A stretch of DNA of 64,000 nt from Methylotenera oryzisoli (GTDB taxonomy: Bacteria; Pseudomonadota; Gammaproteobacteria; Burkholderiales; Methylophilaceae): the NCBI RefSeq assembly GCF_004661485.1, contig NZ_PQVH01000011.1, forward strand, positions 1-64,000. The letters run 5' to 3'. The notes under the pieces are model-generated. The model had not been told where the DNA came from and made no database searches. It saw nothing but the letters and a program-made list of their open reading frames with translations. Both the position numbers and the translations under genes were made by a program. Position 1 is the first letter of the stretch; each line of letters opens with the position of its first letter. This document shows, in pieces, positions 1 through 64,000 of this stretch.

Positions 1-33
1 TTTCGCCAGTCCCGCTTGACTGATGGGTTAGGC
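1..33 (-). repeat. Partial attC recombination site of an integron cassette
   Basis: On the minus strand the end of the cassette gene runs into GCCTAAC (positions 33-27), a perfect RYYYAAC core (R''), followed by TCAAGCGGGACTGGCGAAA-like sequence that resembles the L'' half of attC sites, including the Vibrio VCR family (CAAG-GGGACTG). The rest of the palindrome lies left of the window. The gene's stop codon lies inside the core, as is common for cassettes. The partner core that opens the cassette is at 266-272. Confidence 0.68.
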
Positions 34-261
34 TGGTGCATGCGATAAGAATAGTAAAGGGTCATTTTTTAACCAATGCTCACTTAAATACACTAAACCA
101 AAAGGCTCAGATTTCAACATGATGCCAGCCTCATTTACATTGATGCTTTTAATATCTGCTTCAGAAACTGCAATTAGCTCAACAATACCAATGGTTTTCC
201 CATTCTCAAACATGACGGAATCACCAATCAAAATTTCTGAGCCATCTTGATACTTAAACAT
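28..261 (-). CDS. Integron cassette gene, hypothetical 77-aa protein
   Basis: This short protein of unknown function lies exactly between two integron core sites: GTTAGGC on the minus strand at 272-266 opens the cassette 5 bases before the ATG, and GCCTAAC at 33-27 overlaps its TAA. It is a single-gene cassette read in the usual orientation, away from the integrase. The N-terminus (YQDGSEILIGDSVMFENGKTIG) looks like a small beta-barrel/SH3-like fold, with a DG-x-EI-x-x-GD-x-V pattern seen in small hypothetical proteins, but I cannot name a family. There are no signal peptide or membrane segments. The only ribosome-site candidate is the AGG inside the core sequence. A promoter for it would have to lie in the attI-like region 273-465. 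Confidence 0.7.
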   Translation of the reverse strand: MFKYQDGSEILIGDSVMFENGKTIGIVELIAVSEADIKSINVNEAGIMLKSEPFGLVYLSEHWLKNDPLLFLSHAPA

Positions 262-274
262 TAATGCCTAACAG

Positions 275-408
275 TTAATATAGAGACCCATGGGTCCGTA
301 TATTAATAATTGAATGTTCGTGGAACATGGCTGCAATCCCCTGTCTTTTCTTGGTTTTATTGTTTCTCGGTCTCTATATTGAAATATTAATATAGAGACG
401 CATCAGTC
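275..408. repeat. attI-like region with repeated AATATAGAGAC motifs
   Basis: Between the first cassette and the integrase start there are three copies of a 12-bp motif: AATATAGAGACC forward at 277-288, its complement GGTCTCTATATT at 369-380, and AATATAGAGACG forward at 389-400. The two forward copies sit in 22-bp near-identical direct repeats (275-296 and 387-408, three mismatches). The last two form an inverted repeat with an 8-nt loop. In integrons this interval holds attI, the cassette promoter Pc and the integrase promoter; these repeats are candidates for integrase-binding direct repeats or an operator. The junction with the cassette is at the GTTAGGC core (272-266, minus). Confidence 0.45.
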
Positions 409-465
409 TTGTTTTTCTGATTGTAAACTATTACCTTTTTCATCACCACTATCGGAGTTAAGCTT

Positions 466-1447
466 ATGGGGTCAACCACTTTCAGTTAGCCAACCACCTC
501 GTTTATTAGAGCGTGTTTCAACCATCTGCCGTCGACGACATTTTAGTTTTAGAACTGAAGAAGCTTATATCCACTGGATTAAACGCTTTATCTTTTTCCA
601 TCAAAAACGCCATCCTGATTCAATGGGAATTCCAGAAGTCGAATCGTTTCTGAATCATCTTGCGTTTCATCGATCATGCTCGGCCTCCACCCAAACACAG
701 GCATTAAATGCCTTGGTTTTCTTATATCAGGAAGTATTAGATAAGCCTTTAGGACAAATGAAGGGCTTGAGTCGTGTACAGCAGCGTCATCGTGTACCTG
801 TGGTGCTGAATGTGTCCGAAGTTAAAGCATGCTTAGAAGTGATGAGTGGGACTTGTCAGTTGATTGCACAATTGATTTATGGTGCAGGTCTAAGAGTAAA
901 TGAATGCATGGGGCTGAGAGTAAAGGATTTGGATTTTGTGACAGGATCACTGAGTGTAAGAGATGGTAAAGGAGGTAAGGATCGCACTACTCTACTGCCC
1001 AGACAATTAATTGCTCCGCTAAAAAAACATTTACTTAAAGTAGCTCAGTTGCATCAGTCTGATTTGAATCGTGGGGCTGGGTTTGCTGCAATGCCAGGTG
1101 CTTTGTATAAAAAGTATCCTACAGCTTCACGTTCGCTGGCTTGGCAATATGTGTTCCCATCTAGTGTTTTACGTTTATGGAGCGATGGGAAGATGAAGGT
1201 ACGCTGGCATATGTCAGATAGTACGATTCAAAAAGCATTTAAGGTGGCTTTAAAGCAGGCTAACATCCATAAGCACGCTTCAGTGCATACACTGCGTCAT
1301 TCGTTTGCTACGCATCTTTTAAGTTCTGGTACCGATATTAGGACGATTCAATTGCTATTGGGGCATCGTAGCTTACAAACCACGATGATTTACACCCATG
1401 TAATTGAGGCAACAAAATTAGTCACCAGTCCTTTTGATAAACTTTAA
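466..1447 (+). pseudogene. intI: Integron integrase (IntI family), start region frameshifted
   Basis: A tyrosine recombinase that would cut and join attI/attC sites. All catalytic residues are visible in the open frame from 623: Arg in GAGLRVNE, Lys in GKGGKDR, HTLRH, LLGH and the Tyr of TMIYTHV. The stretch around GALYKKYPTASRSLAW is the extra segment diagnostic of integron integrases, absent from phage integrases. Homology to the N-terminal core-binding domain continues upstream of the ATG at 623 (codons 497-622: FRTEEAYIHWIKRFIFFHQ), yet that frame has no ATG/GTG/TTG back to a stop at 380. An ATG at 466 with GGAG eight bases earlier is one base out of frame. Removing one G from the GGGG run (468-471) would give a continuous 326-aa protein, near the 337 aa of IntI1. 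Either recent inactivation, a sequencing slip, or internal initiation at 623. Confidence 0.72.
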
Positions 1448-1926
1448 TGCTAAAACTAGTCCAAGCGGATATTAAGTTTAATGTCCGCTTTGGGTCTTGA
1501 ATTCAACGGAGAAACTTAAACTTAGCGGCAACTTTGTCCCGCTTCGGCGACGTTAAAAGTACTTTATAAATCACTTTAATTTGCATAGTTCAGATAATTA
1601 TAAGGGGCTCTTTTGACTGGAATACTCACTACAGACTTTTACATGGAAAAAGCTCTCTTATTTCATCCTCAAATCAGATCTTCTAGACACTTGCGCTACA
1701 GAATATGTTATCGGAGCTTTCTTATAATACCAAAAATTCATGTTTAATTTGGTACAATGACTCAAGTGTCGGCTCCCCTAACTCCTTGAGGCTTAGAATT
1801 AGCAGGACAGCGAAAGAAGGTACTTAGCTTTCGTGAGAAGCGCAGCTCAGCGAGGTCGCCTAACGGCAGCTGCGTACCACTGGTTCCTCGCCTATTTTCC
1901 TACTTAGAATCATCAGCCGCTTTGTT
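1448..1926. other. Intergenic region behind intI: hairpin and attC-like sequence
   Basis: No convincing gene. A stem pairs CCAAGCGGA (1461-1469) with TCCGCTTTGG (1484-1493), with no U-run, so it is only a possible terminator for the integrase. At 1501-1558 a 58-bp segment starts with ATTCAAC (fits RYYYAAC), contains AGCGGCAAC/GTCCCGCT that can pair, and ends with GTTAAAA (one mismatch to GTTRRRY). The length and order fit a short or decayed attC site. The remainder (1560-1926) shows no ORF or clear element. Confidence 0.35.
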
Positions 1927-2031
1927 TCATGATTTCTTCTTTGAGCATTTCAGGTATATCAAGTACGCACTGGCTATGAACAGGATAACCAGTCCAAATC
2001 CCATGAATACTAAAAAAAGTGGGTTATTCAT
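1927..2031 (-). CDS. Possible 34-aa single-pass membrane peptide
   Basis: A 34-codon ATG-to-TGA frame encodes MNNPLFLVFMGFGLVILF, then IASAYLIYLK and a KCSKKKS tail. About 20 consecutive hydrophobic residues followed by a Lys-rich end is the layout of a small inner-membrane protein with the C-terminus in the cytoplasm. No clear Shine-Dalgarno sequence precedes it, and no family is recognised. It sits alone between the integron integrase and another orphan gene on the same strand. It may also be the remnant of a larger membrane protein. Confidence 0.33.
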   Translation of the reverse strand: MNNPLFLVFMGFGLVILFIASAYLIYLKCSKKKS

Positions 2032-2135
2032 TTTTTCAGTTAATCGTGTTTAATTAGTTGCCATTATTACGTCTCAAAGGCGTCTAGTAAACTAGTGGCG
2101 ATTCAGTATTTGAGTATTTCTGAACTTTAAATTTA

Positions 2136-2558
2136 TTAACTATATAAAACTTTTATATTAGTGATTCCCTCATCGCTTTGTACTCCATAGCTTGAATAAT
2201 ATTTGCTGCCGTCGGCTAACTCATAGATTTCAATATTACTTTCACTCTCTTCATTTTTAAGTCGCCCAACGCTTAGCTTCACTAAAGGATTCATACTCCA
2301 CGACGCAGTTCTATTAATGTATGGAGGGGATACTAAATATATTGACCTAATAGTTATTTTTGGTTGATTTAATAAATCACTAATTTGGGATGATCTGGAT
2401 AATAAGAAAGTAGACGATATCGTATCAAGTCCATCCATGAATTTACAGTCAGCATAAAACCAAAGGGCATTAACCATTAATTCAGCATAACTCCATAAAC
2501 TTTCGCCAGTACCTTTCCACTGTAAAGGTAATTTAGCGCTATCAATAGTTTGGAACAT
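2136..2558 (-). CDS. Hypothetical 140-aa protein, island gene
   Basis: A soluble protein of unknown function. There is no signal peptide or transmembrane segment. It has an aromatic N-terminal part (QWKGTGESLWSYAELMVNALWFYADCKF) and a C-terminal part suggestive of beta-strands (IEIYELADGSKYYSSYGVQSDEGITNIKVLYS). It is divergent from the Xre-type regulator at 2651, and an inverted repeat (2581-2611) lies between the two starts. That arrangement is common for small regulator/effector modules on mobile islands, but nothing in the protein identifies it as a toxin or immunity protein. Confidence 0.55.
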   Translation of the reverse strand: MFQTIDSAKLPLQWKGTGESLWSYAELMVNALWFYADCKFMDGLDTISSTFLLSRSSQISDLLNQPKITIRSIYLVSPPYINRTASWSMNPLVKLSVGRLKNEESESNIEIYELADGSKYYSSYGVQSDEGITNIKVLYS

Positions 2559-2580
2559 AAATATCCAGAAACAATAAAAT

Positions 2581-2611
2581 GAACACTATAGATTGTAGTC
2601 CTTTAGTGTTC
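2581..2611. promoter_or_regulatory. Inverted repeat between divergent orphan gene and Xre regulator
   Basis: Perfect 8-bp arms GAACACTA (2581-2588) and TAGTGTTC (2604-2611) are separated by 15 bp, in the 92-bp gap between two divergent starts. Xre-family repressors usually bind palindromes next to their own gene, so this is a candidate operator for the product of 2651-2932. Confidence 0.4.
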
Positions 2612-2650
2612 GATTTGGCTAGATGGAGGTCTAAATAACTGGGCCTTTAT

Positions 2651-2932
2651 ATGGATATTAAAGATGCATTTGCGATAGCATTAAAACAAGCTAGAACAGC
2701 CAATAAACTAACACAAGAAGACTTTTCTAATATTTCTAGCCGCACTTATGTAAGCTCACTTGAACGGGGGCTGAAAAACCCAACGTTGGATAAAATTGAA
2801 GATTTGGCCAGCGTAATAGGATTACATCCTCTATCGCTAATTACTCTGGCATATATGATCGGAAGAAACGACCTAGACACCACAGAACTATTTAAAGTGG
2901 TGTCTGAAGAGTTGGCTCAAATGCATGTGTGA
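2651..2932 (+). CDS. Xre-family helix-turn-helix regulator
   Basis: A 93-aa DNA-binding protein. Residues about 8-62 form a Cro/C1-type HTH: ALKQARTANKLTQEDFS, then SSRTYVSSLERGLKNPTLDKIEDLASVIGLHPLSLI, matching the family pattern of LTQE-x-x-A, the recognition helix ending in LERG-x-x-PTLD, and the fourth helix. The C-terminal 25 residues are a short helix without an effector domain, so it probably acts as a simple repressor. It is divergent from the 140-aa gene, with an inverted repeat in between. The target is inferred from position only. Confidence 0.8.
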   Translation: MDIKDAFAIALKQARTANKLTQEDFSNISSRTYVSSLERGLKNPTLDKIEDLASVIGLHPLSLITLAYMIGRNDLDTTELFKVVSEELAQMHV

Positions 2933-3276
2933 AAAATGTATTCGAAATTTACTATTCAATCAGATTACGGATTTCAATTATTACTAACGTAAAAACACGA
3001 CCTATACAAATCCACAACTATGCCCGGAATAGATCTAGGCTTCTGGCTACGTAAATCTGTGAATATTTAAAAGATAGCAAGCCGAATATGAAAAGAATTC
3101 AATTTCATAGCTATGGAGGTCTAGAAGAAATGCAGAGAGAGGTGTGAAGTTCCCTTGCTTTAGCAAAAGTTTCTTAAACTACTCCTGCAAAAATAAGTTG
3201 TACGGGGTAAATACGGCTTAAAGGTGCCTAGTAAACCAATGACAGTTCAAACATACACTTAGATTTATCTGCTCTC
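2933..3276. other. Intergenic stretch without an intact gene
   Basis: AT-rich sequence between the Xre gene and the end of the recombinase operon. The only coding trace is the short dehydrogenase-like fragment at 3088-3147. No terminator with a U-run or repeat was seen. Confidence 0.4.
3088..3147 (+). pseudogene. Remnant of the start of an MDR-family (zinc/quinone) oxidoreductase
   Basis: The frame reads MKRIQFHSYGGLEEMQREV and then a stop. This matches the first strand of medium-chain dehydrogenase/reductases (M-K-x-I-x-F-x-x-YGG-P-E-x-x-x-x-E-V) closely enough to suspect a gene broken after about 19 codons. The following bases give no further convincing match. It sits in otherwise non-coding island DNA, as expected for an insertion or deletion scar. 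It could be chance, since the match is short. Confidence 0.35.
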
Positions 3277-3789
3277 TTATTTTTGATATGGAAACTTGAT
3301 AGCTATAACTTTGTTTTCCATTATGATGTCAGCCAATCTTCTAGCTTCAGACTTTAGAAGCTCAATTTGCGCTTGCTGCGTTTTGATTATAGCTTCAAGT
3401 TGGGCTACTTTTTGCCCCTCCTTATCTGCCTTCACCTTCCAAACTCTTAACTCTTCTCTATTTAAATAGAGACGCTCTTCAAAACTCAAATCCTTTTGCC
3501 CATTGGGCTTGATATGCTTGACACTAACATCATCAAGATTAGCCTCCTTCCTATTAACCTTTATTTTCTTAAGCTCATCTAAGGGCCACTTTCTGTTATT
3601 AATTGTTCCTCGATTTACTAAAGCCAGCTTAGCTAAAACTGACTGTGTAGGTTTGCATTTAGGGTTTAATCTTATCTTTTCTATTGCATCCCGAATCCTG
3701 TTTGTAACTTCATGAAAATCTTGTTGATTTTTTTCCTCAAGTGCTTGAGGTAAATTAGACATTTTCTTAGGTTTACTCAATCTCTTCAC
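3277..3789 (-). CDS. Recombinase-operon accessory protein (TnpC-like)
   Basis: A 170-aa basic protein. The middle (QSVLAKLALVNRGTINNRKWPL) looks like a helix-turn-helix, and residues about 107-160 (FEERLYLNREELRVWKVKADKEGQ, then KVAQLEAIIKTQQAQIELLK) form a long coiled coil. It is last in the recombinase operon. Starts: GTG at 3789 overlaps the previous gene by 17 bases, TTG at 3780, ATG at 3762. In Tn554 the small TnpC protein has the same place and promotes transposition orientation and efficiency; equivalence is inferred from order, size and coiled coil, not from sequence identity. Confidence 0.6.
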   Translation of the reverse strand: MKRLSKPKKMSNLPQALEEKNQQDFHEVTNRIRDAIEKIRLNPKCKPTQSVLAKLALVNRGTINNRKWPLDELKKIKVNRKEANLDDVSVKHIKPNGQKDLSFEERLYLNREELRVWKVKADKEGQKVAQLEAIIKTQQAQIELLKSEARRLADIIMENKVIAIKFPYQK

Positions 3790-5704
3790 CTAAACCTTTA
3801 ATCACCTGTGTGGCTTCTTCCGCTGCAGCCAAATGAACATCTTTAGCATACGCCATTGCTTCATCAGCAACCATTGTTAAATTATGCTCTAGGATTTTTT
3901 TCCATTGCGGCAAGTGAGTTTTGGTAATCACCGCCTGATGACATCTTCCTGGATTACATTGCAGAGATCCAATACAAGGACTTAACTCTCGTGTACCATC
4001 CTTCAACAGCCTATCTCTCCGACCACCACAATAACCTGTACCTACACTGGCAAATGGCAAACCCTGTTTCGCCAGATGCTTTATGACCTCTTCAGTGCTC
4101 CATCCTTGTGCGGCCATACCTTCAAAATATATCTTACGGCGCTCTCTAAACTCTTGTGCGCCACCTCCAGACACCGGCATATTTGGGTCATACAAGGATT
4201 GCGCAGCCTCCAAATATGCATTAGATGTTCTCATGGCTCGTTGAGTCGAAATATCTGCAATGTTCCCATACATTAAGGTTACTGATGGAGGCAATGCATT
4301 TAAGGCTGTGTAAAGGTGCTTCATTTGATGTGCAATAAACATTAAACCAACATCGGCCCTTGCTAATTGGTTTGCTAATGTATGCCTGAGCTGATGTAAA
4401 TTAATTACCCATTCACTCCATCTTTTTGATGTATCGATATTCCTCAAATAATTGTTTATTGCTCCAGCTAATCCAGTAAGAGTCATTGGTTTAGGGTTAA
4501 CACCAATAGGGACAGTTTCCCTCCCTGAAATTAAGAAATGATTGAATGTTACCTTAGATATCTCCTCCAGACACTTTAATGCATCGCGCATAATAGGTAT
4601 GGCAGGCCACAAGTCTTTGCCTTCTATCTTGCTGTCATCCTCGCCCTTTACGTGTGTACCCTTAAGCACATATACACCATGATGTTTCGTAATACAGCCT
4701 AATTGAAAAGTCGTTAAATCGCTATACCTGGCTCCTGTATACAGACCAATAACGGTATAAGCCGCTGTCTGAACGTTATATAAGTAATCGAGCACATCAC
4801 TCAAATATAACCCATATTTTTCTTTGAATTGTCTTCTTAGCTCGAGCGTGCCGTAGTGCGGTTTAACTTTCAACTCATGTGCGATGTTTCGATCTAGAGT
4901 ACGAATCCTCACATAATCCTCGAACATTTCTGCGCCATTCGGTATCTCAAATACTTTGTAATTTTGGATATCTATTTCTAAACTATCCTCGGATTCGATA
5001 CCTCGCCATTTTAAAAAACCTCGAACATCGGAACATGCACGATTAGAAAGAAATCTGAATAATTCATTCGGCATGACCGGATTGTATTCAGGTCGTTTCT
5101 TGGCATACTTGAAATCCAGCGCCATTACTTCAGCCCATTTCCATTTAACTGATTTTCCAAAACATCTAGAAATTACTCCTGTAGCTAAGTACATCAGGCC
5201 TCTTTTTAACGAAGACCCATCTCTGAATACAGAGTCAGTCAAGGCCCTTTTAATATCAATTAAAGTAATATCAGTTATAGATTGAATATGCGTCAATGAG
5301 GACGTACTAGAGAGTTTAAGTAAGATACTTTCCCTATAGATAGCAGAGAAAAGGCGGGCTAATGCTCTAAATGCAACTACTACAGTCTGAGGCTTCACCC
5401 CCTTAGATGTGGTACTGAACACCCCCGGGACTAAATAATAAATCGCTGTAAACACCTTCAATTCGTAGATCATTTGATCCGGTAAGATATAAAGCTCTTG
5501 CTCGGAATTCCCCCCAATATAATTATCCCAGTCAATTTGAAGTCGTGTTTTAGGCGTAGAGGTTTGTCGAATCAGAGCTTCATCATAGAAATCCCAAAAT
5601 CTACTACCAAACGTTGATTTTTTGGTAATCTGGAAGTTTTCATCGAACACAAACTTACCACTCATAACAGCCTGAACGTCAATGATTGGAGAAATTTCAA
5701 TCAT
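3773..5704 (-). CDS. Tyrosine recombinase, third of the element's trio
   Basis: About 643 aa. The C-terminal half is a phage-integrase-type catalytic domain with all key residues: Arg in IGLYTGARYSDL, HQLRH, H in FIAHQMKH and Tyr in VTLMYGNI. A Cys-rich segment follows (GYCGGRRDRL..., CIGSLQCNPGRCHQAV), perhaps a metal site, and the protein ends in a helical tail. I chose ATG 5704, not the upstream ATG at 5737: GGAG precedes it by six bases, and it overlaps the previous stop as ATGATTGA, the same 8-base overlap type as between the first two genes. This implies translational coupling. It would cut and join the element's ends together with its partners. Confidence 0.75.
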   Translation of the reverse strand: MIEISPIIDVQAVMSGKFVFDENFQITKKSTFGSRFWDFYDEALIRQTSTPKTRLQIDWDNYIGGNSEQELYILPDQMIYELKVFTAIYYLVPGVFSTTSKGVKPQTVVVAFRALARLFSAIYRESILLKLSSTSSLTHIQSITDITLIDIKRALTDSVFRDGSSLKRGLMYLATGVISRCFGKSVKWKWAEVMALDFKYAKKRPEYNPVMPNELFRFLSNRACSDVRGFLKWRGIESEDSLEIDIQNYKVFEIPNGAEMFEDYVRIRTLDRNIAHELKVKPHYGTLELRRQFKEKYGLYLSDVLDYLYNVQTAAYTVIGLYTGARYSDLTTFQLGCITKHHGVYVLKGTHVKGEDDSKIEGKDLWPAIPIMRDALKCLEEISKVTFNHFLISGRETVPIGVNPKPMTLTGLAGAINNYLRNIDTSKRWSEWVINLHQLRHTLANQLARADVGLMFIAHQMKHLYTALNALPPSVTLMYGNIADISTQRAMRTSNAYLEAAQSLYDPNMPVSGGGAQEFRERRKIYFEGMAAQGWSTEEVIKHLAKQGLPFASVGTGYCGGRRDRLLKDGTRELSPCIGSLQCNPGRCHQAVITKTHLPQWKKILEHNLTMVADEAMAYAKDVHLAAAEEATQVIKGLGEEIE

Positions 5705-7562
5705 GTTCCACTCCATGATAAATAAGAGGATCAACAATTACATCGATGGTTTCGGAAAGCTCAATTGCCCACTCAATATCACTAGCACTGAACTCGCTTT
5801 TGTCAGAATCAAACAATTGATTCAGTAGTTCTAATGTTTTATCGTAGTGCTCCGCATTAGGGAGATTTTGAATATTATTTTGTTGAATACTCAATAGCTG
5901 AGCACGATATGCTGCCAATACAGGTAAATGCTGCCTGAGAACAATAACATTTTTACAAAACAGACACATATTAAATCTGACGCAGGGTGCTCCTTCGACA
6001 TAATCTTGCGATTTTTTAACCCATTCAGGTGGGTCGAATGTATTTTTGCAGTCGGAAATCAACCCTTTATAGAATTTAACTGGCTTCTCACTATTTAAAT
6101 CCTCTTTGGTAGAATTACAATCCGATGTAAATGTGATTCTGTTTTCTCTAATTTTTTGTAGTGCCTCTAGAACTTCACCCCTTATGTGAATATCAACTTT
6201 GTTTCGATTTACATATGAAAGCGTTGTCGAAATATTTTTATGGCGGGCAACTTGCTGAATTTCGAAAAGATCCCGACCTTCAAGTGCCATACTGGTAAGT
6301 TTAGTTGACCGAAAGCGCACAAGATTAAAATCAAGCCTTCCTCCTGCATCATTTCGCATGTCATATTTTTCTGCAATTGCTCTGCACCACAGTGAAGTGG
6401 TTGCCGGAGTAAGTTGAATTGGCTTACTCCAGCTTACACGACTCCCTGATTCATAAATAAGTAGCTTGCGTTTAAGTGGATCACCCTCATCAAGACCATC
6501 TCGCATATTTTTTGTAAGTGTTATAAGCAAATCAAATGCACGTTTCACATTGATTGCTTGTTTCCGCTTCAAGGGGATTTCACTATTGCTGTCTAGTAAC
6601 GACAAATGAAGTTCCAGATCTCCTCCAGATCTTTTCTTTTCGAAGACTAGATAGGGCATGCCTGTTAGTTCATGCTCATCCTGGTAAGCATCTGTGCTCA
6701 AAGCAAGCAATGAAGTTGGATTTAACCCTGTTAAATAAACTAAATTGATTACAATTGGCATAATTAACTCGCTACTAACAATTGATACTACGCCCCAACT
6801 CTTATAAACGTTCTTGATACCGCCGTGAGTACAACTTGCATGGTGATAAAATTTATTATGCGATTTATCTAAATTACAACAGCTTCCAAAGCTTGGCTTT
6901 GATTCCATTACATTCTCGAAATACCATTGGAGATTCTCAATTACCTTCCACCCATATCCTGGATCAAAATATTGCGCATTAGGATCTGCTGCAGATCTAA
7001 TTCTTGGATCTCTGCCGACACCCGGTTTAAGGGGTTGATATCCAGAGATAATTTTGTGAACTAATCGCATTTCATTACTCAATGCGTTTAATATCTGGTC
7101 GAGTTCATTATCTGAATAGTCTGTATGTACCTCCGTTTCCCGTTGAGATGCACCCAAACTAGAATTTTGCATAAATTCACAAGAAAGCAATTGATACGAA
7201 ATAGCATCTAACATCACCTGACGAACTGAACTTAAAAATCCTACTAATGTATGGGATTTTAGTTTGGGTAAATCTTTTGCTACGTTGCCATGTATTGCTA
7301 ACGTTTGTTTCAATCTAACCAAAAAAAACTCATCAATATGCTCTTTTAGCAGAAACGGTTTATTACCGTGAATACTCTGTAAATAAATAACTATTCGATT
7401 TCTAGCTGCGATGTATGCTGATTTTCTGTCTTTAGATGAGGCCCTGTCTCGGCGACAATTAAATAGCCATAGAATCTGGGCGAATGGTTCTTCTTGTGTT
7501 GGCTCAGGGGGCAAACCATAACTATTGATATCAAACAAATGTATATTGAAGATATCACTCAT
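5697..7562 (-). CDS. Tyrosine recombinase-like protein, middle of the trio
   Basis: 621 aa with a recognisable but altered catalytic domain. The first active-site region reads VYLTGLNPTSLLAL, where the usual Arg is Asn. The second motif is LVRFRSTK, with His replaced by Val but Arg kept. His in VARHKNIS and the Tyr in TTLSYVNR are present. A later Cys motif (CVRFNMCLFCKN) could bind a metal. It resembles TnpB of Tn554 in place and size. With an Arg-I change it may act as a structural or partner subunit. It starts at ATG 7562, overlapping the previous stop by 8 bases (ATGAGTGA). Confidence 0.72.
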   Translation of the reverse strand: MSDIFNIHLFDINSYGLPPEPTQEEPFAQILWLFNCRRDRASSKDRKSAYIAARNRIVIYLQSIHGNKPFLLKEHIDEFFLVRLKQTLAIHGNVAKDLPKLKSHTLVGFLSSVRQVMLDAISYQLLSCEFMQNSSLGASQRETEVHTDYSDNELDQILNALSNEMRLVHKIISGYQPLKPGVGRDPRIRSAADPNAQYFDPGYGWKVIENLQWYFENVMESKPSFGSCCNLDKSHNKFYHHASCTHGGIKNVYKSWGVVSIVSSELIMPIVINLVYLTGLNPTSLLALSTDAYQDEHELTGMPYLVFEKKRSGGDLELHLSLLDSNSEIPLKRKQAINVKRAFDLLITLTKNMRDGLDEGDPLKRKLLIYESGSRVSWSKPIQLTPATTSLWCRAIAEKYDMRNDAGGRLDFNLVRFRSTKLTSMALEGRDLFEIQQVARHKNISTTLSYVNRNKVDIHIRGEVLEALQKIRENRITFTSDCNSTKEDLNSEKPVKFYKGLISDCKNTFDPPEWVKKSQDYVEGAPCVRFNMCLFCKNVIVLRQHLPVLAAYRAQLLSIQQNNIQNLPNAEHYDKTLELLNQLFDSDKSEFSASDIEWAIELSETIDVIVDPLIYHGVEHD

Positions 7563-8697
7563 TTTTCAGGCCAATCTTTTTTAGAGGTGGCAATTCCCGC
7601 TCCTTCAAGTAGGTACTCTCAAAAATGCGCTCTGACTCTTCAACCCTAGTCATTAATACCCCGGCCTTGCCATATACTTGTATTTGCTGCTGCAAAACGG
7701 GGGCTGGGATATGTGTGTAAATTTCGGTAGTTTTAATATCTGCATGGCCAAGCATTTTTTGTACAAGTAACAAGCTGTCTAAAAAATTGCCGTCTGATCT
7801 GTTTTTTAAAACAGAATAAGCAGTACCGTGTCGCAATCTATGTGCCGATACTTTCTTTTTAATTCCACATCTTTTAGCCGCATCGGAAATAAATTTCTGA
7901 ATTGCTATTTTTGTTAGTTTTTCACCATAGACATTGAGGAGTGCGGGCTTTGCGTCTTCTGCCCATTTGTCTGCATACATGTAGGTTCGAGTTTTGAAAT
8001 ATCTATTAAGTCGAGCAATGACTGGTCTTGAAATGATTGTATATCGATCTTTTTCAACTCCACCTCGGCCCTTGACACCCCGTATCAAGATTGCAAAATA
8101 CTCCTGTCCTTCCAAACAATTGTCGGTACTTGGAATGTCACTCTTGAGTATTCTAGTTACTTCCTCAACTCTAACTCCTGTATCGTAAATGAAATGAATT
8201 ATTAAACGCTGAATCTCCCAATGCAATCCGCAGGACAGTTGTATTATTTCATCTGGCACCAAATATCTTGGCATCCGATTGTACGGTGTTGGAGTCCGAT
8301 AAGACACGTTATGGTATAAAGACTTTTCATGAACTCGACCCGCAAACTCTGTAGTCAACCATTCCGCCAATAATTTAACTACAACTTCACATCCTCGTAC
8401 CGTAGATGCACCAAGCCCACTAGTGATTAGATATCGATAAAACTCATCGATCACTATCATTTTCAATGAACGAATAGCTTGATCTATTTTCACTTGACCG
8501 TAAACAGGGTGCAACTCTAAAAAAACGCAGAAATCTTTAAGTCTACCGGCGTAGAGTTTGATAGTGCCCTGAGCTCTATTTTTGGGAGATAAGGCTAAGA
8601 AGTTGATGAAGTCAGTAGGAAGCTCTGCAATCTGCTCAGAATTGTCTAAGAACAGATAAGGACAATTTGTATCCTCAAATGAATAGTGGAGAATCAT
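7555..8697 (-). CDS. Tyrosine recombinase, first gene of the trio (TnpA-like)
   Basis: 380 aa. The N-terminal residues 30-130 form a SAM-like core-binding domain (FLALSPKNRAQGTIKLYAGRLKDF). The catalytic domain has Arg in YDTGVRVEEVTR, Lys in RGVKGRGGVEK, HRLRH, LGH and Tyr in TTEIYTHI, so the active site is complete. It is the promoter-proximal gene of the four-gene operon, 140 bp from the element's junction with thyA. A perfect palindrome (8751-8770) lies 54 bp upstream of its ATG and is a candidate operator. XerD-like fold; it catalyses insertion and excision of the element by inference. Confidence 0.82.
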   Translation of the reverse strand: MILHYSFEDTNCPYLFLDNSEQIAELPTDFINFLALSPKNRAQGTIKLYAGRLKDFCVFLELHPVYGQVKIDQAIRSLKMIVIDEFYRYLITSGLGASTVRGCEVVVKLLAEWLTTEFAGRVHEKSLYHNVSYRTPTPYNRMPRYLVPDEIIQLSCGLHWEIQRLIIHFIYDTGVRVEEVTRILKSDIPSTDNCLEGQEYFAILIRGVKGRGGVEKDRYTIISRPVIARLNRYFKTRTYMYADKWAEDAKPALLNVYGEKLTKIAIQKFISDAAKRCGIKKKVSAHRLRHGTAYSVLKNRSDGNFLDSLLLVQKMLGHADIKTTEIYTHIPAPVLQQQIQVYGKAGVLMTRVEESERIFESTYLKERELPPLKKIGLKNE

Positions 8698-8750
8698 CTA
8701 GCACCTCTGTAAGGAAAGTTGTTGATGAATTACACAATTGCAACGCACTC

Positions 8751-8770
8751 ATCCCTTAAGTTTAAGGGAT
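8751..8770. promoter_or_regulatory. Perfect 20-bp palindrome upstream of the recombinase operon
   Basis: ATCCCTTAA and TTAAGGGAT are separated by GT. It lies in the short gap between the first recombinase gene and the thyA junction, where the operon promoter must be. Size and symmetry suit a dimeric repressor. It could also be a recombinase-binding arm at the element's end. Confidence 0.5.
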
Positions 8771-8838
8771 AGAACTGAAGAAGAATATTAACTTAACTTA
8801 TCTTTAGAGAGAACTACTAAAAACTCTGAAGGGCTAAG

Positions 8839-9486
8839 CTAAGAGAGATGGGGGATAGGATTGGTTGTGAAACGATTCAGTAATCCTGAAACGTCTGTCA
8901 GAAATTTATTAATGTATTGTACAAAATTACTACGGTAGATAAAAAGGAATATGTCTGCACTGCGTTGATAAAGTTGGCAACTGAGCTTAGAGCGTTGGTC
9001 AGCATCATCTGGCGCAGCCGGAGCCACATAGAACTGGAAGAAGGCATGGCACGGCGGCAGTTTCATCTGATCCACATCCGCTACGTTCCATGCTGAAACG
9101 ATTAAGCGGCGTGAGTCTGGATTGTTCCTAATTGCATTCACCACCTGCGTAATCTGGTCAATGTGCGTGCCATCTGGTTTAGGCCAATTACGCCATTGGT
9201 AGCCATACACTGGGCCTAGGTTGCCATTTTCATCTGCCCACTCATCCCAGATGCGTACGCCATTTTCTTTTAAATACGCAATATTGGTACTGCCTTGCAG
9301 GAACCACAGCAGTTCATGAATAATGGATTTTAAATGTACTTTTTTGGTGGTCAGTAAGGGAAAGCCTTCTGCCAAATTAAAACGCATTTGGTAGCCAAAT
9401 ACAGAAACGGTACCTGTACCGGTGCGGTCTTCTTTTTTATTACCATGGTTGAGCACATGCTGCACTAAGTCGATATATTGTTTCAT
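8839..9486 (-). pseudogene. thyA: Thymidylate synthase gene truncated by the mobile element
   Basis: Thymidylate synthase methylates dUMP to dTMP with methylene-tetrahydrofolate. From ATG 9486 ([12 protein letters not shown]) the protein matches ThyA through the catalytic Cys in [13 protein letters not shown] and [13 protein letters not shown]. It then switches abruptly to an unrelated tail ([15 protein letters not shown]...) of about 34 residues. The normal continuation begins GVPFNIASYALL and is gone, with its substrate-binding Asn and the later His and Tyr, so activity is not expected. The break is near 8943. The 3' part of the gene is not in the window and may lie left of the island. The cell would need another source of dTMP (thyX or an intact thyA elsewhere). 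Confidence 0.82.
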
Positions 9487-9587
9487 TCTTAACTTACCAC
9501 CCAAGCTGTCGTCATGTTTGTCCCAATTAAAAACTTATTACTTTTATTGCCTAAAGCTGCACGGCGATAGCAGGCATTAGCTCATTT

Positions 9588-9628
9588 ATAAACAGCCACA
9601 TTCATACATGATGAATGTGGCTGTTTAT
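9588..9628 (-). terminator. Terminator of the alaA-hom-thrC operon (bidirectional)
   Basis: An 18-bp stem, ATAAACAGCCACATTCAT against ATGAATGTGGCTGTTTAT with a 5-nt loop, starts one base after the thrC stop. Flanking T/A tracts suit both directions. Confidence 0.75.
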
Positions 9629-11056
9629 TTAAGTGTTGTTAGCGATAAAGGTTTTGATATCTGCTGCACTAGCATCCATCACAGTAAATTTTTGCGGTAA
9701 AGATTCAATGCCATTCAAAGCGGCTGGGCGCTCTGATGCTTGTCCTAGTGCTTCCACGATAGCGTCTTCAAATTTGGCTGGCAATGCAGTCTCTAACACC
9801 ACCATCGGTGTCTGTGCATCTAAATGCGCTAGTGCAACTTTAAGGCCATCTGCAGTGTGCGTATCAATTACCACCTCATATTTGGCTTTAGTTTCACGGA
9901 TGGTTTGCATACGATGCGCATGGTTACTACTGCCTGACACAAAGCCATAGTCTGCAATTTTTGCAAAATATCCGTCGGCATTCAAATCAAAGCTGTTACC
10001 GCTGTCGACTTGCGTCCAAAGCGCACGCGTTTTATCGCTATCGCGCCCGACTAAATCAAACACAAAGCGCTCAAAATTAGAGGCTTTGCTGATATCCATA
10101 GAAGGACTTGAGGTGTGGTAAGTATTCGCTGAACCACGTGGGCTATACACGCCAGTTTTGAAGAACTCGTCTAATACATCGTTCTCATTAGTAGCGACTA
10201 CCAGCTTATCAATTGGCAAACCCATCATACGTGCAATGTGACCGGCACATACGTTACCAAAATTGCCTGACGGCACAGAGAAGCTAACTTTTTGACTGTT
10301 ATTTTGCGTAACCGCAAAGTAGCCTTTGAAGTAGTAAACCACTTGCGCCACGATACGGCCCCAGTTGATGGAGTTCACTGCGCCGATTTTGTATTGTGCT
10401 TTAAACTCTGCGTCATTCGATACCGCTTTCACCATATCTTGGCAGTCATCAAACACACCGTTCACTGCGATATTGTAGATATTGTCATCTTGCAAGCTGA
10501 ACATCTGTGCAGTTTGGAAGCGGCTCATTTTCTTATGCGGTGACAGCATAAATACACGTATGCCTTTTTTACCGCGCATCGCGTATTCAGCTGCTGAGCC
10601 GGTATCACCAGAAGTTGCACCTAAGATATTGGTGGTTTTGCCTTCCTTGGTTAACACATACTCAAACAAGTTACCCAACAACTGCATTGCCATGTCTTTA
10701 AACGCTAATGTAGGGCCATTAGAAAGGCTAAGCAAATATAGGTTATCTTCAAGCTTCAGCGTTGGCGTAATATCCGCAGCGTTCTGGCCAGCACGGGTAA
10801 ATGCGTACACATCAGCACGGTAAGTTTTATCAATAATCGCTTTTAAATCAGCCGCAGGAATGTCATCAACAAAGCGCGACAAGATTGCAAACGCCAAGTC
10901 AGCATAAGACAAACCACGCATTGCGGTTAAATCAGCGTCAGTGAATTGCGGATAGGTTTCTGGCAGATATAAACCACCATCTGGCGCTAAACCGCCCAAT
11001 AAAATTTGGCTAAAACTTAAAGCAGGCGATTGCCCGCGTGTTGATATGTATTTCAT
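9629..11056 (-). CDS. thrC: Threonine synthase
   Basis: Converts O-phosphohomoserine to threonine with pyridoxal phosphate. 475 aa, the length of the long (E. coli-type) class. The N-terminus MKYISTRGQSPALSFSQILLGGLAPDGGLYLPE is typical, and the PLP lysine is in PTLAFKDMAMQ. The phosphate-binding loop ATSGDTGSAAEYA follows, and SVPSGNFGNVCAGHIARMMGLP is the conserved Gly-rich region. It lies directly behind hom on the same strand (55 bp), and a strong terminator follows. It completes the last steps of threonine synthesis with hom. Confidence 0.95.
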   Translation of the reverse strand: MKYISTRGQSPALSFSQILLGGLAPDGGLYLPETYPQFTDADLTAMRGLSYADLAFAILSRFVDDIPAADLKAIIDKTYRADVYAFTRAGQNAADITPTLKLEDNLYLLSLSNGPTLAFKDMAMQLLGNLFEYVLTKEGKTTNILGATSGDTGSAAEYAMRGKKGIRVFMLSPHKKMSRFQTAQMFSLQDDNIYNIAVNGVFDDCQDMVKAVSNDAEFKAQYKIGAVNSINWGRIVAQVVYYFKGYFAVTQNNSQKVSFSVPSGNFGNVCAGHIARMMGLPIDKLVVATNENDVLDEFFKTGVYSPRGSANTYHTSSPSMDISKASNFERFVFDLVGRDSDKTRALWTQVDSGNSFDLNADGYFAKIADYGFVSGSSNHAHRMQTIRETKAKYEVVIDTHTADGLKVALAHLDAQTPMVVLETALPAKFEDAIVEALGQASERPAALNGIESLPQKFTVMDASAADIKTFIANNT

Positions 11057-11111
11057 TTAATCTCTCATACGTCCGTCATCCCACAGTGCATAGTAAGATG
11101 GCGATTAATCA

Positions 11112-12422
11112 TTATTTTGCAAGTTCTTCCATACGAATACGCACGACTTTAGTCGTAATCGCCTCAAGCGCTTCGATCGCGGCAATTGCTGCATTCATAT
11201 TTTTCTCAACAGTGATATGCGTCAAAATCACGATATCTGCTTCTGTTTCGTTTTCATCTGGCTCTTTTTGCAGCATGGCATCAATAGAGATACTGCGGTC
11301 ACCTAAGATTTTAGTCACATCTGCAAGTACACCCGGTTTGTCACTCGCGCGCAAGCGTAGATAGTAAGCACTTTGCACTTCATCAATTGGTAAAATCGCT
11401 AAATCTTGCACTTGCTCCGGCTGGAACGCTAAGTAAGGTACACGCTGTGCGCTCGTTGCATCAATCAGGCGTGCAACATCCATCAAATCAGCGACCACTG
11501 CACTAGCGGTAGGCTCTGCGCCCGCGCCGGCACCGTAATAAAGCGTTGGGCCAACTGCATCACCCTTCACTACCACTGCGTTCATGGCGCCATTCACATT
11601 TGCCACCAAGCGTTTCTCTGGAATTAAAGTCGGGTGTACACGTAACTCAACGCCATTGTCAGTACGCTTAGTAATCCCAAGCAACTTCACACGGTAACCT
11701 AGTTCTTCTGCGTACTTGATATCCACCTGCTCTAATTTCGTAATGCCTTCAGTGTAAGCTTGCTCAAACTTCATCGGCATGCCAAAAGCAATGGCAGACA
11801 TAATGGTCAGCTTGTGCGCGGCATCGATACCTTCCACGTCAAAAGTCGGATCAGCTTCGGCATAGCCTAAGCGCTGTGCCTCGCCTAGCACATCGGCAAA
11901 GTTCAGACCTTTTTCACGCATCTCTGTCAGGATAAAGTTAGTCGTACCATTGATAATACCAGCCACCCACTCAACACGATTAGCGCCTAGACCTTCGCGC
12001 AAAGCCTTAATAATTGGGATACCACCAGCAACCGCCGCTTCAAAAGCCACGATCACATTATTTGCTTTTGCCGCTGCAAAAATCTCGTTGCCGTGCAAAG
12101 CAATCAGTGCCTTATTGGCTGTCACAACATGTTTTTTATTAGCAATCGCTTTTAACACCAACTCACGGCTTAAGGTATAGCCGCCAATCAGTTCAACAAC
12201 AACATCCACCGCTGGGTTATTGACCACGGCAAATGCATCATCAGTCACATCTGCATCTGTCGCCAACGCTTTTGCATTGGCTAAATTTCTATCTGCCACC
12301 TGTACCACATTAATTGCCACACCAGTACGGCGCGTAATTTCAGATGCATTGCGTTTTAATACTGTATATGTACCACCGCCTACTGTGCCTAAGCCCAATA
12401 TCCCAACATTTAACTGTTTCAA
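11112..12422 (-). CDS. hom: Homoserine dehydrogenase
   Basis: Reduces aspartate semialdehyde to homoserine. 436 aa, monofunctional type. Rossmann motif GILGLGTVGGGTY at residues 8-20. Central region with INGTTNFILTEM and GYAEADPTFDVEGIDAAHKLTI, the family signature. A C-terminal ACT domain (about 350-430, YYLRLRASDKPGVLADVTKIL) points to threonine feedback control. The start overlaps the stop of alaA by 4 bases (ATGA), so the two are translationally coupled. Order alaA-hom-thrC is usual in Betaproteobacteria. Confidence 0.95.
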   Translation of the reverse strand: MKQLNVGILGLGTVGGGTYTVLKRNASEITRRTGVAINVVQVADRNLANAKALATDADVTDDAFAVVNNPAVDVVVELIGGYTLSRELVLKAIANKKHVVTANKALIALHGNEIFAAAKANNVIVAFEAAVAGGIPIIKALREGLGANRVEWVAGIINGTTNFILTEMREKGLNFADVLGEAQRLGYAEADPTFDVEGIDAAHKLTIMSAIAFGMPMKFEQAYTEGITKLEQVDIKYAEELGYRVKLLGITKRTDNGVELRVHPTLIPEKRLVANVNGAMNAVVVKGDAVGPTLYYGAGAGAEPTASAVVADLMDVARLIDATSAQRVPYLAFQPEQVQDLAILPIDEVQSAYYLRLRASDKPGVLADVTKILGDRSISIDAMLQKEPDENETEADIVILTHITVEKNMNAAIAAIEALEAITTKVVRIRMEELAK

Positions 12423-13666
12423 GCTTTTGCTCCATCTAATTTTGATTCATGCTTTTTTCTGTAATTTTCTAAGAACCTAGCAATACGTTTAATCGCCTCA
12501 GTCAAATCATCCACATTCGGTAAGAACACTACGCGGAAATGATCTGGTGTTTTCCAATTAAATCCAGTGCCTTGGACTAAAAGCACTTTTTCTTCTAACA
12601 ATAAATCGAGAATGAATTTCTGGTCATCTTCAATTGGATAGACTTTGGGGTCTAACCTAGGAAATAGATACATCGCCGCCTGTGGCTTAGTACAGGTTAC
12701 ACCAGGAATTGCGGTAAGCATTTCATACGCAATATCACGCTGCTTACACAAACGGCCTTCTGGTGCGACTAAATCTTCAATGCTTTGATACCCGCCCAAT
12801 GCGGTTTGAATTGCTAACTGACCCGGAACATTGGCACACAAGCGCATAGAAGCCAGCATGTTCAGGCCTTCAATGTAATCCTTAGCATGCTTCTTCTCGC
12901 CGCTTAAAATCATCCAACCTGCACGGTAGCCGCAAGTACGGTAATTCTTGGATAAGCCATTGAACGTGACAAACAATACATCATCCGCTAGCGATGCAAT
13001 CGAAGTATGCTCATTACCATCGTATAAGACTTTATCGTAAATTTCATCTGCAAAAATAACTAAACCATGATGGCGCGCAATTTCTACAATACCTTCTAAA
13101 ATCTCACGTGGGTAGAGTGCCCCTGTAGGGTTGTTAGGGTTAATTACTACAATGCCGCGTGTATTCGCAGTGATTTTTGACTCGATGTCTTTAAGGTTCG
13201 GCATCCAGCCGGTTTCTTCATCACACAGATAGTGACGGGCTGTACCACCTGCCAATGTAACCGCAGCGGTCCATAAAGGATAGTCTGGCATTGGTACTAA
13301 AATCTGGTCGCCATTATTCAACAAGCCCTGCATCGACATCACGATCAACTCAGACACGCCATTACCAATAAAAATATCGTCAACGGTTACGCCTTTGATA
13401 TGCTTACTTTGTGTGTAATGCATAATAGACTTGCGCGGCTCAAACAGACCTTTACTATCGGTATAACCGCCTGCTTTGGCCATGTTACGGATCACATCCT
13501 GCTGAATCTCCTCAGGTACTTCAAACCCAAAGGAGGCCGGATTGCCAATATTAAGCTTGATGATATGATGGCCGTCTTCTTCCATTTCGCGCGCACGCTG
13601 AAGTACAGGGCCGCGAATGTCATAACAGACATTGTTAAGTTTATTAGATTTATGTAAAGGCTGCAT
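12419..13666 (-). CDS. alaA: Alanine aminotransferase AlaA-type (class I/II)
   Basis: A PLP-dependent aminotransferase of 415 aa. It is close to E. coli AlaA (YfbQ) along its length as I recall it: KSNKLNNVCYDIRGPVLQRA, KLNIGNPASFGFEVP, INPNNPTGALYP, ADEIYDKVLYD and the lysine in FNGLSKNYRTCGYRAGWM. The main reaction is glutamate plus pyruvate to 2-oxoglutarate plus alanine, with some branched-chain side activity. It is first gene of the operon with hom and thrC, a common pairing in this class, where the enzyme is often only annotated as aspartate aminotransferase. Confidence 0.88.
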   Translation of the reverse strand: MQPLHKSNKLNNVCYDIRGPVLQRAREMEEDGHHIIKLNIGNPASFGFEVPEEIQQDVIRNMAKAGGYTDSKGLFEPRKSIMHYTQSKHIKGVTVDDIFIGNGVSELIVMSMQGLLNNGDQILVPMPDYPLWTAAVTLAGGTARHYLCDEETGWMPNLKDIESKITANTRGIVVINPNNPTGALYPREILEGIVEIARHHGLVIFADEIYDKVLYDGNEHTSIASLADDVLFVTFNGLSKNYRTCGYRAGWMILSGEKKHAKDYIEGLNMLASMRLCANVPGQLAIQTALGGYQSIEDLVAPEGRLCKQRDIAYEMLTAIPGVTCTKPQAAMYLFPRLDPKVYPIEDDQKFILDLLLEEKVLLVQGTGFNWKTPDHFRVVFLPNVDDLTEAIKRIARFLENYRKKHESKLDGAKA

Positions 13667-13774
13667 AATGCGTGAATTGGTGCTTAAAAAAGCTTATTAG
13701 TGAAAGGCATTAGTTTACATTAGAATGAGGCTTTGATTCAATTAAGCCTCAGAGAATAAAGGCAAAAATCAACA

Positions 13775-14143
13775 ATGAAGTTACATTTAACCACCGCTGA
13801 AAATAACAACCTGATTACAGCGTATAGCGATAGCTATATAGAGATCAACAAACAACGTTATGGGCAAAACTTAATTGTGATGCCACAGACGATTGTGCTT
13901 GATTGGCATGCGGAAAATGTGAGCTCGTTAGAAAACAATCACTTCCAAGAAATAATCAAATTAAAGCCAGAAGTGGTGCTGCTCGGCACGGGCAAAACGC
14001 ATCTGTTTTTGCACCCAAAGAACCATCAAATACTTACCGAGCATGGAATTGCACTTGAATGCATGACTACAGCAGCGGCCTGTCGCACCTATAACATCTT
14101 AATGAGTGAAGGCAGGCTTGTTGCCGCTGCACTTATACTTTAA
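13775..14143 (+). CDS. Mth938-like (NDUFAF3/DUF498 family) protein
   Basis: 122 aa, soluble. The pattern is that of the Mth938 fold: the N-terminal strand GQNLIVMPQTIVLDW, then KPEVVLLGTGKTHLFLHPKNHQILTEHGIALECMTTAAACRTYNILMSEGRLVAAALIL, with conserved GTG and TAAACRTYN-L. Eukaryotic relatives assist complex I assembly; the bacterial role is unknown. It stands alone, divergent from alaA. Confidence 0.85.
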   Translation: MKLHLTTAENNNLITAYSDSYIEINKQRYGQNLIVMPQTIVLDWHAENVSSLENNHFQEIIKLKPEVVLLGTGKTHLFLHPKNHQILTEHGIALECMTTAAACRTYNILMSEGRLVAAALIL

Positions 14144-14265
14144 ACAATATCCAGATCCGTATACTGTGATTCATTGTGGATATTGCCGATAGCAAAGTTT
14201 ACCTCTCATTAATGATGCATACGAGCCTCTAGAGTGAAAAACCAGCTCTACCAGCAACACAAAAG

Positions 14266-14961
14266 CTAAATAGAGAAAGACACACATATTGCAGTAATCA
14301 ATGACGTAACACTGAATAATACAGTTATTAACTTTACAGTATGCATTTGAGACCATAACAGCAACCCTGTGATGGAGAGCAGGATAAAACTAGCCGCTAT
14401 CGAGTCTGCAATCAATACCCAGATTATATTTACACCGACAGCCATATGAAGCCGTGTAAGCGTGCCTACTATAGTGGAGTCAGCATTCTCTAAATTAATT
14501 ACTTTACTCCCTGCAAAATATTCTGCATTAATTGCTCTATCTGGCCGGTGTAGGCTAATAGCCCAACGTTCTGGTTGTTTGACTTTAACATCATTCCAAA
14601 TCACCTCTTTGCTAGGTTCGACTTTAATGAACGCTGCTTGAGAAACTTTAAAGTTCATCTTTTGCGCAATCCATGCTGCCAATAACTCTGGAGTTTCAAA
14701 ATTTTCATTAGGTAATTGCATTTCAATTACTTTTTGTACAGATTTTTGTACTGGCAACTTCATCACTACGCGATGATTCATGATAATGCCAGTGACGCCA
14801 AATAGCACCCCTAGTAGCGCCCCCCACAAACCTAGATAGATGTGAGTTTTCCTCAACCATATCAAGAAATTAGCACGCTTACTGCGCCCACGTAGAGGAC
14901 GGTGCGAACTTGTTGAGTGAGTGGTTGTATTTATAGTTTTTAATTTAATATCAGCTTGCAT
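14266..14961 (-). CDS. PepSY-associated transmembrane protein next to siderophore receptor
   Basis: 231 aa. A charged N-tail is followed by a membrane segment (YLGLWGALLGVLFGVTGIIM, about residues 42-61), a periplasmic PepSY-type domain (VIEMQLPNENF...RPDRAINAEYFAG...STIVGTLTRLHMAVGVN) and a second pair of hydrophobic segments at the end. The RKTHIYLGLWGALLGVLFG-x-TG-x-IMNHR start is typical of PepSY TM-helix proteins found beside TonB-dependent receptors, where they are thought to act as ferric-siderophore reductases or in heme/iron handling. It lies 43 bp behind the receptor, probably the same transcript and therefore Fur-controlled. Confidence 0.82.
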   Translation of the reverse strand: MQADIKLKTINTTTHSTSSHRPLRGRSKRANFLIWLRKTHIYLGLWGALLGVLFGVTGIIMNHRVVMKLPVQKSVQKVIEMQLPNENFETPELLAAWIAQKMNFKVSQAAFIKVEPSKEVIWNDVKVKQPERWAISLHRPDRAINAEYFAGSKVINLENADSTIVGTLTRLHMAVGVNIIWVLIADSIAASFILLSITGLLLWSQMHTVKLITVLFSVTSLITAICVSFSI

Positions 14962-15004
14962 CAGTTACTCAGATCTGTCGAGGTAATAGGTCTTAATTTG
15001 TACA

Positions 15005-17152
15005 TTAGAAATCTACAGTTGCAGATAACATAAGGGTGCGGGGAGCCCCTATTGAAACTCCGCTATAAGAAGCAACCCCTGACCAGTAATCTCGGTCGAA
15101 CACATTTAATACATTTGCACGTAAAGTCGTCGCATGCCCTGTGATAGCCGTTGTATAGCGCGCGCCCAAATCAAATCGAGTCCAAGATGCTAGCTCCTGA
15201 GTATTGGCCTGATTAACATACTGTTTGTCAGTAAAAGTAATCGCCCCATTTACTGTTAATCCTGGCACCCAAGATGTATCCCATTCCAAACCTAGATTGG
15301 CCTGAGACGAGGGAACACCAATAGGTGTTTTCCCCCGTGTTGCTACATTGTTGGTTTTTGTAAGTTCAGCATCAAAAAAGGTTGCACCGCTCAACAGCCT
15401 CACTCCAGGAGTAACCTCACCGATAATATTGAACTCCAAACCTCGGTTACGTTGCTCCGCATCAACAGCAAACACACCGTTAGTTAACTGACCACTAGGT
15501 TTCTCGATTTGGAACAGACTTAAAGTGCTGATAAATCGTCCATGATCAATCTTGACACCTACTTCACGCTGCTTAGTTTTATATGGTGCGAAACTCTGAC
15601 CAGCGTTTGTAGCAGTTAATGGCGCGATATCACCGCGACTAAGCCCTTCGATATAATTTCCATAAAAAGCCACGTGTTGCCAAGGCTTAATGACTATTCC
15701 AGCCAAAGGTGTTAATGCATCGTCTTTATATGCGCTGGTAACAGCACCATTTGTACTGAAATTCTTAGACTCCACTTGTTGCTTTCTAACCCCCAAAGTG
15801 ATCAACAAACGTTCATTTAACAGCGACATTGCATCAGCAAGCGCTACTCCTTGAAGTTTAGATTCGGATAATTTAGGCGTTGATGGTGATGCAATATTTT
15901 GATCGGGCTGATTAATTGGCGAATATAGATTCGATAAAACTGCGGCACCATTTCTTGAGCCACGATCTATGCGGTCTTCATATAGACTTGTTTGTAATGT
16001 AACTGCATGGGTAATTGCAGCAGAATCGAATTGTGTTCTGATACCAGCGTCGTAAGATGCTCTGTGTATATTAAATATGAAGTTTCCTGGTGTAGAGCTT
16101 GTATCGCCTTTTCTATTAAGAATGGTTGGTGTACCAAAAGTTCTCTCAACATCAGTATGCGCTCCGCCAGCACTTGCAAACACGGTAGTAGTGCTGGTTA
16201 AATCAAACTCAGTCTTTAATAATGCTGATCGGTCATGCACATTGGCATACTCCCATTTTTGTGTAACATTGCGCTGCCCATCGGGTGCGGAAGGTAAACC
16301 CACGCCATTTGCCACTAGAAATGGGCGAGACGGTGCATTGATATCTTCTTTTTGATTTAACAAATCTAGAGATGCTCTGAAACGATCTCCAGAGTAATCT
16401 AACGCTAAAGCACCAACGAAAGCCTCCCTAGATTGATTATCGAGCGGAGTATCGCCCTCATAAATACTCCCATTAAAACGCACTCCAAATTGACGGTCTT
16501 CACCTAAACGTCGACTTATATCTACATGACCTCCCAGTTGAGATTTTGTAGCATAAGACGTAGTTAACCGAGTTAAATCTTTATTCGCTGCACGTTTAGG
16601 AACTATGTTAATCACACCACCCACAGCACTATTCGGTGACATGCCATATAGCAATGCTGCAGGCCCCTTTATCACCTCAATACGTTCTGCATAGTCAGTA
16701 AAAATTCGATAATTAGGAGCGACACCATATACACCATCAAAAGCAATTTCACCTGCATTACCTTCTCCAATCGGAAAGCCGCGAATAAAAAAGGAATCGA
16801 ATAACCCTCCCGTTTGTCCAGAAGATCTAACTCCTGCATCTTTGGAAAGCACCTCTGCTGCAGTCATCGCTTGCTGGTTTTCTATCATTTCGCTTGTGTA
16901 GCTAGATATGCTGAACGGCGCATTTAATAATGTAGTATTTCCCAACAATCCAAGGCGGCCACCATTAGCAATCTGACCGCCAGCATAAGCTGGTGGCAGT
17001 GAATTAGGATCCACCTTAGCATTTACCTTGATCTCAGATAAAGTCTCTGTGTATTCATTTTTCATTTCCAACTCAGCGGCAATTGACTGTAAAGGGTAAT
17101 AAGACAATAAGGTAGAGATAACGGATAAATGCAAAATATTTTTTTTATTCAA
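15005..17152 (-). CDS. TonB-dependent siderophore receptor
   Basis: An outer-membrane receptor taking up a ferric siderophore with TonB energy. A signal peptide starts at TTG 17152 (LNKKNILHLSVISTLLSYYPLQSIAAE). AAAGG lies nine bases before this TTG, and the Fur box lies upstream of it but inside any longer frame, so I prefer it to the start at 17221. The plug domain has the TonB-receptor signature IEVIKGPAALLYGMSPNSAVGG and VINIVPKRA. A beta-barrel follows, ending in the aromatic C-terminus LMLSATVDF. 715 aa, family length (FhuA/FpvA/FcuA type, TIGR01783). The ligand is not predictable. Confidence 0.9.
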   Translation of the reverse strand: MNKKNILHLSVISTLLSYYPLQSIAAELEMKNEYTETLSEIKVNAKVDPNSLPPAYAGGQIANGGRLGLLGNTTLLNAPFSISSYTSEMIENQQAMTAAEVLSKDAGVRSSGQTGGLFDSFFIRGFPIGEGNAGEIAFDGVYGVAPNYRIFTDYAERIEVIKGPAALLYGMSPNSAVGGVINIVPKRAANKDLTRLTTSYATKSQLGGHVDISRRLGEDRQFGVRFNGSIYEGDTPLDNQSREAFVGALALDYSGDRFRASLDLLNQKEDINAPSRPFLVANGVGLPSAPDGQRNVTQKWEYANVHDRSALLKTEFDLTSTTTVFASAGGAHTDVERTFGTPTILNRKGDTSSTPGNFIFNIHRASYDAGIRTQFDSAAITHAVTLQTSLYEDRIDRGSRNGAAVLSNLYSPINQPDQNIASPSTPKLSESKLQGVALADAMSLLNERLLITLGVRKQQVESKNFSTNGAVTSAYKDDALTPLAGIVIKPWQHVAFYGNYIEGLSRGDIAPLTATNAGQSFAPYKTKQREVGVKIDHGRFISTLSLFQIEKPSGQLTNGVFAVDAEQRNRGLEFNIIGEVTPGVRLLSGATFFDAELTKTNNVATRGKTPIGVPSSQANLGLEWDTSWVPGLTVNGAITFTDKQYVNQANTQELASWTRFDLGARYTTAITGHATTLRANVLNVFDRDYWSGVASYSGVSIGAPRTLMLSATVDF

Positions 17153-17190
17153 TTTAGCAGACCTTTGATAATAAGATTTATTCTCATATT

Positions 17191-17209
17191 GTAAATGAGA
17201 ATCATTATT
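17191..17209. promoter_or_regulatory. Fur box upstream of the siderophore receptor
   Basis: The 19-mer GTAAATGAGAATCATTATT matches the classical Fur consensus GATAATGATAATCATTATC at 15 of 19 positions. It sits 39 bp upstream of the TTG start, where it would block transcription when iron is plentiful. Confidence 0.75.
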
Positions 17210-17546
17210 ATTACAAAGCAATACTAAATTTAAATTGGTTTACCTTTAACTAGGTCGCCATAATATTTAAGTAGGACAGGTGACCAACGCTTGAGTTAAG
17301 CGGCGACCTTAGACATGACACTTGAATCAGGAATAAGCCAAAAATACAATCAGCCTCATAAGCAGAAAATGCCCACGAAAATGAAATATTGGAGGTAAAG
17401 TAACTGGGGGTACCACTTTCTTGTTACAACGCTTATGCACCGTACTATTCGATAGCTGGGCAGCTAACTGCGTCTCTTAATATGAACGGTAACTTGATGA
17501 GCTGCGAGCTAGTAAGCTATGCAAACAAGGTATCTTAGCGAAACAA
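17210..17546. other. Intergenic region between siderophore receptor and ArsR gene
   Basis: No gene seen. It contains an inverted repeat AGGTCGCC/GGCGACCT about 50 bp apart (near 17251 and 17303), with no U-run. The receptor promoter should lie at its left end beside the Fur box. Confidence 0.4.
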
Positions 17547-17858
17547 TTAGTCTTTTGTGGCCGCTTTCAAAACTGCGCTCAATACCCCTGGGAACTTGCT
17601 TTCCACTTCTTCAAGCCGTAAGGAGTTCATGTGCTCAGTCCCCTCAATCAAGGTCTCAACCAGACCTGCGCTACGAAGAATTTTGAAGTGATGCGACATG
17701 CTGGATTTAGGGCGATTCAGATTAATTTCCCCGCACGTTAGTTTTTTACCTGCCTGCGCAAGCAGGATAACAATTTCCAGGCGTGTGGGATCAGCCAGAG
17801 CATACATAATGTCCGTTAATTCGACCTGCTCTATCGTAGGGTGTTTGATTTGTCGCAT
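17547..17858 (-). CDS. ArsR-family helix-turn-helix repressor
   Basis: 103 aa, one winged-HTH domain: MYALADPTRLEIVILLAQAGKKLTCGEI, then RPKSSMSHHFKILRSAGLVETLIEGTEHMNSLR, the ArsR pattern of ADPTRL-x-IL, SS-x-S-HHFK-L and the wing. The classical metal motif CVC is replaced by LTCGEI with one Cys, so metal sensing is unlikely. It is divergent from an Old Yellow Enzyme gene, a very common pair in Proteobacteria, where the regulator represses the flavoenzyme and responds to electrophiles or oxidants. The inverted repeat at 17896-17913 is the likely operator. Confidence 0.87.
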   Translation of the reverse strand: MRQIKHPTIEQVELTDIMYALADPTRLEIVILLAQAGKKLTCGEINLNRPKSSMSHHFKILRSAGLVETLIEGTEHMNSLRLEEVESKFPGVLSAVLKAATKD

Positions 17859-17895
17859 GGGATTAATTTAACACATCTCTTTACAATATTCTATA

Positions 17896-17913
17896 GTTCT
17901 ATTATATTCGAAC
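17896..17913. promoter_or_regulatory. Candidate ArsR operator in the divergent promoter
   Basis: GTTC-N10-GAAC, extended by CTATT/AATAG, lies in the 93-bp gap between the divergent repressor and flavoenzyme genes and covers the region expected for both promoters. Confidence 0.45.
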
Positions 17914-17951
17914 AATAGTATTAATTATTGAATTTCAACTTAAGGATAATC

Positions 17952-19058
17952 ATGAATAATTTATTTTCACCTTACCAACTAAAAGGTGTGACGTTAAAGA
18001 ACAGAATCGCCATACCGCCTATGTGTCAATACATGGCAGATAATGGATTAGCTAACGATTGGCACAAAGTGCACTATGCTAGCTTGGCGCGTGGCGGTAG
18101 TGCTCTGGTGATAGTAGAAGCAACCGCTGTAGCACCCGAGGGGCGTATCACCCCGCATTGCCTAGGCATTTGGAATGATGAGCAAGCTGAGCAACTGCGC
18201 GAAATCGCCTCAGCAATCAAGGCGGCCGGCGCTATTCCAGGCATTCAGATTGCGCACGCAGGGCGTAAAGCCAGCGCCAATATTCCATGGGAAGGTGACG
18301 ACCATATCCCCGCTGACAATCCAGATGCATGGCCAACCATCGCCCCATCCGCTCTAGCATTCGGCGGCGATCTTGCACGCGTCCCGTCTGAAATGACAGT
18401 CGCCGATATCAAACGCGTACAAAATGACTTTGTTCTAGCAGCAGAACGCGCGCGCGATGCAGGGTTTGAATGGCTAGAATTGCATCTTGCACACGGCTAT
18501 ATGGGGCAAAGCTTTTTCTCGCCACACTCAAATCAGAGAACAGATGAGTATGGAGGCAGTTATGAGAACCGAGCCAGATTCAGCAATGAGATGATCTCAG
18601 CGGTAAGAGAGGTTTGGCCAGAGCATTTGCCACTCACCGCTAGATTTGGTGTTTTGGAATATGATAATAAAGATGAAGAGACGCTGAACGAATCTATCCG
18701 ATTAGTGAACGAGTGGAAGCAGATTGGGCTGGATATGCTGAGTGTCAGTGTAGGGTTTACCATTCCAGAAACCAACATCCCGTGGGGTCCTGCATTTCTG
18801 GCACCAGTTGCTGAGCGTGTCCGCAATGAAACGCAATTGCCGGTTTCATCCGCATGGGGGTTTGGTGCACCTAAAATTGCTGATCAAGCAGTGCGCAATG
18901 AGCAGCTGGATTTAGTGATGATAGGACGCGCTCACTTGGAAAACCCAAACTGGTCATATCAAGCGGCAAAAGAACTAGGTATGGAACAACCTGCTTGGGT
19001 TCTGCCTCCTCCATATGCACATTGGCTATCTAGATACAGAAGCCCAACTGCAGAGTAA
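17952..19058 (+). CDS. NADH:flavin oxidoreductase, Old Yellow Enzyme family (YqjM/NamA type)
   Basis: An FMN-dependent ene-reductase that reduces activated C=C bonds, 369 aa. TIM-barrel landmarks: LFSPYQLKGVTLKNRIAIPPMCQYMADNG (Cys of the YqjM-type class in PPMCQY), WHKVHYASLARGGSALVIVEATAV, HAGRKAS, and the active site ELHLAHGYMGQSFFSPHSNQRTDEYGGSYENRARF. ATG 17952 has AAGGA five bases before it; the in-frame start at 17928 has none. Expression is probably controlled by the divergent ArsR protein. The physiological substrate is unknown. Confidence 0.92.
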   Translation: MNNLFSPYQLKGVTLKNRIAIPPMCQYMADNGLANDWHKVHYASLARGGSALVIVEATAVAPEGRITPHCLGIWNDEQAEQLREIASAIKAAGAIPGIQIAHAGRKASANIPWEGDDHIPADNPDAWPTIAPSALAFGGDLARVPSEMTVADIKRVQNDFVLAAERARDAGFEWLELHLAHGYMGQSFFSPHSNQRTDEYGGSYENRARFSNEMISAVREVWPEHLPLTARFGVLEYDNKDEETLNESIRLVNEWKQIGLDMLSVSVGFTIPETNIPWGPAFLAPVAERVRNETQLPVSSAWGFGAPKIADQAVRNEQLDLVMIGRAHLENPNWSYQAAKELGMEQPAWVLPPPYAHWLSRYRSPTAE

Positions 19059-19164
19059 GCAAGAAACTGGATTGGGTGCAATCAGAGGTTGCGCCCAATC
19101 AAGTGTTGACTACCCTATATACTGAAAGTTGTGCTGAGGTGAATATCCACTATCAGCACACCAC

Positions 19165-19710
19165 TTACGGAGTCGGGCTTAAGGTAATCTCTAGGCCGCG
19201 ATCTGTTACTTTCATCTCTTTTGGATAATATTGCGTAGTACCCACTTTGAGCGAATCTGACTTAACCGTGTAAAGATTAAGGCCATTCAAAAGCTGACTG
19301 CCAAGCATCTTTGCTACACCACCCATGGCATCGCTATACTTTGACTCTACACCATCAATCACAAAATCATCCACCGCAACCTCGTTCAGAGTCACTGAAT
19401 TTGTGGTGGAATCCAATTGTAGATTGCCTGATATAGCAAGCTTGCCTGCCATCTTTTTGCCGTTGAGTTGATTCAATAATTGCGTGTCAAATTTTGTATG
19501 CATCCTGCCTGTCGCATGGTCAAACTTCACATTGGCATTGCTTAAACTAAGATCAAACACTTTAAGCAATGAGATAGGAATCACTAGCTTTTCATTCAGC
19601 TTGGATTGGATTTGCTGCTCGGAGATATAAACGGTGTGATTGGAGAAACCTGCACAACCAAATAGGAGAAAAGGAAATATGAGACCTAAGAATTTAGCTT
19701 TGAAACCCAT
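19165..19710 (-). CDS. Outer-membrane lipoprotein, DUF1439 (YceB-like)
   Basis: 181 aa. The signal sequence ends in a lipobox (FPFLLFGC, Cys at residue 19), so it is a lipoprotein. The rest has the DUF1439 layout: QQIQSKLNEKLVIPISLLKVFDLSLSNANVKFD, alternating beta-strands, and the end LKVGTTQYYPKEMKVTDRGLEITLSP. E. coli YceB is the best-known member; the function is unknown, and a tubular lipid-binding fold is likely. It lies 32 bp behind fabB on the same strand. Confidence 0.8.
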   Translation of the reverse strand: MGFKAKFLGLIFPFLLFGCAGFSNHTVYISEQQIQSKLNEKLVIPISLLKVFDLSLSNANVKFDHATGRMHTKFDTQLLNQLNGKKMAGKLAISGNLQLDSTTNSVTLNEVAVDDFVIDGVESKYSDAMGGVAKMLGSQLLNGLNLYTVKSDSLKVGTTQYYPKEMKVTDRGLEITLSPTP

Positions 19711-19742
19711 ACTTCCTCATCCAAATAACAACTAAAAATCCA

Positions 19743-20975
19743 TTACAGATTTTTCGTAGACAACGTCAGTGTCGCATTAGTGCCACCAAAACCAAAACTG
19801 TTAGATAGTGCTGTTTCAATTTTTACGTTTTCAATCGGCGTACGAACGATGTTCAAACCCTCAGCTGCCGGATCTAAGGTTTCGATATTGGCTGAAGCTG
19901 CAATAAAGTTATTTTCCATCATTAGCAACGTATAAATCGCCTCATTTACACCAGCAGCACCTAAGGCATGGCCAGACAATGATTTAGTTGAAGCAATAGC
20001 AGGGCTTTGGTTTAAACCACTTTCACCGAACACTTCACGAATCGCTTCCAGCTCTTTTGTATCGCCAACCGGGGTGCTTGTACCGTGGGTATTGATATAG
20101 TCAACTGGGCCTTCTACGCCTTCTAACGCCAAACGCATACAGCGCACTGCGCCCTCGCCTGAAGGCGCCACCATATCGTAACCATCTGAAGTTGCACCAT
20201 AACCAACGACTTCTGCGTAGATTTTTGCACCGCGTGCTTTAGCATGCTCATACTCTTCTAGCACTAAGATGCCACCGCCACCAGAAATCACGAAACCATC
20301 ACGGTTTGCATCATAAGTTCTTGAAGCTTTTTCTGGGGTATCGTTGTATTTACTAGACATTGCACCCATAGCATCAAACAAATAAGACAAAGTCCAATGC
20401 TCTTCTTCACCACCGCCTGCAAAAACGATGTCTTGTTTGCCTAACTGAATTTGCTCAGCACCAGCACCAATACAATGCGCACTAGTAGAACAGGCGGAAC
20501 TAATACCATAATTCACGCCTTTAATTTTTGCACCAGTTGCTAAGGTTGCCACAATGCCGCTACACATGGCTTTAGTCACCATATAAGGGCCTACGCGGCG
20601 GATGCCTTTTTCAGCTAAAACGGCATTGCTTTGTTCGATACTGTCAGTTGATGGACCACCACCACCGACAATAATGCCAGTACGTACATTAGAAACAAGG
20701 TCTTCGCCTAAGCTAGCATCAGCAATCGCTTCTTGCAGTGCTAACCATGCATAAGCATGGCCTTTGCCCATAAAGCGCAATAGCTTGCGGTCAATCAACG
20801 ACTCGATATCAAGATTTTTAATTGAGCCTGCTACATGCGAACGTAACCCACGCTCAGCGTATTCAGGTTGATGAGTGATGCCAGATCTGCCATGACGCAG
20901 GCTATCCAAAACTTCAGCTTTATTGTTCCCTAGACTGGAAACAATCCCCATTCCAGTAATGACGACACGACGCAT
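19743..20975 (-). CDS. fabB: 3-oxoacyl-ACP synthase I
   Basis: Condenses acyl-ACP with malonyl-ACP in fatty acid elongation and is needed for unsaturated fatty acids. 410 aa. The active-site triad is visible: Cys in [12 protein letters not shown], His in [12 protein letters not shown] and His in [14 protein letters not shown], plus [10 protein letters not shown] near the end. It follows fabA on the same strand (145 bp), the usual fabA-fabB pair that makes and then elongates the cis-3-decenoyl intermediate. Confidence 0.96.
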
Positions 20976-21120
20976 TATCGTGTACTCCTATAAAAATAAA
21001 AAGTTACCAAAGGAAGCAGGAGTATGCGGCGGCTACGCAATCGAATTGCTGCGCTTGCACGATTACTCCGTATTTCATAAATTTTAATTGAATATATTTT
21101 AACTGATTGTAACTAAAAGG

Positions 21121-21636
21121 TTAAAAGTTATCTGTACGCGTAAACAAACCAACGCGTAAGTCTGTTGCAACATAAATCTCGCGGCCATCAATCTGCATAG
21201 TAGCATCAGCAATCCCCATGACCAGTTTACGCATAATAACGCGTTTTAAATCAATGGTATAAGTTGCTTTTTTAGCAGTTGGCAGTACTTGACCTGTGAA
21301 CTTAACCTCACCTGCACCTAATGCACGACCACGGCCAGGACCACCCATCCATCCTAGATAAAAGCCCACAAGTTGCCACATCGCATCCAAACCTAAACAG
21401 CCTGGCATCACTGGGTCACCAGTAAAATGGCAATCAAAAAACCATAAATTAGGCGTGATATCCAGCTCAGCAATGATTTGACCATTGCCATATTTACCAC
21501 CCTCTTCAGTAATAGAAACGATACGATCAAACATCAACATTGGCGGCAAAGGCAATTGCGCATTGCCCTCACCAAACATTTCACCGCGACCACATTTGAG
21601 TAATTCTTCTTTTGTGAAACTATTTTGTCTTTGCAT
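21121..21636 (-). CDS. fabA: 3-hydroxydecanoyl-ACP dehydratase/isomerase
   Basis: Dehydrates 3-hydroxydecanoyl-ACP and isomerises the product to the cis-3 form, the branch point to unsaturated fatty acids. 171 aa, family length. Active-site motifs: [32 protein letters not shown], with the catalytic His in CHF and the Asp in LGLDAMWQ, and [15 protein letters not shown]. It is paired with fabB. It is divergent from the mxaR cluster; the 285-bp gap between the two starts contains the palindrome at 21828-21855. Confidence 0.97.
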
Positions 21637-21827
21637 AATTTTGACTTTGTAAATGAGTTTTTAAACGTCTATTTGAACCCAATCAAGCGATGAATAATCA
21701 AGGCACTTGATCTAACTTTCGCTATTTTCGCTGGAAAACCATTTTTACGAAAGCGATATTCACTTTTTATTGCTACTTTTATTCACTTTTTAACGTTTTC
21801 ATTTCATATTTAGGATATATTTTAATA

Positions 21828-21855
21828 AAGGGGTATACAGATCTGTTTACCCCTT
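21828..21855. promoter_or_regulatory. 28-bp near-perfect palindrome upstream of mxaR
   Basis: The arms AAGGGGTA...TACCCCTT enclose ACAGATCTGT at the centre. Only one symmetric position pair (T against T) breaks perfect symmetry. It ends 66 bp before the mxaR ATG, inside the gap to divergent fabA. No U-run follows, so a regulator-binding site is more likely than a terminator. Confidence 0.55.
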
Positions 21856-21921
21856 CGATAAAAACGTTTACCATGTGTTTAAGTTCTATTACAACCATTT
21901 CAAAAAATACAGGAATTCTCA

Positions 21922-22938
21922 ATGAGTGATGTTCAACTAGCTGATTGGCGCAACCATGCGCTTACCTTAGAGTCTGAAGTCAATAAAGTTGTGGTTGGCC
22001 AACAAACGCCAATTAGACTAATTACCACTTCAATTTTTGCCCGTGGTCACGTATTGCTTGAAGGTGACGTGGGTGTAGGTAAAACCACACTGCTACGTGC
22101 TTTTACACGCGGCATTGGCGGTGGCTACCAGCGGATTGAAGGCACCATTGACTTAATGCCTAACGACTTGGTTTACCATACTTACCTGGGTGAAGATGGC
22201 AAACCGCATGTGAGCCCAGGCCCATTGCTGATGTCTGGCGAGAATCTATCTGTATTCTTCTTTAATGAAATCAACCGTGCGCGTCCGCAGGTTCACTCAT
22301 TATTACTGCGCGTGATGGCTGAGCGTAGCCTGTCCGCCTTCAATACCGAACATTACTTTCCACACATGATTGTGTTTGCTGACCGTAACCAAGTGGAAAA
22401 AGAAGAAACTTTTGAGATTCCGTCCGCAGCACGTGATCGCTTTATGATGGAAATTCCAATTGTGGTGCCAAACGATGATGCCATCATGGAAGCTTTGGTG
22501 TTTGACACTAAATTCCATAATGTAGATGCACTGGTCGATACCGTAAAACCTGATGTACTGCAATTTGATGAGCTCAATGCATTTTCAAGTGTGATTCAAA
22601 ACAGCATTGAAGCCAGCGACACGCTGAAAAGATATGCCCTGAACCTATGGAAAGCAACTAAAGCCCCGCTGGATTACGGTGTAAAGGTTTCTGGCGTAGA
22701 CATGAACCGTCTGGTGCTTTCAGGCGCCAGCCCGCGCGGCATGAGTATGATGCTGCGAGCAGCGCGTGTAAATGCGTGGCTAAACAACCGAAATGCAGTT
22801 CTGCCGGATGACATTCATGCAGTGTTTCACTCCACTATTGCACATCGCTTGGTATTTAGCCCAGTGTATGAAATGCGCCGCACTGAGATTGCGCGTGAAA
22901 TGCTCTCAGGTATTGTGAACGCAGTCGCTGCGCCATAA
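21922..22938 (+). CDS. mxaR: MoxR-family AAA+ ATPase, MxaR
   Basis: 338 aa. Walker A is in LEGDVGVGKTTLLRAF, Walker B in LSVFFFNEINRARPQ, and sensor 2 in SGASPRGMSMMLRAARV, the MoxR pattern. MoxR ATPases act as chaperones with VWA-domain partners. Here the next genes encode a DUF58 protein and VWA proteins in the order R-S-A-C-K-L known from methanol dehydrogenase gene clusters, where they are needed for assembly and calcium insertion of the MxaFI enzyme. No mxaF, mxaJ, mxaG or mxaI lies upstream; fabA does instead. Confidence 0.9.
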   Translation: MSDVQLADWRNHALTLESEVNKVVVGQQTPIRLITTSIFARGHVLLEGDVGVGKTTLLRAFTRGIGGGYQRIEGTIDLMPNDLVYHTYLGEDGKPHVSPGPLLMSGENLSVFFFNEINRARPQVHSLLLRVMAERSLSAFNTEHYFPHMIVFADRNQVEKEETFEIPSAARDRFMMEIPIVVPNDDAIMEALVFDTKFHNVDALVDTVKPDVLQFDELNAFSSVIQNSIEASDTLKRYALNLWKATKAPLDYGVKVSGVDMNRLVLSGASPRGMSMMLRAARVNAWLNNRNAVLPDDIHAVFHSTIAHRLVFSPVYEMRRTEIAREMLSGIVNAVAAP

Positions 22939-22947
22939 CTACGGCCA

Positions 22948-22988
22948 ATCTAGCAGGTGACACTGCCGTTACAACAAACCTGCTAGAT
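22948..22988. other. Stem-loop in the mxaR-mxaS gap
   Basis: Perfect 11-bp arms ATCTAGCAGGT (22948-22958) and ACCTGCTAGAT (22978-22988) with a 19-nt loop, starting 10 bases after the mxaR stop. No T-run follows, so it may be a processing or stability hairpin, or an operator, rather than a strong terminator. The rest of the 273-bp gap holds no gene. Confidence 0.5.
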
Positions 22989-23188
22989 CTTAAGACTGGG
23001 TTATCAAGTCAGTAAGGGAAAGACGAAATAAGTCGATGAGCATGATGCAGCACGAGATGCACGGGATACAGCAGCCTAAATAGTACAAGTTGCACAACTA
23101 GGTTATGAGTAACGCAACCGTTGCATTTTCCAGCGCAGATACTCAGCTCATATTTCCGTAAAGAATGGTGTTAAAAGTAACCCACCTA

Positions 23189-23214
23189 TTGGATTTTTAT
23201 GTTGGATTTTTATG
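23189..23214 (+). repeat. Tandem 13-bp duplication at the mxaS start
   Basis: TTGGATTTTTATG occurs twice back to back (23189-23201 and 23202-23214). Each copy carries a GGA and an ATG five bases later. The second ATG (23212) starts mxaS. The first (23199) opens a 6-codon frame MLDFYD that stops at 23217-23219, overlapping the start of mxaS. Confidence 0.85.
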
Positions 23215-24072
23215 ATTGAAAATATTAAATCTTTTGACTATCACATTAGCTGGAGATCGCGCGGTCGCCATCCTGGTCGCCATGCCAGCACGCAACGTGG
23301 CATGGGGATGGAGTTTCGTGGGCACACCACCCTGCTGTCTTACCCAGACCCGCGTCGTATCGATATTCGCCAAACCATACGCGACCCGCTGGAGCAAGTG
23401 TATGTTCGCTTGTTTAACCAGAAAAGTGCCACCCCAGTTTATGTTATCTGTGACTTATCGGGCAGTATGAACTTTGGTGCAAAAAAAAGAAAAATCAAAT
23501 TAGCCGCAGAAATAGCAGAGTCAATTGCACAATCCGCAAGTGAGCATCATGACCCGTTTGGCTTTATCGGCTTTGATGAAAAAGTACGTGAGGATTGGAT
23601 TAGCACAACCTCTTTCAAGTCTCACCATGCAATTACAATGGCAGAGTCATTAAAAGACTTCCACCCAGCACAGGTAAACTGCAATGGCATTACAGAAGTT
23701 TACCGCTATCTGCCACGCGAACGTTCACTGGTGTTTTTGATTTCAGACTTCCACATGCCGAACAGCTTGCTGGAGAGTGCATTATCTAACCTGTTGCGCC
23801 ATCATATTGTACCGATGGTGTTATGGGACTCTGCAGAATATAGAAACTTGCCAGAATTTGGCTTAGTCAATGTAGATGATGCGGAAACTGGCGAAAAACG
23901 CACCTTATTTTTGCGCAAAGAGTTACGCGAAAAAATCGTGCAGTCCTTTGAAAGTAGACGCAATGAAATATACGAGCTTTTTATGCGCTTCGACATGCCG
24001 CCTTTTTATGTAGAAGGTGAGTTTGACGCAGACTCGCTGACAGAATACTTTCATCAATTTGTAGCCGCTTAA
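23212..24072 (+). CDS. mxaS: MxaS, DUF58/VWA-like protein
   Basis: 286 aa, cytoplasmic, without membrane segments. The DUF58 core is clear: WRSRGRHPGRHASTQRGMGMEF, PDPRRIDIRQTIRDPLEQVYVR and a metal-binding DLSGSMNFG (MIDAS pattern D-x-S-x-S-M). C-terminally it reads FLISDFHMP and VPMVLWDSAEYRNLP. DUF58 proteins work with MoxR ATPases. It follows mxaR after an unusually long 273-bp gap with a hairpin and a duplicated start region. The role in methanol dehydrogenase maturation is inferred from the family cluster. Confidence 0.87.
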   Translation: MIENIKSFDYHISWRSRGRHPGRHASTQRGMGMEFRGHTTLLSYPDPRRIDIRQTIRDPLEQVYVRLFNQKSATPVYVICDLSGSMNFGAKKRKIKLAAEIAESIAQSASEHHDPFGFIGFDEKVREDWISTTSFKSHHAITMAESLKDFHPAQVNCNGITEVYRYLPRERSLVFLISDFHMPNSLLESALSNLLRHHIVPMVLWDSAEYRNLPEFGLVNVDDAETGEKRTLFLRKELREKIVQSFESRRNEIYELFMRFDMPPFYVEGEFDADSLTEYFHQFVAA

Positions 24073-24090
24073 ATCACTTAAAAAATCATC

Positions 24091-25083
24091 ATGACAAAAT
24101 ATTTTAGAGACCTATTACTCGCCGCCATTCTAAGCATTACCTCGCTTCAGGCACTGGCACTTGATAGTCAAAACCTGCCTGATGTGGATGAAGGCATAGT
24201 TAGCATTAGTACCGTAGACCCCTTTAAGCGGGTTGGATATACCGTTGGGGATGTGATTGAAAGAGAAGTCACACTAACCATCAAAGCACCGTACAAACTG
24301 GTAGAGACCTCGCTACCGATTGTTGGCTACGAGAAGCGCTACAAAGGTAAAGTGATTGGGATTGAGCTAAAAGAGATTCAGCATAGCAAAGTAGAGCATA
24401 AAGATTACGCCACGCACCAACTTAAACTTGCTTACCAAGTGTTTACCAACAGCGTTGTTGCCAAAAATGCCGCACTTGGCCCTGAGTATTTGCAATTAGT
24501 GAACACCAAAAATAGCAAACAGTTGGTCAAATATCGTGTGCCTAGCCTGGATATTGCGGTTTCACCGATCGCAATTTTTGGCCAAGTTAAAGTAGAAAAC
24601 AATATGAGCACGTTTCTTGAGCCTTTACTGTTAAAGAATGATCAAGAAAAAACCAGACTGAAACTTGCAGCTGGTGCGCTGGTATTGAGCCTGCTTGCAT
24701 TACTCTACATTTTTGGTAAGCACGCATGGCTGCCGCGCATGGGGGGGAACTTTGCTAAAACTTACCGTGCAATTAAAAAACTACCACACAACGATGAAGG
24801 CCTAAAACAAGCAGTGGCTGCAGTACATCATGCCTTTAACCAGACCGCGAAAGTCAGTGTTTTTAACGGCAATGTAGATGAGTTCCTCGCAAGCAACCCG
24901 AACTTCCTACATATCAAAAATGAAATATCACAGTTCTTTGGATTATCTCGCCAAGTGTATTTTGAGCCCAGCGCAGTGCACAGCGTAGGTAGCAACCCGA
25001 CACTGTGGCTATTGAAATTCACCAAGCAATGCCGTGACTGCGAACGCGGCTTAATTCCAACCACCAACAGGGCTGGAGTTTAA
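24091..25083 (+). CDS. mxaA: MxaA, methanol dehydrogenase maturation protein
   Basis: 330 aa. A signal peptide (MTKYFRDLLLAAILSITSLQALA), then a periplasmic beta-rich domain (about 25-185: GYTVGDVIEREVTLTIKAPYKLVETSLP), one membrane helix (LAAGALVLSLLALLYIFGK, about 190-210) and a cytoplasmic tail with helices. It lies between mxaS and mxaC, as in mxa operons. MxaA is required in Methylobacterium for calcium incorporation into methanol dehydrogenase (family knowledge). The call rests on topology and gene order; sequence alone would give only a hypothetical protein. Confidence 0.78.
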   Translation: MTKYFRDLLLAAILSITSLQALALDSQNLPDVDEGIVSISTVDPFKRVGYTVGDVIEREVTLTIKAPYKLVETSLPIVGYEKRYKGKVIGIELKEIQHSKVEHKDYATHQLKLAYQVFTNSVVAKNAALGPEYLQLVNTKNSKQLVKYRVPSLDIAVSPIAIFGQVKVENNMSTFLEPLLLKNDQEKTRLKLAAGALVLSLLALLYIFGKHAWLPRMGGNFAKTYRAIKKLPHNDEGLKQAVAAVHHAFNQTAKVSVFNGNVDEFLASNPNFLHIKNEISQFFGLSRQVYFEPSAVHSVGSNPTLWLLKFTKQCRDCERGLIPTTNRAGV

Positions 25084-25085
25084 CC

Positions 25086-26075
25086 ATGGCTTTTTCTCAT
25101 CCATGGGTATTATGGCTGCTCCCTTTAGCACTTTTACCTTTGCTATTACAGCGTGCGCATGCCAAGCACTATTCTTGGGTAGATATGCTCCCTGCAGATC
25201 CACTCTCGAATCTGATTGGTCTAATTTTAAAAATATTAGCAGTCTTAACACTCATTTTTATTATATTAGGCTTAGCCGCACCGCATACCACCGAGCAAAA
25301 AGTGGAGCGTATTGGTGTTGGCGCACAAATCGCGCTGGTATTAGATCGCAGTGCCAGTATGGATGATCCATTTTCTGGCACTACAGACCATAATGGCAAC
25401 ACCACGGTCGGCGAAACTAAGTCCGTCGCGGCAGCTAGACTGATTACTGAATTTGTGAAGTCACGTCAGCAGGATATGTTTGGCATGATTACCTTTAGTA
25501 ACTCTGCCATGTATGTGTTGCCACTGAGTGAAAATAAAAAAGCCGTGATTGCAGCAGTGCAGGCAACCGCAGGTAACGCACTATTTCAAACCAATATTGG
25601 CAGTGGTTTAACCAGTAGCGCAGGACTGTTTGATAAAGTCACTGACTCAGGTTCACGTGCGGTTATCCTGCTCTCAGACGGTGCCGGACGGATAGATGCT
25701 GATACACAGCAAAAAATCCGGGACTGGTTTCAACGCCTAAACATTAGCTTATATTGGATAGTGTTACGCCAGCCTGGCGGACTCAGTATTTTTGACCCGA
25801 ACTTTGTTCCGGTGGAAGACCAGCCCTTACCTGCACAAATTGAGCTGCACGAGTATTTCCAGACATTTAAAACACCATTTAAAGCTTATGAGGCAGAAGA
25901 CCCTAAATCACTGCAATTAGCCATGAATGATATTAACAATCGTGAGAAGAAGCCCATTAAATACGTTGAGAAAGTTCCGGGGCGAGAGTACACAAACATT
26001 TGCTTTATGATTGCCACAATCATGATTGCACTATTACTGGCCGTTAAAAGAATAGAGGTAACGACATGGCATTAG
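25086..26075 (+). CDS. mxaC: MxaC, membrane-anchored VWA protein
   Basis: 329 aa. Two N-terminal membrane helices (WVLWLLPLALLPLLLQ and IGLILKILAVLTLIFIILGL) and one at the C-terminus (ICFMIATIMIALLLAV) flank a cytoplasmic or periplasmic VWA domain with MIDAS residues in LVLDRSASMDD, TF-type threonine in FGMITFSNSA and RAVILLSDGAGR. It begins two bases after the mxaA stop and overlaps mxaK by 10 bases. It is the BatA-like member of the R-S-A-C-K-L set. Confidence 0.85.
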   Translation: MAFSHPWVLWLLPLALLPLLLQRAHAKHYSWVDMLPADPLSNLIGLILKILAVLTLIFIILGLAAPHTTEQKVERIGVGAQIALVLDRSASMDDPFSGTTDHNGNTTVGETKSVAAARLITEFVKSRQQDMFGMITFSNSAMYVLPLSENKKAVIAAVQATAGNALFQTNIGSGLTSSAGLFDKVTDSGSRAVILLSDGAGRIDADTQQKIRDWFQRLNISLYWIVLRQPGGLSIFDPNFVPVEDQPLPAQIELHEYFQTFKTPFKAYEAEDPKSLQLAMNDINNREKKPIKYVEKVPGREYTNICFMIATIMIALLLAVKRIEVTTWH

Positions 26076-26659
26076 CTATTAAAACAACCATAGCCAACTT
26101 TATTTCATTAAAAAAATTAACACACTTTTTTAATGTAAAAGTCCTATCATGGCTCTTCATCATCATTGCACTGCTAGCCAGCACTGCTTGCATCTACTAC
26201 TTTAATCGCATTCAGCAGATTGATGCATTTAACACTGCAATCAGCACAGGCAAACAGCCTAAAACTGATTTGCAAAGCTTTGAAGCTAAATTCTCAACTG
26301 CTTATTGGCTGGCAAAAAATGAACGCTACAAAGAGTCTACCCTGCTCTTTAATAAAGCGCTGAATGGCGCAACCATAGAGCAAAAAGCAGCGATTCAATA
26401 TAACCTAGGCAATATCTTTTTCAGGCGTGGGCTGGCAATCGCGGGCACCAACATGACAGTACATGATGAAGCCGAATACCTGCTCAACCAAGCTAAAAAG
26501 GCTTACCAGCTTTCTTTAAGGCAAGACAATAGCAACTGGAGAGCAAGGCATAATTTAGACCGTCTGTTGACTATGCTACCAGAGAACCCGACACCAGGGG
26601 CTGGTGAAGGCGATTCACCAGGCTTAATCATGGGCAACATCCCGGTAGGCTTACCTTAA
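26066..26659 (+). CDS. mxaK: MxaK, membrane protein with TPR-like region
   Basis: 197 aa. One membrane helix (VLSWLFIIIALLASTACIYYF, about 28-48) and a periplasmic helical part resembling tetratricopeptide repeats: FSTAYWLAKNERYKESTLLFNKAL, then AAIQYNLGNIFFRRG and AKKAYQLSLRQDNSNWRARHNLDRLLTML. Position between two VWA genes matches MxaK. In Methylobacterium mxaA, mxaK and mxaL mutants make calcium-free methanol dehydrogenase (family knowledge). Confidence 0.78.
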   Translation: MALAIKTTIANFISLKKLTHFFNVKVLSWLFIIIALLASTACIYYFNRIQQIDAFNTAISTGKQPKTDLQSFEAKFSTAYWLAKNERYKESTLLFNKALNGATIEQKAAIQYNLGNIFFRRGLAIAGTNMTVHDEAEYLLNQAKKAYQLSLRQDNSNWRARHNLDRLLTMLPENPTPGAGEGDSPGLIMGNIPVGLP

Positions 26660-26697
26660 AGCTAAGGCTGAATAACTGAGAGACTGATTGATTCATT

Positions 26698-27687
26698 ATG
26701 CATCCAATTTATAATTATTTACGTCACCGCAAAGATGTAGCTCTATTGCTCGCTGCTTTTTTACTATTGGTCATCGCATTGTTTAATCCGAAGATTCCAA
26801 TCAAGCGCAATATCTACAGCTACTTATTTGCCGTGGATATCTCACAAAGCATGAATGTGGTGGATAAAACCATTAATGGAAAACCAGTTTCACGCTTAGT
26901 CTATACGCAAGATACATTGCACAAACTCGTCAGTGAACTGCCATGCGGCACCAATATCAGCATTGGTTTATTTGCAGGCGTCAGTGTAGCCGCGCTTTAT
27001 ACACCAATCGAAGTTTGCGAGAACTTTGACGCGATCAACGACACCATCGACCATTTTGATTGGCGTAATGGCTGGTCAGGTAATAGCAGAATTAGATCCA
27101 GCATGCCTGTATTGGCTAAAACCATACGCTCGTTCCCTGCACCTGCCCAAGTTGTGTTTTTTACAGATGGTGAAGAAGCGCCTAAGCTGCATATTTTTAA
27201 TAGACAGGACCTGACCTCTTTTCAAGGTGGCGATGATTGGCTATTTGTCGGGGTAGGTTCTGACAAGGGCACCCCTATCCCCAAATTTGATGAATTTAAC
27301 CAACTCATCGGTTACTGGGCAAATGAAAGCTTTGCCATGCAACCTGGTATTGCCCAAATTTCAGAATCAAATTTAGGCACCCGAAATGATAGCGTAGCGA
27401 GTGGCGAAGGCGACCGCTATTTATCCAAACTTGATGAGGCCTACTTAAAAGACTTGGCAAAAGAAATTAATGGCATGTACGTGCGTGCGGACAGTGTGAG
27501 CGCTATTCTGAGCGCAATGAAAAAGCAAAAACCAGCGCGCCGCGACAACGCTAATTTTGAAATCCGTTGGATTTTAGCGAGCTTGGCTGGGGTATTATTT
27601 ATATTTGCCTACCTGCCTAAACACCCGCTACATGAACTAAAAACACAGTGGCGAACTTTAGTAAGCCGTCGACGCCCAGTTAAATAA
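26698..27687 (+). CDS. mxaL: MxaL, VWA-domain protein
   Basis: 329 aa. An N-terminal helix (VALLLAAFLLLVIALFNP) and a C-terminal one (WILASLAGVLFIFAYLP) bracket a VWA domain with the MIDAS motif in FAVDISQSMNV, ISIGLFAG and VVFFTDGEEAP. It ends the mxaRSACKL run; no mxaD, mxaE, mxaH or mxaB follows, the next gene being ygfX on the other strand. Proposed role with MxaA and MxaK: metal loading of a methanol dehydrogenase encoded elsewhere. Confidence 0.82.
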   Translation: MHPIYNYLRHRKDVALLLAAFLLLVIALFNPKIPIKRNIYSYLFAVDISQSMNVVDKTINGKPVSRLVYTQDTLHKLVSELPCGTNISIGLFAGVSVAALYTPIEVCENFDAINDTIDHFDWRNGWSGNSRIRSSMPVLAKTIRSFPAPAQVVFFTDGEEAPKLHIFNRQDLTSFQGGDDWLFVGVGSDKGTPIPKFDEFNQLIGYWANESFAMQPGIAQISESNLGTRNDSVASGEGDRYLSKLDEAYLKDLAKEINGMYVRADSVSAILSAMKKQKPARRDNANFEIRWILASLAGVLFIFAYLPKHPLHELKTQWRTLVSRRRPVK

Positions 27688-27727
27688 GATGCACGATGAC
27701 TCTGTCGGCAATGCTACGTGAAACCCA

Positions 27728-28183
27728 TTAACGCACTTTGTCGCGCTGCCCCCAAAGCATCCACACTCTAAGCTGCCTAAAGCTCTGAGCATCTGTACTG
27801 TCTGGCAAAATTAATACCGAGTGGTTTAGCAGGCGCTGCCAATAGATAGCGTCTTTAGGCCTAAACTGCAAGATGGTTAGCCAGGGAGTAACGATACTGT
27901 CACCGTTTAATGACAAATCACTTAAGCTCTGGCCGTCTTTTCTAGTGATATTGAGCTGGTTTTTTGCATTCACATGCAACGCGACCGGCGACCATGGCAA
28001 CAAATGCAACCCAGCACCCGCCATCACATAAATAGCCACTAACCAAATCAGCAATAATGACAAGCACTGAATAACGAATGAGAGTGGCGCTAGGCAAACT
28101 AGCCAACTGCTCATCACAGTCATCCACAATAATAGTGCACATAAAATAAATGAGGGCTTGAAATTCAGGGTTATCGGCTTCAC
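27728..28183 (-). CDS. ygfX: YgfX-like membrane protein
   Basis: 151 aa. Two adjacent membrane helices (FILCALLLWMTVMSSWLVCL and SFVIQCLSLLLIWLVAIYVM) followed by a domain with LPWSPVALHVNAKNQLNITRKDG and TPWLTILQFRP, then VLILPDSTDAQSFRQLRVWMLWG, the YgfX pattern (ending SD-x-FR-x-LRVWL). E. coli YgfX (CptA) was described as a toxin acting on FtsZ/MreB and as a partner of SdhE. Here no sdhE is adjacent; it is divergent from ygfZ. Confidence 0.8.
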   Translation of the reverse strand: MKPITLNFKPSFILCALLLWMTVMSSWLVCLAPLSFVIQCLSLLLIWLVAIYVMAGAGLHLLPWSPVALHVNAKNQLNITRKDGQSLSDLSLNGDSIVTPWLTILQFRPKDAIYWQRLLNHSVLILPDSTDAQSFRQLRVWMLWGQRDKVR

Positions 28184-28247
28184 GTTATAATCAGCGATCT
28201 GTTTTAAAAGATTTAATTGATACTAAGCAATAATACAAAAGGTTAAC

Positions 28248-29252
28248 ATGAGCAATCAACAATGGCAGGAATTTATTCAAACCTCAACACCCACAAAAAA
28301 CGCGGGTAGCACTCAACCATTGTTAGATAGCGCAACCGTGATGTGCGACCTGTCGCATTTAGGCCTGCTGCAACTGAGCGGGGCAGATGCGTTTAATTTT
28401 TTACAAGGCCAAGTCACTAACGACGTAAGGCTGTTAAAGGAATCTGCACACTACACAGGCTACTGCACACCTAAAGGTCGTATGCTTGCGCTATTTCTGG
28501 CCTTTTCACAGCAAGACCGCATCCAATTGCAAATGCCGCTAGAGTTAATCGCAGCCACAGCAAAGCGACTAAAAATGTATGTAATGCGTAGCAAGGTAGA
28601 GGTACAGGATCTGAGCCATGACATCATTAAAATTGGCTTAAGTGGCCCGAATGCACAGGCGCTACTCAGCTCGCAATTTGCGACAGTCCCTCAACATGAC
28701 TACGAGTTAGTATCGCTAGAAAATGGCTCACTACTAAAATTACCTAGCAGCACTCATGCACGTTTTGAAATTTTGGCAAATATAGATCAAGCACAAGCAA
28801 TTTGGAGCGCCTTATCATCACAGACCACAATCTCAGATGCTTCACATTGGGAATGGTTGGAAATTCAGGCCGGCATCCCAGATGTAAAAGCTGAGACTCA
28901 AGAAGAGTTTATCCCCCAAATGTTAAACCTAGATTTGCTAGGCGGTATCAACTTCAAAAAAGGCTGCTACACTGGTCAAGAGATTGTTGCACGCACGCAC
29001 TACCTTGGTAGCATCAAGCGCCGCACTTACCTGACGCACTCAAATCACGCGGCACAGCCAGGTGAGAATATTCTAAATGCAGCAAATGAAGCAGTTGGTA
29101 AAGTCGTGCGTAGCGCACCGTCACCACAGGGTGGCTATGACTTGCTGGCTGAAATTAGATGTGCCGAAATCAACGTGGAAAATCCAGAAAATAACCAGCT
29201 ATCGGCCAATGGGTATGCGTTGGCATTGCAAACGCTACCTTACGCACTTTAG
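28248..29252 (+). CDS. ygfZ: YgfZ, folate-binding protein for iron-sulfur cluster enzymes
   Basis: 334 aa, GcvT-like fold. N-terminal LSHLGLLQLSGADAFNFLQGQVTNDVRLL and the conserved KGCYTGQEIVARTHYLGSIKRR, the YgfZ/IBA57 signature with the functional Cys. It uses tetrahydrofolate to help maintain [4Fe-4S] enzymes such as MiaB. Divergent neighbour ygfX, 64 bp apart, likely shares the promoter region. Confidence 0.92.
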   Translation: MSNQQWQEFIQTSTPTKNAGSTQPLLDSATVMCDLSHLGLLQLSGADAFNFLQGQVTNDVRLLKESAHYTGYCTPKGRMLALFLAFSQQDRIQLQMPLELIAATAKRLKMYVMRSKVEVQDLSHDIIKIGLSGPNAQALLSSQFATVPQHDYELVSLENGSLLKLPSSTHARFEILANIDQAQAIWSALSSQTTISDASHWEWLEIQAGIPDVKAETQEEFIPQMLNLDLLGGINFKKGCYTGQEIVARTHYLGSIKRRTYLTHSNHAAQPGENILNAANEAVGKVVRSAPSPQGGYDLLAEIRCAEINVENPENNQLSANGYALALQTLPYAL

Positions 29253-29434
29253 CCACTGCCTATAACACTAGACAGATGCCTCGATGATTCAGTGGTGTGT
29301 TCTATATATGAACTCTGGGTTGAAAGCTGAAAGCTAAGCGTTTGAATCTGAACGCTTGGCGCTTAATGTAAACCTAGACTTAGGTCAAACCTAAATTAGA
29401 GCGACAGTAATAAATTACCCCTAAAAAGATAGGC

Positions 29435-29764
29435 TTAGGGAGCAGTAGTCGCAGATGGGTTAACTGGAGGTGTTGGCAACGCTTGCGGTAACGCCTGGTC
29501 TATCACTTGATAAAATACTTCATCCTGCTTAATCATACCAAGCTCACTACGCGCACGCTCTTCAATTGCCGCCTGCCCACTCTTAAGATCTCGCACTTCA
29601 GCCTCTAGCGTGCCATTACGTGCTTTTAAAGTGGTATTTTTTTCCTGTTGCAGTGCAACCTGACGATTTAAGTCCCACACACGTAACCAGCTACCTTTGC
29701 CTAGCCACAGTGGATACTGTAGCAAGGCAATCAAGATCACAAAAATTAGTGTGAGGGCTTTCAA
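29435..29764 (-). CDS. ftsB: Cell division protein FtsB
   Basis: 109 aa. A single N-terminal helix ([19 protein letters not shown]) is followed by a periplasmic coiled coil ([35 protein letters not shown]) and the conserved [20 protein letters not shown]. It forms the FtsQLB divisome complex. It lies 27 bp behind eno, the standard pyrG-kdsA-eno-ftsB order. A Pro/Ala-rich tail of about 20 residues closes the protein. Confidence 0.93.
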
Positions 29765-29791
29765 TTTTAACTATTCAAACACACTTTAACG

Positions 29792-31087
<1,296 letters not shown>

Positions 31088-31192
31088 CTAAGTTCTAAAT
31101 CGTTTGGCTACCAATCAATCAGACGCACACCTAATTAGCGTATTAAACGCATCATTCACCTTTTGGTACGTGTGCAGTAGCCTAATTATTTT

Positions 31193-32032
31193 TTACAACG
31201 TACTTTCAATAAAACCTGCTTTTTTAACTAATCGGTCTAAATCTACCAACACTTCTAACAAATCTCTCATTTTGTGCAGTGGCCATGCATTAGGGCCATC
31301 AGATAGCGCCTTTGCAGGATCAGGATGGGTTTCCATGAAAACACCAGCAATGCCACTGGCAACTGCGGCGCGTGCCAACACTGGCACATGCTCACGCTGA
31401 CCACCGCTCTTGTCACCTTGGCCACCAGGCTGCTGTACAGAATGCGTGGCATCAAACACCACTGGGCAATCTGTTTCACGCATAATGGCCAATCCGCGCA
31501 TATCTGAAACCAGCGTGTTGTAACCAAATGAAGCGCCGCGTTCGCACACCATAATATTATCTGCACCGCCGTTAGCTTCTTTGGCTTTTTGCACCACATT
31601 GCGCATATCGCCAGGTGCCATGAATTGACCTTTTTTGATATTCACTGGTTTACCTGAACGTGCACAGGCGGTGATAAAGTCAGTTTGACGGCATAAAAAT
31701 GCCGGCGTCTGCAACACGTCGACCACAGCAGCTACATGCGGCACTTGCTCTTCTGTATGCACATCAGTCAAGATTGGCACACCAATTTGGCTACGTACGT
31801 GGTCTAAAATCTTTAAACCTTCATCCATGCCAAAGCCACGAAATGTTTTATTAGAGCTACGGTTCGCTTTGTCGTAAGAAGACTTATAAATAAATGGAAT
31901 ATTGAGCGCTGTCGCGATTTCTTTTAGCTGACCGGCAGTATCAATCGCCATTTGCTGTGATTCAATCACGCATGGGCCAGCAATTAAAAATAGTGGATGC
32001 TCAAGACCCACATCAAAGTTACATAATTTCAT
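31193..32032 (-). CDS. kdsA: 3-deoxy-D-manno-octulosonate 8-phosphate synthase
   Basis: Joins arabinose 5-phosphate and phosphoenolpyruvate to make KDO-8-phosphate for lipopolysaccharide. 279 aa. [77 protein letters not shown] and [22 protein letters not shown] are the family blocks. MV-to-Cys metal position: the NFDVG...GPCVI part has Cys, but the metal class is not decided here. Between pyrG and eno. Confidence 0.97.
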
Positions 32033-32148
32033 ACGATTAACACCTTAATATTTAGCGATAAAACAGCTATAGATAAACGCTAGCTGTAAACTCCATGCAT
32101 TTTGCGTTTATCTATACCGGTATTGATTGCTGGGTTATTTCTTCCAGA

Positions 32149-33810
<1,662 letters not shown>

Positions 33811-34037
33811 CTATTTTACTTTAAAGCCCTAACACCTACAAATAAAAACTCTTAATTCTGCGTTTATTTTACTGGGTTTAGTTTTGCCCCGCATTTCAGA
33901 TCCAATCTTGAGTTACGCCAATAACAAGCCAAGAAACTCAAGCAATCTTGATATAAATCAATCAAGTAAATTCTCACATGCATAGAATGAGCAACGGAAT
34001 AATCAAGGTGATTATATTTATTGAGGAGATTGAGACT

Positions 34038-34163
34038 ATGTACGCAAATTTATTTGGCACATTTACAGGCTTACTAAGTTTAGGGGTGATTGTGTTTGTA
34101 TTATTAATGGCGGCATTTTTCCTGCGCCTGTTCTTCTCAGGCAAACCACAAAATGAACAATAA
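34038..34163 (+). CDS. Small membrane protein, DUF3149 family
   Basis: 41 aa: MYANLFGTFTGLLSLGVIVF, then VLLMAAFFLRLFFSGKPQNEQ. One membrane helix and a short positively charged tail; DUF3149 proteins have this size and the LFGT-x-x-GLLSL start. I chose ATG 34038 because GAGGAG lies nine bases before it; the longer frame from 33978 has no ribosome site and adds residues foreign to the family. Function unknown. Divergent from pyrG. Confidence 0.78.
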   Translation: MYANLFGTFTGLLSLGVIVFVLLMAAFFLRLFFSGKPQNEQ

Positions 34164-34203
34164 GCCTGACAAGCATAAGCTCAGCACCTGAGCATGATGC
34201 TCA

Positions 34204-34875
34204 TTAAGGGTTATTGGCCCATGCGCCATAACCCTTAAACTTCTCATGTACTTCTGACATTTCCTGCTCAGTCAGAATGTACGGCTCCCCCACTTGCAGC
34301 GCCCTTAAATACTGCTCACATAAGGTTTCCACCTCCAACGTAACGCTCAAAGCTTTTTCTGCCGTTGCACCCACCGCAATCATGCCGTGATTCGACAGCA
34401 AACAGGCGGTTCTATGCGTCAATGCAAGCAAAGCGTTATCTGATAATTGCTGGCTTCCAAACAAAGCGTAATCTGCACACCTGATGCTATCGCCACCCGC
34501 CACCGCAATCATGTAGTGAAAGGCCGGAATGTCGCGCCTTAAGGTACTGAGCGTGGTCGCAAACATGCTATGCGTATGAATCACCACATTCACTGCTGGT
34601 TTTGCACGCAAGATATCCACATGAAAGCGCCACTCACTGGAGGGCGCCAGCTCACCTTGTGCATGACCTAAAAAATCCATCCACACCATATCGGCAGGAC
34701 GCATATGCTCCACCGCCATACCCGAAGGGGTGATTAACAAGCCAACCTGCCCTTGCGCATTAGGTACACGGATACTTGCGTTACCTGAAGTACCGCGGTT
34801 CAAACCCAACGCACAAAGCTGCTGGCTTAACACCAACAGCTGTTCACGCGCGCACTGTAATTGATCCGTCATCAC
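34204..34875 (-). CDS. Class II aldolase, FucA-like (probable methylthioribulose-1-phosphate aldolase)
   Basis: 223 aa, zinc-dependent aldolase. It resembles L-fuculose-phosphate aldolase: LGLNRGTSGNASIRV, LITPSGMAVE, APSSEWRFHVDIL, zinc ligands in VVIHTHSMFA, the block PAFHYMIAVAGGDSIRCADYALFG and LLSNHGMIAVG, and the end KFKGYGAW. The next gene upstream is mtnA, so the substrate is probably 5-methylthioribulose 1-phosphate or 5-deoxyribulose 1-phosphate, cleaved to DHAP and an aldehyde (the DHAP shunt, Ald2). MtnB dehydratase is related, but the FucA-type blocks argue for aldolase. Thirteen bases separate it from mtnA. Confidence 0.75.
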   Translation of the reverse strand: MMTDQLQCAREQLLVLSQQLCALGLNRGTSGNASIRVPNAQGQVGLLITPSGMAVEHMRPADMVWMDFLGHAQGELAPSSEWRFHVDILRAKPAVNVVIHTHSMFATTLSTLRRDIPAFHYMIAVAGGDSIRCADYALFGSQQLSDNALLALTHRTACLLSNHGMIAVGATAEKALSVTLEVETLCEQYLRALQVGEPYILTEQEMSEVHEKFKGYGAWANNP

Positions 34876-34888
34876 AATATCCTTAGCA

Positions 34889-35983
34889 TTATCTTTGCAT
34901 CGTGCGTAATTGCTGCGGTGTGAATACCCCGCGCTCGGTAATGATACCAGTCACCAATCTTGCTGGCGTTACATCAAAGGCGGGGTTTGCCACCTGAGTA
35001 CCATGCGGCAAGATATTGACTGACGCTATCGTACCGTCGCTCAACTTACCGCTCATCCAAGACAACTCCTCAGCGTCGCGCTCTTCAATCTCAATCGACT
35101 TCACGCCGTCCTCTATGTTCCAATCAATGGTAGGCGACGGCACTGCCGCGTAAAAAGGCACATGATGCCCCAGCGCCACACTATCAAACGCCGCTAATGC
35201 TTTTAAATAGGTGCCGATTTTATTGCACACATCGCCAGCCGCTGTGACACGGTCGGCACCCACAATGACCATATCCACCTGCCCTTGCTGCATCAAATGT
35301 CCGCCAGCATTATCACTAATCACTGTGTGCGGCACACCATGCTGACCCAGCTCCCACGCTGTTAAACTAGCACCCTGGTTACGAGGTCGCGTCTCCCCCA
35401 CCCACACATGCACATGAATGCCAGCATTATGCGCTGCATAAATTGGCGCTAACGCCGTACCAAAATCAACCGTTGCCAGCCAACCAGCGTTGCAATGGGT
35501 GAGTATATTAATGGTGCGTGCTTTTTGCTGATGTTGTGCATGAATTAAAGTCAGGCCATGCTTACCAATTGCCTGATTAAGCTGTACATCTTCATCGCAA
35601 ATCAGCGCAGCCTCTGCCCATGCTGCAGATTGGCGCTGCGCGTCTGGCAACCTTAACAAAGCACTCAACATGCGCTGCACCGCCCACCTTAAATTCACCG
35701 CCGTTGGGCGACTCGCAATCAATTGCTCTGCAGACTGCTGCAAGTGTCGATCAGCACAGCTGTCTAAAGTTGAAAGTGCAATACCATAGGCCGCCGCAGC
35801 GCCAATTAAAGGCGCACCACGCACCTGCATAGTTTTAATGGCGACAATCATTTGTGCCAAGGTTGTTAGGCTAGCCACTTCAAAAACGTGAGGCAGCTTG
35901 GTCTGGTCAATAATTTCCACGCACGGTTGTGCATGCTCAAAATTAGGCCAAATAGTACGGTATTGCTCGTGATTGACTAGCAT
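34889..35983 (-). CDS. mtnA: S-methyl-5-thioribose-1-phosphate isomerase
   Basis: Converts the aldose 5-methylthioribose 1-phosphate to the ketose 5-methylthioribulose 1-phosphate, in salvage of methylthioadenosine. 364 aa. [56 protein letters not shown], the block [20 protein letters not shown] and [24 protein letters not shown] are the family blocks with the catalytic Cys (NAG-preceding) and Asp. It is in an operon with the aldolase. No mtnP, mtnK, mtnC or mtnD is adjacent. Confidence 0.93.
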
Positions 35984-36237
35984 AAATATTCCAGCGGTTT
36001 ACACGCTTTTTTATAAAAATAATTAAATATAAATATTGACTTCTAAAAAGTTCCCAAGAACTTCAAATACTCTCCACAATATCTGTGGATAACTTTGTGA
36101 ATTGTTGTGACTTAAAAACGTAACATACCAATTTATAAGGTTTTTTTTAAATCGCTTATTTTTTAATCTATTATTTAACTTATAAAAATCAACAACTTAC
36201 AAAACACCCATTGATTGTTAACGTTTTTTTGGCTTTC
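35984..36237. other. Very AT-rich gap with a perfect DnaA box
   Basis: No gene. About 250 bp of AT-rich sequence with T- and A-tracts and one perfect DnaA box (TGTGGATAA, 36084-36092, complement of TTATCCACA). No cluster of boxes and no dnaA/dnaN gene nearby, so it is unlikely to be oriC. It probably holds the mtnA promoter. Confidence 0.45.
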
Positions 36238-37050
36238 TTAATGTAGTGCATTAACTGGTGTGCATAAGTCAGCTAATTTTGGCATGATTTTTATGGCGTT
36301 GGCACCAGTAATATCAAGCACTTGAGCCACATCAACCTGCCTTAAATCTGCTAAAACCTGTGCAATTTTTAACACCTCCGCCGGACTGTTTCTGCCAGCT
36401 GTTCCTAACCATTCTGGTGGAATATCTGGGGCATCAGTTTCCAGCACTATCGCCTCCAAGGGCAGTTGCGTCGCCAATGCGCGAATCCGCAACGCACGTG
36501 GATAAGTCATTGCTCCACCAAAACCCAACTTAAACCCTAAAGCAATCAGCTGCTCGGCCTGCTGCATGCTGCCGTTAAACGCATGTGCTATTCCACCTTT
36601 AACTTTATGCTTGCGCAACTGCTTCAAGATGTCATCTATCGCATGGCGCACATGCAAAATCACCGGCAAATCATGCGCTTGTGCAATTTTAAGCTGCTCA
36701 ATAAAAAAATGGGTTTGCAGTTTGATGTTTTCAGGGTGAGTGCTTGGATTAGTTAAGAAGTAATCCAAGCCAATTTCGCCGATAGCAACAGGCTGGTGAT
36801 TTTGTACATAGGTACGCAGTAACTCCAGGTCATCCAATGAAGAACGCGCTACATACATGGGATGCACACCGAGCGCATACACGCAGTTTTGGTAATGCTG
36901 ACAAAGGTTGATGACAGCATCAAAGTTAAAACGCGCCACAGCGGGCACCACAATGCCAGATACCCCATTTGCAAATGCAGAACGCACGACATGATCGCGG
37001 TCAGCGTCAAACTCGGTTGCATCAAGATGGCAGTGGGTATCAATCAGCAT
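36238..37050 (-). CDS. TatD-family metal-dependent hydrolase
   Basis: 270 aa TIM-barrel nuclease. Metal ligands: MLIDTHCHLDATEFDADRD, GEIGLDYFL, VILHVRHAIDD, GIAHAFNGS and LETDAPDIPP. The last block, ETDAP, is diagnostic. TatD/YcfH proteins are 3'-5' DNA exonucleases or deoxyribonucleases. They have no role in Tat export despite the name, and the gene is unrelated to tatABC at 56.8-58.3 kb. Confidence 0.92.
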   Translation of the reverse strand: MLIDTHCHLDATEFDADRDHVVRSAFANGVSGIVVPAVARFNFDAVINLCQHYQNCVYALGVHPMYVARSSLDDLELLRTYVQNHQPVAIGEIGLDYFLTNPSTHPENIKLQTHFFIEQLKIAQAHDLPVILHVRHAIDDILKQLRKHKVKGGIAHAFNGSMQQAEQLIALGFKLGFGGAMTYPRALRIRALATQLPLEAIVLETDAPDIPPEWLGTAGRNSPAEVLKIAQVLADLRQVDVAQVLDITGANAIKIMPKLADLCTPVNALH

Positions 37051-37179
37051 GATGATTCCATTTCTATTTAAGCGCTAACATAATGCCAAGTACACAATAT
37101 TAAGTGCGCAATCATTATGACCATACATCAATAGGGGTTAGTTCACGGCAATGAGAACTGATGATACAACACGACAGCA

Positions 37180-38298
37180 CTATATAGCGCGCGCAATAGG
37201 CTTGGCTCGCACCCGGATATCAGTGCCAACCTGACGCACATCTAACACCTGCAAATCTGGCACTTGTTGCATAGTAGTGAATTCCGGCATGGCAAACATG
37301 CCATGCGCGGCGCTCCCCATCAGTTTAGGCGCATAATAAAATATAAACTCATCGATTAGTCCTGCATGCAACAATGCACCGTTCAGCCCCTGCCCTGCCT
37401 CAACCAGCACCTCATTCACACCGCGCTGCGCTAAAACCTGCAATAACTGCGGCAAATCTACCTGCTGCGTTTGATTTGCAATGTGGACAAGTTCAGCACC
37501 TTTAGCCTCCAAGGCTGCGGCACGCTGCTGCGTATCTGTGGCATACGCCACCACTACAGGACTATTTGCCAACATAGATGGTTCTAATATTTTACTGCCC
37601 ACAGGTAATCGCAACTGGCTATCAACAATTACGCGCACAGGTTGGCGCATGTCTGCGGTTAAGCGCACTGTCATGCTCGGGTCATCTGCCAGTACAGTGC
37701 CAATCCCAGTCAAAATCACACAGGACTGAGCACGCCAATGTTGCACATCCTGCCGCGCAGCCGCACCGGTAATCCACTGACTTTTACCATTACTCAGTGC
37801 AGTACGGCCATCTAAACTCGCGGCAATTTTGCTGCGCACATAGGGTAACCCACGCGTCATGCGTGATATAAAGCCCGCATTAAGTGCGGCGGCCTCTTGC
37901 TCCAACAAACCGACCACAACCTCTATGCCCTGCGCACGCAGAGCAGCCACTCCACGGCCGGCCACGAGTGGGTTAGGATCCTGCATCGCAATAATCACAC
38001 GTTTGGGTTTTGCTGCAATTACCGCTTGCACGCAGGGTGGTGTTTTACCAAAATGGCTACAAGGCTCCAATGTCACATAAACATCGGCGCCTTCTGTTAG
38101 CGCACCTGCCTGCCGCAGTGCAAACACTTCCGCATGTGGCTCACCTGCTTTAAGATGGGCACCTTGCCCTACAATTTGATGATCGCGAACGATGACACAA
38201 CCTACTCTAGGGTTAGGTTGCGTAGTGTACAAACCTTGCGCCGCTAAACGCAGTGCAAGGTTCATATAGGTGTAATCAGATGTGGATAATGTAGACAA
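37180..38298 (-). CDS. ribD: Bifunctional riboflavin biosynthesis deaminase/reductase
   Basis: 372 aa with two domains. The N-terminal deaminase (1-145) has zinc ligands in GEPHAEVFAL and VTLEPCSHFGKTPPCVQAV. The C-terminal reductase (150-365) has RSKIAASLDGRTALSNGKSQWITG and VLVEAGQGLNGALL. It converts 2,5-diamino-6-ribosylamino-pyrimidinone phosphate to the ribityl pyrimidinedione in riboflavin synthesis. It follows nrdR on the same strand (47 bp), in the usual glyA-nrdR-ribD order. No FMN riboswitch is seen upstream. Confidence 0.95.
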   Translation of the reverse strand: MSTLSTSDYTYMNLALRLAAQGLYTTQPNPRVGCVIVRDHQIVGQGAHLKAGEPHAEVFALRQAGALTEGADVYVTLEPCSHFGKTPPCVQAVIAAKPKRVIIAMQDPNPLVAGRGVAALRAQGIEVVVGLLEQEAAALNAGFISRMTRGLPYVRSKIAASLDGRTALSNGKSQWITGAAARQDVQHWRAQSCVILTGIGTVLADDPSMTVRLTADMRQPVRVIVDSQLRLPVGSKILEPSMLANSPVVVAYATDTQQRAAALEAKGAELVHIANQTQQVDLPQLLQVLAQRGVNEVLVEAGQGLNGALLHAGLIDEFIFYYAPKLMGSAAHGMFAMPEFTTMQQVPDLQVLDVRQVGTDIRVRAKPIARAI

Positions 38299-38345
38299 AA
38301 ACGTTGAAGAGTATCGACGGGTTAACGATAGATTGAGCAGGCACT

Positions 38346-38831
38346 TTATGTATCGGTAGAGCGGCGCTTAGCCGATACGGCTTGCTTATCCAAATCGCGG
38401 ATTACATCATTAAAGTCGTCCACATCGGAAAAGCTCCGGTATACAGAAGCAAAACGGATATAGGCTACTTTATCCATCATCTTAAGCTCGTGCATCACCA
38501 TTTCGCCTAAGTCTCTGGCATGCACCTCACGCTCGCCGCGCGCCAATATTTTCTGCGTCACGTGGTCTAGCGCTTTATCCACGTATTCGGTTGGTACCGG
38601 GCGCTTATGTAATGCACGCGTGAATGAAACTCTTAACTTCTCACGTTTAAACTCTTCACGTGTCCCATTTTGCTTCACAACCTGTGGTAAGTGCAGCTCT
38701 GCCGTTTCGTAGGTAGTAAAGCGCTTATCACATGCACCGCACTTACGGCGGCGGCGAATTGAATCGCCCTCATCATTAACTCTAGAGTCAATGACTTGGG
38801 TATCATCGGTTCCACAAAAAGGACACTTCAC
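38346..38831 (-). CDS. nrdR: Ribonucleotide reductase regulator NrdR
   Basis: 161 aa. Zinc ribbon [17 protein letters not shown] with [17 protein letters not shown], then an ATP-cone domain ([20 protein letters not shown]...). It represses nrd operons according to ATP/dATP. It sits two bases behind glyA, the common arrangement in Proteobacteria. Confidence 0.96.
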
Positions 38832-38833
38832 AA

Positions 38834-40093
38834 TTAGCCTTGATACACTGGGAATTGTGCAGTTAAAGCATGTACTTTCACTTTGGTTGCAGCAATCACC
38901 GCTTCATCAGTTGGGTTATCCAACACGTCAGCAATCAGATTTGCGACCAAGCGTGCTTCCTCTTCTTTAAAACCACGCGTAGTAATCGCTGGCGCGCCGA
39001 TACGAATACCAGACGTCACGAATGGGCTCTCAGGGTCGTTAGGAATCGCATTTTTGTTCACAGTAATATGCGCTAAACCAAGTGCAGCATCAGCAGCCTT
39101 ACCAGTTAAGCCTTTAGGGCGTAAATCCACCATAAACATATGTGACTCAGTACGGCCAGAAATAATACGCAAACCACGTGCAGCTAATGTTTCAGCCATG
39201 GCCTGTGCATTTTTAATCACTTGTGCTTGGTAAGTTTTAAACTCTGGTTGCGCTGCTTCCAAGAATGCTGTCGCTTTTGCTGCAATCACGTGCATCAATG
39301 GGCCGCCTTGCAAGCTTGGGAAAACGCTTGAGTTCAATGATTTCTCGAACTCTGCTTTAGCCATAATGATACCGCCACGTGGGCCGCGCAAAGTTTTATG
39401 CGTGGTTGACGTTACAAAGTCAGCGTGCGGCACTGGGTTTGGATATACGCCAGCAGCAATCAAGCCTGAGTAGTGCGCCATGTCTACCATGAAATATGCA
39501 CCCACTTTTTTCGCAATCTCAGCCATACGTGCCCAGTCAAAACGCAAGGCATAAGCTGATGCACCGCCAATCAATAGTTTTGGTTTGCATTCAACTGCAA
39601 TGCGCTCCATCTCGTCGTAATCAATTTCTTCTTTATCGTTTAAACCATATGGCACGATATTAAACAACTTACCTGAAAGGTTCGCTGGTGAACCGTGCGT
39701 CAAGTGACCACCATGACCTAAGTTCATGCCCATTACAGTGTCACCTGGTTTCAAGATAGAGAAATACACAGCCTGATTTGCTTGTGAGCCTGAATGCGGT
39801 TGCACGTTGGCATACTCGGCGCCATACAACGCTTTTAAACGATCAATCGCAAGTTGTTCCACTTGGTCAACAAACTCACAGCCACCATAAAAACGTTTAC
39901 CTGGGTAGCCTTCTGCATACTTATTGGTCAACTGTGAACCTTGAGCCTGCATTACCGCTGGGCTAGTGTAGTTTTCAGAAGCAATAAGCTCGATGTGTTC
40001 ATGTTGGCGCACAACTTCCTGCTCAATCATGCCCCACAATGCAGGGTCAGCTTGATTTAAAGTATTGGCGTAGTTAAATGGTGCTTGCGACAT
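38834..40093 (-). CDS. glyA: Serine hydroxymethyltransferase
   Basis: Interconverts serine and glycine with transfer of a C1 unit to tetrahydrofolate. 419 aa. PLP lysine in [57 protein letters not shown] is typical. First gene of glyA-nrdR-ribD. A -10-like TTAAAAT lies about 45 bp upstream of the ATG. I see no glycine riboswitch in the 380-bp region upstream. In RuMP-cycle methylotrophs this is the housekeeping enzyme. Confidence 0.97.
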
Positions 40094-40364
40094 GGTATTT
40101 TAGTTTTCCAAATATTTGAATAAAAGGGAGTTGTTCGCATTTTAACATGCCAAGCCATCATCGTTAAGATGAAGTATTAAAGTTATAGAATTTAGCCGTA
40201 AAAGCACACCATGCAGCACAAGTGGTTGATATTAACCAAGTTGGTTTATTTTAGTGCACAATTCAACCATAACAAAATAAACAACATATTGAATAATAAA
40301 GGTATTTTAATTGGCATCTTACTTGCTTTTATCAATACAAGCGCATATCTCCAAAACGCCCCTT

Positions 40365-40401
40365 AACCCGTACACCTTATCAAGTGCTACGGGTTTTTTT
40401 T
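40365..40401 (+). terminator. Orphan intrinsic terminator upstream of iscX
   Basis: The stem AACCCGTA (40365-40372) with TACGGGTT (40388-40395) is followed by an eight-base T-run. It points rightwards, but no plus-strand gene precedes it: the 270 bases between the glyA start and here have no ORF. It may end a small RNA or act as a leader terminator for iscX, whose ATG follows 74 bp later. Confidence 0.6.
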
Positions 40402-40474
40402 GCCTATATAAAAGCCGCACATGATTTTTGCAGGGGACAAAGCTATAATCAATCCACCATAAGGAGAAAAACGT

Positions 40475-40669
40475 ATGAAATGGACGGACAGCCAAGCAAT
40501 CGCAGAGGCGCTTTACGACAAACACCCAGATATTGACCCCAAGACAATCCGCTTCACGGACTTAATGGAATGGGTACTAAACCTTGACGGATTTAATGAC
40601 AGTGCTGATAAGTGCGGTGAAAGAATCCTTGAAGCAATACAACTTGCCTGGATTGACGAAGCAGACTAA
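40475..40669 (+). CDS. iscX: Fe-S assembly protein IscX
   Basis: 64 aa, acidic. MKWTDSQAIAEALYDKHPDIDPKTIRFTDLMEWV matches IscX (YfhJ), which binds IscS and iron and tunes iron-sulfur cluster assembly. AAGGAG precedes the ATG. In most Proteobacteria iscX is the last gene of the isc operon; here it heads a group with two membrane-associated proteins and no other isc gene is near. Confidence 0.92.
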   Translation: MKWTDSQAIAEALYDKHPDIDPKTIRFTDLMEWVLNLDGFNDSADKCGERILEAIQLAWIDEAD

Positions 40670-40674
40670 AGCTG

Positions 40675-41040
40675 ATGATAGAAGCTTTACTATGCTTGTT
40701 TATCAAGCACTTCATCTGCGACTTTCCACTACAGGCATCGCCTTGGATGTACAGGAACAAAAGCATTTATGGCCATGTAGGGGGCATCGCGCATGCGGCG
40801 ATACACGGTATAGGTACCTTGATCGTTTTAGCATTCTGGTTAGGCGCTTCCGCGTGGATTTTCGCACTGGCTGACATGGTTATCCACTACCATATCGACT
40901 GGGCTAAAATGAACGCTAGCAACAAGTTTGGCCTGCAAGCCAATAATAGTGAATGGTTTTGGATCTTACTCGGCTTTGACCAGCTACTCCATCACCTGAC
41001 TTATTTTGCAATTGTTGCAATCGCATTTAAACTAGCATAA
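40675..41040 (+). CDS. DUF3307-family membrane protein
   Basis: 121 aa with about four hydrophobic segments. Family residues: LLCLFIKHFICDFPLQASPWMYRNKSIYGHVGGIAHAAIHG, LADMVIHYHIDWAKM and FGFDQLLHHLTYF-type end (LLGFDQLLHHLTYF). The conserved His and Asp suggest a metal site in the membrane, as proposed for DUF3307; function unknown. It starts five bases after iscX, so it is co-transcribed. Confidence 0.82.
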   Translation: MIEALLCLFIKHFICDFPLQASPWMYRNKSIYGHVGGIAHAAIHGIGTLIVLAFWLGASAWIFALADMVIHYHIDWAKMNASNKFGLQANNSEWFWILLGFDQLLHHLTYFAIVAIAFKLA

Positions 41041-41045
41041 TCAAT

Positions 41046-41519
41046 ATGTCCAGAAACACTCTGCTTTCTATCACTGTCTGGTTAGTATTGGCCGGCATCA
41101 TTTATTACCTCGCAGACAGCATTCAAAACCCTAACAAAACCTACACCTTAGGCAACGCTAGTTCTGTCGTACTTAAACGCGGCTTAGATGGTCATTACCG
41201 CAGCGAGGCGGTTATCAATGGTAAAAAAGTTAACGTATTGGTAGATACTGGCGCAACCGGTGTTGCCATATCACAAGCTACAGCAGATCAGTTGAGTCTT
41301 AAAAGTATTAACGCAGTGCGCACTAACACCGCCAATGGTGACAGCGTGGGCTACATGGTCAGGTTAGATTCAGTAAAAATAGGTGGCGTGCAAGCCCACA
41401 ACGTTGCGGCCATGATTGCACCTGGGCTGGATGGAGACGTGTTACTAGGCATGTCATTTTTAGGGCGCATGGACATTCGCCTGTATAAAGGCGAAATGAC
41501 CATCACGCAAGTAGAATAA
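41046..41519 (+). CDS. Membrane-anchored retropepsin-like aspartic protease (TIGR02281 type)
   Basis: 157 aa. An N-terminal helix (TLLSITVWLVLAGIIYYLADS) and a single aspartic-protease half: VLVDTGATGVAIS with the catalytic DTGA, then MIAPGLDGDVLLGMSFLGRMDI, the GMSFL motif. It must dimerise to be active, like retroviral protease. It is the third gene of the iscX group, five bases behind the DUF3307 gene. Substrate unknown. Confidence 0.87.
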   Translation: MSRNTLLSITVWLVLAGIIYYLADSIQNPNKTYTLGNASSVVLKRGLDGHYRSEAVINGKKVNVLVDTGATGVAISQATADQLSLKSINAVRTNTANGDSVGYMVRLDSVKIGGVQAHNVAAMIAPGLDGDVLLGMSFLGRMDIRLYKGEMTITQVE

Positions 41520-41580
41520 GCCTACTTCAACATACCATGCGAGCTAGACATAACATCTCAATCGCATATCTAATAAATTT

Positions 41581-43260
<1,680 letters not shown>

Positions 43261-43456
43261 TCACACAATATAAGGTATGTTATTCATCTCAACAACAATT
43301 CTGCATACCTTACCAAATATTTCACAAATACAACACGCAGTAAGCTTTAGTCAGGTAAAATTTTATTACAATAATTAAATGCTGAGCATCATGGTCATGC
43401 TTGCGTTAACTCATAAAAATTAGCATCAGGCTATTAGAACTCTTTAAGGCTAAAAA

Positions 43457-44671
43457 ATGGAAAATCAGGTATTTATTGGGCGCCAGCCAATCATGGATGT
43501 GAAACAACACATCATCGGCTATGAACTGCTGTTCAGACATAACGCTGATGCAGATACTGCCGTATTTGAAGATGAACTCAAAGCCTGCTCGAATGTTTTG
43601 GTCAACACCATGGGCGACATTGATGTGCAATGGCTATTAGGCGACAAGTTAGCATTTATCAATGTGAATGAAGCCATGCTAATGAGTGAATTTATAGAGC
43701 TCATGCCACCCCAGCGTACTACATTGGAAATTCTGCGTACGGTTGTGGCCGGAGACGCAGTTGTTGAACGTTGTAGAGAATTACACAAACTTGGCTACAA
43801 AATCGCACTTGATAACCCGCAACTCAGCGCTCAACTAGAGCCCCTCACCCAGTTTGCCAACTTCATTAAAATTGACTCACTAAGCGTTACTATACAAGAA
43901 GCGCGTAAGCTATTTCAGCGGTATGCAGCGCCTAACATACAAATGGTTGCAGAAAAGATTGAAACGCTAGAGCAGTTTGAAGCATACAAAGAAATTGGCT
44001 TTAGACGTTTCCAAGGCTTTTACTTTGCAAGACCAGAAACCTTCACTGCTAAAGTGATTAACCCTTCGTTTGACAGCGTATTAAACCTGCTCAATTTAGT
44101 CACGCAAGATTCAGACAACAAAGACATTGAAAATGGCTTTAAACGTGATGCTGCACTCTCATTTAAGCTACTGCGCTACATTAACTCTGTAGGCTTTGGG
44201 CTTTCATGTGAGATTCAATCTATTCAGCATGCGCTCACCATCTTGGGCAGAAAACAGCTTTACCGCTGGCTAACGCTACTCATGGTGACCGCAGGAGAAA
44301 ACTCCACACCACCTGCTTTAATGAAAACATCCATCACGCGCGGACGTTTAACCGAACTACTAGGCGAAAGCTATTTTGAGAAACATGATCGAGATAATCT
44401 GTTTATCGTTGGCGTATTTTCTTTATTAGATGCAATTTTAAAAATGCCGATGGATCAAGTGCTAGAAAAAATTCAGCTCCCAGAGCCAGTATGTGAAGCA
44501 TTACTTAACCGCGAGGGCGTGTATGGACCGTTCCTGCAGTTAACAGAAGCATGTGAGGGTGCTGACAGTAAGCGAATTTTAGAGCTGGCAGAGCTTTTAC
44601 AATATGATGCAAACAAGGTGAATGAGTGCCACATGGCGGCACTGGCATGGGCGGAGTCTCTAGGTATTTAA
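43457..44671 (+). CDS. EAL-HDOD signalling protein (YuxH type), EAL probably inactive
   Basis: 404 aa. Residues 1-200 are an EAL-like domain: FIGRQPIMDVKQHIIGYELLFR, INVNEAM, TTLEILRTVV, FIKIDSL and AEKIETLEQFEAYKEIGFRRFQGFYFARP. The metal-binding DDFG of active phosphodiesterases is DNPQ here, so catalysis is doubtful. Residues 200-400 are an HDOD domain (LSFKLLRYINSVGFGLSCEIQSIQHALTILGRKQL). Such proteins act in signalling by binding or by protein contact. The next gene, convergent, is a PilZ protein. Confidence 0.87.
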   Translation: MENQVFIGRQPIMDVKQHIIGYELLFRHNADADTAVFEDELKACSNVLVNTMGDIDVQWLLGDKLAFINVNEAMLMSEFIELMPPQRTTLEILRTVVAGDAVVERCRELHKLGYKIALDNPQLSAQLEPLTQFANFIKIDSLSVTIQEARKLFQRYAAPNIQMVAEKIETLEQFEAYKEIGFRRFQGFYFARPETFTAKVINPSFDSVLNLLNLVTQDSDNKDIENGFKRDAALSFKLLRYINSVGFGLSCEIQSIQHALTILGRKQLYRWLTLLMVTAGENSTPPALMKTSITRGRLTELLGESYFEKHDRDNLFIVGVFSLLDAILKMPMDQVLEKIQLPEPVCEALLNREGVYGPFLQLTEACEGADSKRILELAELLQYDANKVNECHMAALAWAESLGI

Positions 44672-44737
44672 TCGACCGGAAATTTCAACTACACGGTGCG
44701 CTAGCGCCGCGTAGTTGGCAGTGTAATTAATGGCGTA

Positions 44738-45499
44738 TTAAGCTGCACCGTGTGCTAAAGCAATGGCTTGGCGCTCGAGAATGTAAACATAACGGTTAAT
44801 CAGCCCCTCATTCCCTCTTGAAGGCTCTACATACTCAAAGCCCACACGGTACTTAGTCACCGCATCCTGAACATGTATTTCCGTGATGTTTTTCACCATT
44901 AAAACAAGATTAGTTTCACCGACATCAGGAAAACCAATCTTACATCCACTCAATGCCTGACCAACCACTAACGCAGGATGGAGTGGCGCTGCAACCATTG
45001 TACCAATACCACCCAAGCTTACATCAACCAAAGTCAGCTCTAATATCGTTTCTTCTTCAGGGTTAAGTACATCCGGCACAGGAATACGGCATATAACAGG
45101 GTTAGCCACCGGGGTACTAAATCGATAAAAATCACGTCTTTGCAGTCGAATCAGATCTTTAGGAAGCGTAATCTTAATGGCTTTGCCATCTTTTAAATCA
45201 ACCGCTGCCACATGTGTGCTGGTCCATTTAATTTTAACGCCATCTTCTTTGATAAAAACCACCTGGTTACTTGCTAGCAATCGGCGGTTAAACTCCTCAT
45301 CAACACCGACATCTAAGTAAACCACACCAGCTTTAGCATCGATACTAATAATACTAGTCAGATAAACATCAGCACCACGATTAAATGAAACTTTAATCAT
45401 CGACTTATGTTTAATCAAGTCGTTTAGAATCTGTGTAACCTCTTTGGGGTTGTGCACAATATACTGCTCTTCATTATGTACAAATGCGGCGTGTTCCAT
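44738..45499 (-). CDS. YcgR-like flagellar brake, PilZ domain
   Basis: 253 aa. An N-terminal YcgR domain (1-115) and a C-terminal PilZ domain with both c-di-GMP contact motifs: RLQRRDFYRFSTP (RxxxR) and VDVSLGGIGTMV (DxSxxG). YcgR slows flagellar rotation when c-di-GMP is high. Convergent with the EAL-HDOD gene; no flagellar genes are in the window. Confidence 0.87.
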   Translation of the reverse strand: MEHAAFVHNEEQYIVHNPKEVTQILNDLIKHKSMIKVSFNRGADVYLTSIISIDAKAGVVYLDVGVDEEFNRRLLASNQVVFIKEDGVKIKWTSTHVAAVDLKDGKAIKITLPKDLIRLQRRDFYRFSTPVANPVICRIPVPDVLNPEEETILELTLVDVSLGGIGTMVAAPLHPALVVGQALSGCKIGFPDVGETNLVLMVKNITEIHVQDAVTKYRVGFEYVEPSRGNEGLINRYVYILERQAIALAHGAA

Positions 45500-45670
45500 T
45501 TCAATCCTATTAAGCTGTCGTGCTATAAACGTTAGTACTTATTAAACTGTAGCGAGCAGATATCAAACACAAAAACTCAGCAAACAGCCTCAAATAATAG
45601 CACATACTATGCGTGCTAAATACCGAGTTATCGCTATGATAATCCCATCTTTAGTAAGCACGGGTAACAG

Positions 45671-45706
45671 ACACAAAAAAGCCAGCTTTCGGCTGGCTTT
45701 TTTGTA
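45671..45706 (-). terminator. Strong bidirectional terminator
   Basis: The stem ACAAAAAAGCCAGC with GGCTGGCTTTTTTGT and loop TTTC has U-runs in both directions. It lies 145 bp beyond the stop of the outer-membrane protein gene at 45851. The rest of the 45500-45850 gap holds no gene. Confidence 0.8.
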
Positions 45707-45850
45707 AAACTTATTTCTATTTAAAAACGTATATTGCAAACCAGCATATGCCTTAATTATAGGCAGATAAACAACGCTAAACAGTAATCACGCATGCTCA
45801 TCCCAATTATTTTGCATACTAAACACATCAACACTGTCTCGCTAAAATCT

Positions 45851-46663
45851 CTAAAAAGTACGCTTAATGTAGCCAATCAATCTATCGTGCCCAGTTTCCC
45901 AGCCTTTCGCATCTACATACCAGCTATCATTTGCATTGGTTGTAGTGTAGTTCACACCGGCATTCCAGCCTGAACTGCCTGTCATACTAAAGTCTTTATT
46001 CACCCCCACTAACCAATCTGTATAGTTTGCCTGCGAATAATTATGCACAGTCTGGCGGCCAACATGCAGCAATAGATTCAGGTAAGCAACCGGTAGTTTG
46101 CCGTTAAAATTTAACTCAGTATAACCAGAGCCACGTGAGTTACCGTTACCACCGTAGTTATTGTTAATGCCAAAGAAATTAGTCACCGCATAAGAATGCT
46201 TCAAGGTGAAATTCTTATAATAAAGCGCAGCATTCAACTCAGTTGTGTTAGCAGAATCCCCTCTATTGATAGTTCCGTGTCCAGCGCGCTTACCGTGAGG
46301 ATAGAAGTACTGCATAAAACCCACACTCAGTCTTAAGTCGTCAGTTAATGACTGCAGATAGCCACCGTACAGGTCTTTTTCGAGCGTATTTCCATACATT
46401 GCTCCGTTATCTATATTAGTTGCCCAGACACCTGCGTAAAAGCCGTTACTGTGAGTGTAGTCAAATCCTCCCTGTATTGAACCGTGCTCTCTAGTGTAAG
46501 AAATGCCACGGAATGTGTAGTCGCTGAAGAATCCAATATTTGCCGTTAATGTATGTGCTGAGTCCTTTTCGCTTGCCTCCTCAACAGCATAAGCCAGCGG
46601 CATCGCACAGAAAGACGGGGCTAATATTGCTATTTGTATTGTCGATTTCAGTAAGTGTTTCAT
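45851..46663 (-). CDS. Outer-membrane protein, TorF-type putative porin (TIGR02001)
   Basis: 270 aa. A signal peptide (MKHLLKSTIQIAILAPSFCAMPLAYA) and a beta-barrel of repeating aromatic strands: TANIGFFSDYTFRGISYTREHGSIQGGFDYTHSNGFYAGVWATNID is the TIGR02001 signature. It ends in the C-terminal Phe (IKRTF) used for barrel insertion. ATG 46663 is preceded by AAGGGGA at four bases, better than the in-frame start at 46684. It is divergent from the cytochrome c gene across the shared operator (46818-46937), so it is probably induced with the mau genes. The solute is unknown. Confidence 0.83.
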   Translation of the reverse strand: MKHLLKSTIQIAILAPSFCAMPLAYAVEEASEKDSAHTLTANIGFFSDYTFRGISYTREHGSIQGGFDYTHSNGFYAGVWATNIDNGAMYGNTLEKDLYGGYLQSLTDDLRLSVGFMQYFYPHGKRAGHGTINRGDSANTTELNAALYYKNFTLKHSYAVTNFFGINNNYGGNGNSRGSGYTELNFNGKLPVAYLNLLLHVGRQTVHNYSQANYTDWLVGVNKDFSMTGSSGWNAGVNYTTTNANDSWYVDAKGWETGHDRLIGYIKRTF

Positions 46664-46817
46664 AGTTCCCCTTGGTAACTTCAATAGAAAAATACTTAAG
46701 TAAAATGTGTTTATAGATACAGCTTTACTAGCGGGGAAATGGATCCAACTTACGAATTAACCATATGAAGACGGCTTGCCATATCCTCGCTACCATATTG
46801 ATTTATATGGTGTAAGT

Positions 46818-46937
46818 ATTATGGTCGGCAAAAAAAACGTACGTTATACAAAAACGGCAACACAGACTTTTATCCACCGGTTTCAGCTACGGTTATGCCG
46901 ATTTTTGTCATCATGCTGTAACAGTCACGCCTACAAT
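46818..46937. promoter_or_regulatory. Divergent promoter with mau-type operator arms
   Basis: Left arm TATACAAAAACGGCAA (46845-46860) and right arm ATGCCGATTTTTGTCA (46895-46910) form an inverted pair like those upstream of mauF, with arm starts 50 bp apart (40 bp at mau). Rightwards, 21 bp after the right arm, TACAAT (46932-46937) is a -10 for the cytochrome. Leftwards, 21 bp after the left arm, CATAAT (46823-46818, minus) is a -10 for the porin. Both spacings equal those at the two mau-side promoters. Confidence 0.65.
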
Positions 46938-46970
46938 CAAGCTTCAAAATAACCTAGATGGAGTTTAATT

Positions 46971-47339
46971 ATGCGTAGTCAATTACCGTTATCTGCTGCG
47001 AACACCAGCAAAAAATCCTTTGTATCTAGCATTGTGCTGGCAGCAGTTTTAGGTTTGTCCGCACAAATTGTGCTAGCCGAAGATGCCGCATCTGCGGGCG
47101 AAGCTTTAGCTCAAAAAGGTGGCTGTCTGATGTGTCATACCGTACAAAAACGTAACGTAGGCCCAGCACTCAAAGACATTGCTGCAGTGTACAAAGGTCA
47201 AGATGTTGAAGATAAATTGGTTGAAAAAATCAAAAAAGGTGGTCGTGGTAGTTGGGGTATTCTGCCAATGCCTCCTAACGAAGGCAAATTAACGGATGAT
47301 GAATTCAGAGAGGTTGTACGCTGGATCAGATCCATGTAA
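46971..47339 (+). CDS. Small periplasmic cytochrome c (class I)
   Basis: 122 aa precursor. A signal peptide ends at SAQIVLA, leaving about 85 residues. One heme site KGGCLMCHT; PALKDIAAVYKGQ; the probable axial Met in GSWGILPMPPNEGKL; end FREVVRWIRSM. This is the c-551/c-552-like pattern. GGAG precedes the ATG. Convergent with the mau operon (mauN), with a terminator between, and its promoter carries the same operator as mauF. The mau operon has no mauC (amicyanin), so this cytochrome is a good candidate for the electron acceptor of methylamine dehydrogenase. Confidence 0.9.
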   Translation: MRSQLPLSAANTSKKSFVSSIVLAAVLGLSAQIVLAEDAASAGEALAQKGGCLMCHTVQKRNVGPALKDIAAVYKGQDVEDKLVEKIKKGGRGSWGILPMPPNEGKLTDDEFREVVRWIRSM

Positions 47340-47367
47340 TTCAGTCAGAAGTTTTTTACTTTGTATC

Positions 47368-47390
47368 AGCGGGGCTTGCCCCGCTTTTTT
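47368..47390 (+). terminator. Terminator of the cytochrome c gene
   Basis: AGCGGGGC-TT-GCCCCGCT stem followed by TTTTTT, 29 bases after the stop codon. Confidence 0.88.
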
Positions 47391-47523
47391 CATATAGCTC
47401 TAATTAGCAAGCGCTACATACCAAAACTAAATACATATTTACAAGATAAATGCCAGAATAGCCTGCCATTTATAATGATTAAATTGGGTTAATCATAGTT
47501 GCAGCACAGACTGCATAAAAAAC

Positions 47524-48384
47524 TCAATCTTTCACAATCGGGATGCCGCGAAATGAGTTTCCACGGCTCAGATCCAACTTCATAGACAGCGCCCCATTGC
47601 CACACTTATCCAGGCACGCACCGCAGCGCGTACAGTCACTATCAGTCACCGCCATCGCTTTCTGCGCAACCACAGGCGCTAGCACATGAGGTTCAGGACA
47701 CACCTTGATGCAGTCAGTACAGCTGGAACATGCATTAGTCTTGACTGCCATAACACGCAGTCTGCCATAATGCCCAATCCATCTATAAAAAGCGCCCACT
47801 GGGCAAAGGTGCCCACACCAGCCACGACGTGTCACCAGAAAATCAAACAGGAACAATGCGGAGAGGAATGTTAATCCAACAGCAGAGGTCCACATAATTT
47901 CACGCTGCAGCAGCGTAATCGGGTTAATAATCTCCCAAGCAAGTGTGCCAGTGATTACAGATAGCACTAGCGCCATTACCAGCAGCACCGAGCGCAGATC
48001 TTGCGACATGGTCAGGTTGCCCTTGATTTTGAATTTCTGCCGTAGCCAATACGCAGCGTCGGTCAGCATATTGATCGGACACACCCAGCTACAATAGATG
48101 CGACCGCCGAAAAATGCGTAAAAACCAGCCACAATTGCCGCCCCGATTAGTGCTACCTTCGCCAGTGGAGCGCCTGCAAGCCATGATTGCAGTAGCACGA
48201 ATGGGTCGGTTAGTGGCACATTCCAGAACCAGAGACTGGAAGACAGGTTGCCATGGGCGATACGCCCTACTTCCGGAATATCAATGACAAAGGCAAGTAC
48301 AATCAGAATTTGCAGTGTGCGGCGCATCAGCAGCCAGGGATGGCTCTTCAGGTAAGAAACAATGCGCCGGAATAAATTAGCCAT
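47524..48384 (-). CDS. mauN: MauN, NapH-like membrane ferredoxin
   Basis: 286 aa. Four or more membrane helices (LQILIVLAFVIDI, VALIGAAIVAGFYAFFG, SVLLVMALVLSVITGTLAW, AVGLTFLSALFLFDFLV) with cytoplasmic Cys motifs CSWVCPINML and CGHLCPVGAF, then two [4Fe-4S] sites (CSSCTDCIKVCPEP and CTRCGACLDKCGNGAL). It resembles NapH. It is the last mau gene; its ATG overlaps the mauM stop as TAATG. Start 48384 was chosen for this overlap. MauM and MauN are thought to pass electrons for maturation, but mutants in other methylotrophs can still make active enzyme (family knowledge). Confidence 0.93.
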   Translation of the reverse strand: MANLFRRIVSYLKSHPWLLMRRTLQILIVLAFVIDIPEVGRIAHGNLSSSLWFWNVPLTDPFVLLQSWLAGAPLAKVALIGAAIVAGFYAFFGGRIYCSWVCPINMLTDAAYWLRQKFKIKGNLTMSQDLRSVLLVMALVLSVITGTLAWEIINPITLLQREIMWTSAVGLTFLSALFLFDFLVTRRGWCGHLCPVGAFYRWIGHYGRLRVMAVKTNACSSCTDCIKVCPEPHVLAPVVAQKAMAVTDSDCTRCGACLDKCGNGALSMKLDLSRGNSFRGIPIVKD

Positions 48385-49088
48385 TACCACACCGTGCGTC
48401 CCATTGCATTCGTGCCAGAAACACCCAGCCCAAGTTCGCGCGGCAATACGCGTATCGTCGCTTCAGACAATACACAGTGTTTCTCGCAGGTGCCGCAGCC
48501 AGTGCACTTATCGGGATCAACCGTCGGAATCTGCAGCAGACCACGCTCGTTTTGAATTGGTTTCAGTGAGATTGCTTCACCACGTATCGGACAGACGCGT
48601 ACACAAATACTACAGGTCAGGCCTTTATAATTCAGGCAGTTTTCATGGTCCACCAGCACCGCCACCCCCATATCCGCCTTGCGGATATCTGTCAGCAGCG
48701 GATCAAGCGCGCCGGTTGGACAGGCTTTCACACAAGGAATATCCGTGCACATGCGGCAAGGGTCTTGGCGTGCTACAAAAAACGGGGTGCCCAATGGCGC
48801 CGGATCAGCCCAAGTAGCTAGCTTAAGGATATCGTATGGGCAATCTTTGACACATAAGCCGCAACGGATACAGGTAGAATCAAACTCTTTTTCTGGCAAC
48901 GCGCCAGGCGGCCTGAGAATTTTGGCAGCACGGGCAGGTCGTGAGAAAATCACTGCCTGTGCAACAACTGCGCCGAACACAGCTACACCGGCATGACGAA
49001 ATATACGTTTCATGGCTTTCCTGCGTTCAGGATTTTCTATCACAGATTTGACAGCCACTGACACTTTTTCAGGTATATGCTTTGTCAT
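48384..49088 (-). CDS. mauM: MauM, NapG-like ferredoxin
   Basis: 234 aa. An N-terminal hydrophobic segment (HAGVAVFGAVVAQAVIF) after a basic RRKAMKRIFRH stretch, perhaps an atypical Tat-type signal. Four [4Fe-4S] Cys clusters follow: CIRCGLCVKDCP, CRMCTDIPCVKACP, CLNYKGLTCSICVRVCP and CTGCGTCEKHC. Like NapG it would pass electrons with membrane partner MauN. ATG 49088 has GGAG seven bases before it. It follows mauL after 64 bp. Confidence 0.92.
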   Translation of the reverse strand: MTKHIPEKVSVAVKSVIENPERRKAMKRIFRHAGVAVFGAVVAQAVIFSRPARAAKILRPPGALPEKEFDSTCIRCGLCVKDCPYDILKLATWADPAPLGTPFFVARQDPCRMCTDIPCVKACPTGALDPLLTDIRKADMGVAVLVDHENCLNYKGLTCSICVRVCPIRGEAISLKPIQNERGLLQIPTVDPDKCTGCGTCEKHCVLSEATIRVLPRELGLGVSGTNAMGRTVW

Positions 49089-49152
49089 ATCTTGCTCCAA
49101 TCTTCTCTATGCCGAAAGTCACCATACGGGAGTCACCAATCAGGCTGGCTCA

Positions 49153-49722
49153 TTACTCACTTATTGTCATATTTGCGCGTATCACCGGATGTATCCAGCA
49201 GCGGAACACATACTCGCCTTCGGCATCATCCGGCACTGTCCAGCTGACCACATCACCAGGAATCTGAATTTCAAGATTGACCACAGTGCCATCAGGATAA
49301 GTGACATAAAGTGCATGTGTAATATTCGAACGGTTTTCAATCTCGATGCGATCTTTTCGTTTTGGCACGAATGACCACGCTTCAAGCTCATGATGGGATA
49401 GCGCCATTTTGTGCAAGGTTGCGCCAGCGGCCAACGGTTCAACTAAGCCTTGTACTGCTCTGGACGGGTAAACCTTTTCTGAAGCCTCAAGTTTTGAATC
49501 ATGATTATTAACATCATGCGCAACAGAATCATGGCTATCCGCACTATGAGCAGTAGAGCATACGATCAGTAGCATGGCTGCCATCAAAGTCACCATCCAA
49601 AATTGCAACTGCAATAAGTTAGTGGTGTGCAAAGCGTCCGTTTTATGTGCGTTGATAGCTACACGCCATAACCTTCCAAACATCGGTTTCATCGCATTAT
49701 ATTTTATTCCTGCTTTATGCAT
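49153..49722 (-). CDS. mauL: MauL, periplasmic cupredoxin-like protein
   Basis: 189 aa. A membrane-spanning signal or anchor (FWMVTLMAAMLLIVCSTAHSA, about residues 42-62) and a C-terminal cupredoxin-like domain. ENRSNITHALYVTYPDG gives a possible first His, and EYVFRCWIHPVIRANM gives Cys, His and Met in copper-site order. MauL is a conserved mau gene of unknown biochemical role. ATG 49722 has GGAG five bases before it and overlaps the end of mauG. The intact putative copper site deserves attention because the operon lacks the copper protein amicyanin. Confidence 0.85.
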   Translation of the reverse strand: MHKAGIKYNAMKPMFGRLWRVAINAHKTDALHTTNLLQLQFWMVTLMAAMLLIVCSTAHSADSHDSVAHDVNNHDSKLEASEKVYPSRAVQGLVEPLAAGATLHKMALSHHELEAWSFVPKRKDRIEIENRSNITHALYVTYPDGTVVNLEIQIPGDVVSWTVPDDAEGEYVFRCWIHPVIRANMTISE

Positions 49723-49724
49723 AC

Positions 49725-50747
49725 TCACTCCGGCATCTTTGGATAATCCACCCGCAATGGGCCACCATCCAGAGTCTTAACAAACTCGATCAAGGACAAC
49801 CTTTCCGCATCGGTTAGTTCAAATGGTTTCATTTCCAACGAACGGCTCTTGCGGTCAAGACCACCTTTTTCATAGTGCTTGATCGTTTCCTCCAGACTAG
49901 ACATGGAGCCATCGTGCATATATGGACCGTTGATAGGTAGGTCACGCAATGATGGCGTCTTGAACGCATACTGCATGAGCGTTACCTGTGGTGGCACCTT
50001 TGCACCACGGCCAAAGTCATCGGTAAGCAAGCCGATATCGTGAAAGCTGTCATCAGTAAAACGCCATGATTTATGACAAGAGACACATTGCGCCTTGCCT
50101 GTGAATAATTTAAAGCCATGTTTGGAGCGCTCACTAATCGCACTTTCATCCCCAGCCACCCAACGGTCAAAAGGCGCGGTATTTGAAACCAGTGTTCTCT
50201 CGAAGCTAGCTAACGCCTCAGTGATACGTTTTTTGTTAACGGCGGCATCACCAAATGCCTTTGTAAACAAAGGACGGTACCCTTGTATGCTTTCCAGACG
50301 CGCTATCACGCTCGGAAGATCAAAATTCATTTCATGTGGGGTAGTAATCGGCAGCACTGCCTGTGCTTCTAAAGAGCCAGCACGGCCATCCCACATGAAG
50401 GCTGAAAGCCACGCACTATTGAGCACGGTTGGCGTGCGGCGTGCGTTTGTTACATGTTCTGAGCCCAGCGGGCGTAAACGGCCATCACTCCAGCGCTTAT
50501 CAGGCGCATGACAGGTGGCACAAGACATATTGTTATCTCGAGAAAGACGCGTATCAAAAAACAACGCCTTGCCTAGATTTGCTTTATCTTCTGTCAACGG
50601 GTTGGATGACGGTGAAGGGATGCCCTCAGGCCGGAGAAAATCGTTTTTTGAAACGGTTTCGCCAGCGTGTGAAATACCCGTCACCGCCATATTCATGACA
50701 AGAAGCAGGCCCATTAAGCAATGACCGGGCCTAGTTCCCATTTCCAT
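49725..50747 (-). CDS. mauG: MauG, di-heme TTQ-forming enzyme
   Basis: 340 aa with signal peptide ([17 protein letters not shown]). Two heme sites [11 protein letters not shown] and [10 protein letters not shown]; related to bacterial di-heme peroxidases. MauG completes the tryptophan tryptophylquinone cofactor of MauA in the periplasm through a bis-Fe(IV) state. Family blocks: [58 protein letters not shown] and [24 protein letters not shown] 50747 lies two bases beyond the mauA stop; AAGG is nine bases upstream. Confidence 0.96.
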
Positions 50748-50748
50748 T

Positions 50749-51318
50749 TTAGCTCGCCTTACCAACAACTGGTGAGATGGTGCAGTGATAGGTCATATCA
50801 TCATTTTCAGCACCGAAACACCAGACGATGTCGTTGTTGAACTCTGGACGATACACTGGCAATTCACCGTGTGTATTGAAGCAGCCGCAACGAGTGGCAG
50901 TTTGTTTACCACAGCAGTCACGGTACGCAATCAAGTATGTCTGACCGTCACCTGGGTTAAAGCAGCTGGCAACCCATGAGCTTGGTGACAAACTTGATCC
51001 TGGTGGGCAAGAGGTCAAACTACCGCCATTACAGTCACAAATTTGACCGTCGATAGAACAATGACGCCAGTAGTCACACGATTGTGGATCTTTATCCTGA
51101 GGGACCCAGCCACGTTCACGGGTCATGCTGTTAACACTGGCTGCTTGTGCTTCACCAAGACCAAGGCGAGCGCGACGGTCAACTGGTAGCAAAGGTAACA
51201 GTGCTGAACCTGCTAATAACATACCTACTTTGCCGATAAAGCTACGGCGGCCAGTGTAATTGGCAGTGGTACGCGCCAATTTCTCAATGGTAGAATCAAA
51301 TCGTTTGTTTTCTTTCAT
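50749..51318 (-). CDS. mauA: Methylamine dehydrogenase light chain (TTQ subunit)
   Basis: 189 aa. A long signal with a twin-arginine motif ([19 protein letters not shown]), so it is exported folded by Tat. The mature part has 12 cysteines for six disulfides and the two cofactor tryptophans, in SSWVASC and DIVWCFG, which MauG cross-links to tryptophan tryptophylquinone. With MauB it forms the periplasmic alpha2-beta2 enzyme that oxidises methylamine to formaldehyde and ammonia. It lies between mauD and mauG. A tatABC set is encoded 5 kb away in the same region. Confidence 0.97.
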
Positions 51319-51359
51319 TTTGTTTTCCTTATCCTAAATATTTGAACTTTTAGACTAAA

Positions 51360-51992
51360 TTAATGAACACCTTTGTTTTCGTCTGCGCGCAGTAACGGAG
51401 TCGTACTGTGCTTCATGAAGTCCTGTAAAGTTGAATGCCCTTCACGAACTGTTTCAAACAAGCTTTCAACATGCTCACGTGTATTGCACAGGCCTTTGCC
51501 AAGAATCACACCATCTGCATCAAGCAACACACCGTAAGGAACTTTAGAAATCTGATAACGGATACCAATTTCAGCTGAAACAACATAGCGCTCATTTTGC
51601 AGCGGATGGTTACGCAGGAACTCAAGGTGTTCAGCACGTGTACCATCACTGATTAGCACTACATCAGCACCTTCTGCAGCAGCTACTGAACGAATAATCG
51701 GCAGTAACTTAGCGCAGATAGGGCAGCTTGGGCCAGTAAACATCAACAGGCTTGGACGCCCCGGTGTAACCGCACGACCAACTGTAATCGGCTCACCGTC
51801 AAACGTCGTCTGACTAAACACTGGTGAGCGTTCGCCGACTTCAGGGCCGTTGTCGAGCAACATAGCGCCCAGCGGAGCAGAACGCTCGTGTAACAGACCA
51901 ATTTGTCGTATAACGCCAAGCATCAATGCTGCTAGGCTTAAGAATGCGCACCACAACAACACATTCGATGCAATAATAAATCCAGTATTCAT
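51360..51992 (-). CDS. mauD: MauD, thioredoxin-like disulfide protein
   Basis: 210 aa. An N-terminal membrane anchor (FIIASNVLLWCAFLSLAALMLGV) and a periplasmic thioredoxin-fold domain with the CPIC active site (TGPSCPICAKLLPII). MauD and MauE are needed for a stable light chain with its six disulfides, and MauD is taken as the disulfide isomerase or oxidase. Order E-D-A is conserved. Confidence 0.94.
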   Translation of the reverse strand: MNTGFIIASNVLLWCAFLSLAALMLGVIRQIGLLHERSAPLGAMLLDNGPEVGERSPVFSQTTFDGEPITVGRAVTPGRPSLLMFTGPSCPICAKLLPIIRSVAAAEGADVVLISDGTRAEHLEFLRNHPLQNERYVVSAEIGIRYQISKVPYGVLLDADGVILGKGLCNTREHVESLFETVREGHSTLQDFMKHSTTPLLRADENKGVH

Positions 51993-52013
51993 TTCTATTC
52001 TCCTATATATAAA

Positions 52014-52562
52014 CTAACTTTTTTTGGCACGTGTGTCGTGTAAGCCTACGATTAGATCTGCAGCAAGATAAAGCATCGTAAACATCGCAGCAGCCGCTAC
52101 ACCGATCGCTACTGATTCAAATGTCATTGCTGACAAACTAACCGATACGTTAGCGGTGAAAAGACTCACTGCTGCTAGTGCAAGGGCACGCATTACGTGA
52201 AACATGCCGATGCGACTCACACTGGTCGGGCGACGTACGCAACCACAGTCAATGTGGGTGCGGCCACGTCCGACATTAATCGCTAGCGCCATTGCAAACA
52301 TCATAAACAGGCCTGCCGCTACCCACGCAGCCACCTCGCGCGCTGGCGGCACCAGCAATGCTATGGCGCTGCCAAGCTCCAACCAAGGTAGAAGCTTCGC
52401 GAAGGGGGCGACCATGAAGGAAGGAAGCAGCCGATAATTGGCAACCACACCCTGAAACTCATCTGTGTTGCGGATTTTTGGAATTGCAGCCGCAGCCAAA
52501 ACAAGTGCCAGGAAAAGTGAAGCAAACACCGGAACAATCGGGTCATTAATCAGCCAGTTCAT
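52014..52562 (-). CDS. mauE: MauE, membrane protein for light-chain maturation
   Basis: 182 aa with four membrane helices ([87 protein letters not shown]), DoxX/DsbD-like. A Cys pair IDCGCV sits after the third segment, as in family members, and may exchange electrons with MauD. It lies seven bases behind mauB and 21 before mauD. Confidence 0.93.
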
Positions 52563-52569
52563 GATTTAC

Positions 52570-53796
52570 TCACTTATCCATCGTAACGATAATTTGAGGA
52601 GCTTTGCCCATCTCGTCCATTGATGCCAACTGCTTACCACCCAACGCGTCAAATGTATAGATGATTTTGTGCTCAATTGAAGCCGCGATCAGCGTAGGAT
52701 TTTTGTCCTGAGTCACAGCAATAGAATCAATCGCATGTTTCAGGTCAATACGGCGCAAACGTTTACCGGTTGTGCCATCAGCCACCACTACAAAACGGCT
52801 AGGTAATTTATGCGTCCATTTGGCACGTTGGTCTGCAAGCAGATAGATTTCGTTACGCTCTTTATGGTAAGCAATTGGTTGCCAACCACCTGGGCCCCAT
52901 TTATCCTTCTTCTCTTTATCTGAGAAAATCTCAATTGGTTTCAAGAATTCAGCACCAGAGTCAGTCAACTTAGCCTGAAAGATCTTACCTTCGTAAGTTG
53001 GCCATACTAAACGACCAGATGAGTTTGAGTAGTACGGGTTATTGTGTAGATACTCATTCTCGGCATGGAATACTTTAGTATTTTTCTGCTTAGCGTTACC
53101 TTGGTTATCATAAGAAACCTGCAGCAATGAGCCGTCACGACAGTGCATGAAGAAGTTCTGTTTGGCAGCTGGGAAAATGTGATAACAATCTGGAACAGGG
53201 ATTGTCTTCACATATTTTTTAGCTTCCAGATCAACCAGACCCACGCCAGAGGTTGGTGAGAACTGCTGAATCAGCATGTGTTTATCATCAACACTCAAAG
53301 ACGTAGTGCGTTCCATCAAACCGGTTAAAAAGCGGATTTCAGGAATATCAATATCAGCAACCGCCTCAAGTGTTTGCGGATCATGCAACCTCACGTAGTC
53401 ATCACGCTTACCGTGAGCAATACGATCGTAAGTTGTATTAGCCATACCTACAAACTTAGCGCTTGACATCACATGCGGCAGTTTGCCACCATCAATCAAG
53501 CCATACAGTTGCAGTTTGTTGTCATTGGCGCCCATTACATACGTTTGAGAAGTCATGTTGAAGTGACCAGGATCAATCACGTAAAAACGCTTAGCATCAA
53601 CTGGCGGCGCTTTTGCAACTGACAAATTGTCAATTTTGAGGCTGCCAACTCCGGCAAGCTGTTTTGGCACAGCTTTTTGATCTTCAGCAAACGCAGGTTG
53701 CGCTGCCACCAACAAAGCGGCGATTGCCAACTTGCCTGCAAGGCTAGCTGTTAACCCGCGCTTCGCATTGGTTGATTGATTATTTAAAGTAATCAT
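52570..53796 (-). CDS. mauB: Methylamine dehydrogenase heavy chain
   Basis: 408 aa with a signal peptide (LAGKLAIAALLVAAQPAFA). The mature part is the seven-bladed propeller: RFYVIDPGHFNMTSQTYVMGAN, IPEIRFLTGLMERTTSLSVDD, VPDCYHIFPAAKQNFFMHCRDGSLL and KWGPGGWQPIAYHKERNEIYLLADQRAKWTHK. It forms the alpha subunit of periplasmic methylamine dehydrogenase. Second gene of the mau operon, 58 bp behind mauF. Confidence 0.96.
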   Translation of the reverse strand: MITLNNQSTNAKRGLTASLAGKLAIAALLVAAQPAFAEDQKAVPKQLAGVGSLKIDNLSVAKAPPVDAKRFYVIDPGHFNMTSQTYVMGANDNKLQLYGLIDGGKLPHVMSSAKFVGMANTTYDRIAHGKRDDYVRLHDPQTLEAVADIDIPEIRFLTGLMERTTSLSVDDKHMLIQQFSPTSGVGLVDLEAKKYVKTIPVPDCYHIFPAAKQNFFMHCRDGSLLQVSYDNQGNAKQKNTKVFHAENEYLHNNPYYSNSSGRLVWPTYEGKIFQAKLTDSGAEFLKPIEIFSDKEKKDKWGPGGWQPIAYHKERNEIYLLADQRAKWTHKLPSRFVVVADGTTGKRLRRIDLKHAIDSIAVTQDKNPTLIAASIEHKIIYTFDALGGKQLASMDEMGKAPQIIVTMDK

Positions 53797-53854
53797 GTTT
53801 TCTCCACATTATTAATAATTTATAAATGCACTTCTGAATCAAAACCACCGGCTA

Positions 53855-54709
53855 TCAAATGAATAGCAGCGTGAGTGCTGCAGACCCAATAGAAAGCAAG
53901 AGGAACCCATCTACTTCAACTGCACGTTCTTGCCAACGAGCAAGCCAAGCCTGAGCAGCCTGATTGCTAACTGGTAAAAAGTTGATAGCGACTGGCAAGC
54001 AGCGGCCAATGTTGAAGATAGCGAATATCGTGATAGCCGTTTGCACGTCACCACTGAACAGCGCTACACCAGTAACGATGTAAAGCATTGGTGTTTGCAC
54101 ATAGGTCAGGTAGTTCATGCCTAATGCAAAGCCATACAACAAGCCAATCACCCATGAACTGAAGCGGTAACGTGCGTCATGTGGTACTTGTGCGCGACGT
54201 TGTGGATATGGCATCTTCAAAAAACCAAACTGATGCACACCATAACCAATCGCGAGCACAGACATGCCTGCTACCATATAAGTGAAAGGAAGTTGTTCAA
54301 ACAGCAGCCAGCCTGCGAAGCCTAATGCGCCACCTAATACCAATGCACCAACTGCATAACCTAGTACATGGGTTAAAAAGGTGGGCGTCCAACGTGCTAC
54401 TGACCCGAACGAATAACGTCCAGCTGGGCGCAATAGACTCAAACTAGAATAGCCGCATGGCGACCAGGTTGATAAAAAGCCACCCACCAGTGCAAGCACG
54501 ACAAACATCGCCGTTAATGCATCAGTAGTTGCCACTCTTGAATCTAGAATGCTGCCACCAGCGACACCTGCGGCAATAGCTAGCGCCATTGTTGCAAAAC
54601 GTACCGTACCTGAACGCGGCTCAGCAAAGCTGATCGCATCAGGCACACATGCAACGGCAGCGTTGCCTTGGGATGCCTGATACGTTCCAGACCCTATACC
54701 CATTTTCAT
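53855..54709 (-). CDS. mauF: MauF, membrane protein of the methylamine dehydrogenase operon
   Basis: 284 aa with six or so membrane helices, resembling the DsbD/CcdA type: FATMALAIAAGVAGGSIL, ALTAMFVVLALVGGFLSTWSPCGYSSLSLLRP (a Cys in the WSPCG turn), THVLGYAVGALVLGGALGFAGWLLF and TYMVAGMSVLAIGYGVHQFG. It is required for methylamine dehydrogenase in other methylotrophs. First gene of mauFBEDAGLMN. The ATG has AGGAGGAG five bases ahead, and the operator pair at 54795-54850 with a -10 at 54768-54773 precedes it. Confidence 0.94.
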   Translation of the reverse strand: MKMGIGSGTYQASQGNAAVACVPDAISFAEPRSGTVRFATMALAIAAGVAGGSILDSRVATTDALTAMFVVLALVGGFLSTWSPCGYSSLSLLRPAGRYSFGSVARWTPTFLTHVLGYAVGALVLGGALGFAGWLLFEQLPFTYMVAGMSVLAIGYGVHQFGFLKMPYPQRRAQVPHDARYRFSSWVIGLLYGFALGMNYLTYVQTPMLYIVTGVALFSGDVQTAITIFAIFNIGRCLPVAINFLPVSNQAAQAWLARWQERAVEVDGFLLLSIGSAALTLLFI

Positions 54710-54767
54710 GATCTCCTCCTATGGCCATGTGGCCACTTGTTGATTGAAATAAAAACTACGCAACGCC

Positions 54768-54850
54768 AATATAGTTACAATTGTGTTACTTCCGTAGCAA
54801 GAATCGGCAAGTCATCAAACTTCCAATCTCACTGTTGCCGATTTTTGCTA
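54768..54850 (-). promoter_or_regulatory. mauF promoter with paired operator arms
   Basis: Arms TAGCAAGAATCGGCAA (54795-54810) and TTGCCGATTTTTGCTA (54835-54850) are inverted copies with 15 of 16 matches and arm starts 40 bp apart. In the direction of mauF, 21 bp after the inner arm, lies TATATT (54773-54768, minus) as -10; no good -35 is 17 bp from it, as expected for an activator-dependent promoter. The spacer begins CGGAAGTAACA, like CGGTAGTGACA at the distal promoter. Confidence 0.72.
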
Positions 54851-54904
54851 CCAGTTTTCTTTCACACTCCAATCACACTCAGCTATGCTTTATTACAAGT
54901 GCCG

Positions 54905-54935
54905 AATAAAAAAAGCCGCACCCGAGGGCGCGGCT
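54905..54935 (-). terminator. Terminator of the 36-codon gene upstream of mauF
   Basis: On the minus strand, AGCCGC...GCGGCT with inner GC pairs is followed by seven T's. It begins six bases after the stop of the small ORF at 54941 and lies 195 bp upstream of mauF, so the small gene and the mau operon are separate transcripts. Confidence 0.82.
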
Positions 54936-54940
54936 GTAAG

Positions 54941-55051
54941 CTAGGCGTTATAAACGTTGGAGATGCCTAAATGAAAAGCTGTTAGCAATTCGATCAATTT
55001 TAATAACCTAATAAATACTCCGTCTTCTTGCTGTAAAAAAGAACACTGCAT
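54941..55051 (-). CDS. Small 36-aa protein in its own unit, predicted co-regulated with mau
   Basis: ATG 55051 is preceded by GGAG at seven bases. It encodes MQCSFLQQEEDGVFIRLLKL, then IELLTAFHLGISNVYNA, and stops with TAG at 54941. The middle (VFIRLLKLIELLTAFHLGI) would form an amphipathic or membrane-associated helix. No family is recognised; it is not a PqqA-like cofactor precursor as far as I can see. A full transcription unit surrounds it: operator pair 55116-55171, -10 TATAGT (55094-55089), ribosome site, ORF, terminator. It could be a peptide, or the coding-looking part of a small RNA. Confidence 0.5.
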   Translation of the reverse strand: MQCSFLQQEDGVFIRLLKLIELLTAFHLGISNVYNA

Positions 55052-55088
55052 TTAAAAACTCCGGTAAAACTTAAAACTGATGGCTAGA

Positions 55089-55171
55089 ACTATAGCGACG
55101 CAGATGTCACTACCGTAGTAAGAATCGGCATAGCGTCATGCCTCATGGATAACTGTTGCCGATTCTTGCTA
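55089..55171 (-). promoter_or_regulatory. Promoter of the small gene, second mau-type operator pair
   Basis: Arms TAGTAAGAATCGGCAT (55116-55131) and TTGCCGATTCTTGCTA (55156-55171) are inverted, with arm starts 40 bp apart exactly as at mauF. Twenty-one bases after the inner arm lies TATAGT (55094-55089, minus). The spacer starts CGGTAGTGACA. Confidence 0.7.
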
Positions 55172-55670
55172 ATTACCTACACTTCTAGCTCCAGTTTCTC
55201 AACTCCATACCGTTTCACCAATAAAATTTTTGAACACACACCAACACTAAATGTCGAAGTTTTTATCCAGATATTTAAAATTTATGCGGTGTATTTATAC
55301 CTATAAATACTGTAGCCACCAGCCACACATTCACTACTTTTTATGGCTAATTACATATTAAAAAATGGGTGTAATATAAGGAGGTTGGTGCAACCTAAGT
55401 CTAAAAATTCATCTATATTTCATCAAGTTACCATCACGCTGTCACTATTGCCGTTTTTTACTATCAATCTATATTTTTTGGAGTAAAGTGACTCTTGCCA
55501 ACCTAATACTTAGCGTGTATTGAAGTAGCATTAGAAATAAACCATTGAACGCTTTAAAGATTAATGACAACGATAAAAACAATAAAAAAGACTAGACTTT
55601 TCGCTTAAGGCATAACAATAAAAACGCCGGGGCCAGCATCCACGAAAAGTTAGACTAGAGGAGAAGTATC
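55172..55670. other. Region between the mau operators and the AraC-type regulator gene
   Basis: No sure gene. A solo mau-type arm TTGCCGTTTTTTACTA lies at 55448-55463. A 32-codon frame from GTG 55388 to 55486 follows AAGGAGG, but the spacing of only three bases is short. Before the regulator start, ACTTTTCG (55596-55603) can pair with CGAAAAGT (55643-55650), placing a long hairpin in its leader just ahead of the GAGGAG ribosome site. Confidence 0.45.
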
Positions 55671-56687
55671 GTGAATTTCCAAGAAGAGTTTCTGGGCATA
55701 TCCGCCACGGGTGGCCCTAAAATACATTTAGTCGAACGTAAAACCACCGATGTTCTGGAACAGGCGGACGCGCTGCCGTTTTGGTCACAGGACTACACCC
55801 AGCTGAGCAAAGGCACATTTGCCGGCGCGCTAACCAGCGTCACAAATCAGGGTGTGCAAGTGTTTCGCGAGACCATGAACCGAGCGGTAGACCAAATTGC
55901 GCATGCGCCGTCAGATGCCTATGTCATCGGTCTTGCTACTATTATTGAGGGCGATGCTTCATGGGGATTGTTACCAGTTAAAGCCAATACCATGATTACG
56001 TTGGATAAGAACACTGAACTAGTATTCCGCACCTCGAAACTATCTGAAATAACGGCCGCTGTTATTACATCACAGCGCTTAGAAGAATATGCAGCACAGG
56101 TGGAATGGATAGACCTGCGCAAAACCATGGAAAGCGTGAAACCAGTGGAGCTTATTTCTCCCGAAATAACTGCCCGCCTGCAAGCATCACTCACTGATGG
56201 CATGCACTATGCCTCCCAGTTTCGCGATACAGCAGATGCACAACAGATATGGCGTCTTTTCGAAAACGATCTGATGGCGACCTGCCTGCAGGGGCTACTA
56301 CAAGCCAGTAATAGCCCCAATCATAACCATGACCACCGTATTCATCGCTATATCGTTAACCGCGTACGCGACCTTACGCTGTCAAGCTCAGGCTATCCGC
56401 TCACGATAGAAGAGCTCTGTATTAGCCTGCGCATCAGCAGGCGAACCTTGAATCATGCGTTTATCCGGGTATTAGGCATTACACCGGTTGCCTATATGCG
56501 TAATGTACGGCTACATCGCATACGCGCAGAGTTGCAATCTGCACCGCATCAGGTGCGCTACATTGCCAGTGTGGCCGCCAAATGGGGGTTCTGGCATATG
56601 AGCCTGTTTTCACGCTATTACCGCGAACTGTTTGGTGAAACTCCTATCGAGACACTATCGCGCTCACGTATAGGGGAAAGACACTAA
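55671..56687 (+). CDS. AraC-family regulator, candidate activator of the mau regulon
   Basis: 338 aa, GTG start with GAGGAG seven bases ahead. The C-terminal 100 residues are an AraC/XylS double HTH: LTIEELCISLRISRRTLNHAFIRVLGITPVAYMRNVRLHRIRAEL, then VRYIASVAAKWGFWHMSLFSRYYRELFGETPIETL. The N-terminal 220 residues form a ligand-binding part like that of EutR-type regulators, which sense ethanolamine, also an amine. It stands between the mau promoters and tatABC, and no LysR-type mauR is present. That it binds the 16-bp arms is inferred from position. Confidence 0.85.
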   Translation: MNFQEEFLGISATGGPKIHLVERKTTDVLEQADALPFWSQDYTQLSKGTFAGALTSVTNQGVQVFRETMNRAVDQIAHAPSDAYVIGLATIIEGDASWGLLPVKANTMITLDKNTELVFRTSKLSEITAAVITSQRLEEYAAQVEWIDLRKTMESVKPVELISPEITARLQASLTDGMHYASQFRDTADAQQIWRLFENDLMATCLQGLLQASNSPNHNHDHRIHRYIVNRVRDLTLSSSGYPLTIEELCISLRISRRTLNHAFIRVLGITPVAYMRNVRLHRIRAELQSAPHQVRYIASVAAKWGFWHMSLFSRYYRELFGETPIETLSRSRIGERH

Positions 56688-56806
56688 ACTAGCTACCTGC
56701 TATCTGGTAGCGAAAGCGAATCCACTCAGCAGTCAGTTTATTTAATTACACACGTGTTGGCCACAGCGAGCGAGGTCAAACACTTAACTTAGGAGGTCGT
56801 CTCACA

Positions 56807-57028
56807 ATGGGTTCATTTAGTATCTGGCACTGGTTGATTGTACTACTGATTGTGGCATTAGTTTTTGGCACTAAAAAGCTGCGCAATATCGGCGGAGACG
56901 TAGGTGGTGCAGTCAAAAGTTTCAAAGAGGCAGTGAATGAAGGAAAAGCCAGCCCAACGCTAGAAAACAACAATTCCAATAGCGGGCAGACAATAGAGCA
57001 TGACACCACAGCTAAGACCAGGCAATAA
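56807..57028 (+). CDS. tatA: Twin-arginine translocase subunit TatA
   Basis: 73 aa. N-terminal helix [20 protein letters not shown], then the conserved [15 protein letters not shown] amphipathic helix and an acidic tail. Forms the export pore. TAGGAGG precedes the ATG. First of tatABC, 119 bp behind the AraC-type regulator, same strand. Confidence 0.95.
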
Positions 57029-57050
57029 GTCATTCAGGACGTAACGCATT

Positions 57051-57512
57051 ATGTTTGATATCGCATTCTCAGAGTTGGTAGTGATTGGCGTGGTAGCGCT
57101 CATCGTCATCGGTCCAGACAAACTACCAAAAGTGGCACGCACCGCAGGCCACCTATTTGGCAGGGCGCAACGCTATGTCAATGATATCAGGTCCGAAATG
57201 GACAATGAACTGCGCTTAGAAGAGCTGAAAAAACTACAGGATGAGATACTGGAAAATACGCAATCCGCACCTAAATACCAAGTAGGTCAGGTAATCCGCC
57301 ATGGTCAGATTATCCGCGATGACCTTATTGCCAATAATGCCCAGATACTCAATGATATAGATGTAAACGAAGATTTAACAACAAGAACTGTACATCCAAC
57401 CACGATGACAGAGGGTGACTACATCCCAACGCCGCTCAGGGCACAAGCTCTAAATCAAGCCCAGATAAATAAAACCATGTCTAACCAACAAACCGCATCA
57501 AACCAAGGCTAA
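57051..57512 (+). CDS. tatB: Twin-arginine translocase subunit TatB
   Basis: 153 aa. MFDIAFSELVVIGVVALIVIGPDKLPKVARTAGHLFGRAQRYVNDIRSEM is the TatB start (F-x-E-L, GP-x-KLP). The charged helix and variable tail follow. With TatC it forms the receptor for RR signals. 22 bp behind tatA. Confidence 0.95.
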   Translation: MFDIAFSELVVIGVVALIVIGPDKLPKVARTAGHLFGRAQRYVNDIRSEMDNELRLEELKKLQDEILENTQSAPKYQVGQVIRHGQIIRDDLIANNAQILNDIDVNEDLTTRTVHPTTMTEGDYIPTPLRAQALNQAQINKTMSNQQTASNQG

Positions 57513-57517
57513 TCAAA

Positions 57518-58282
57518 TTGGGCATCACGGATAATCTAATCTCACACCTGATTGAATTGCGTAATCGCCTGCTACGCATAGCAATAGGCTTATTGCTCAT
57601 CATTATTGCGCTATTTCCGTTTGCGAATGAGATTTACCATTTTCTAGCAATGCCCCTACTAGCAAGCCTACCTGCGGGCGGGCAAATGATAGCCACCGAC
57701 GTAACCACGCCTTTCTTCGTACCCATGAAGTCTGTGCTACTGACTGCCTTCGTGATTTCTCTGCCTCATACCTTGTATCAGATATGGGCTTTTGTCGCCC
57801 CAGGGCTATACACGTATGAGCGCCGTCTAATCTGGCCTCTAATTTCTGCTAGCACGCTGCTTTTCTTGTGCGGCATGGCATTTGCCTATTTTCTCGTGTT
57901 CCCGGTTGTGTTCGGCTTTATCAGCAACACCGCACCAGAAGGCGTAGCGGTGATGACTGACATCGGCAATTACCTAGACTTTGCTATGTCACTTTTTATC
58001 GCGTTTGGCCTTGCATTTGAGGTACCGGTTGCCGTGGTACTAATGGTAAAGACTGGAATAGTAAGCGTTGCAAGTTTGCGTGAGGCTCGTTCTTACGTGG
58101 TAGTAGGCGCTTTTGTAGTAGGGGCGATTGTCACGCCGCCTGATGTAATATCTCAGTTCATGCTGGCCATGCCGCTATGGCTCTTATATGAGGCCGGTAT
58201 TCTGGTAGCTAACCTCACTCAGAAATCCCACAGTACAGGCACCTCAAGTGTCGGCACTCAACTAGCTGCGCTTGACGAATAA
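57518..58282 (+). CDS. tatC: Twin-arginine translocase subunit TatC
   Basis: 254 aa with six membrane helices. LISHLIELRNRLLRI (the SHL-x-ELR motif that binds RR signals), FFVPMKSVLLTAFVISLPHTLYQIWAFVAPGLYTYERR, and FVVGAIVTPPDVISQFMLAMPLWLLYEAGI are diagnostic. It starts with TTG five bases behind tatB, after AAGG. Completes tatABC. Whether the cell has a second tat set cannot be told here. Confidence 0.95.
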   Translation: MGITDNLISHLIELRNRLLRIAIGLLLIIIALFPFANEIYHFLAMPLLASLPAGGQMIATDVTTPFFVPMKSVLLTAFVISLPHTLYQIWAFVAPGLYTYERRLIWPLISASTLLFLCGMAFAYFLVFPVVFGFISNTAPEGVAVMTDIGNYLDFAMSLFIAFGLAFEVPVAVVLMVKTGIVSVASLREARSYVVVGAFVVGAIVTPPDVISQFMLAMPLWLLYEAGILVANLTQKSHSTGTSSVGTQLAALDE

Positions 58283-58321
58283 ACCCAAGCTATTTTCTAA
58301 AGCATATCGATAGCACAAAAT

Positions 58322-58350
58322 AAAAAAGCCAGCTAAACGCCGGCTTTAAT
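58322..58350 (-). terminator. Terminator of tRNA-Pro (faces left; weak toward tatC side)
   Basis: On the minus strand AAAGCCGGC-GTTTA-GCTGGCTTT is followed by a T-run. It lies 22 bases beyond the tRNA 3' end and 40 bases beyond the tatC stop, and may serve both. Confidence 0.7.
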
Positions 58351-58371
58351 ATTAAAAACTCATTGATTGAT

Positions 58372-58448
58372 TGGTCGGGACGGTGTGATTCGAACACACG
58401 ACCCCTTGCACCCCATGCAAGTACGCTACCAGGCTGCGCTACGCCCCG
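58372..58448 (-). tRNA. tRNA-Pro (anticodon GGG)
   Basis: 77 nt with encoded CCA. Acceptor arm CGGGGCG pairs with CGTCCCG (one G-T), discriminator A. Anticodon stem CTTGC/GCAAG encloses ATGGGGT, giving anticodon GGG. The T-arm contains GTTCGAATC (TTCGAAT loop). D-loop with GCAGCCTGGTAGC. Confidence 0.95.
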
Positions 58449-58530
58449 AACCGTTGTTACTCACTACTCGTAACAAGGTGTGCATTATATCGCAAAAGCC
58501 ATGCCGCCATAAAACTGGCAGTATAAATAA

Positions 58531-59022
58531 TTAATGCGCCGTATTTGCTAACGAAAAATCTGTACGTAATAAACTCAAAATTTCACGCAACTCGGCTTTA
58601 ACCGCTTGGTAATCAAAAGCCTTACTCTTATCTTCACCAGCAGCTAAAGTAGTAGGCTCAATTTCAGTAAGAGCTACAGTAGCACTCCTCACACTAGCAG
58701 GTTTCTCGCTGTGGACGGTCTTCGCGTTAAACTCAAGGTCATCCAGGCGGTTACGCGCACCACTAATCGTAAAACCTTGCTCGTACAATAACTCTCGAAT
58801 GCGTCGAATCAGCAATACTTCATGATGCTGATAATAACGACGGTTACCGCGACGTTTGACTGGTTTAAGCTGTGTGAACTCCTGCTCCCAGTACCTTAAC
58901 ACGTGCGGTTTAACACCACAAAGCTCGCTTACCTCACCGATTGTAAAGTAGCGCTTTGCTGGAATTGGTGGCAATTGCACCTTGGCGACCTGTTCAGTCA
59001 TACTTTCGGCTTTCTCACTCAA
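58531..59022 (-). CDS. MerR-family regulator downstream of ihfA
   Basis: 163 aa. The N-terminal MerR HTH is complete: YFTIGEVSELCGVKPHVLRYWEQEFTQLKPVKRRGNRRYYQHHEVLLIRRIRELLYEQGFTISGARNRL. The C-terminal part is variable, without Cys metal ligands. This type follows ihfA (pheST-ihfA-merR) in many Beta- and Gammaproteobacteria; its target is unknown. 152 bp behind ihfA. Confidence 0.9.
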   Translation of the reverse strand: MSEKAESMTEQVAKVQLPPIPAKRYFTIGEVSELCGVKPHVLRYWEQEFTQLKPVKRRGNRRYYQHHEVLLIRRIRELLYEQGFTISGARNRLDDLEFNAKTVHSEKPASVRSATVALTEIEPTTLAAGEDKSKAFDYQAVKAELREILSLLRTDFSLANTAH

Positions 59023-59174
59023 TAACTACTACACTAAGAAAACTAATTCACTAGGAACATTAACACCCCAGTAAAGCTAAAACATTACACTCATGCAACT
59101 TGTACTGCGCTGTAATTTATACTGCGCGATTGTCTTACGAGGGATACTACACAACAGTCAATCATCGACATGCA

Positions 59175-59468
59175 CTAAGTTGCAAAGTTTGCATCAACCT
59201 TGCTTTTTAATTTTTGGCTAGCATGGAACGTAACCACACGGCGCGCAGTGATAGGTATTTCCTCGCCAGTTTTAGGATTACGGCCAGGACGTTCTGATTT
59301 CTGACGCAATTCGAAATTACCAAAACCAGATAACTTAACGCTATCACCAGCTTCTAGCGCAGTACGCACTTCTTCAAAAAATGCTTCCACCATATCTTTG
59401 GCTTCACGCTTATTTAACCCAACTTGCTCATACAGTAAATCAGCAAGTTCAGCTTTTGTTAAAGTCAT
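59175..59468 (-). CDS. ihfA: Integration host factor subunit alpha
   Basis: 97 aa DNA-bending protein. [81 protein letters not shown] contains the PGRNPKTGE tip that inserts into the minor groove. ATG 59468 has GGGAG five bases upstream. Behind pheT, as usual. Confidence 0.97.
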
Positions 59469-59567
59469 AAACACTCCCGTTTTTTTAATGCTTTGTATCG
59501 CTATTTAATATTATTGGTTGATGCTCAATGCAAAAAAATAAATCCCCCCTACTATAGTATGGAGGAC

Positions 59568-61937
59568 TTAGTTTCTTAACACTGCATCAAATTTTATTTG
59601 CAACAATTGTAGCAGATTCGCGATTGCAGTATCAGCATCACTGTCTGTTAATGTTTTTTGAGTATCGTGCATAAGTACTGATAATGCAAGGCTTTTTTTA
59701 TTTTCTGGCACACCTTTACCTTGATACAAATCGAACAATGCCACATCTGCAATCAAGGCGATATTCTCCTCATGAATTGCACTTAACACTGTTTGCACTG
59801 CAATATTTTCATCTAAAACGATGGCCAAATCACGGCGCACAGGCAGTAATTTTGAAACTTCCTGATATGCCGGTAATGGGCGAGCCACAATCGCGTCTAC
59901 CTCAAGTTCAAACACATAAGTGCTTTTCGCCAGATCATAATGCTGCTGCCATTTTGGATGCAGTTTACCCAACCATCCAATGGCTTTGCCATTCAGCAAG
60001 ATTTTGGCTGTTTGACCCGGATGCAGAGCGCAATGCTCGGCTTTTTCATAAGACACCTGCTTATGCAAGCCATCAGCCCCAACTAAGCTATTCACATGCG
60101 CTTTAACGTCAAAGAAATCAATTTCAGTATTGGCTGCAGCCCACTGCTCAGGCTTAGCGCTACCATATGCAAGACCTGATACGCGTGTAGTCTCTTGGTA
60201 GGTACCTGCTTGCTGCTGATACACCGCGCCAATCTCAAATAAGTAAGCACGCTCTTGCTTGCGGTTAAGGTTGTAAGTGAGCACATCCAGCAAACCACCC
60301 CACAAACTGGTACGCATTACGCTCAAGTTACTTGCGATTGGATTCTTTAGCTTAATTGGTGTTGGGTTGCCGATTAAATCACGCTCCCAACTTTCATCCA
60401 CAAAGCTATACGTCACCACCTCTTGATAGCCAGCAGACACTAAGCTATCACGCAACTGGTTCAAATGTAGGTGCTGCTCAGGTGCTGCCAGCATATTTAA
60501 ACCAGCAACCGGCGCTATCGCTGGAATGTGGTCATAGCCATGTAAACGTGCAACCTCTTCAATCAAGTCCTCTTCAATTGTGATATCAAAACGATAGCTA
60601 GGCGGCACTACAGTGAACACATCATTAGTACAGTCAAATTCAAAACCCAATTGCGTCAATAATTGGGCAACTTTTTGCTGCGTTAGGCTAATGCCTAATA
60701 CAGAGACCAAACGTGACATTCTTAACTTCACCGCGTCACGCGCTGGCAATGTAGCCAGCACTTCTGTCACAGGGCCAACTTGGCCGCCACACAAGGTTTT
60801 AATCAGTGACGTTGCATACTCAAGCGCATTACGTGTGTTGCCAAAATCAACACCGCGCTCAAAACGATAAGATGAATCTGAACTAAAACCAAGTCTGCGT
60901 GCTTTACCTGCAATCACGGCTGGCGTAAAGAACGCACTTTCCAGAAAAATATCGGTTGTGCCATCACCCACCGCGCTAGGCTTGCCACCCATGACACCAG
61001 CGAGTGCAAGTGCACCATTTGCATCGGCAATCACTAAATCATCTGCTTTTAACTCTATGAGTTGGTCATTGAGTAAAGCGATAGATTCACCTGCATTAGC
61101 AAATCGTACGTTGATATCGCCATTTAGCTTAGCTGCATCAAACGCATGCATAGGCTGCCCAAGTTCTAATAACACGTAGTTGGTAATATCAACCACCACG
61201 CTAATGCTACGTAAACCACTACGCTCTAGACGTTTTACCATCCATGCCGGTGTTGCTACTGCCGTGTTAATGCCGCTGATTAAACGTCCGCAATAACGTG
61301 GGCAAACCGTTGATTCTTTCACCACAACATTTTTAGCCTGTGCATGTTCCGCCGCCACAGGTGCAATTGCGTTAAAGCGAGTCTGCGCACCGGTAATGGC
61401 TGCAACATCACGCGCAATCCCGTTCAAGCTCAAGCAGTCACTGCGATTAGGAGTAAGTTTTAATGTAAAAAGATGATCGTTCAAATCCAGATATTCACGA
61501 ATATCCTGACCCACCACTGCATCACTATCTAACTCCAGCAAACCGGCTGCCTCTGCGCTAATACCAAGCTCTTTGGATGAACACATCATGCCAAAGGACT
61601 CTACGCCGCGCACTTTCGCCTGTTTAATCGAAATGCCCGGCAACTCAGCACCTACCATGGCACACGGTGCAATAAGACCAGCACGTGCATTGGCTGCGCC
61701 ACATACAATCTGCAAAGGCTCAGCCAGGCCTACATCCACCTTGCACACTTGTAAGCGATCTGCATCCGGATGCTTCTCGGCAGAAAGAATCTTAGCAACC
61801 ACTACTTTGTTAAACGCTGCAGCAACCGGCTGCATCTCTTCAACCTCAAGCCCAGCCATTGTTAGGGCGTGACTCAGTGACTGACTATCTAAATCTGTAT
61901 CGACTAAACTGCGTAACCAATTTTCTGAAAATTGCAT
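59568..61937 (-). CDS. pheT: Phenylalanyl-tRNA synthetase beta subunit
   Basis: 789 aa, full length. N-terminal MQFSENWLRSLVDTDLDSQSLSHALTMAGLEVEE, a tRNA-binding (EMAP-like) domain at about 40-150, B3/B4 editing domain (VVDITNYVLLELGQPMHAFDAAKL), B5 (RMSRLVSVLGISLTQQKVAQLL), a catalytic-like core and the C-terminal anticodon-binding FDX-ACB domain (SKLLPVRRDLAIVLDENIAVQTV). Pairs with PheS. 70 bp behind pheS. Confidence 0.97.
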   Translation of the reverse strand: MQFSENWLRSLVDTDLDSQSLSHALTMAGLEVEEMQPVAAAFNKVVVAKILSAEKHPDADRLQVCKVDVGLAEPLQIVCGAANARAGLIAPCAMVGAELPGISIKQAKVRGVESFGMMCSSKELGISAEAAGLLELDSDAVVGQDIREYLDLNDHLFTLKLTPNRSDCLSLNGIARDVAAITGAQTRFNAIAPVAAEHAQAKNVVVKESTVCPRYCGRLISGINTAVATPAWMVKRLERSGLRSISVVVDITNYVLLELGQPMHAFDAAKLNGDINVRFANAGESIALLNDQLIELKADDLVIADANGALALAGVMGGKPSAVGDGTTDIFLESAFFTPAVIAGKARRLGFSSDSSYRFERGVDFGNTRNALEYATSLIKTLCGGQVGPVTEVLATLPARDAVKLRMSRLVSVLGISLTQQKVAQLLTQLGFEFDCTNDVFTVVPPSYRFDITIEEDLIEEVARLHGYDHIPAIAPVAGLNMLAAPEQHLHLNQLRDSLVSAGYQEVVTYSFVDESWERDLIGNPTPIKLKNPIASNLSVMRTSLWGGLLDVLTYNLNRKQERAYLFEIGAVYQQQAGTYQETTRVSGLAYGSAKPEQWAAANTEIDFFDVKAHVNSLVGADGLHKQVSYEKAEHCALHPGQTAKILLNGKAIGWLGKLHPKWQQHYDLAKSTYVFELEVDAIVARPLPAYQEVSKLLPVRRDLAIVLDENIAVQTVLSAIHEENIALIADVALFDLYQGKGVPENKKSLALSVLMHDTQKTLTDSDADTAIANLLQLLQIKFDAVLRN

Positions 61938-62007
61938 AATGCTTTACAACCTTGAATTAAGGATTAAATTTGTAAGTACTCAATGTGAGCTTGTGCAAAC
62001 TATTGCG

Positions 62008-63012
<1,005 letters not shown>

Positions 63013-63148
63013 TCAATCTTTTAATTATGATTAATGCTATAGAATTTAAAATCGAATTTAAAATCAAAGCAGCGCCAATAATAGCGCCCAATAGATTTTT
63101 GTAATACATTGATTTGCATGTAAAAATTGCAAAGTTGGATTTTACAGC

Positions 63149-63177
63149 AAAAAAAAGAGGCCGAAGCCTCTTTTTTT
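63149..63177 (-). terminator. Terminator of infC-rpmI-rplT
   Basis: GAGGC-CGAA-GCCTC stem flanked by A- and T-runs, 43 bp beyond the rplT stop. Works in both directions by sequence; separates the ribosomal operon from pheST. Confidence 0.85.
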
Positions 63178-63219
63178 CATCAAACTTAAATTAAGTTTGA
63201 AAAGTACTTACCTACCTAC

Positions 63220-63579
63220 TTATGCTGCTAAACCAGCTTTTGCTAATTCTACGAATTTTGCAAATGCAGCTTTATCAAACACAGCCAAGTCAGCTAATAC
63301 TTTACGATCCACTTCGATCGCAGCTTTTTTCAAGCCATTCATGAAACGGCTATATGTCAAACCGAACTCACGTGAGCCAGCATTGATACGTGCAATCCAC
63401 AATGTGCGGAATTGACGTTTCTTTTGACGACGGTCACGATAAGCGTATTGACCCGCTTTCATTACCGCCTGTTTAGCTACGCGGTAAACGTTTTTACGAC
63501 GACCACGGTAGCCTTTAGCTGCTTTTAATACTTTTTTGTGTCTAGCGCGAGCGATGACACCACGTTTTACTCTAGGCAT
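63220..63579 (-). CDS. rplT: Ribosomal protein L20
   Basis: 119 aa, very basic. [67 protein letters not shown] is typical. Binds 23S rRNA early in assembly and in many bacteria represses its own operon. Nine bases behind rpmI. Confidence 0.98.
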
Positions 63580-63588
63580 GTTCTACTC

Positions 63589-63786
63589 CTATTGTGTTGG
63601 CATCATAGCGCGGACGCGCTTGACATCAGTTGAAGAAATGATCGCCGTGCCGCGTAATTTACGCTTTTGCTTGGTGGTCTTTTTCGTTAGGATATGGCGC
63701 AAGTGAGAGTGTGTACGCTTCACTTTACCATTACCCAAGAATTTAAAGCGCTTTTTGGCGCCGCTCTTGGTTTTCATCTTTGGCAT
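63589..63786 (-). CDS. rpmI: Ribosomal protein L35
   Basis: 65 aa. [50 protein letters not shown] matches L35. Between infC and rplT, the conserved order. The AGGAGAAC ribosome site lies just before the ATG. Confidence 0.98.
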
Positions 63787-63896
63787 TTTGTTCTCCTTAG
63801 AGTGGTTAAGAGTGCCTAGGCATGCCGTTTAGCCGTATCACTCAGGGGTACTACTTACTACTTCTTTAGCGTAATCACTGTAGTATCAAACAGTCA

Positions 63897-64000
63897 TTAC
63901 TTAACTTTCTTAATCGGACCCAGTACCATCACCATTTGGCGACCTTCCATTTTTGGGTACTGTTCAACGATTGCGTATTCTTTCAAATCTGCTTCTACAC
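63897..64000 (-). CDS. infC: Translation initiation factor IF-3, C-terminal end (partial)
   Basis: Only the last 34 codons are in the window. They read [19 protein letters not shown] and [14 protein letters not shown] and then TAA, the typical IF-3 end (MEGRQM-x-M-x-L-P/G-P). The start lies right of the window. First gene of infC-rpmI-rplT. Confidence 0.95.

Follow-up and report, generated by a model that had tools for sequence, protein, structure and literature searches.

The question raised by an orphan accessory locus

A complete set of methanol dehydrogenase accessory genes, mxaRSACKL, lies at positions 21922-27687 of the window (the whole stretch of 64,000 nucleotides of Methylotenera oryzisoli DNA analysed here), with no methanol dehydrogenase gene adjoining it. 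This raises the question of which enzyme, if any, these genes serve. As the initial annotation had it, the six genes are in the canonical order with intact frames: all were read on the + strand, in the order R-S-A-C-K-L. It had also reported that the other mxa genes are missing on both sides, and this is indeed so: fabA and fabB (names given by eye), on the opposite strand, are found to the left of mxaR, and a YgfX/CptA-like gene followed by ygfZ (name by eye) to the right of mxaL. Hereafter, cluster A designates the mxaRSACKL copy of the window, cluster B its sister set and cluster C the MxaFI-linked set. We use the Mxa names because the proteins are homologous to those of the mxaFJGI-linked set in a same-genus genome and of the mxaF-linked sets in nine genomes from outside the order. 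The features are as follows:

21121..21636, - strand: fabA (name by eye), divergent conserved neighbour, the anchor of cluster A but outside its function
21922..22938, + strand: mxaR, MoxR-type AAA+ ATPase (Pfam AAA_3, 1.7e-24)
22950..22986, no strand: inverted repeat CTAGCAGG...CCTGCTAG in the mxaR-mxaS gap
23212..24072, + strand: mxaS, DUF58 protein (Pfam DUF58, 5.6e-24)
24091..25083, + strand: mxaA, by homology, without Pfam match
25086..26075, + strand: mxaC, VWA protein, BatA-like (VWA_2, 8.3e-11)
26066..26659, + strand: mxaK, by homology, without Pfam match
26698..27687, + strand: mxaL, VWA protein, BatB-like (VWA_2, 1.2e-6)

The signature residues are in place: MxaR has an intact Walker A and a Walker B reading FFFNEINRA, MxaS has the CDLSGS metal-site motif, and the metal-site motifs of MxaC and the DISQS motif of MxaL are intact. 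Against solved structures, MxaC matched a single chain, 4rck (4.7e-6). MxaA and MxaK gave zero Pfam or NCBIfam matches at E 0.001. For MxaA, the predicted layout is an N-terminal helix, a beta region, a long helix, likely in the membrane, and a helical C-terminal region; its AlphaFold model is of low confidence (mean pLDDT 52.9), and a search of solved structures revealed no credible relative (best E 0.13).

Methanol dehydrogenase genes of the genome

The genome, of 2.66 Mb and with a completeness rating of 100%, was surveyed for mxaF, mxaI and xoxF, the check that the initial annotation had proposed. A profile search found no MxaI in it, while the same model matches 36 of 120 family genomes and none of 14 named control genomes. 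MxaF was not found either: the three strong PQQ-dehydrogenase matches correspond to two XoxF and one protein of another type, and weaker matches, below 40 bits, lie at C14:472k and C11:183k. Both XoxF carry the lanthanide-site Asp (PHDEWDYDG), where three aligned MxaF of the family read FAG. Nor was a close MxaD found in the genome; the best match, at 39%, is a paralogue, which G060 and G112 carry alongside a true MxaD. An mxaFJGI operon elsewhere, which would have made the locus one part of a split operon, was thus looked for in the genome and not found, MxaI, MxaF and a close MxaD all having been sought there without success.

A second complete mxaRSACKL set is present at C14:197515-202826. 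No xoxF is adjacent to the set of the window. Contig C20 of this genome carries xoxF together with xoxJ-like and xoxG-like genes, an arrangement like that of the XoxF4 system xoxFJG, as outlined in part of PMC6028718, except that the accessory set is not adjacent here. Likeness to M. mobilis JLW8 suggests that the XoxF of the window organism is of the XoxF4 type. According to Table 4 of PMC4109929, M. mobilis JLW8 and M. versatilis 301 have no mxaFJGI, possess xoxF and carry two accessory copies per strain; an arrangement of this kind has been published for Methylotenera before. The window genome resembles these strains, with no MxaI, two mxaRSACKL sets and, as in JLW8, two XoxF. The portion of PMC4109929 dealing with them counts copies, but neither distinguishes their lineages nor asks what each tracks with.

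A lineage distinct from the MxaFI-linked copy

In gene content and gene order, cluster A matches the six-gene RSACKL part of the mxaFJGI-RSACKLD operon, but it lacks mxaFJGI and mxaD and belongs to a separate clade. In a FastTree phylogeny with local support values, built on 58 clusters minus L145, which is truncated at a contig end, A and B group with two intermediate sets in a clade (support 1.0) that excludes the MxaFI-linked C; the position of C with respect to the order-level sets lacks support (0.182). The MxaA of the window is only 22-23% identical to the MxaFI-linked MxaA of the family and has a different C-terminus, RDCERG, which is common to cluster B and missing in three aligned MxaFI-linked MxaA. 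Neither mxaF nor mxaI accompanies the window set, and its accessory proteins fall outside the MxaFI-linked lineage. G060 and M. mobilis 13, of the same genus, possess a full mxaFJGI-RSACKLD operon plus cluster A at the fabA site, and fabA adjoins mxaR in every one of the 13 A clusters included in the tree (window, L060, L063-L069, L072, L074, L081 and L082). Judged on these sequences, cluster A is a separate paralogue, of a lineage distinct from that of the mxaFJGI-linked copy.

The argument of the initial annotation that intact frames speak for use is borne out by the substitution pattern. Across the six cluster A genes, dN/dS ranges from 0.013 to 0.039, i.e. strong purifying selection, with the reservation that the ratios are rough for mxaA, mxaK and mxaL, whose dS is above 1.5. 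The extremes are MxaR (97.9% identity with its G060 orthologue, 0.013) and MxaK (87.8% identity with its G060 orthologue, 0.039); MxaS is at 0.019. For cluster B, dS is saturated and gives no ratio.

Distribution of the set and of XoxF

MxaA proteins were assigned to the A type by score (>200 bits). In the family Methylophilaceae, A-type MxaA occurs in 115 of 120 genomes (92 of the 93 good ones), MxaI in 36 (34 of the good ones) and a match to the XoxF of the window genome in 119 (all 93 good ones, although in 9 of these the match is merely partial, with E above 1e-100). All 59 good family genomes without MxaI have A-type MxaA. Four genomes of one contig each and 1.3-1.4 Mb (G015, G034, G046 and G065) have one XoxF-family match at E 0.001 and one MxaA, of the A type, with no MxaI. 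The six-gene set at fabA is complete in G015 and G034; with G013, these are the genomes of that size read in which the set is complete. In G011, the A-type MxaA match spans two TGA codons. G021 has XoxF, MxaFI and cluster C in the absence of clusters A and B; since XoxF is present there, either C may stand in or XoxF needs no set.

In the rest of the order, 20 of 385 genomes, spread over 12 families, have MxaA, and none of these 20 has MxaI. XoxF at ≥69% identity is present in 18 of the 20 set-bearing genomes versus 15 of the 365 without the set (Fisher p = 5e-20, ignoring kinship). Conversely, 15 of the 33 XoxF genomes are without the set, whereas genomes with no XoxF match at ≥69% have it in only 2 of 352 cases: G120, with a fragment of xoxF at the end of a contig, and G431, which is rated 85% complete and has no XoxF match. 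An xoxF lies within the fetched stretch at 4 of the 20 loci (one is a fragment), mxaF at none. Outside the order, the sets are mxaF-linked at 9 of 9 loci. Thus, where MxaFI is absent the set co-occurs with XoxF, but it is not always present where XoxF is.

A probable maturation cluster for XoxF

We consider it likely that these genes form a self-contained and complete cluster for the maturation of a PQQ-dependent methanol dehydrogenase, and that the client here is most probably XoxF, of which the genome has two copies. MxaR, in the cytoplasm, would with MxaS drive a membrane-anchored periplasmic complex made of the VWA proteins MxaC and MxaL, with MxaA and MxaK; this complex may fold the exported apo-enzyme and help to place the metal, presumably a lanthanide instead of calcium, and PQQ. 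Of the two options offered by the initial annotation, that of a different client in a strain relying on XoxF is supported by the co-occurrence of the set with XoxF, while a remnant left by the loss of mxaF is at odds with the relatives that keep both copies; cluster A genes are probably XoxF helpers, not leftovers.

A stronger proposition, for which we see about an even chance, is that Methylophilaceae have a machine dedicated to XoxF4, in which cluster A, through its MoxR and VWA components, folds or metal-loads the lanthanide enzyme, against the published view that XoxF can do without all of these genes. If true, a single cell would hold two paralogous machines, one for the calcium enzyme (MxaFI) and one for the lanthanide enzyme (XoxF). 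To our knowledge, the way lanthanides enter XoxF is unsolved; the retention of the set in 59 of 59 good MxaI-less Methylophilaceae, down to 1.3 Mb, makes the six proteins candidates for this step. The same figure fits poorly with the claim that the set serves the calcium enzyme only, and mxa genes in a genome are by themselves no sign of MxaFI. In the section concerned, a 2024 ISME J review (PMC11845868), citing Keltjens 2014, holds that XoxF does not require mxaACKLD or mxaRSEH, and the co-occurrence of set and XoxF is in tension with that passage. Speaking against XoxF as the client, the part of PMC12482762 on cerium and ore reports, for Methylosinus OB3b, MxaA, MxaC, MxaK and MxaD down and XoxF up under both; the set of that organism thus follows MxaFI. 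The XoxF genomes of the order without the set, the case of G021, the lack of an adjoining xoxF in the window and the mxaF linkage of the nine sets outside the order count against it as well.

Alternative explanations

One alternative, which we regard as rather unlikely, is that A and B divide the work, with one XoxF as the client of B and the second XoxF, or a different enzyme, as that of A. Cluster B is directly 3′ of xoxF in G051 and G107, an adjacency that the window set does not have, and in at least 13 genomes, picked by eye among the matches listed, a further xoxF is found at 12.5-20.6 kb from cluster A. We do not weight this proximity as strong, because the intervening genes look ordinary and 10 of these genomes are of one genus. 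Against such a division, the four genomes with a single XoxF match have one MxaA only, of the A type, so that, should XoxF depend on the set, A has to be enough by itself in these genomes.

Slightly less probable still is that the set works, as a Bat-like MoxR/VWA system, for a different client in the periplasm or envelope, and for no methanol dehydrogenase. Bat (aerotolerance) operons have the layout MoxR, DUF58, VWA, VWA, which is also that of cluster A, and MxaC and MxaL match the Leptospira models BatA_Lepto (7.1e-15) and BatB_Lepto (3.7e-7), but under the cut-offs (54.8 of 380 and 29.6 of 350 bits, respectively). The XoxF genomes of the order that manage without the set also fit such a client. 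However, MxaA and MxaK set cluster A apart from Bat operons, and its distribution tracks XoxF, with the two exceptions above, one of them bearing the xoxF fragment; homologous sets outside the order are all mxaF-linked, and sister set B directly follows xoxF in two genomes.

That the set is a leftover of a lost mxaFJGI-RSACKLDEHB operon, retained by chance, as partial mxa sets of Sphaerotilus are interpreted in a portion of PMC13300288, would agree with the full operon of some same-genus genomes and with the failure to find mxaFJGI and a true mxaD in this one, but we reject it as highly improbable, given the separate fabA locus in MxaFI-bearing relatives, the separate clade, the low dN/dS and the whole sets of the 1.3-1.4 Mb genomes read (G015, G034 and G013).

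Intergenic signals

Promoter and terminator scans gave sites no more numerous than in shuffled sequences. The inverted repeat CTAGCAGG...CCTGCTAG had one match in the window versus 0 in 100 shuffles, and is present in the G060 orthologue too.

An mxaRSACKL set at the fabA site

The accessory genes under study are as follows:

21922-27687, + strand, mxaRSACKL: six intact genes in the order mxaR, mxaS, mxaA, mxaC, mxaK, mxaL, from reading of the window sequence

This agrees with the initial annotation, which had reported mxaRSACKL with all frames intact and without methanol dehydrogenase genes: the six intact genes lie between fabA and ygfZ. The left flank is formed by the divergent fabA and fabB (both named by eye), the right one by a YgfX/CptA-like gene and ygfZ (the latter named by eye). 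Pfam domains were found in MxaR (AAA_3), MxaS (DUF58), MxaC and MxaL (both VWA), and none in MxaA and MxaK at E 0.001. The window proteins preserve Walker A as well as the metal-site motifs of the VWA domains; in Walker B of MxaR, N replaces D (NE.NRA) in all 57 aligned clusters, that of the window (21922-22938) included. Between the window and the compared genome G060, dN/dS is 0.013-0.039 across the six genes, with 0.017 for fabA, 0.076 for fabB, 0.057 for ygfZ and 0.013 for eno, all rough ratios because dS exceeds 1.5 for several of the genes. The long mxaR-mxaS gap (22939-23211) contains an inverted repeat, CTAGCAGG...CCTGCTAG, whose exact form occurs, among 162 loci, in those of the window and G060 only.

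Methanol dehydrogenases of the genome

The genome (2,664,030 bases, 20 contigs, completeness rating 100%) was searched for mxaF/mxaI and xoxF copies, as the initial annotation had proposed. A model positive in 36 of 120 Methylophilaceae genomes detected no MxaI, and the PQQ-dehydrogenase search gave three strong matches, the others staying below 40 bits. None of the three is MxaF. Two are XoxF and carry the Asp of the lanthanide site (PHDEWDYDG), where MxaF of G060, G112 and G021 reads PHDEWDFAG. The third (L056:9406-11217, motif PHDIWGYDV) is 30-32% identical to the genome's own XoxF and to G060 MxaF. An mxaFJGI operon elsewhere in the genome, which would have made this a split operon, was looked for and not found, and that reading was rejected. 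On contig C20, xoxJ-like, xoxG-like and oxidoreductase genes come after the XoxF gene; their naming follows the gene order in the available passages of PMC4109929 and similarity to MxaJ and MxaG. A search of the genome for MxaD gave no close match; the best one (39%) is a paralogue, present in G060 and G112 alongside true MxaD. There is a second complete mxaRSACKL set at C14:197515-202826. The closest genome found, G069, has two MxaA, of which the match to that of the window is 92% identical, XoxF matches of 98% and 75%, and no MxaI.

Three lineages of the accessory set

We distinguish lineage A (the window type), lineage B (a second set) and lineage C, linked to MxaFI. In G060 and G112, of the same genus, a full mxaFJGI-RSACKLD operon (C) is adjoined by a B set, and lineage A occupies the fabA site in C-bearing relatives (G060; M. 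mobilis 13). Window MxaA shares 22-23% identity with the C type and 29-31% with the B type. In a tree built on MxaR, S, C and L of 57 of 58 clusters, A, B and two intermediate sets form one clade (support 1.0) with C outside, and this clade groups with 13 of 19 order-level sets (support 0.996); the precise branching point of C lacks support (0.182). Each of the 13 A clusters included in the tree has fabA next to mxaR. In most A- and B-type MxaA (window, 24091-25083) the C-terminus carries an RDCERG-like motif that includes a conserved Cys; the three aligned MxaA linked to MxaFI lack this motif. One A cluster, in G081, terminates in two tandem mxaL-like genes (L067:1140-3266).

Distribution and probable client

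A-type MxaA, defined by score (>200 bits) and checked in the tree for 13, is present in 115 of the 120 family genomes and in 92 of the 93 forming the good subset. Matches to the window genome's XoxF occur in 119/120 and 93/93, respectively, the best being partial (E >1e-100) in 9 of the 93. Since MxaI is found in only 34 good genomes, the 59 good ones lacking it all carry A. Four of the genomes, each a single contig of 1.3-1.4 Mb (G015, G034, G046, G065), have one XoxF match, one MxaA and no MxaI; complete mxaRSACKL was read in the first two. Of the five genomes without A-type MxaA, G070, G089 and G100 give no match at all, and the matches of G021 and G039 are all weak. G021, the sole good one, carries XoxF, MxaFI and set C (L129, G021:C1:413001-432000; L073), has no mxa genes at its fabA site and neither A nor B; it offers a natural experiment on whether XoxF can rely on set C.

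In the available passages of the literature, MxaRSACKL and XoxFJG belong to the Methylophilaceae core genome, and strains JLW8 and 301 have two accessory copies each, no mxaFJGI, and grow on methanol plates with La (PMC4109929). Mutants indicated a role of JLW8 xoxF in methanol oxidation (PMC3728764), both its XoxF4 enzymes are reported to be lanthanide dependent, MxaACKL being assigned to calcium insertion (PMC6028718), and pelagic Methylophilaceae have XoxF4-1 only (PMC6794327). Partial accessory sets without MxaFI in Sphaerotilus were interpreted as reductive evolution (PMC13300288). The initial annotation had likewise considered that mxaF was lost and the set left over; we reject this. The window set is the core accessory copy of the Methylophilaceae, neither a leftover nor part of a split operon. 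Co-occurrence and elimination indicate that it probably serves XoxF in this M. oryzisoli strain. Our confidence is slightly lowered by Methylosinus OB3b, where lanthanides bring Mxa accessory proteins down and XoxF up (PMC12482762, available passages), and by G011, whose A-type MxaA match extends across two TGA codons. The passages of PMC11845868 also state, citing Keltjens 2014, that mxaACKLD and mxaRSEH are unnecessary for XoxF; titles and abstract openings, with passages of some papers, yielded no published test of mxaRSACKL genes for XoxF in Methylophilaceae.

Outside the family

The Burkholderiales sample comprised 399 genomes, 14 from the family and 385 others. MxaA occurs in 20 of the latter, spread over 12 families, with MxaI in none of the 20. 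By hand count of the matches listed, in which short fragments could be missed, XoxF at ≥69% identity is present in at least 33 of the 385, including at least 18 of the 20; the two exceptions are G120, with an xoxF fragment at a contig end, and G431, without XoxF among the matches listed. The mxa set is absent from 15 of the 33, among the matches listed, and the co-occurrence gives a Fisher p of 5e-20 (kinship ignored). The 20 loci, several ending at contig ends, contain mxaF in no case and xoxF in four (one a fragment). Outside the order, mxaF with the Ala site adjoins the set in 9/9 loci. Set B directly follows xoxF in G051, without MxaI, and in G107, with MxaI elsewhere.

A MocR-type regulator adjoins xoxF in some genomes and cluster B in others (L066-L070; L058:6441-7907, L061, L062), with GntR and aminotransferase domains shown for L058, L069 and L070. 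Pairwise identity between the L058 and L070 proteins, and of these two with those of L062, L068 and L069, is 47-74%, against about 22-24% with L066 and L067. Such a regulator may couple the control of xoxF with that of the accessory set.
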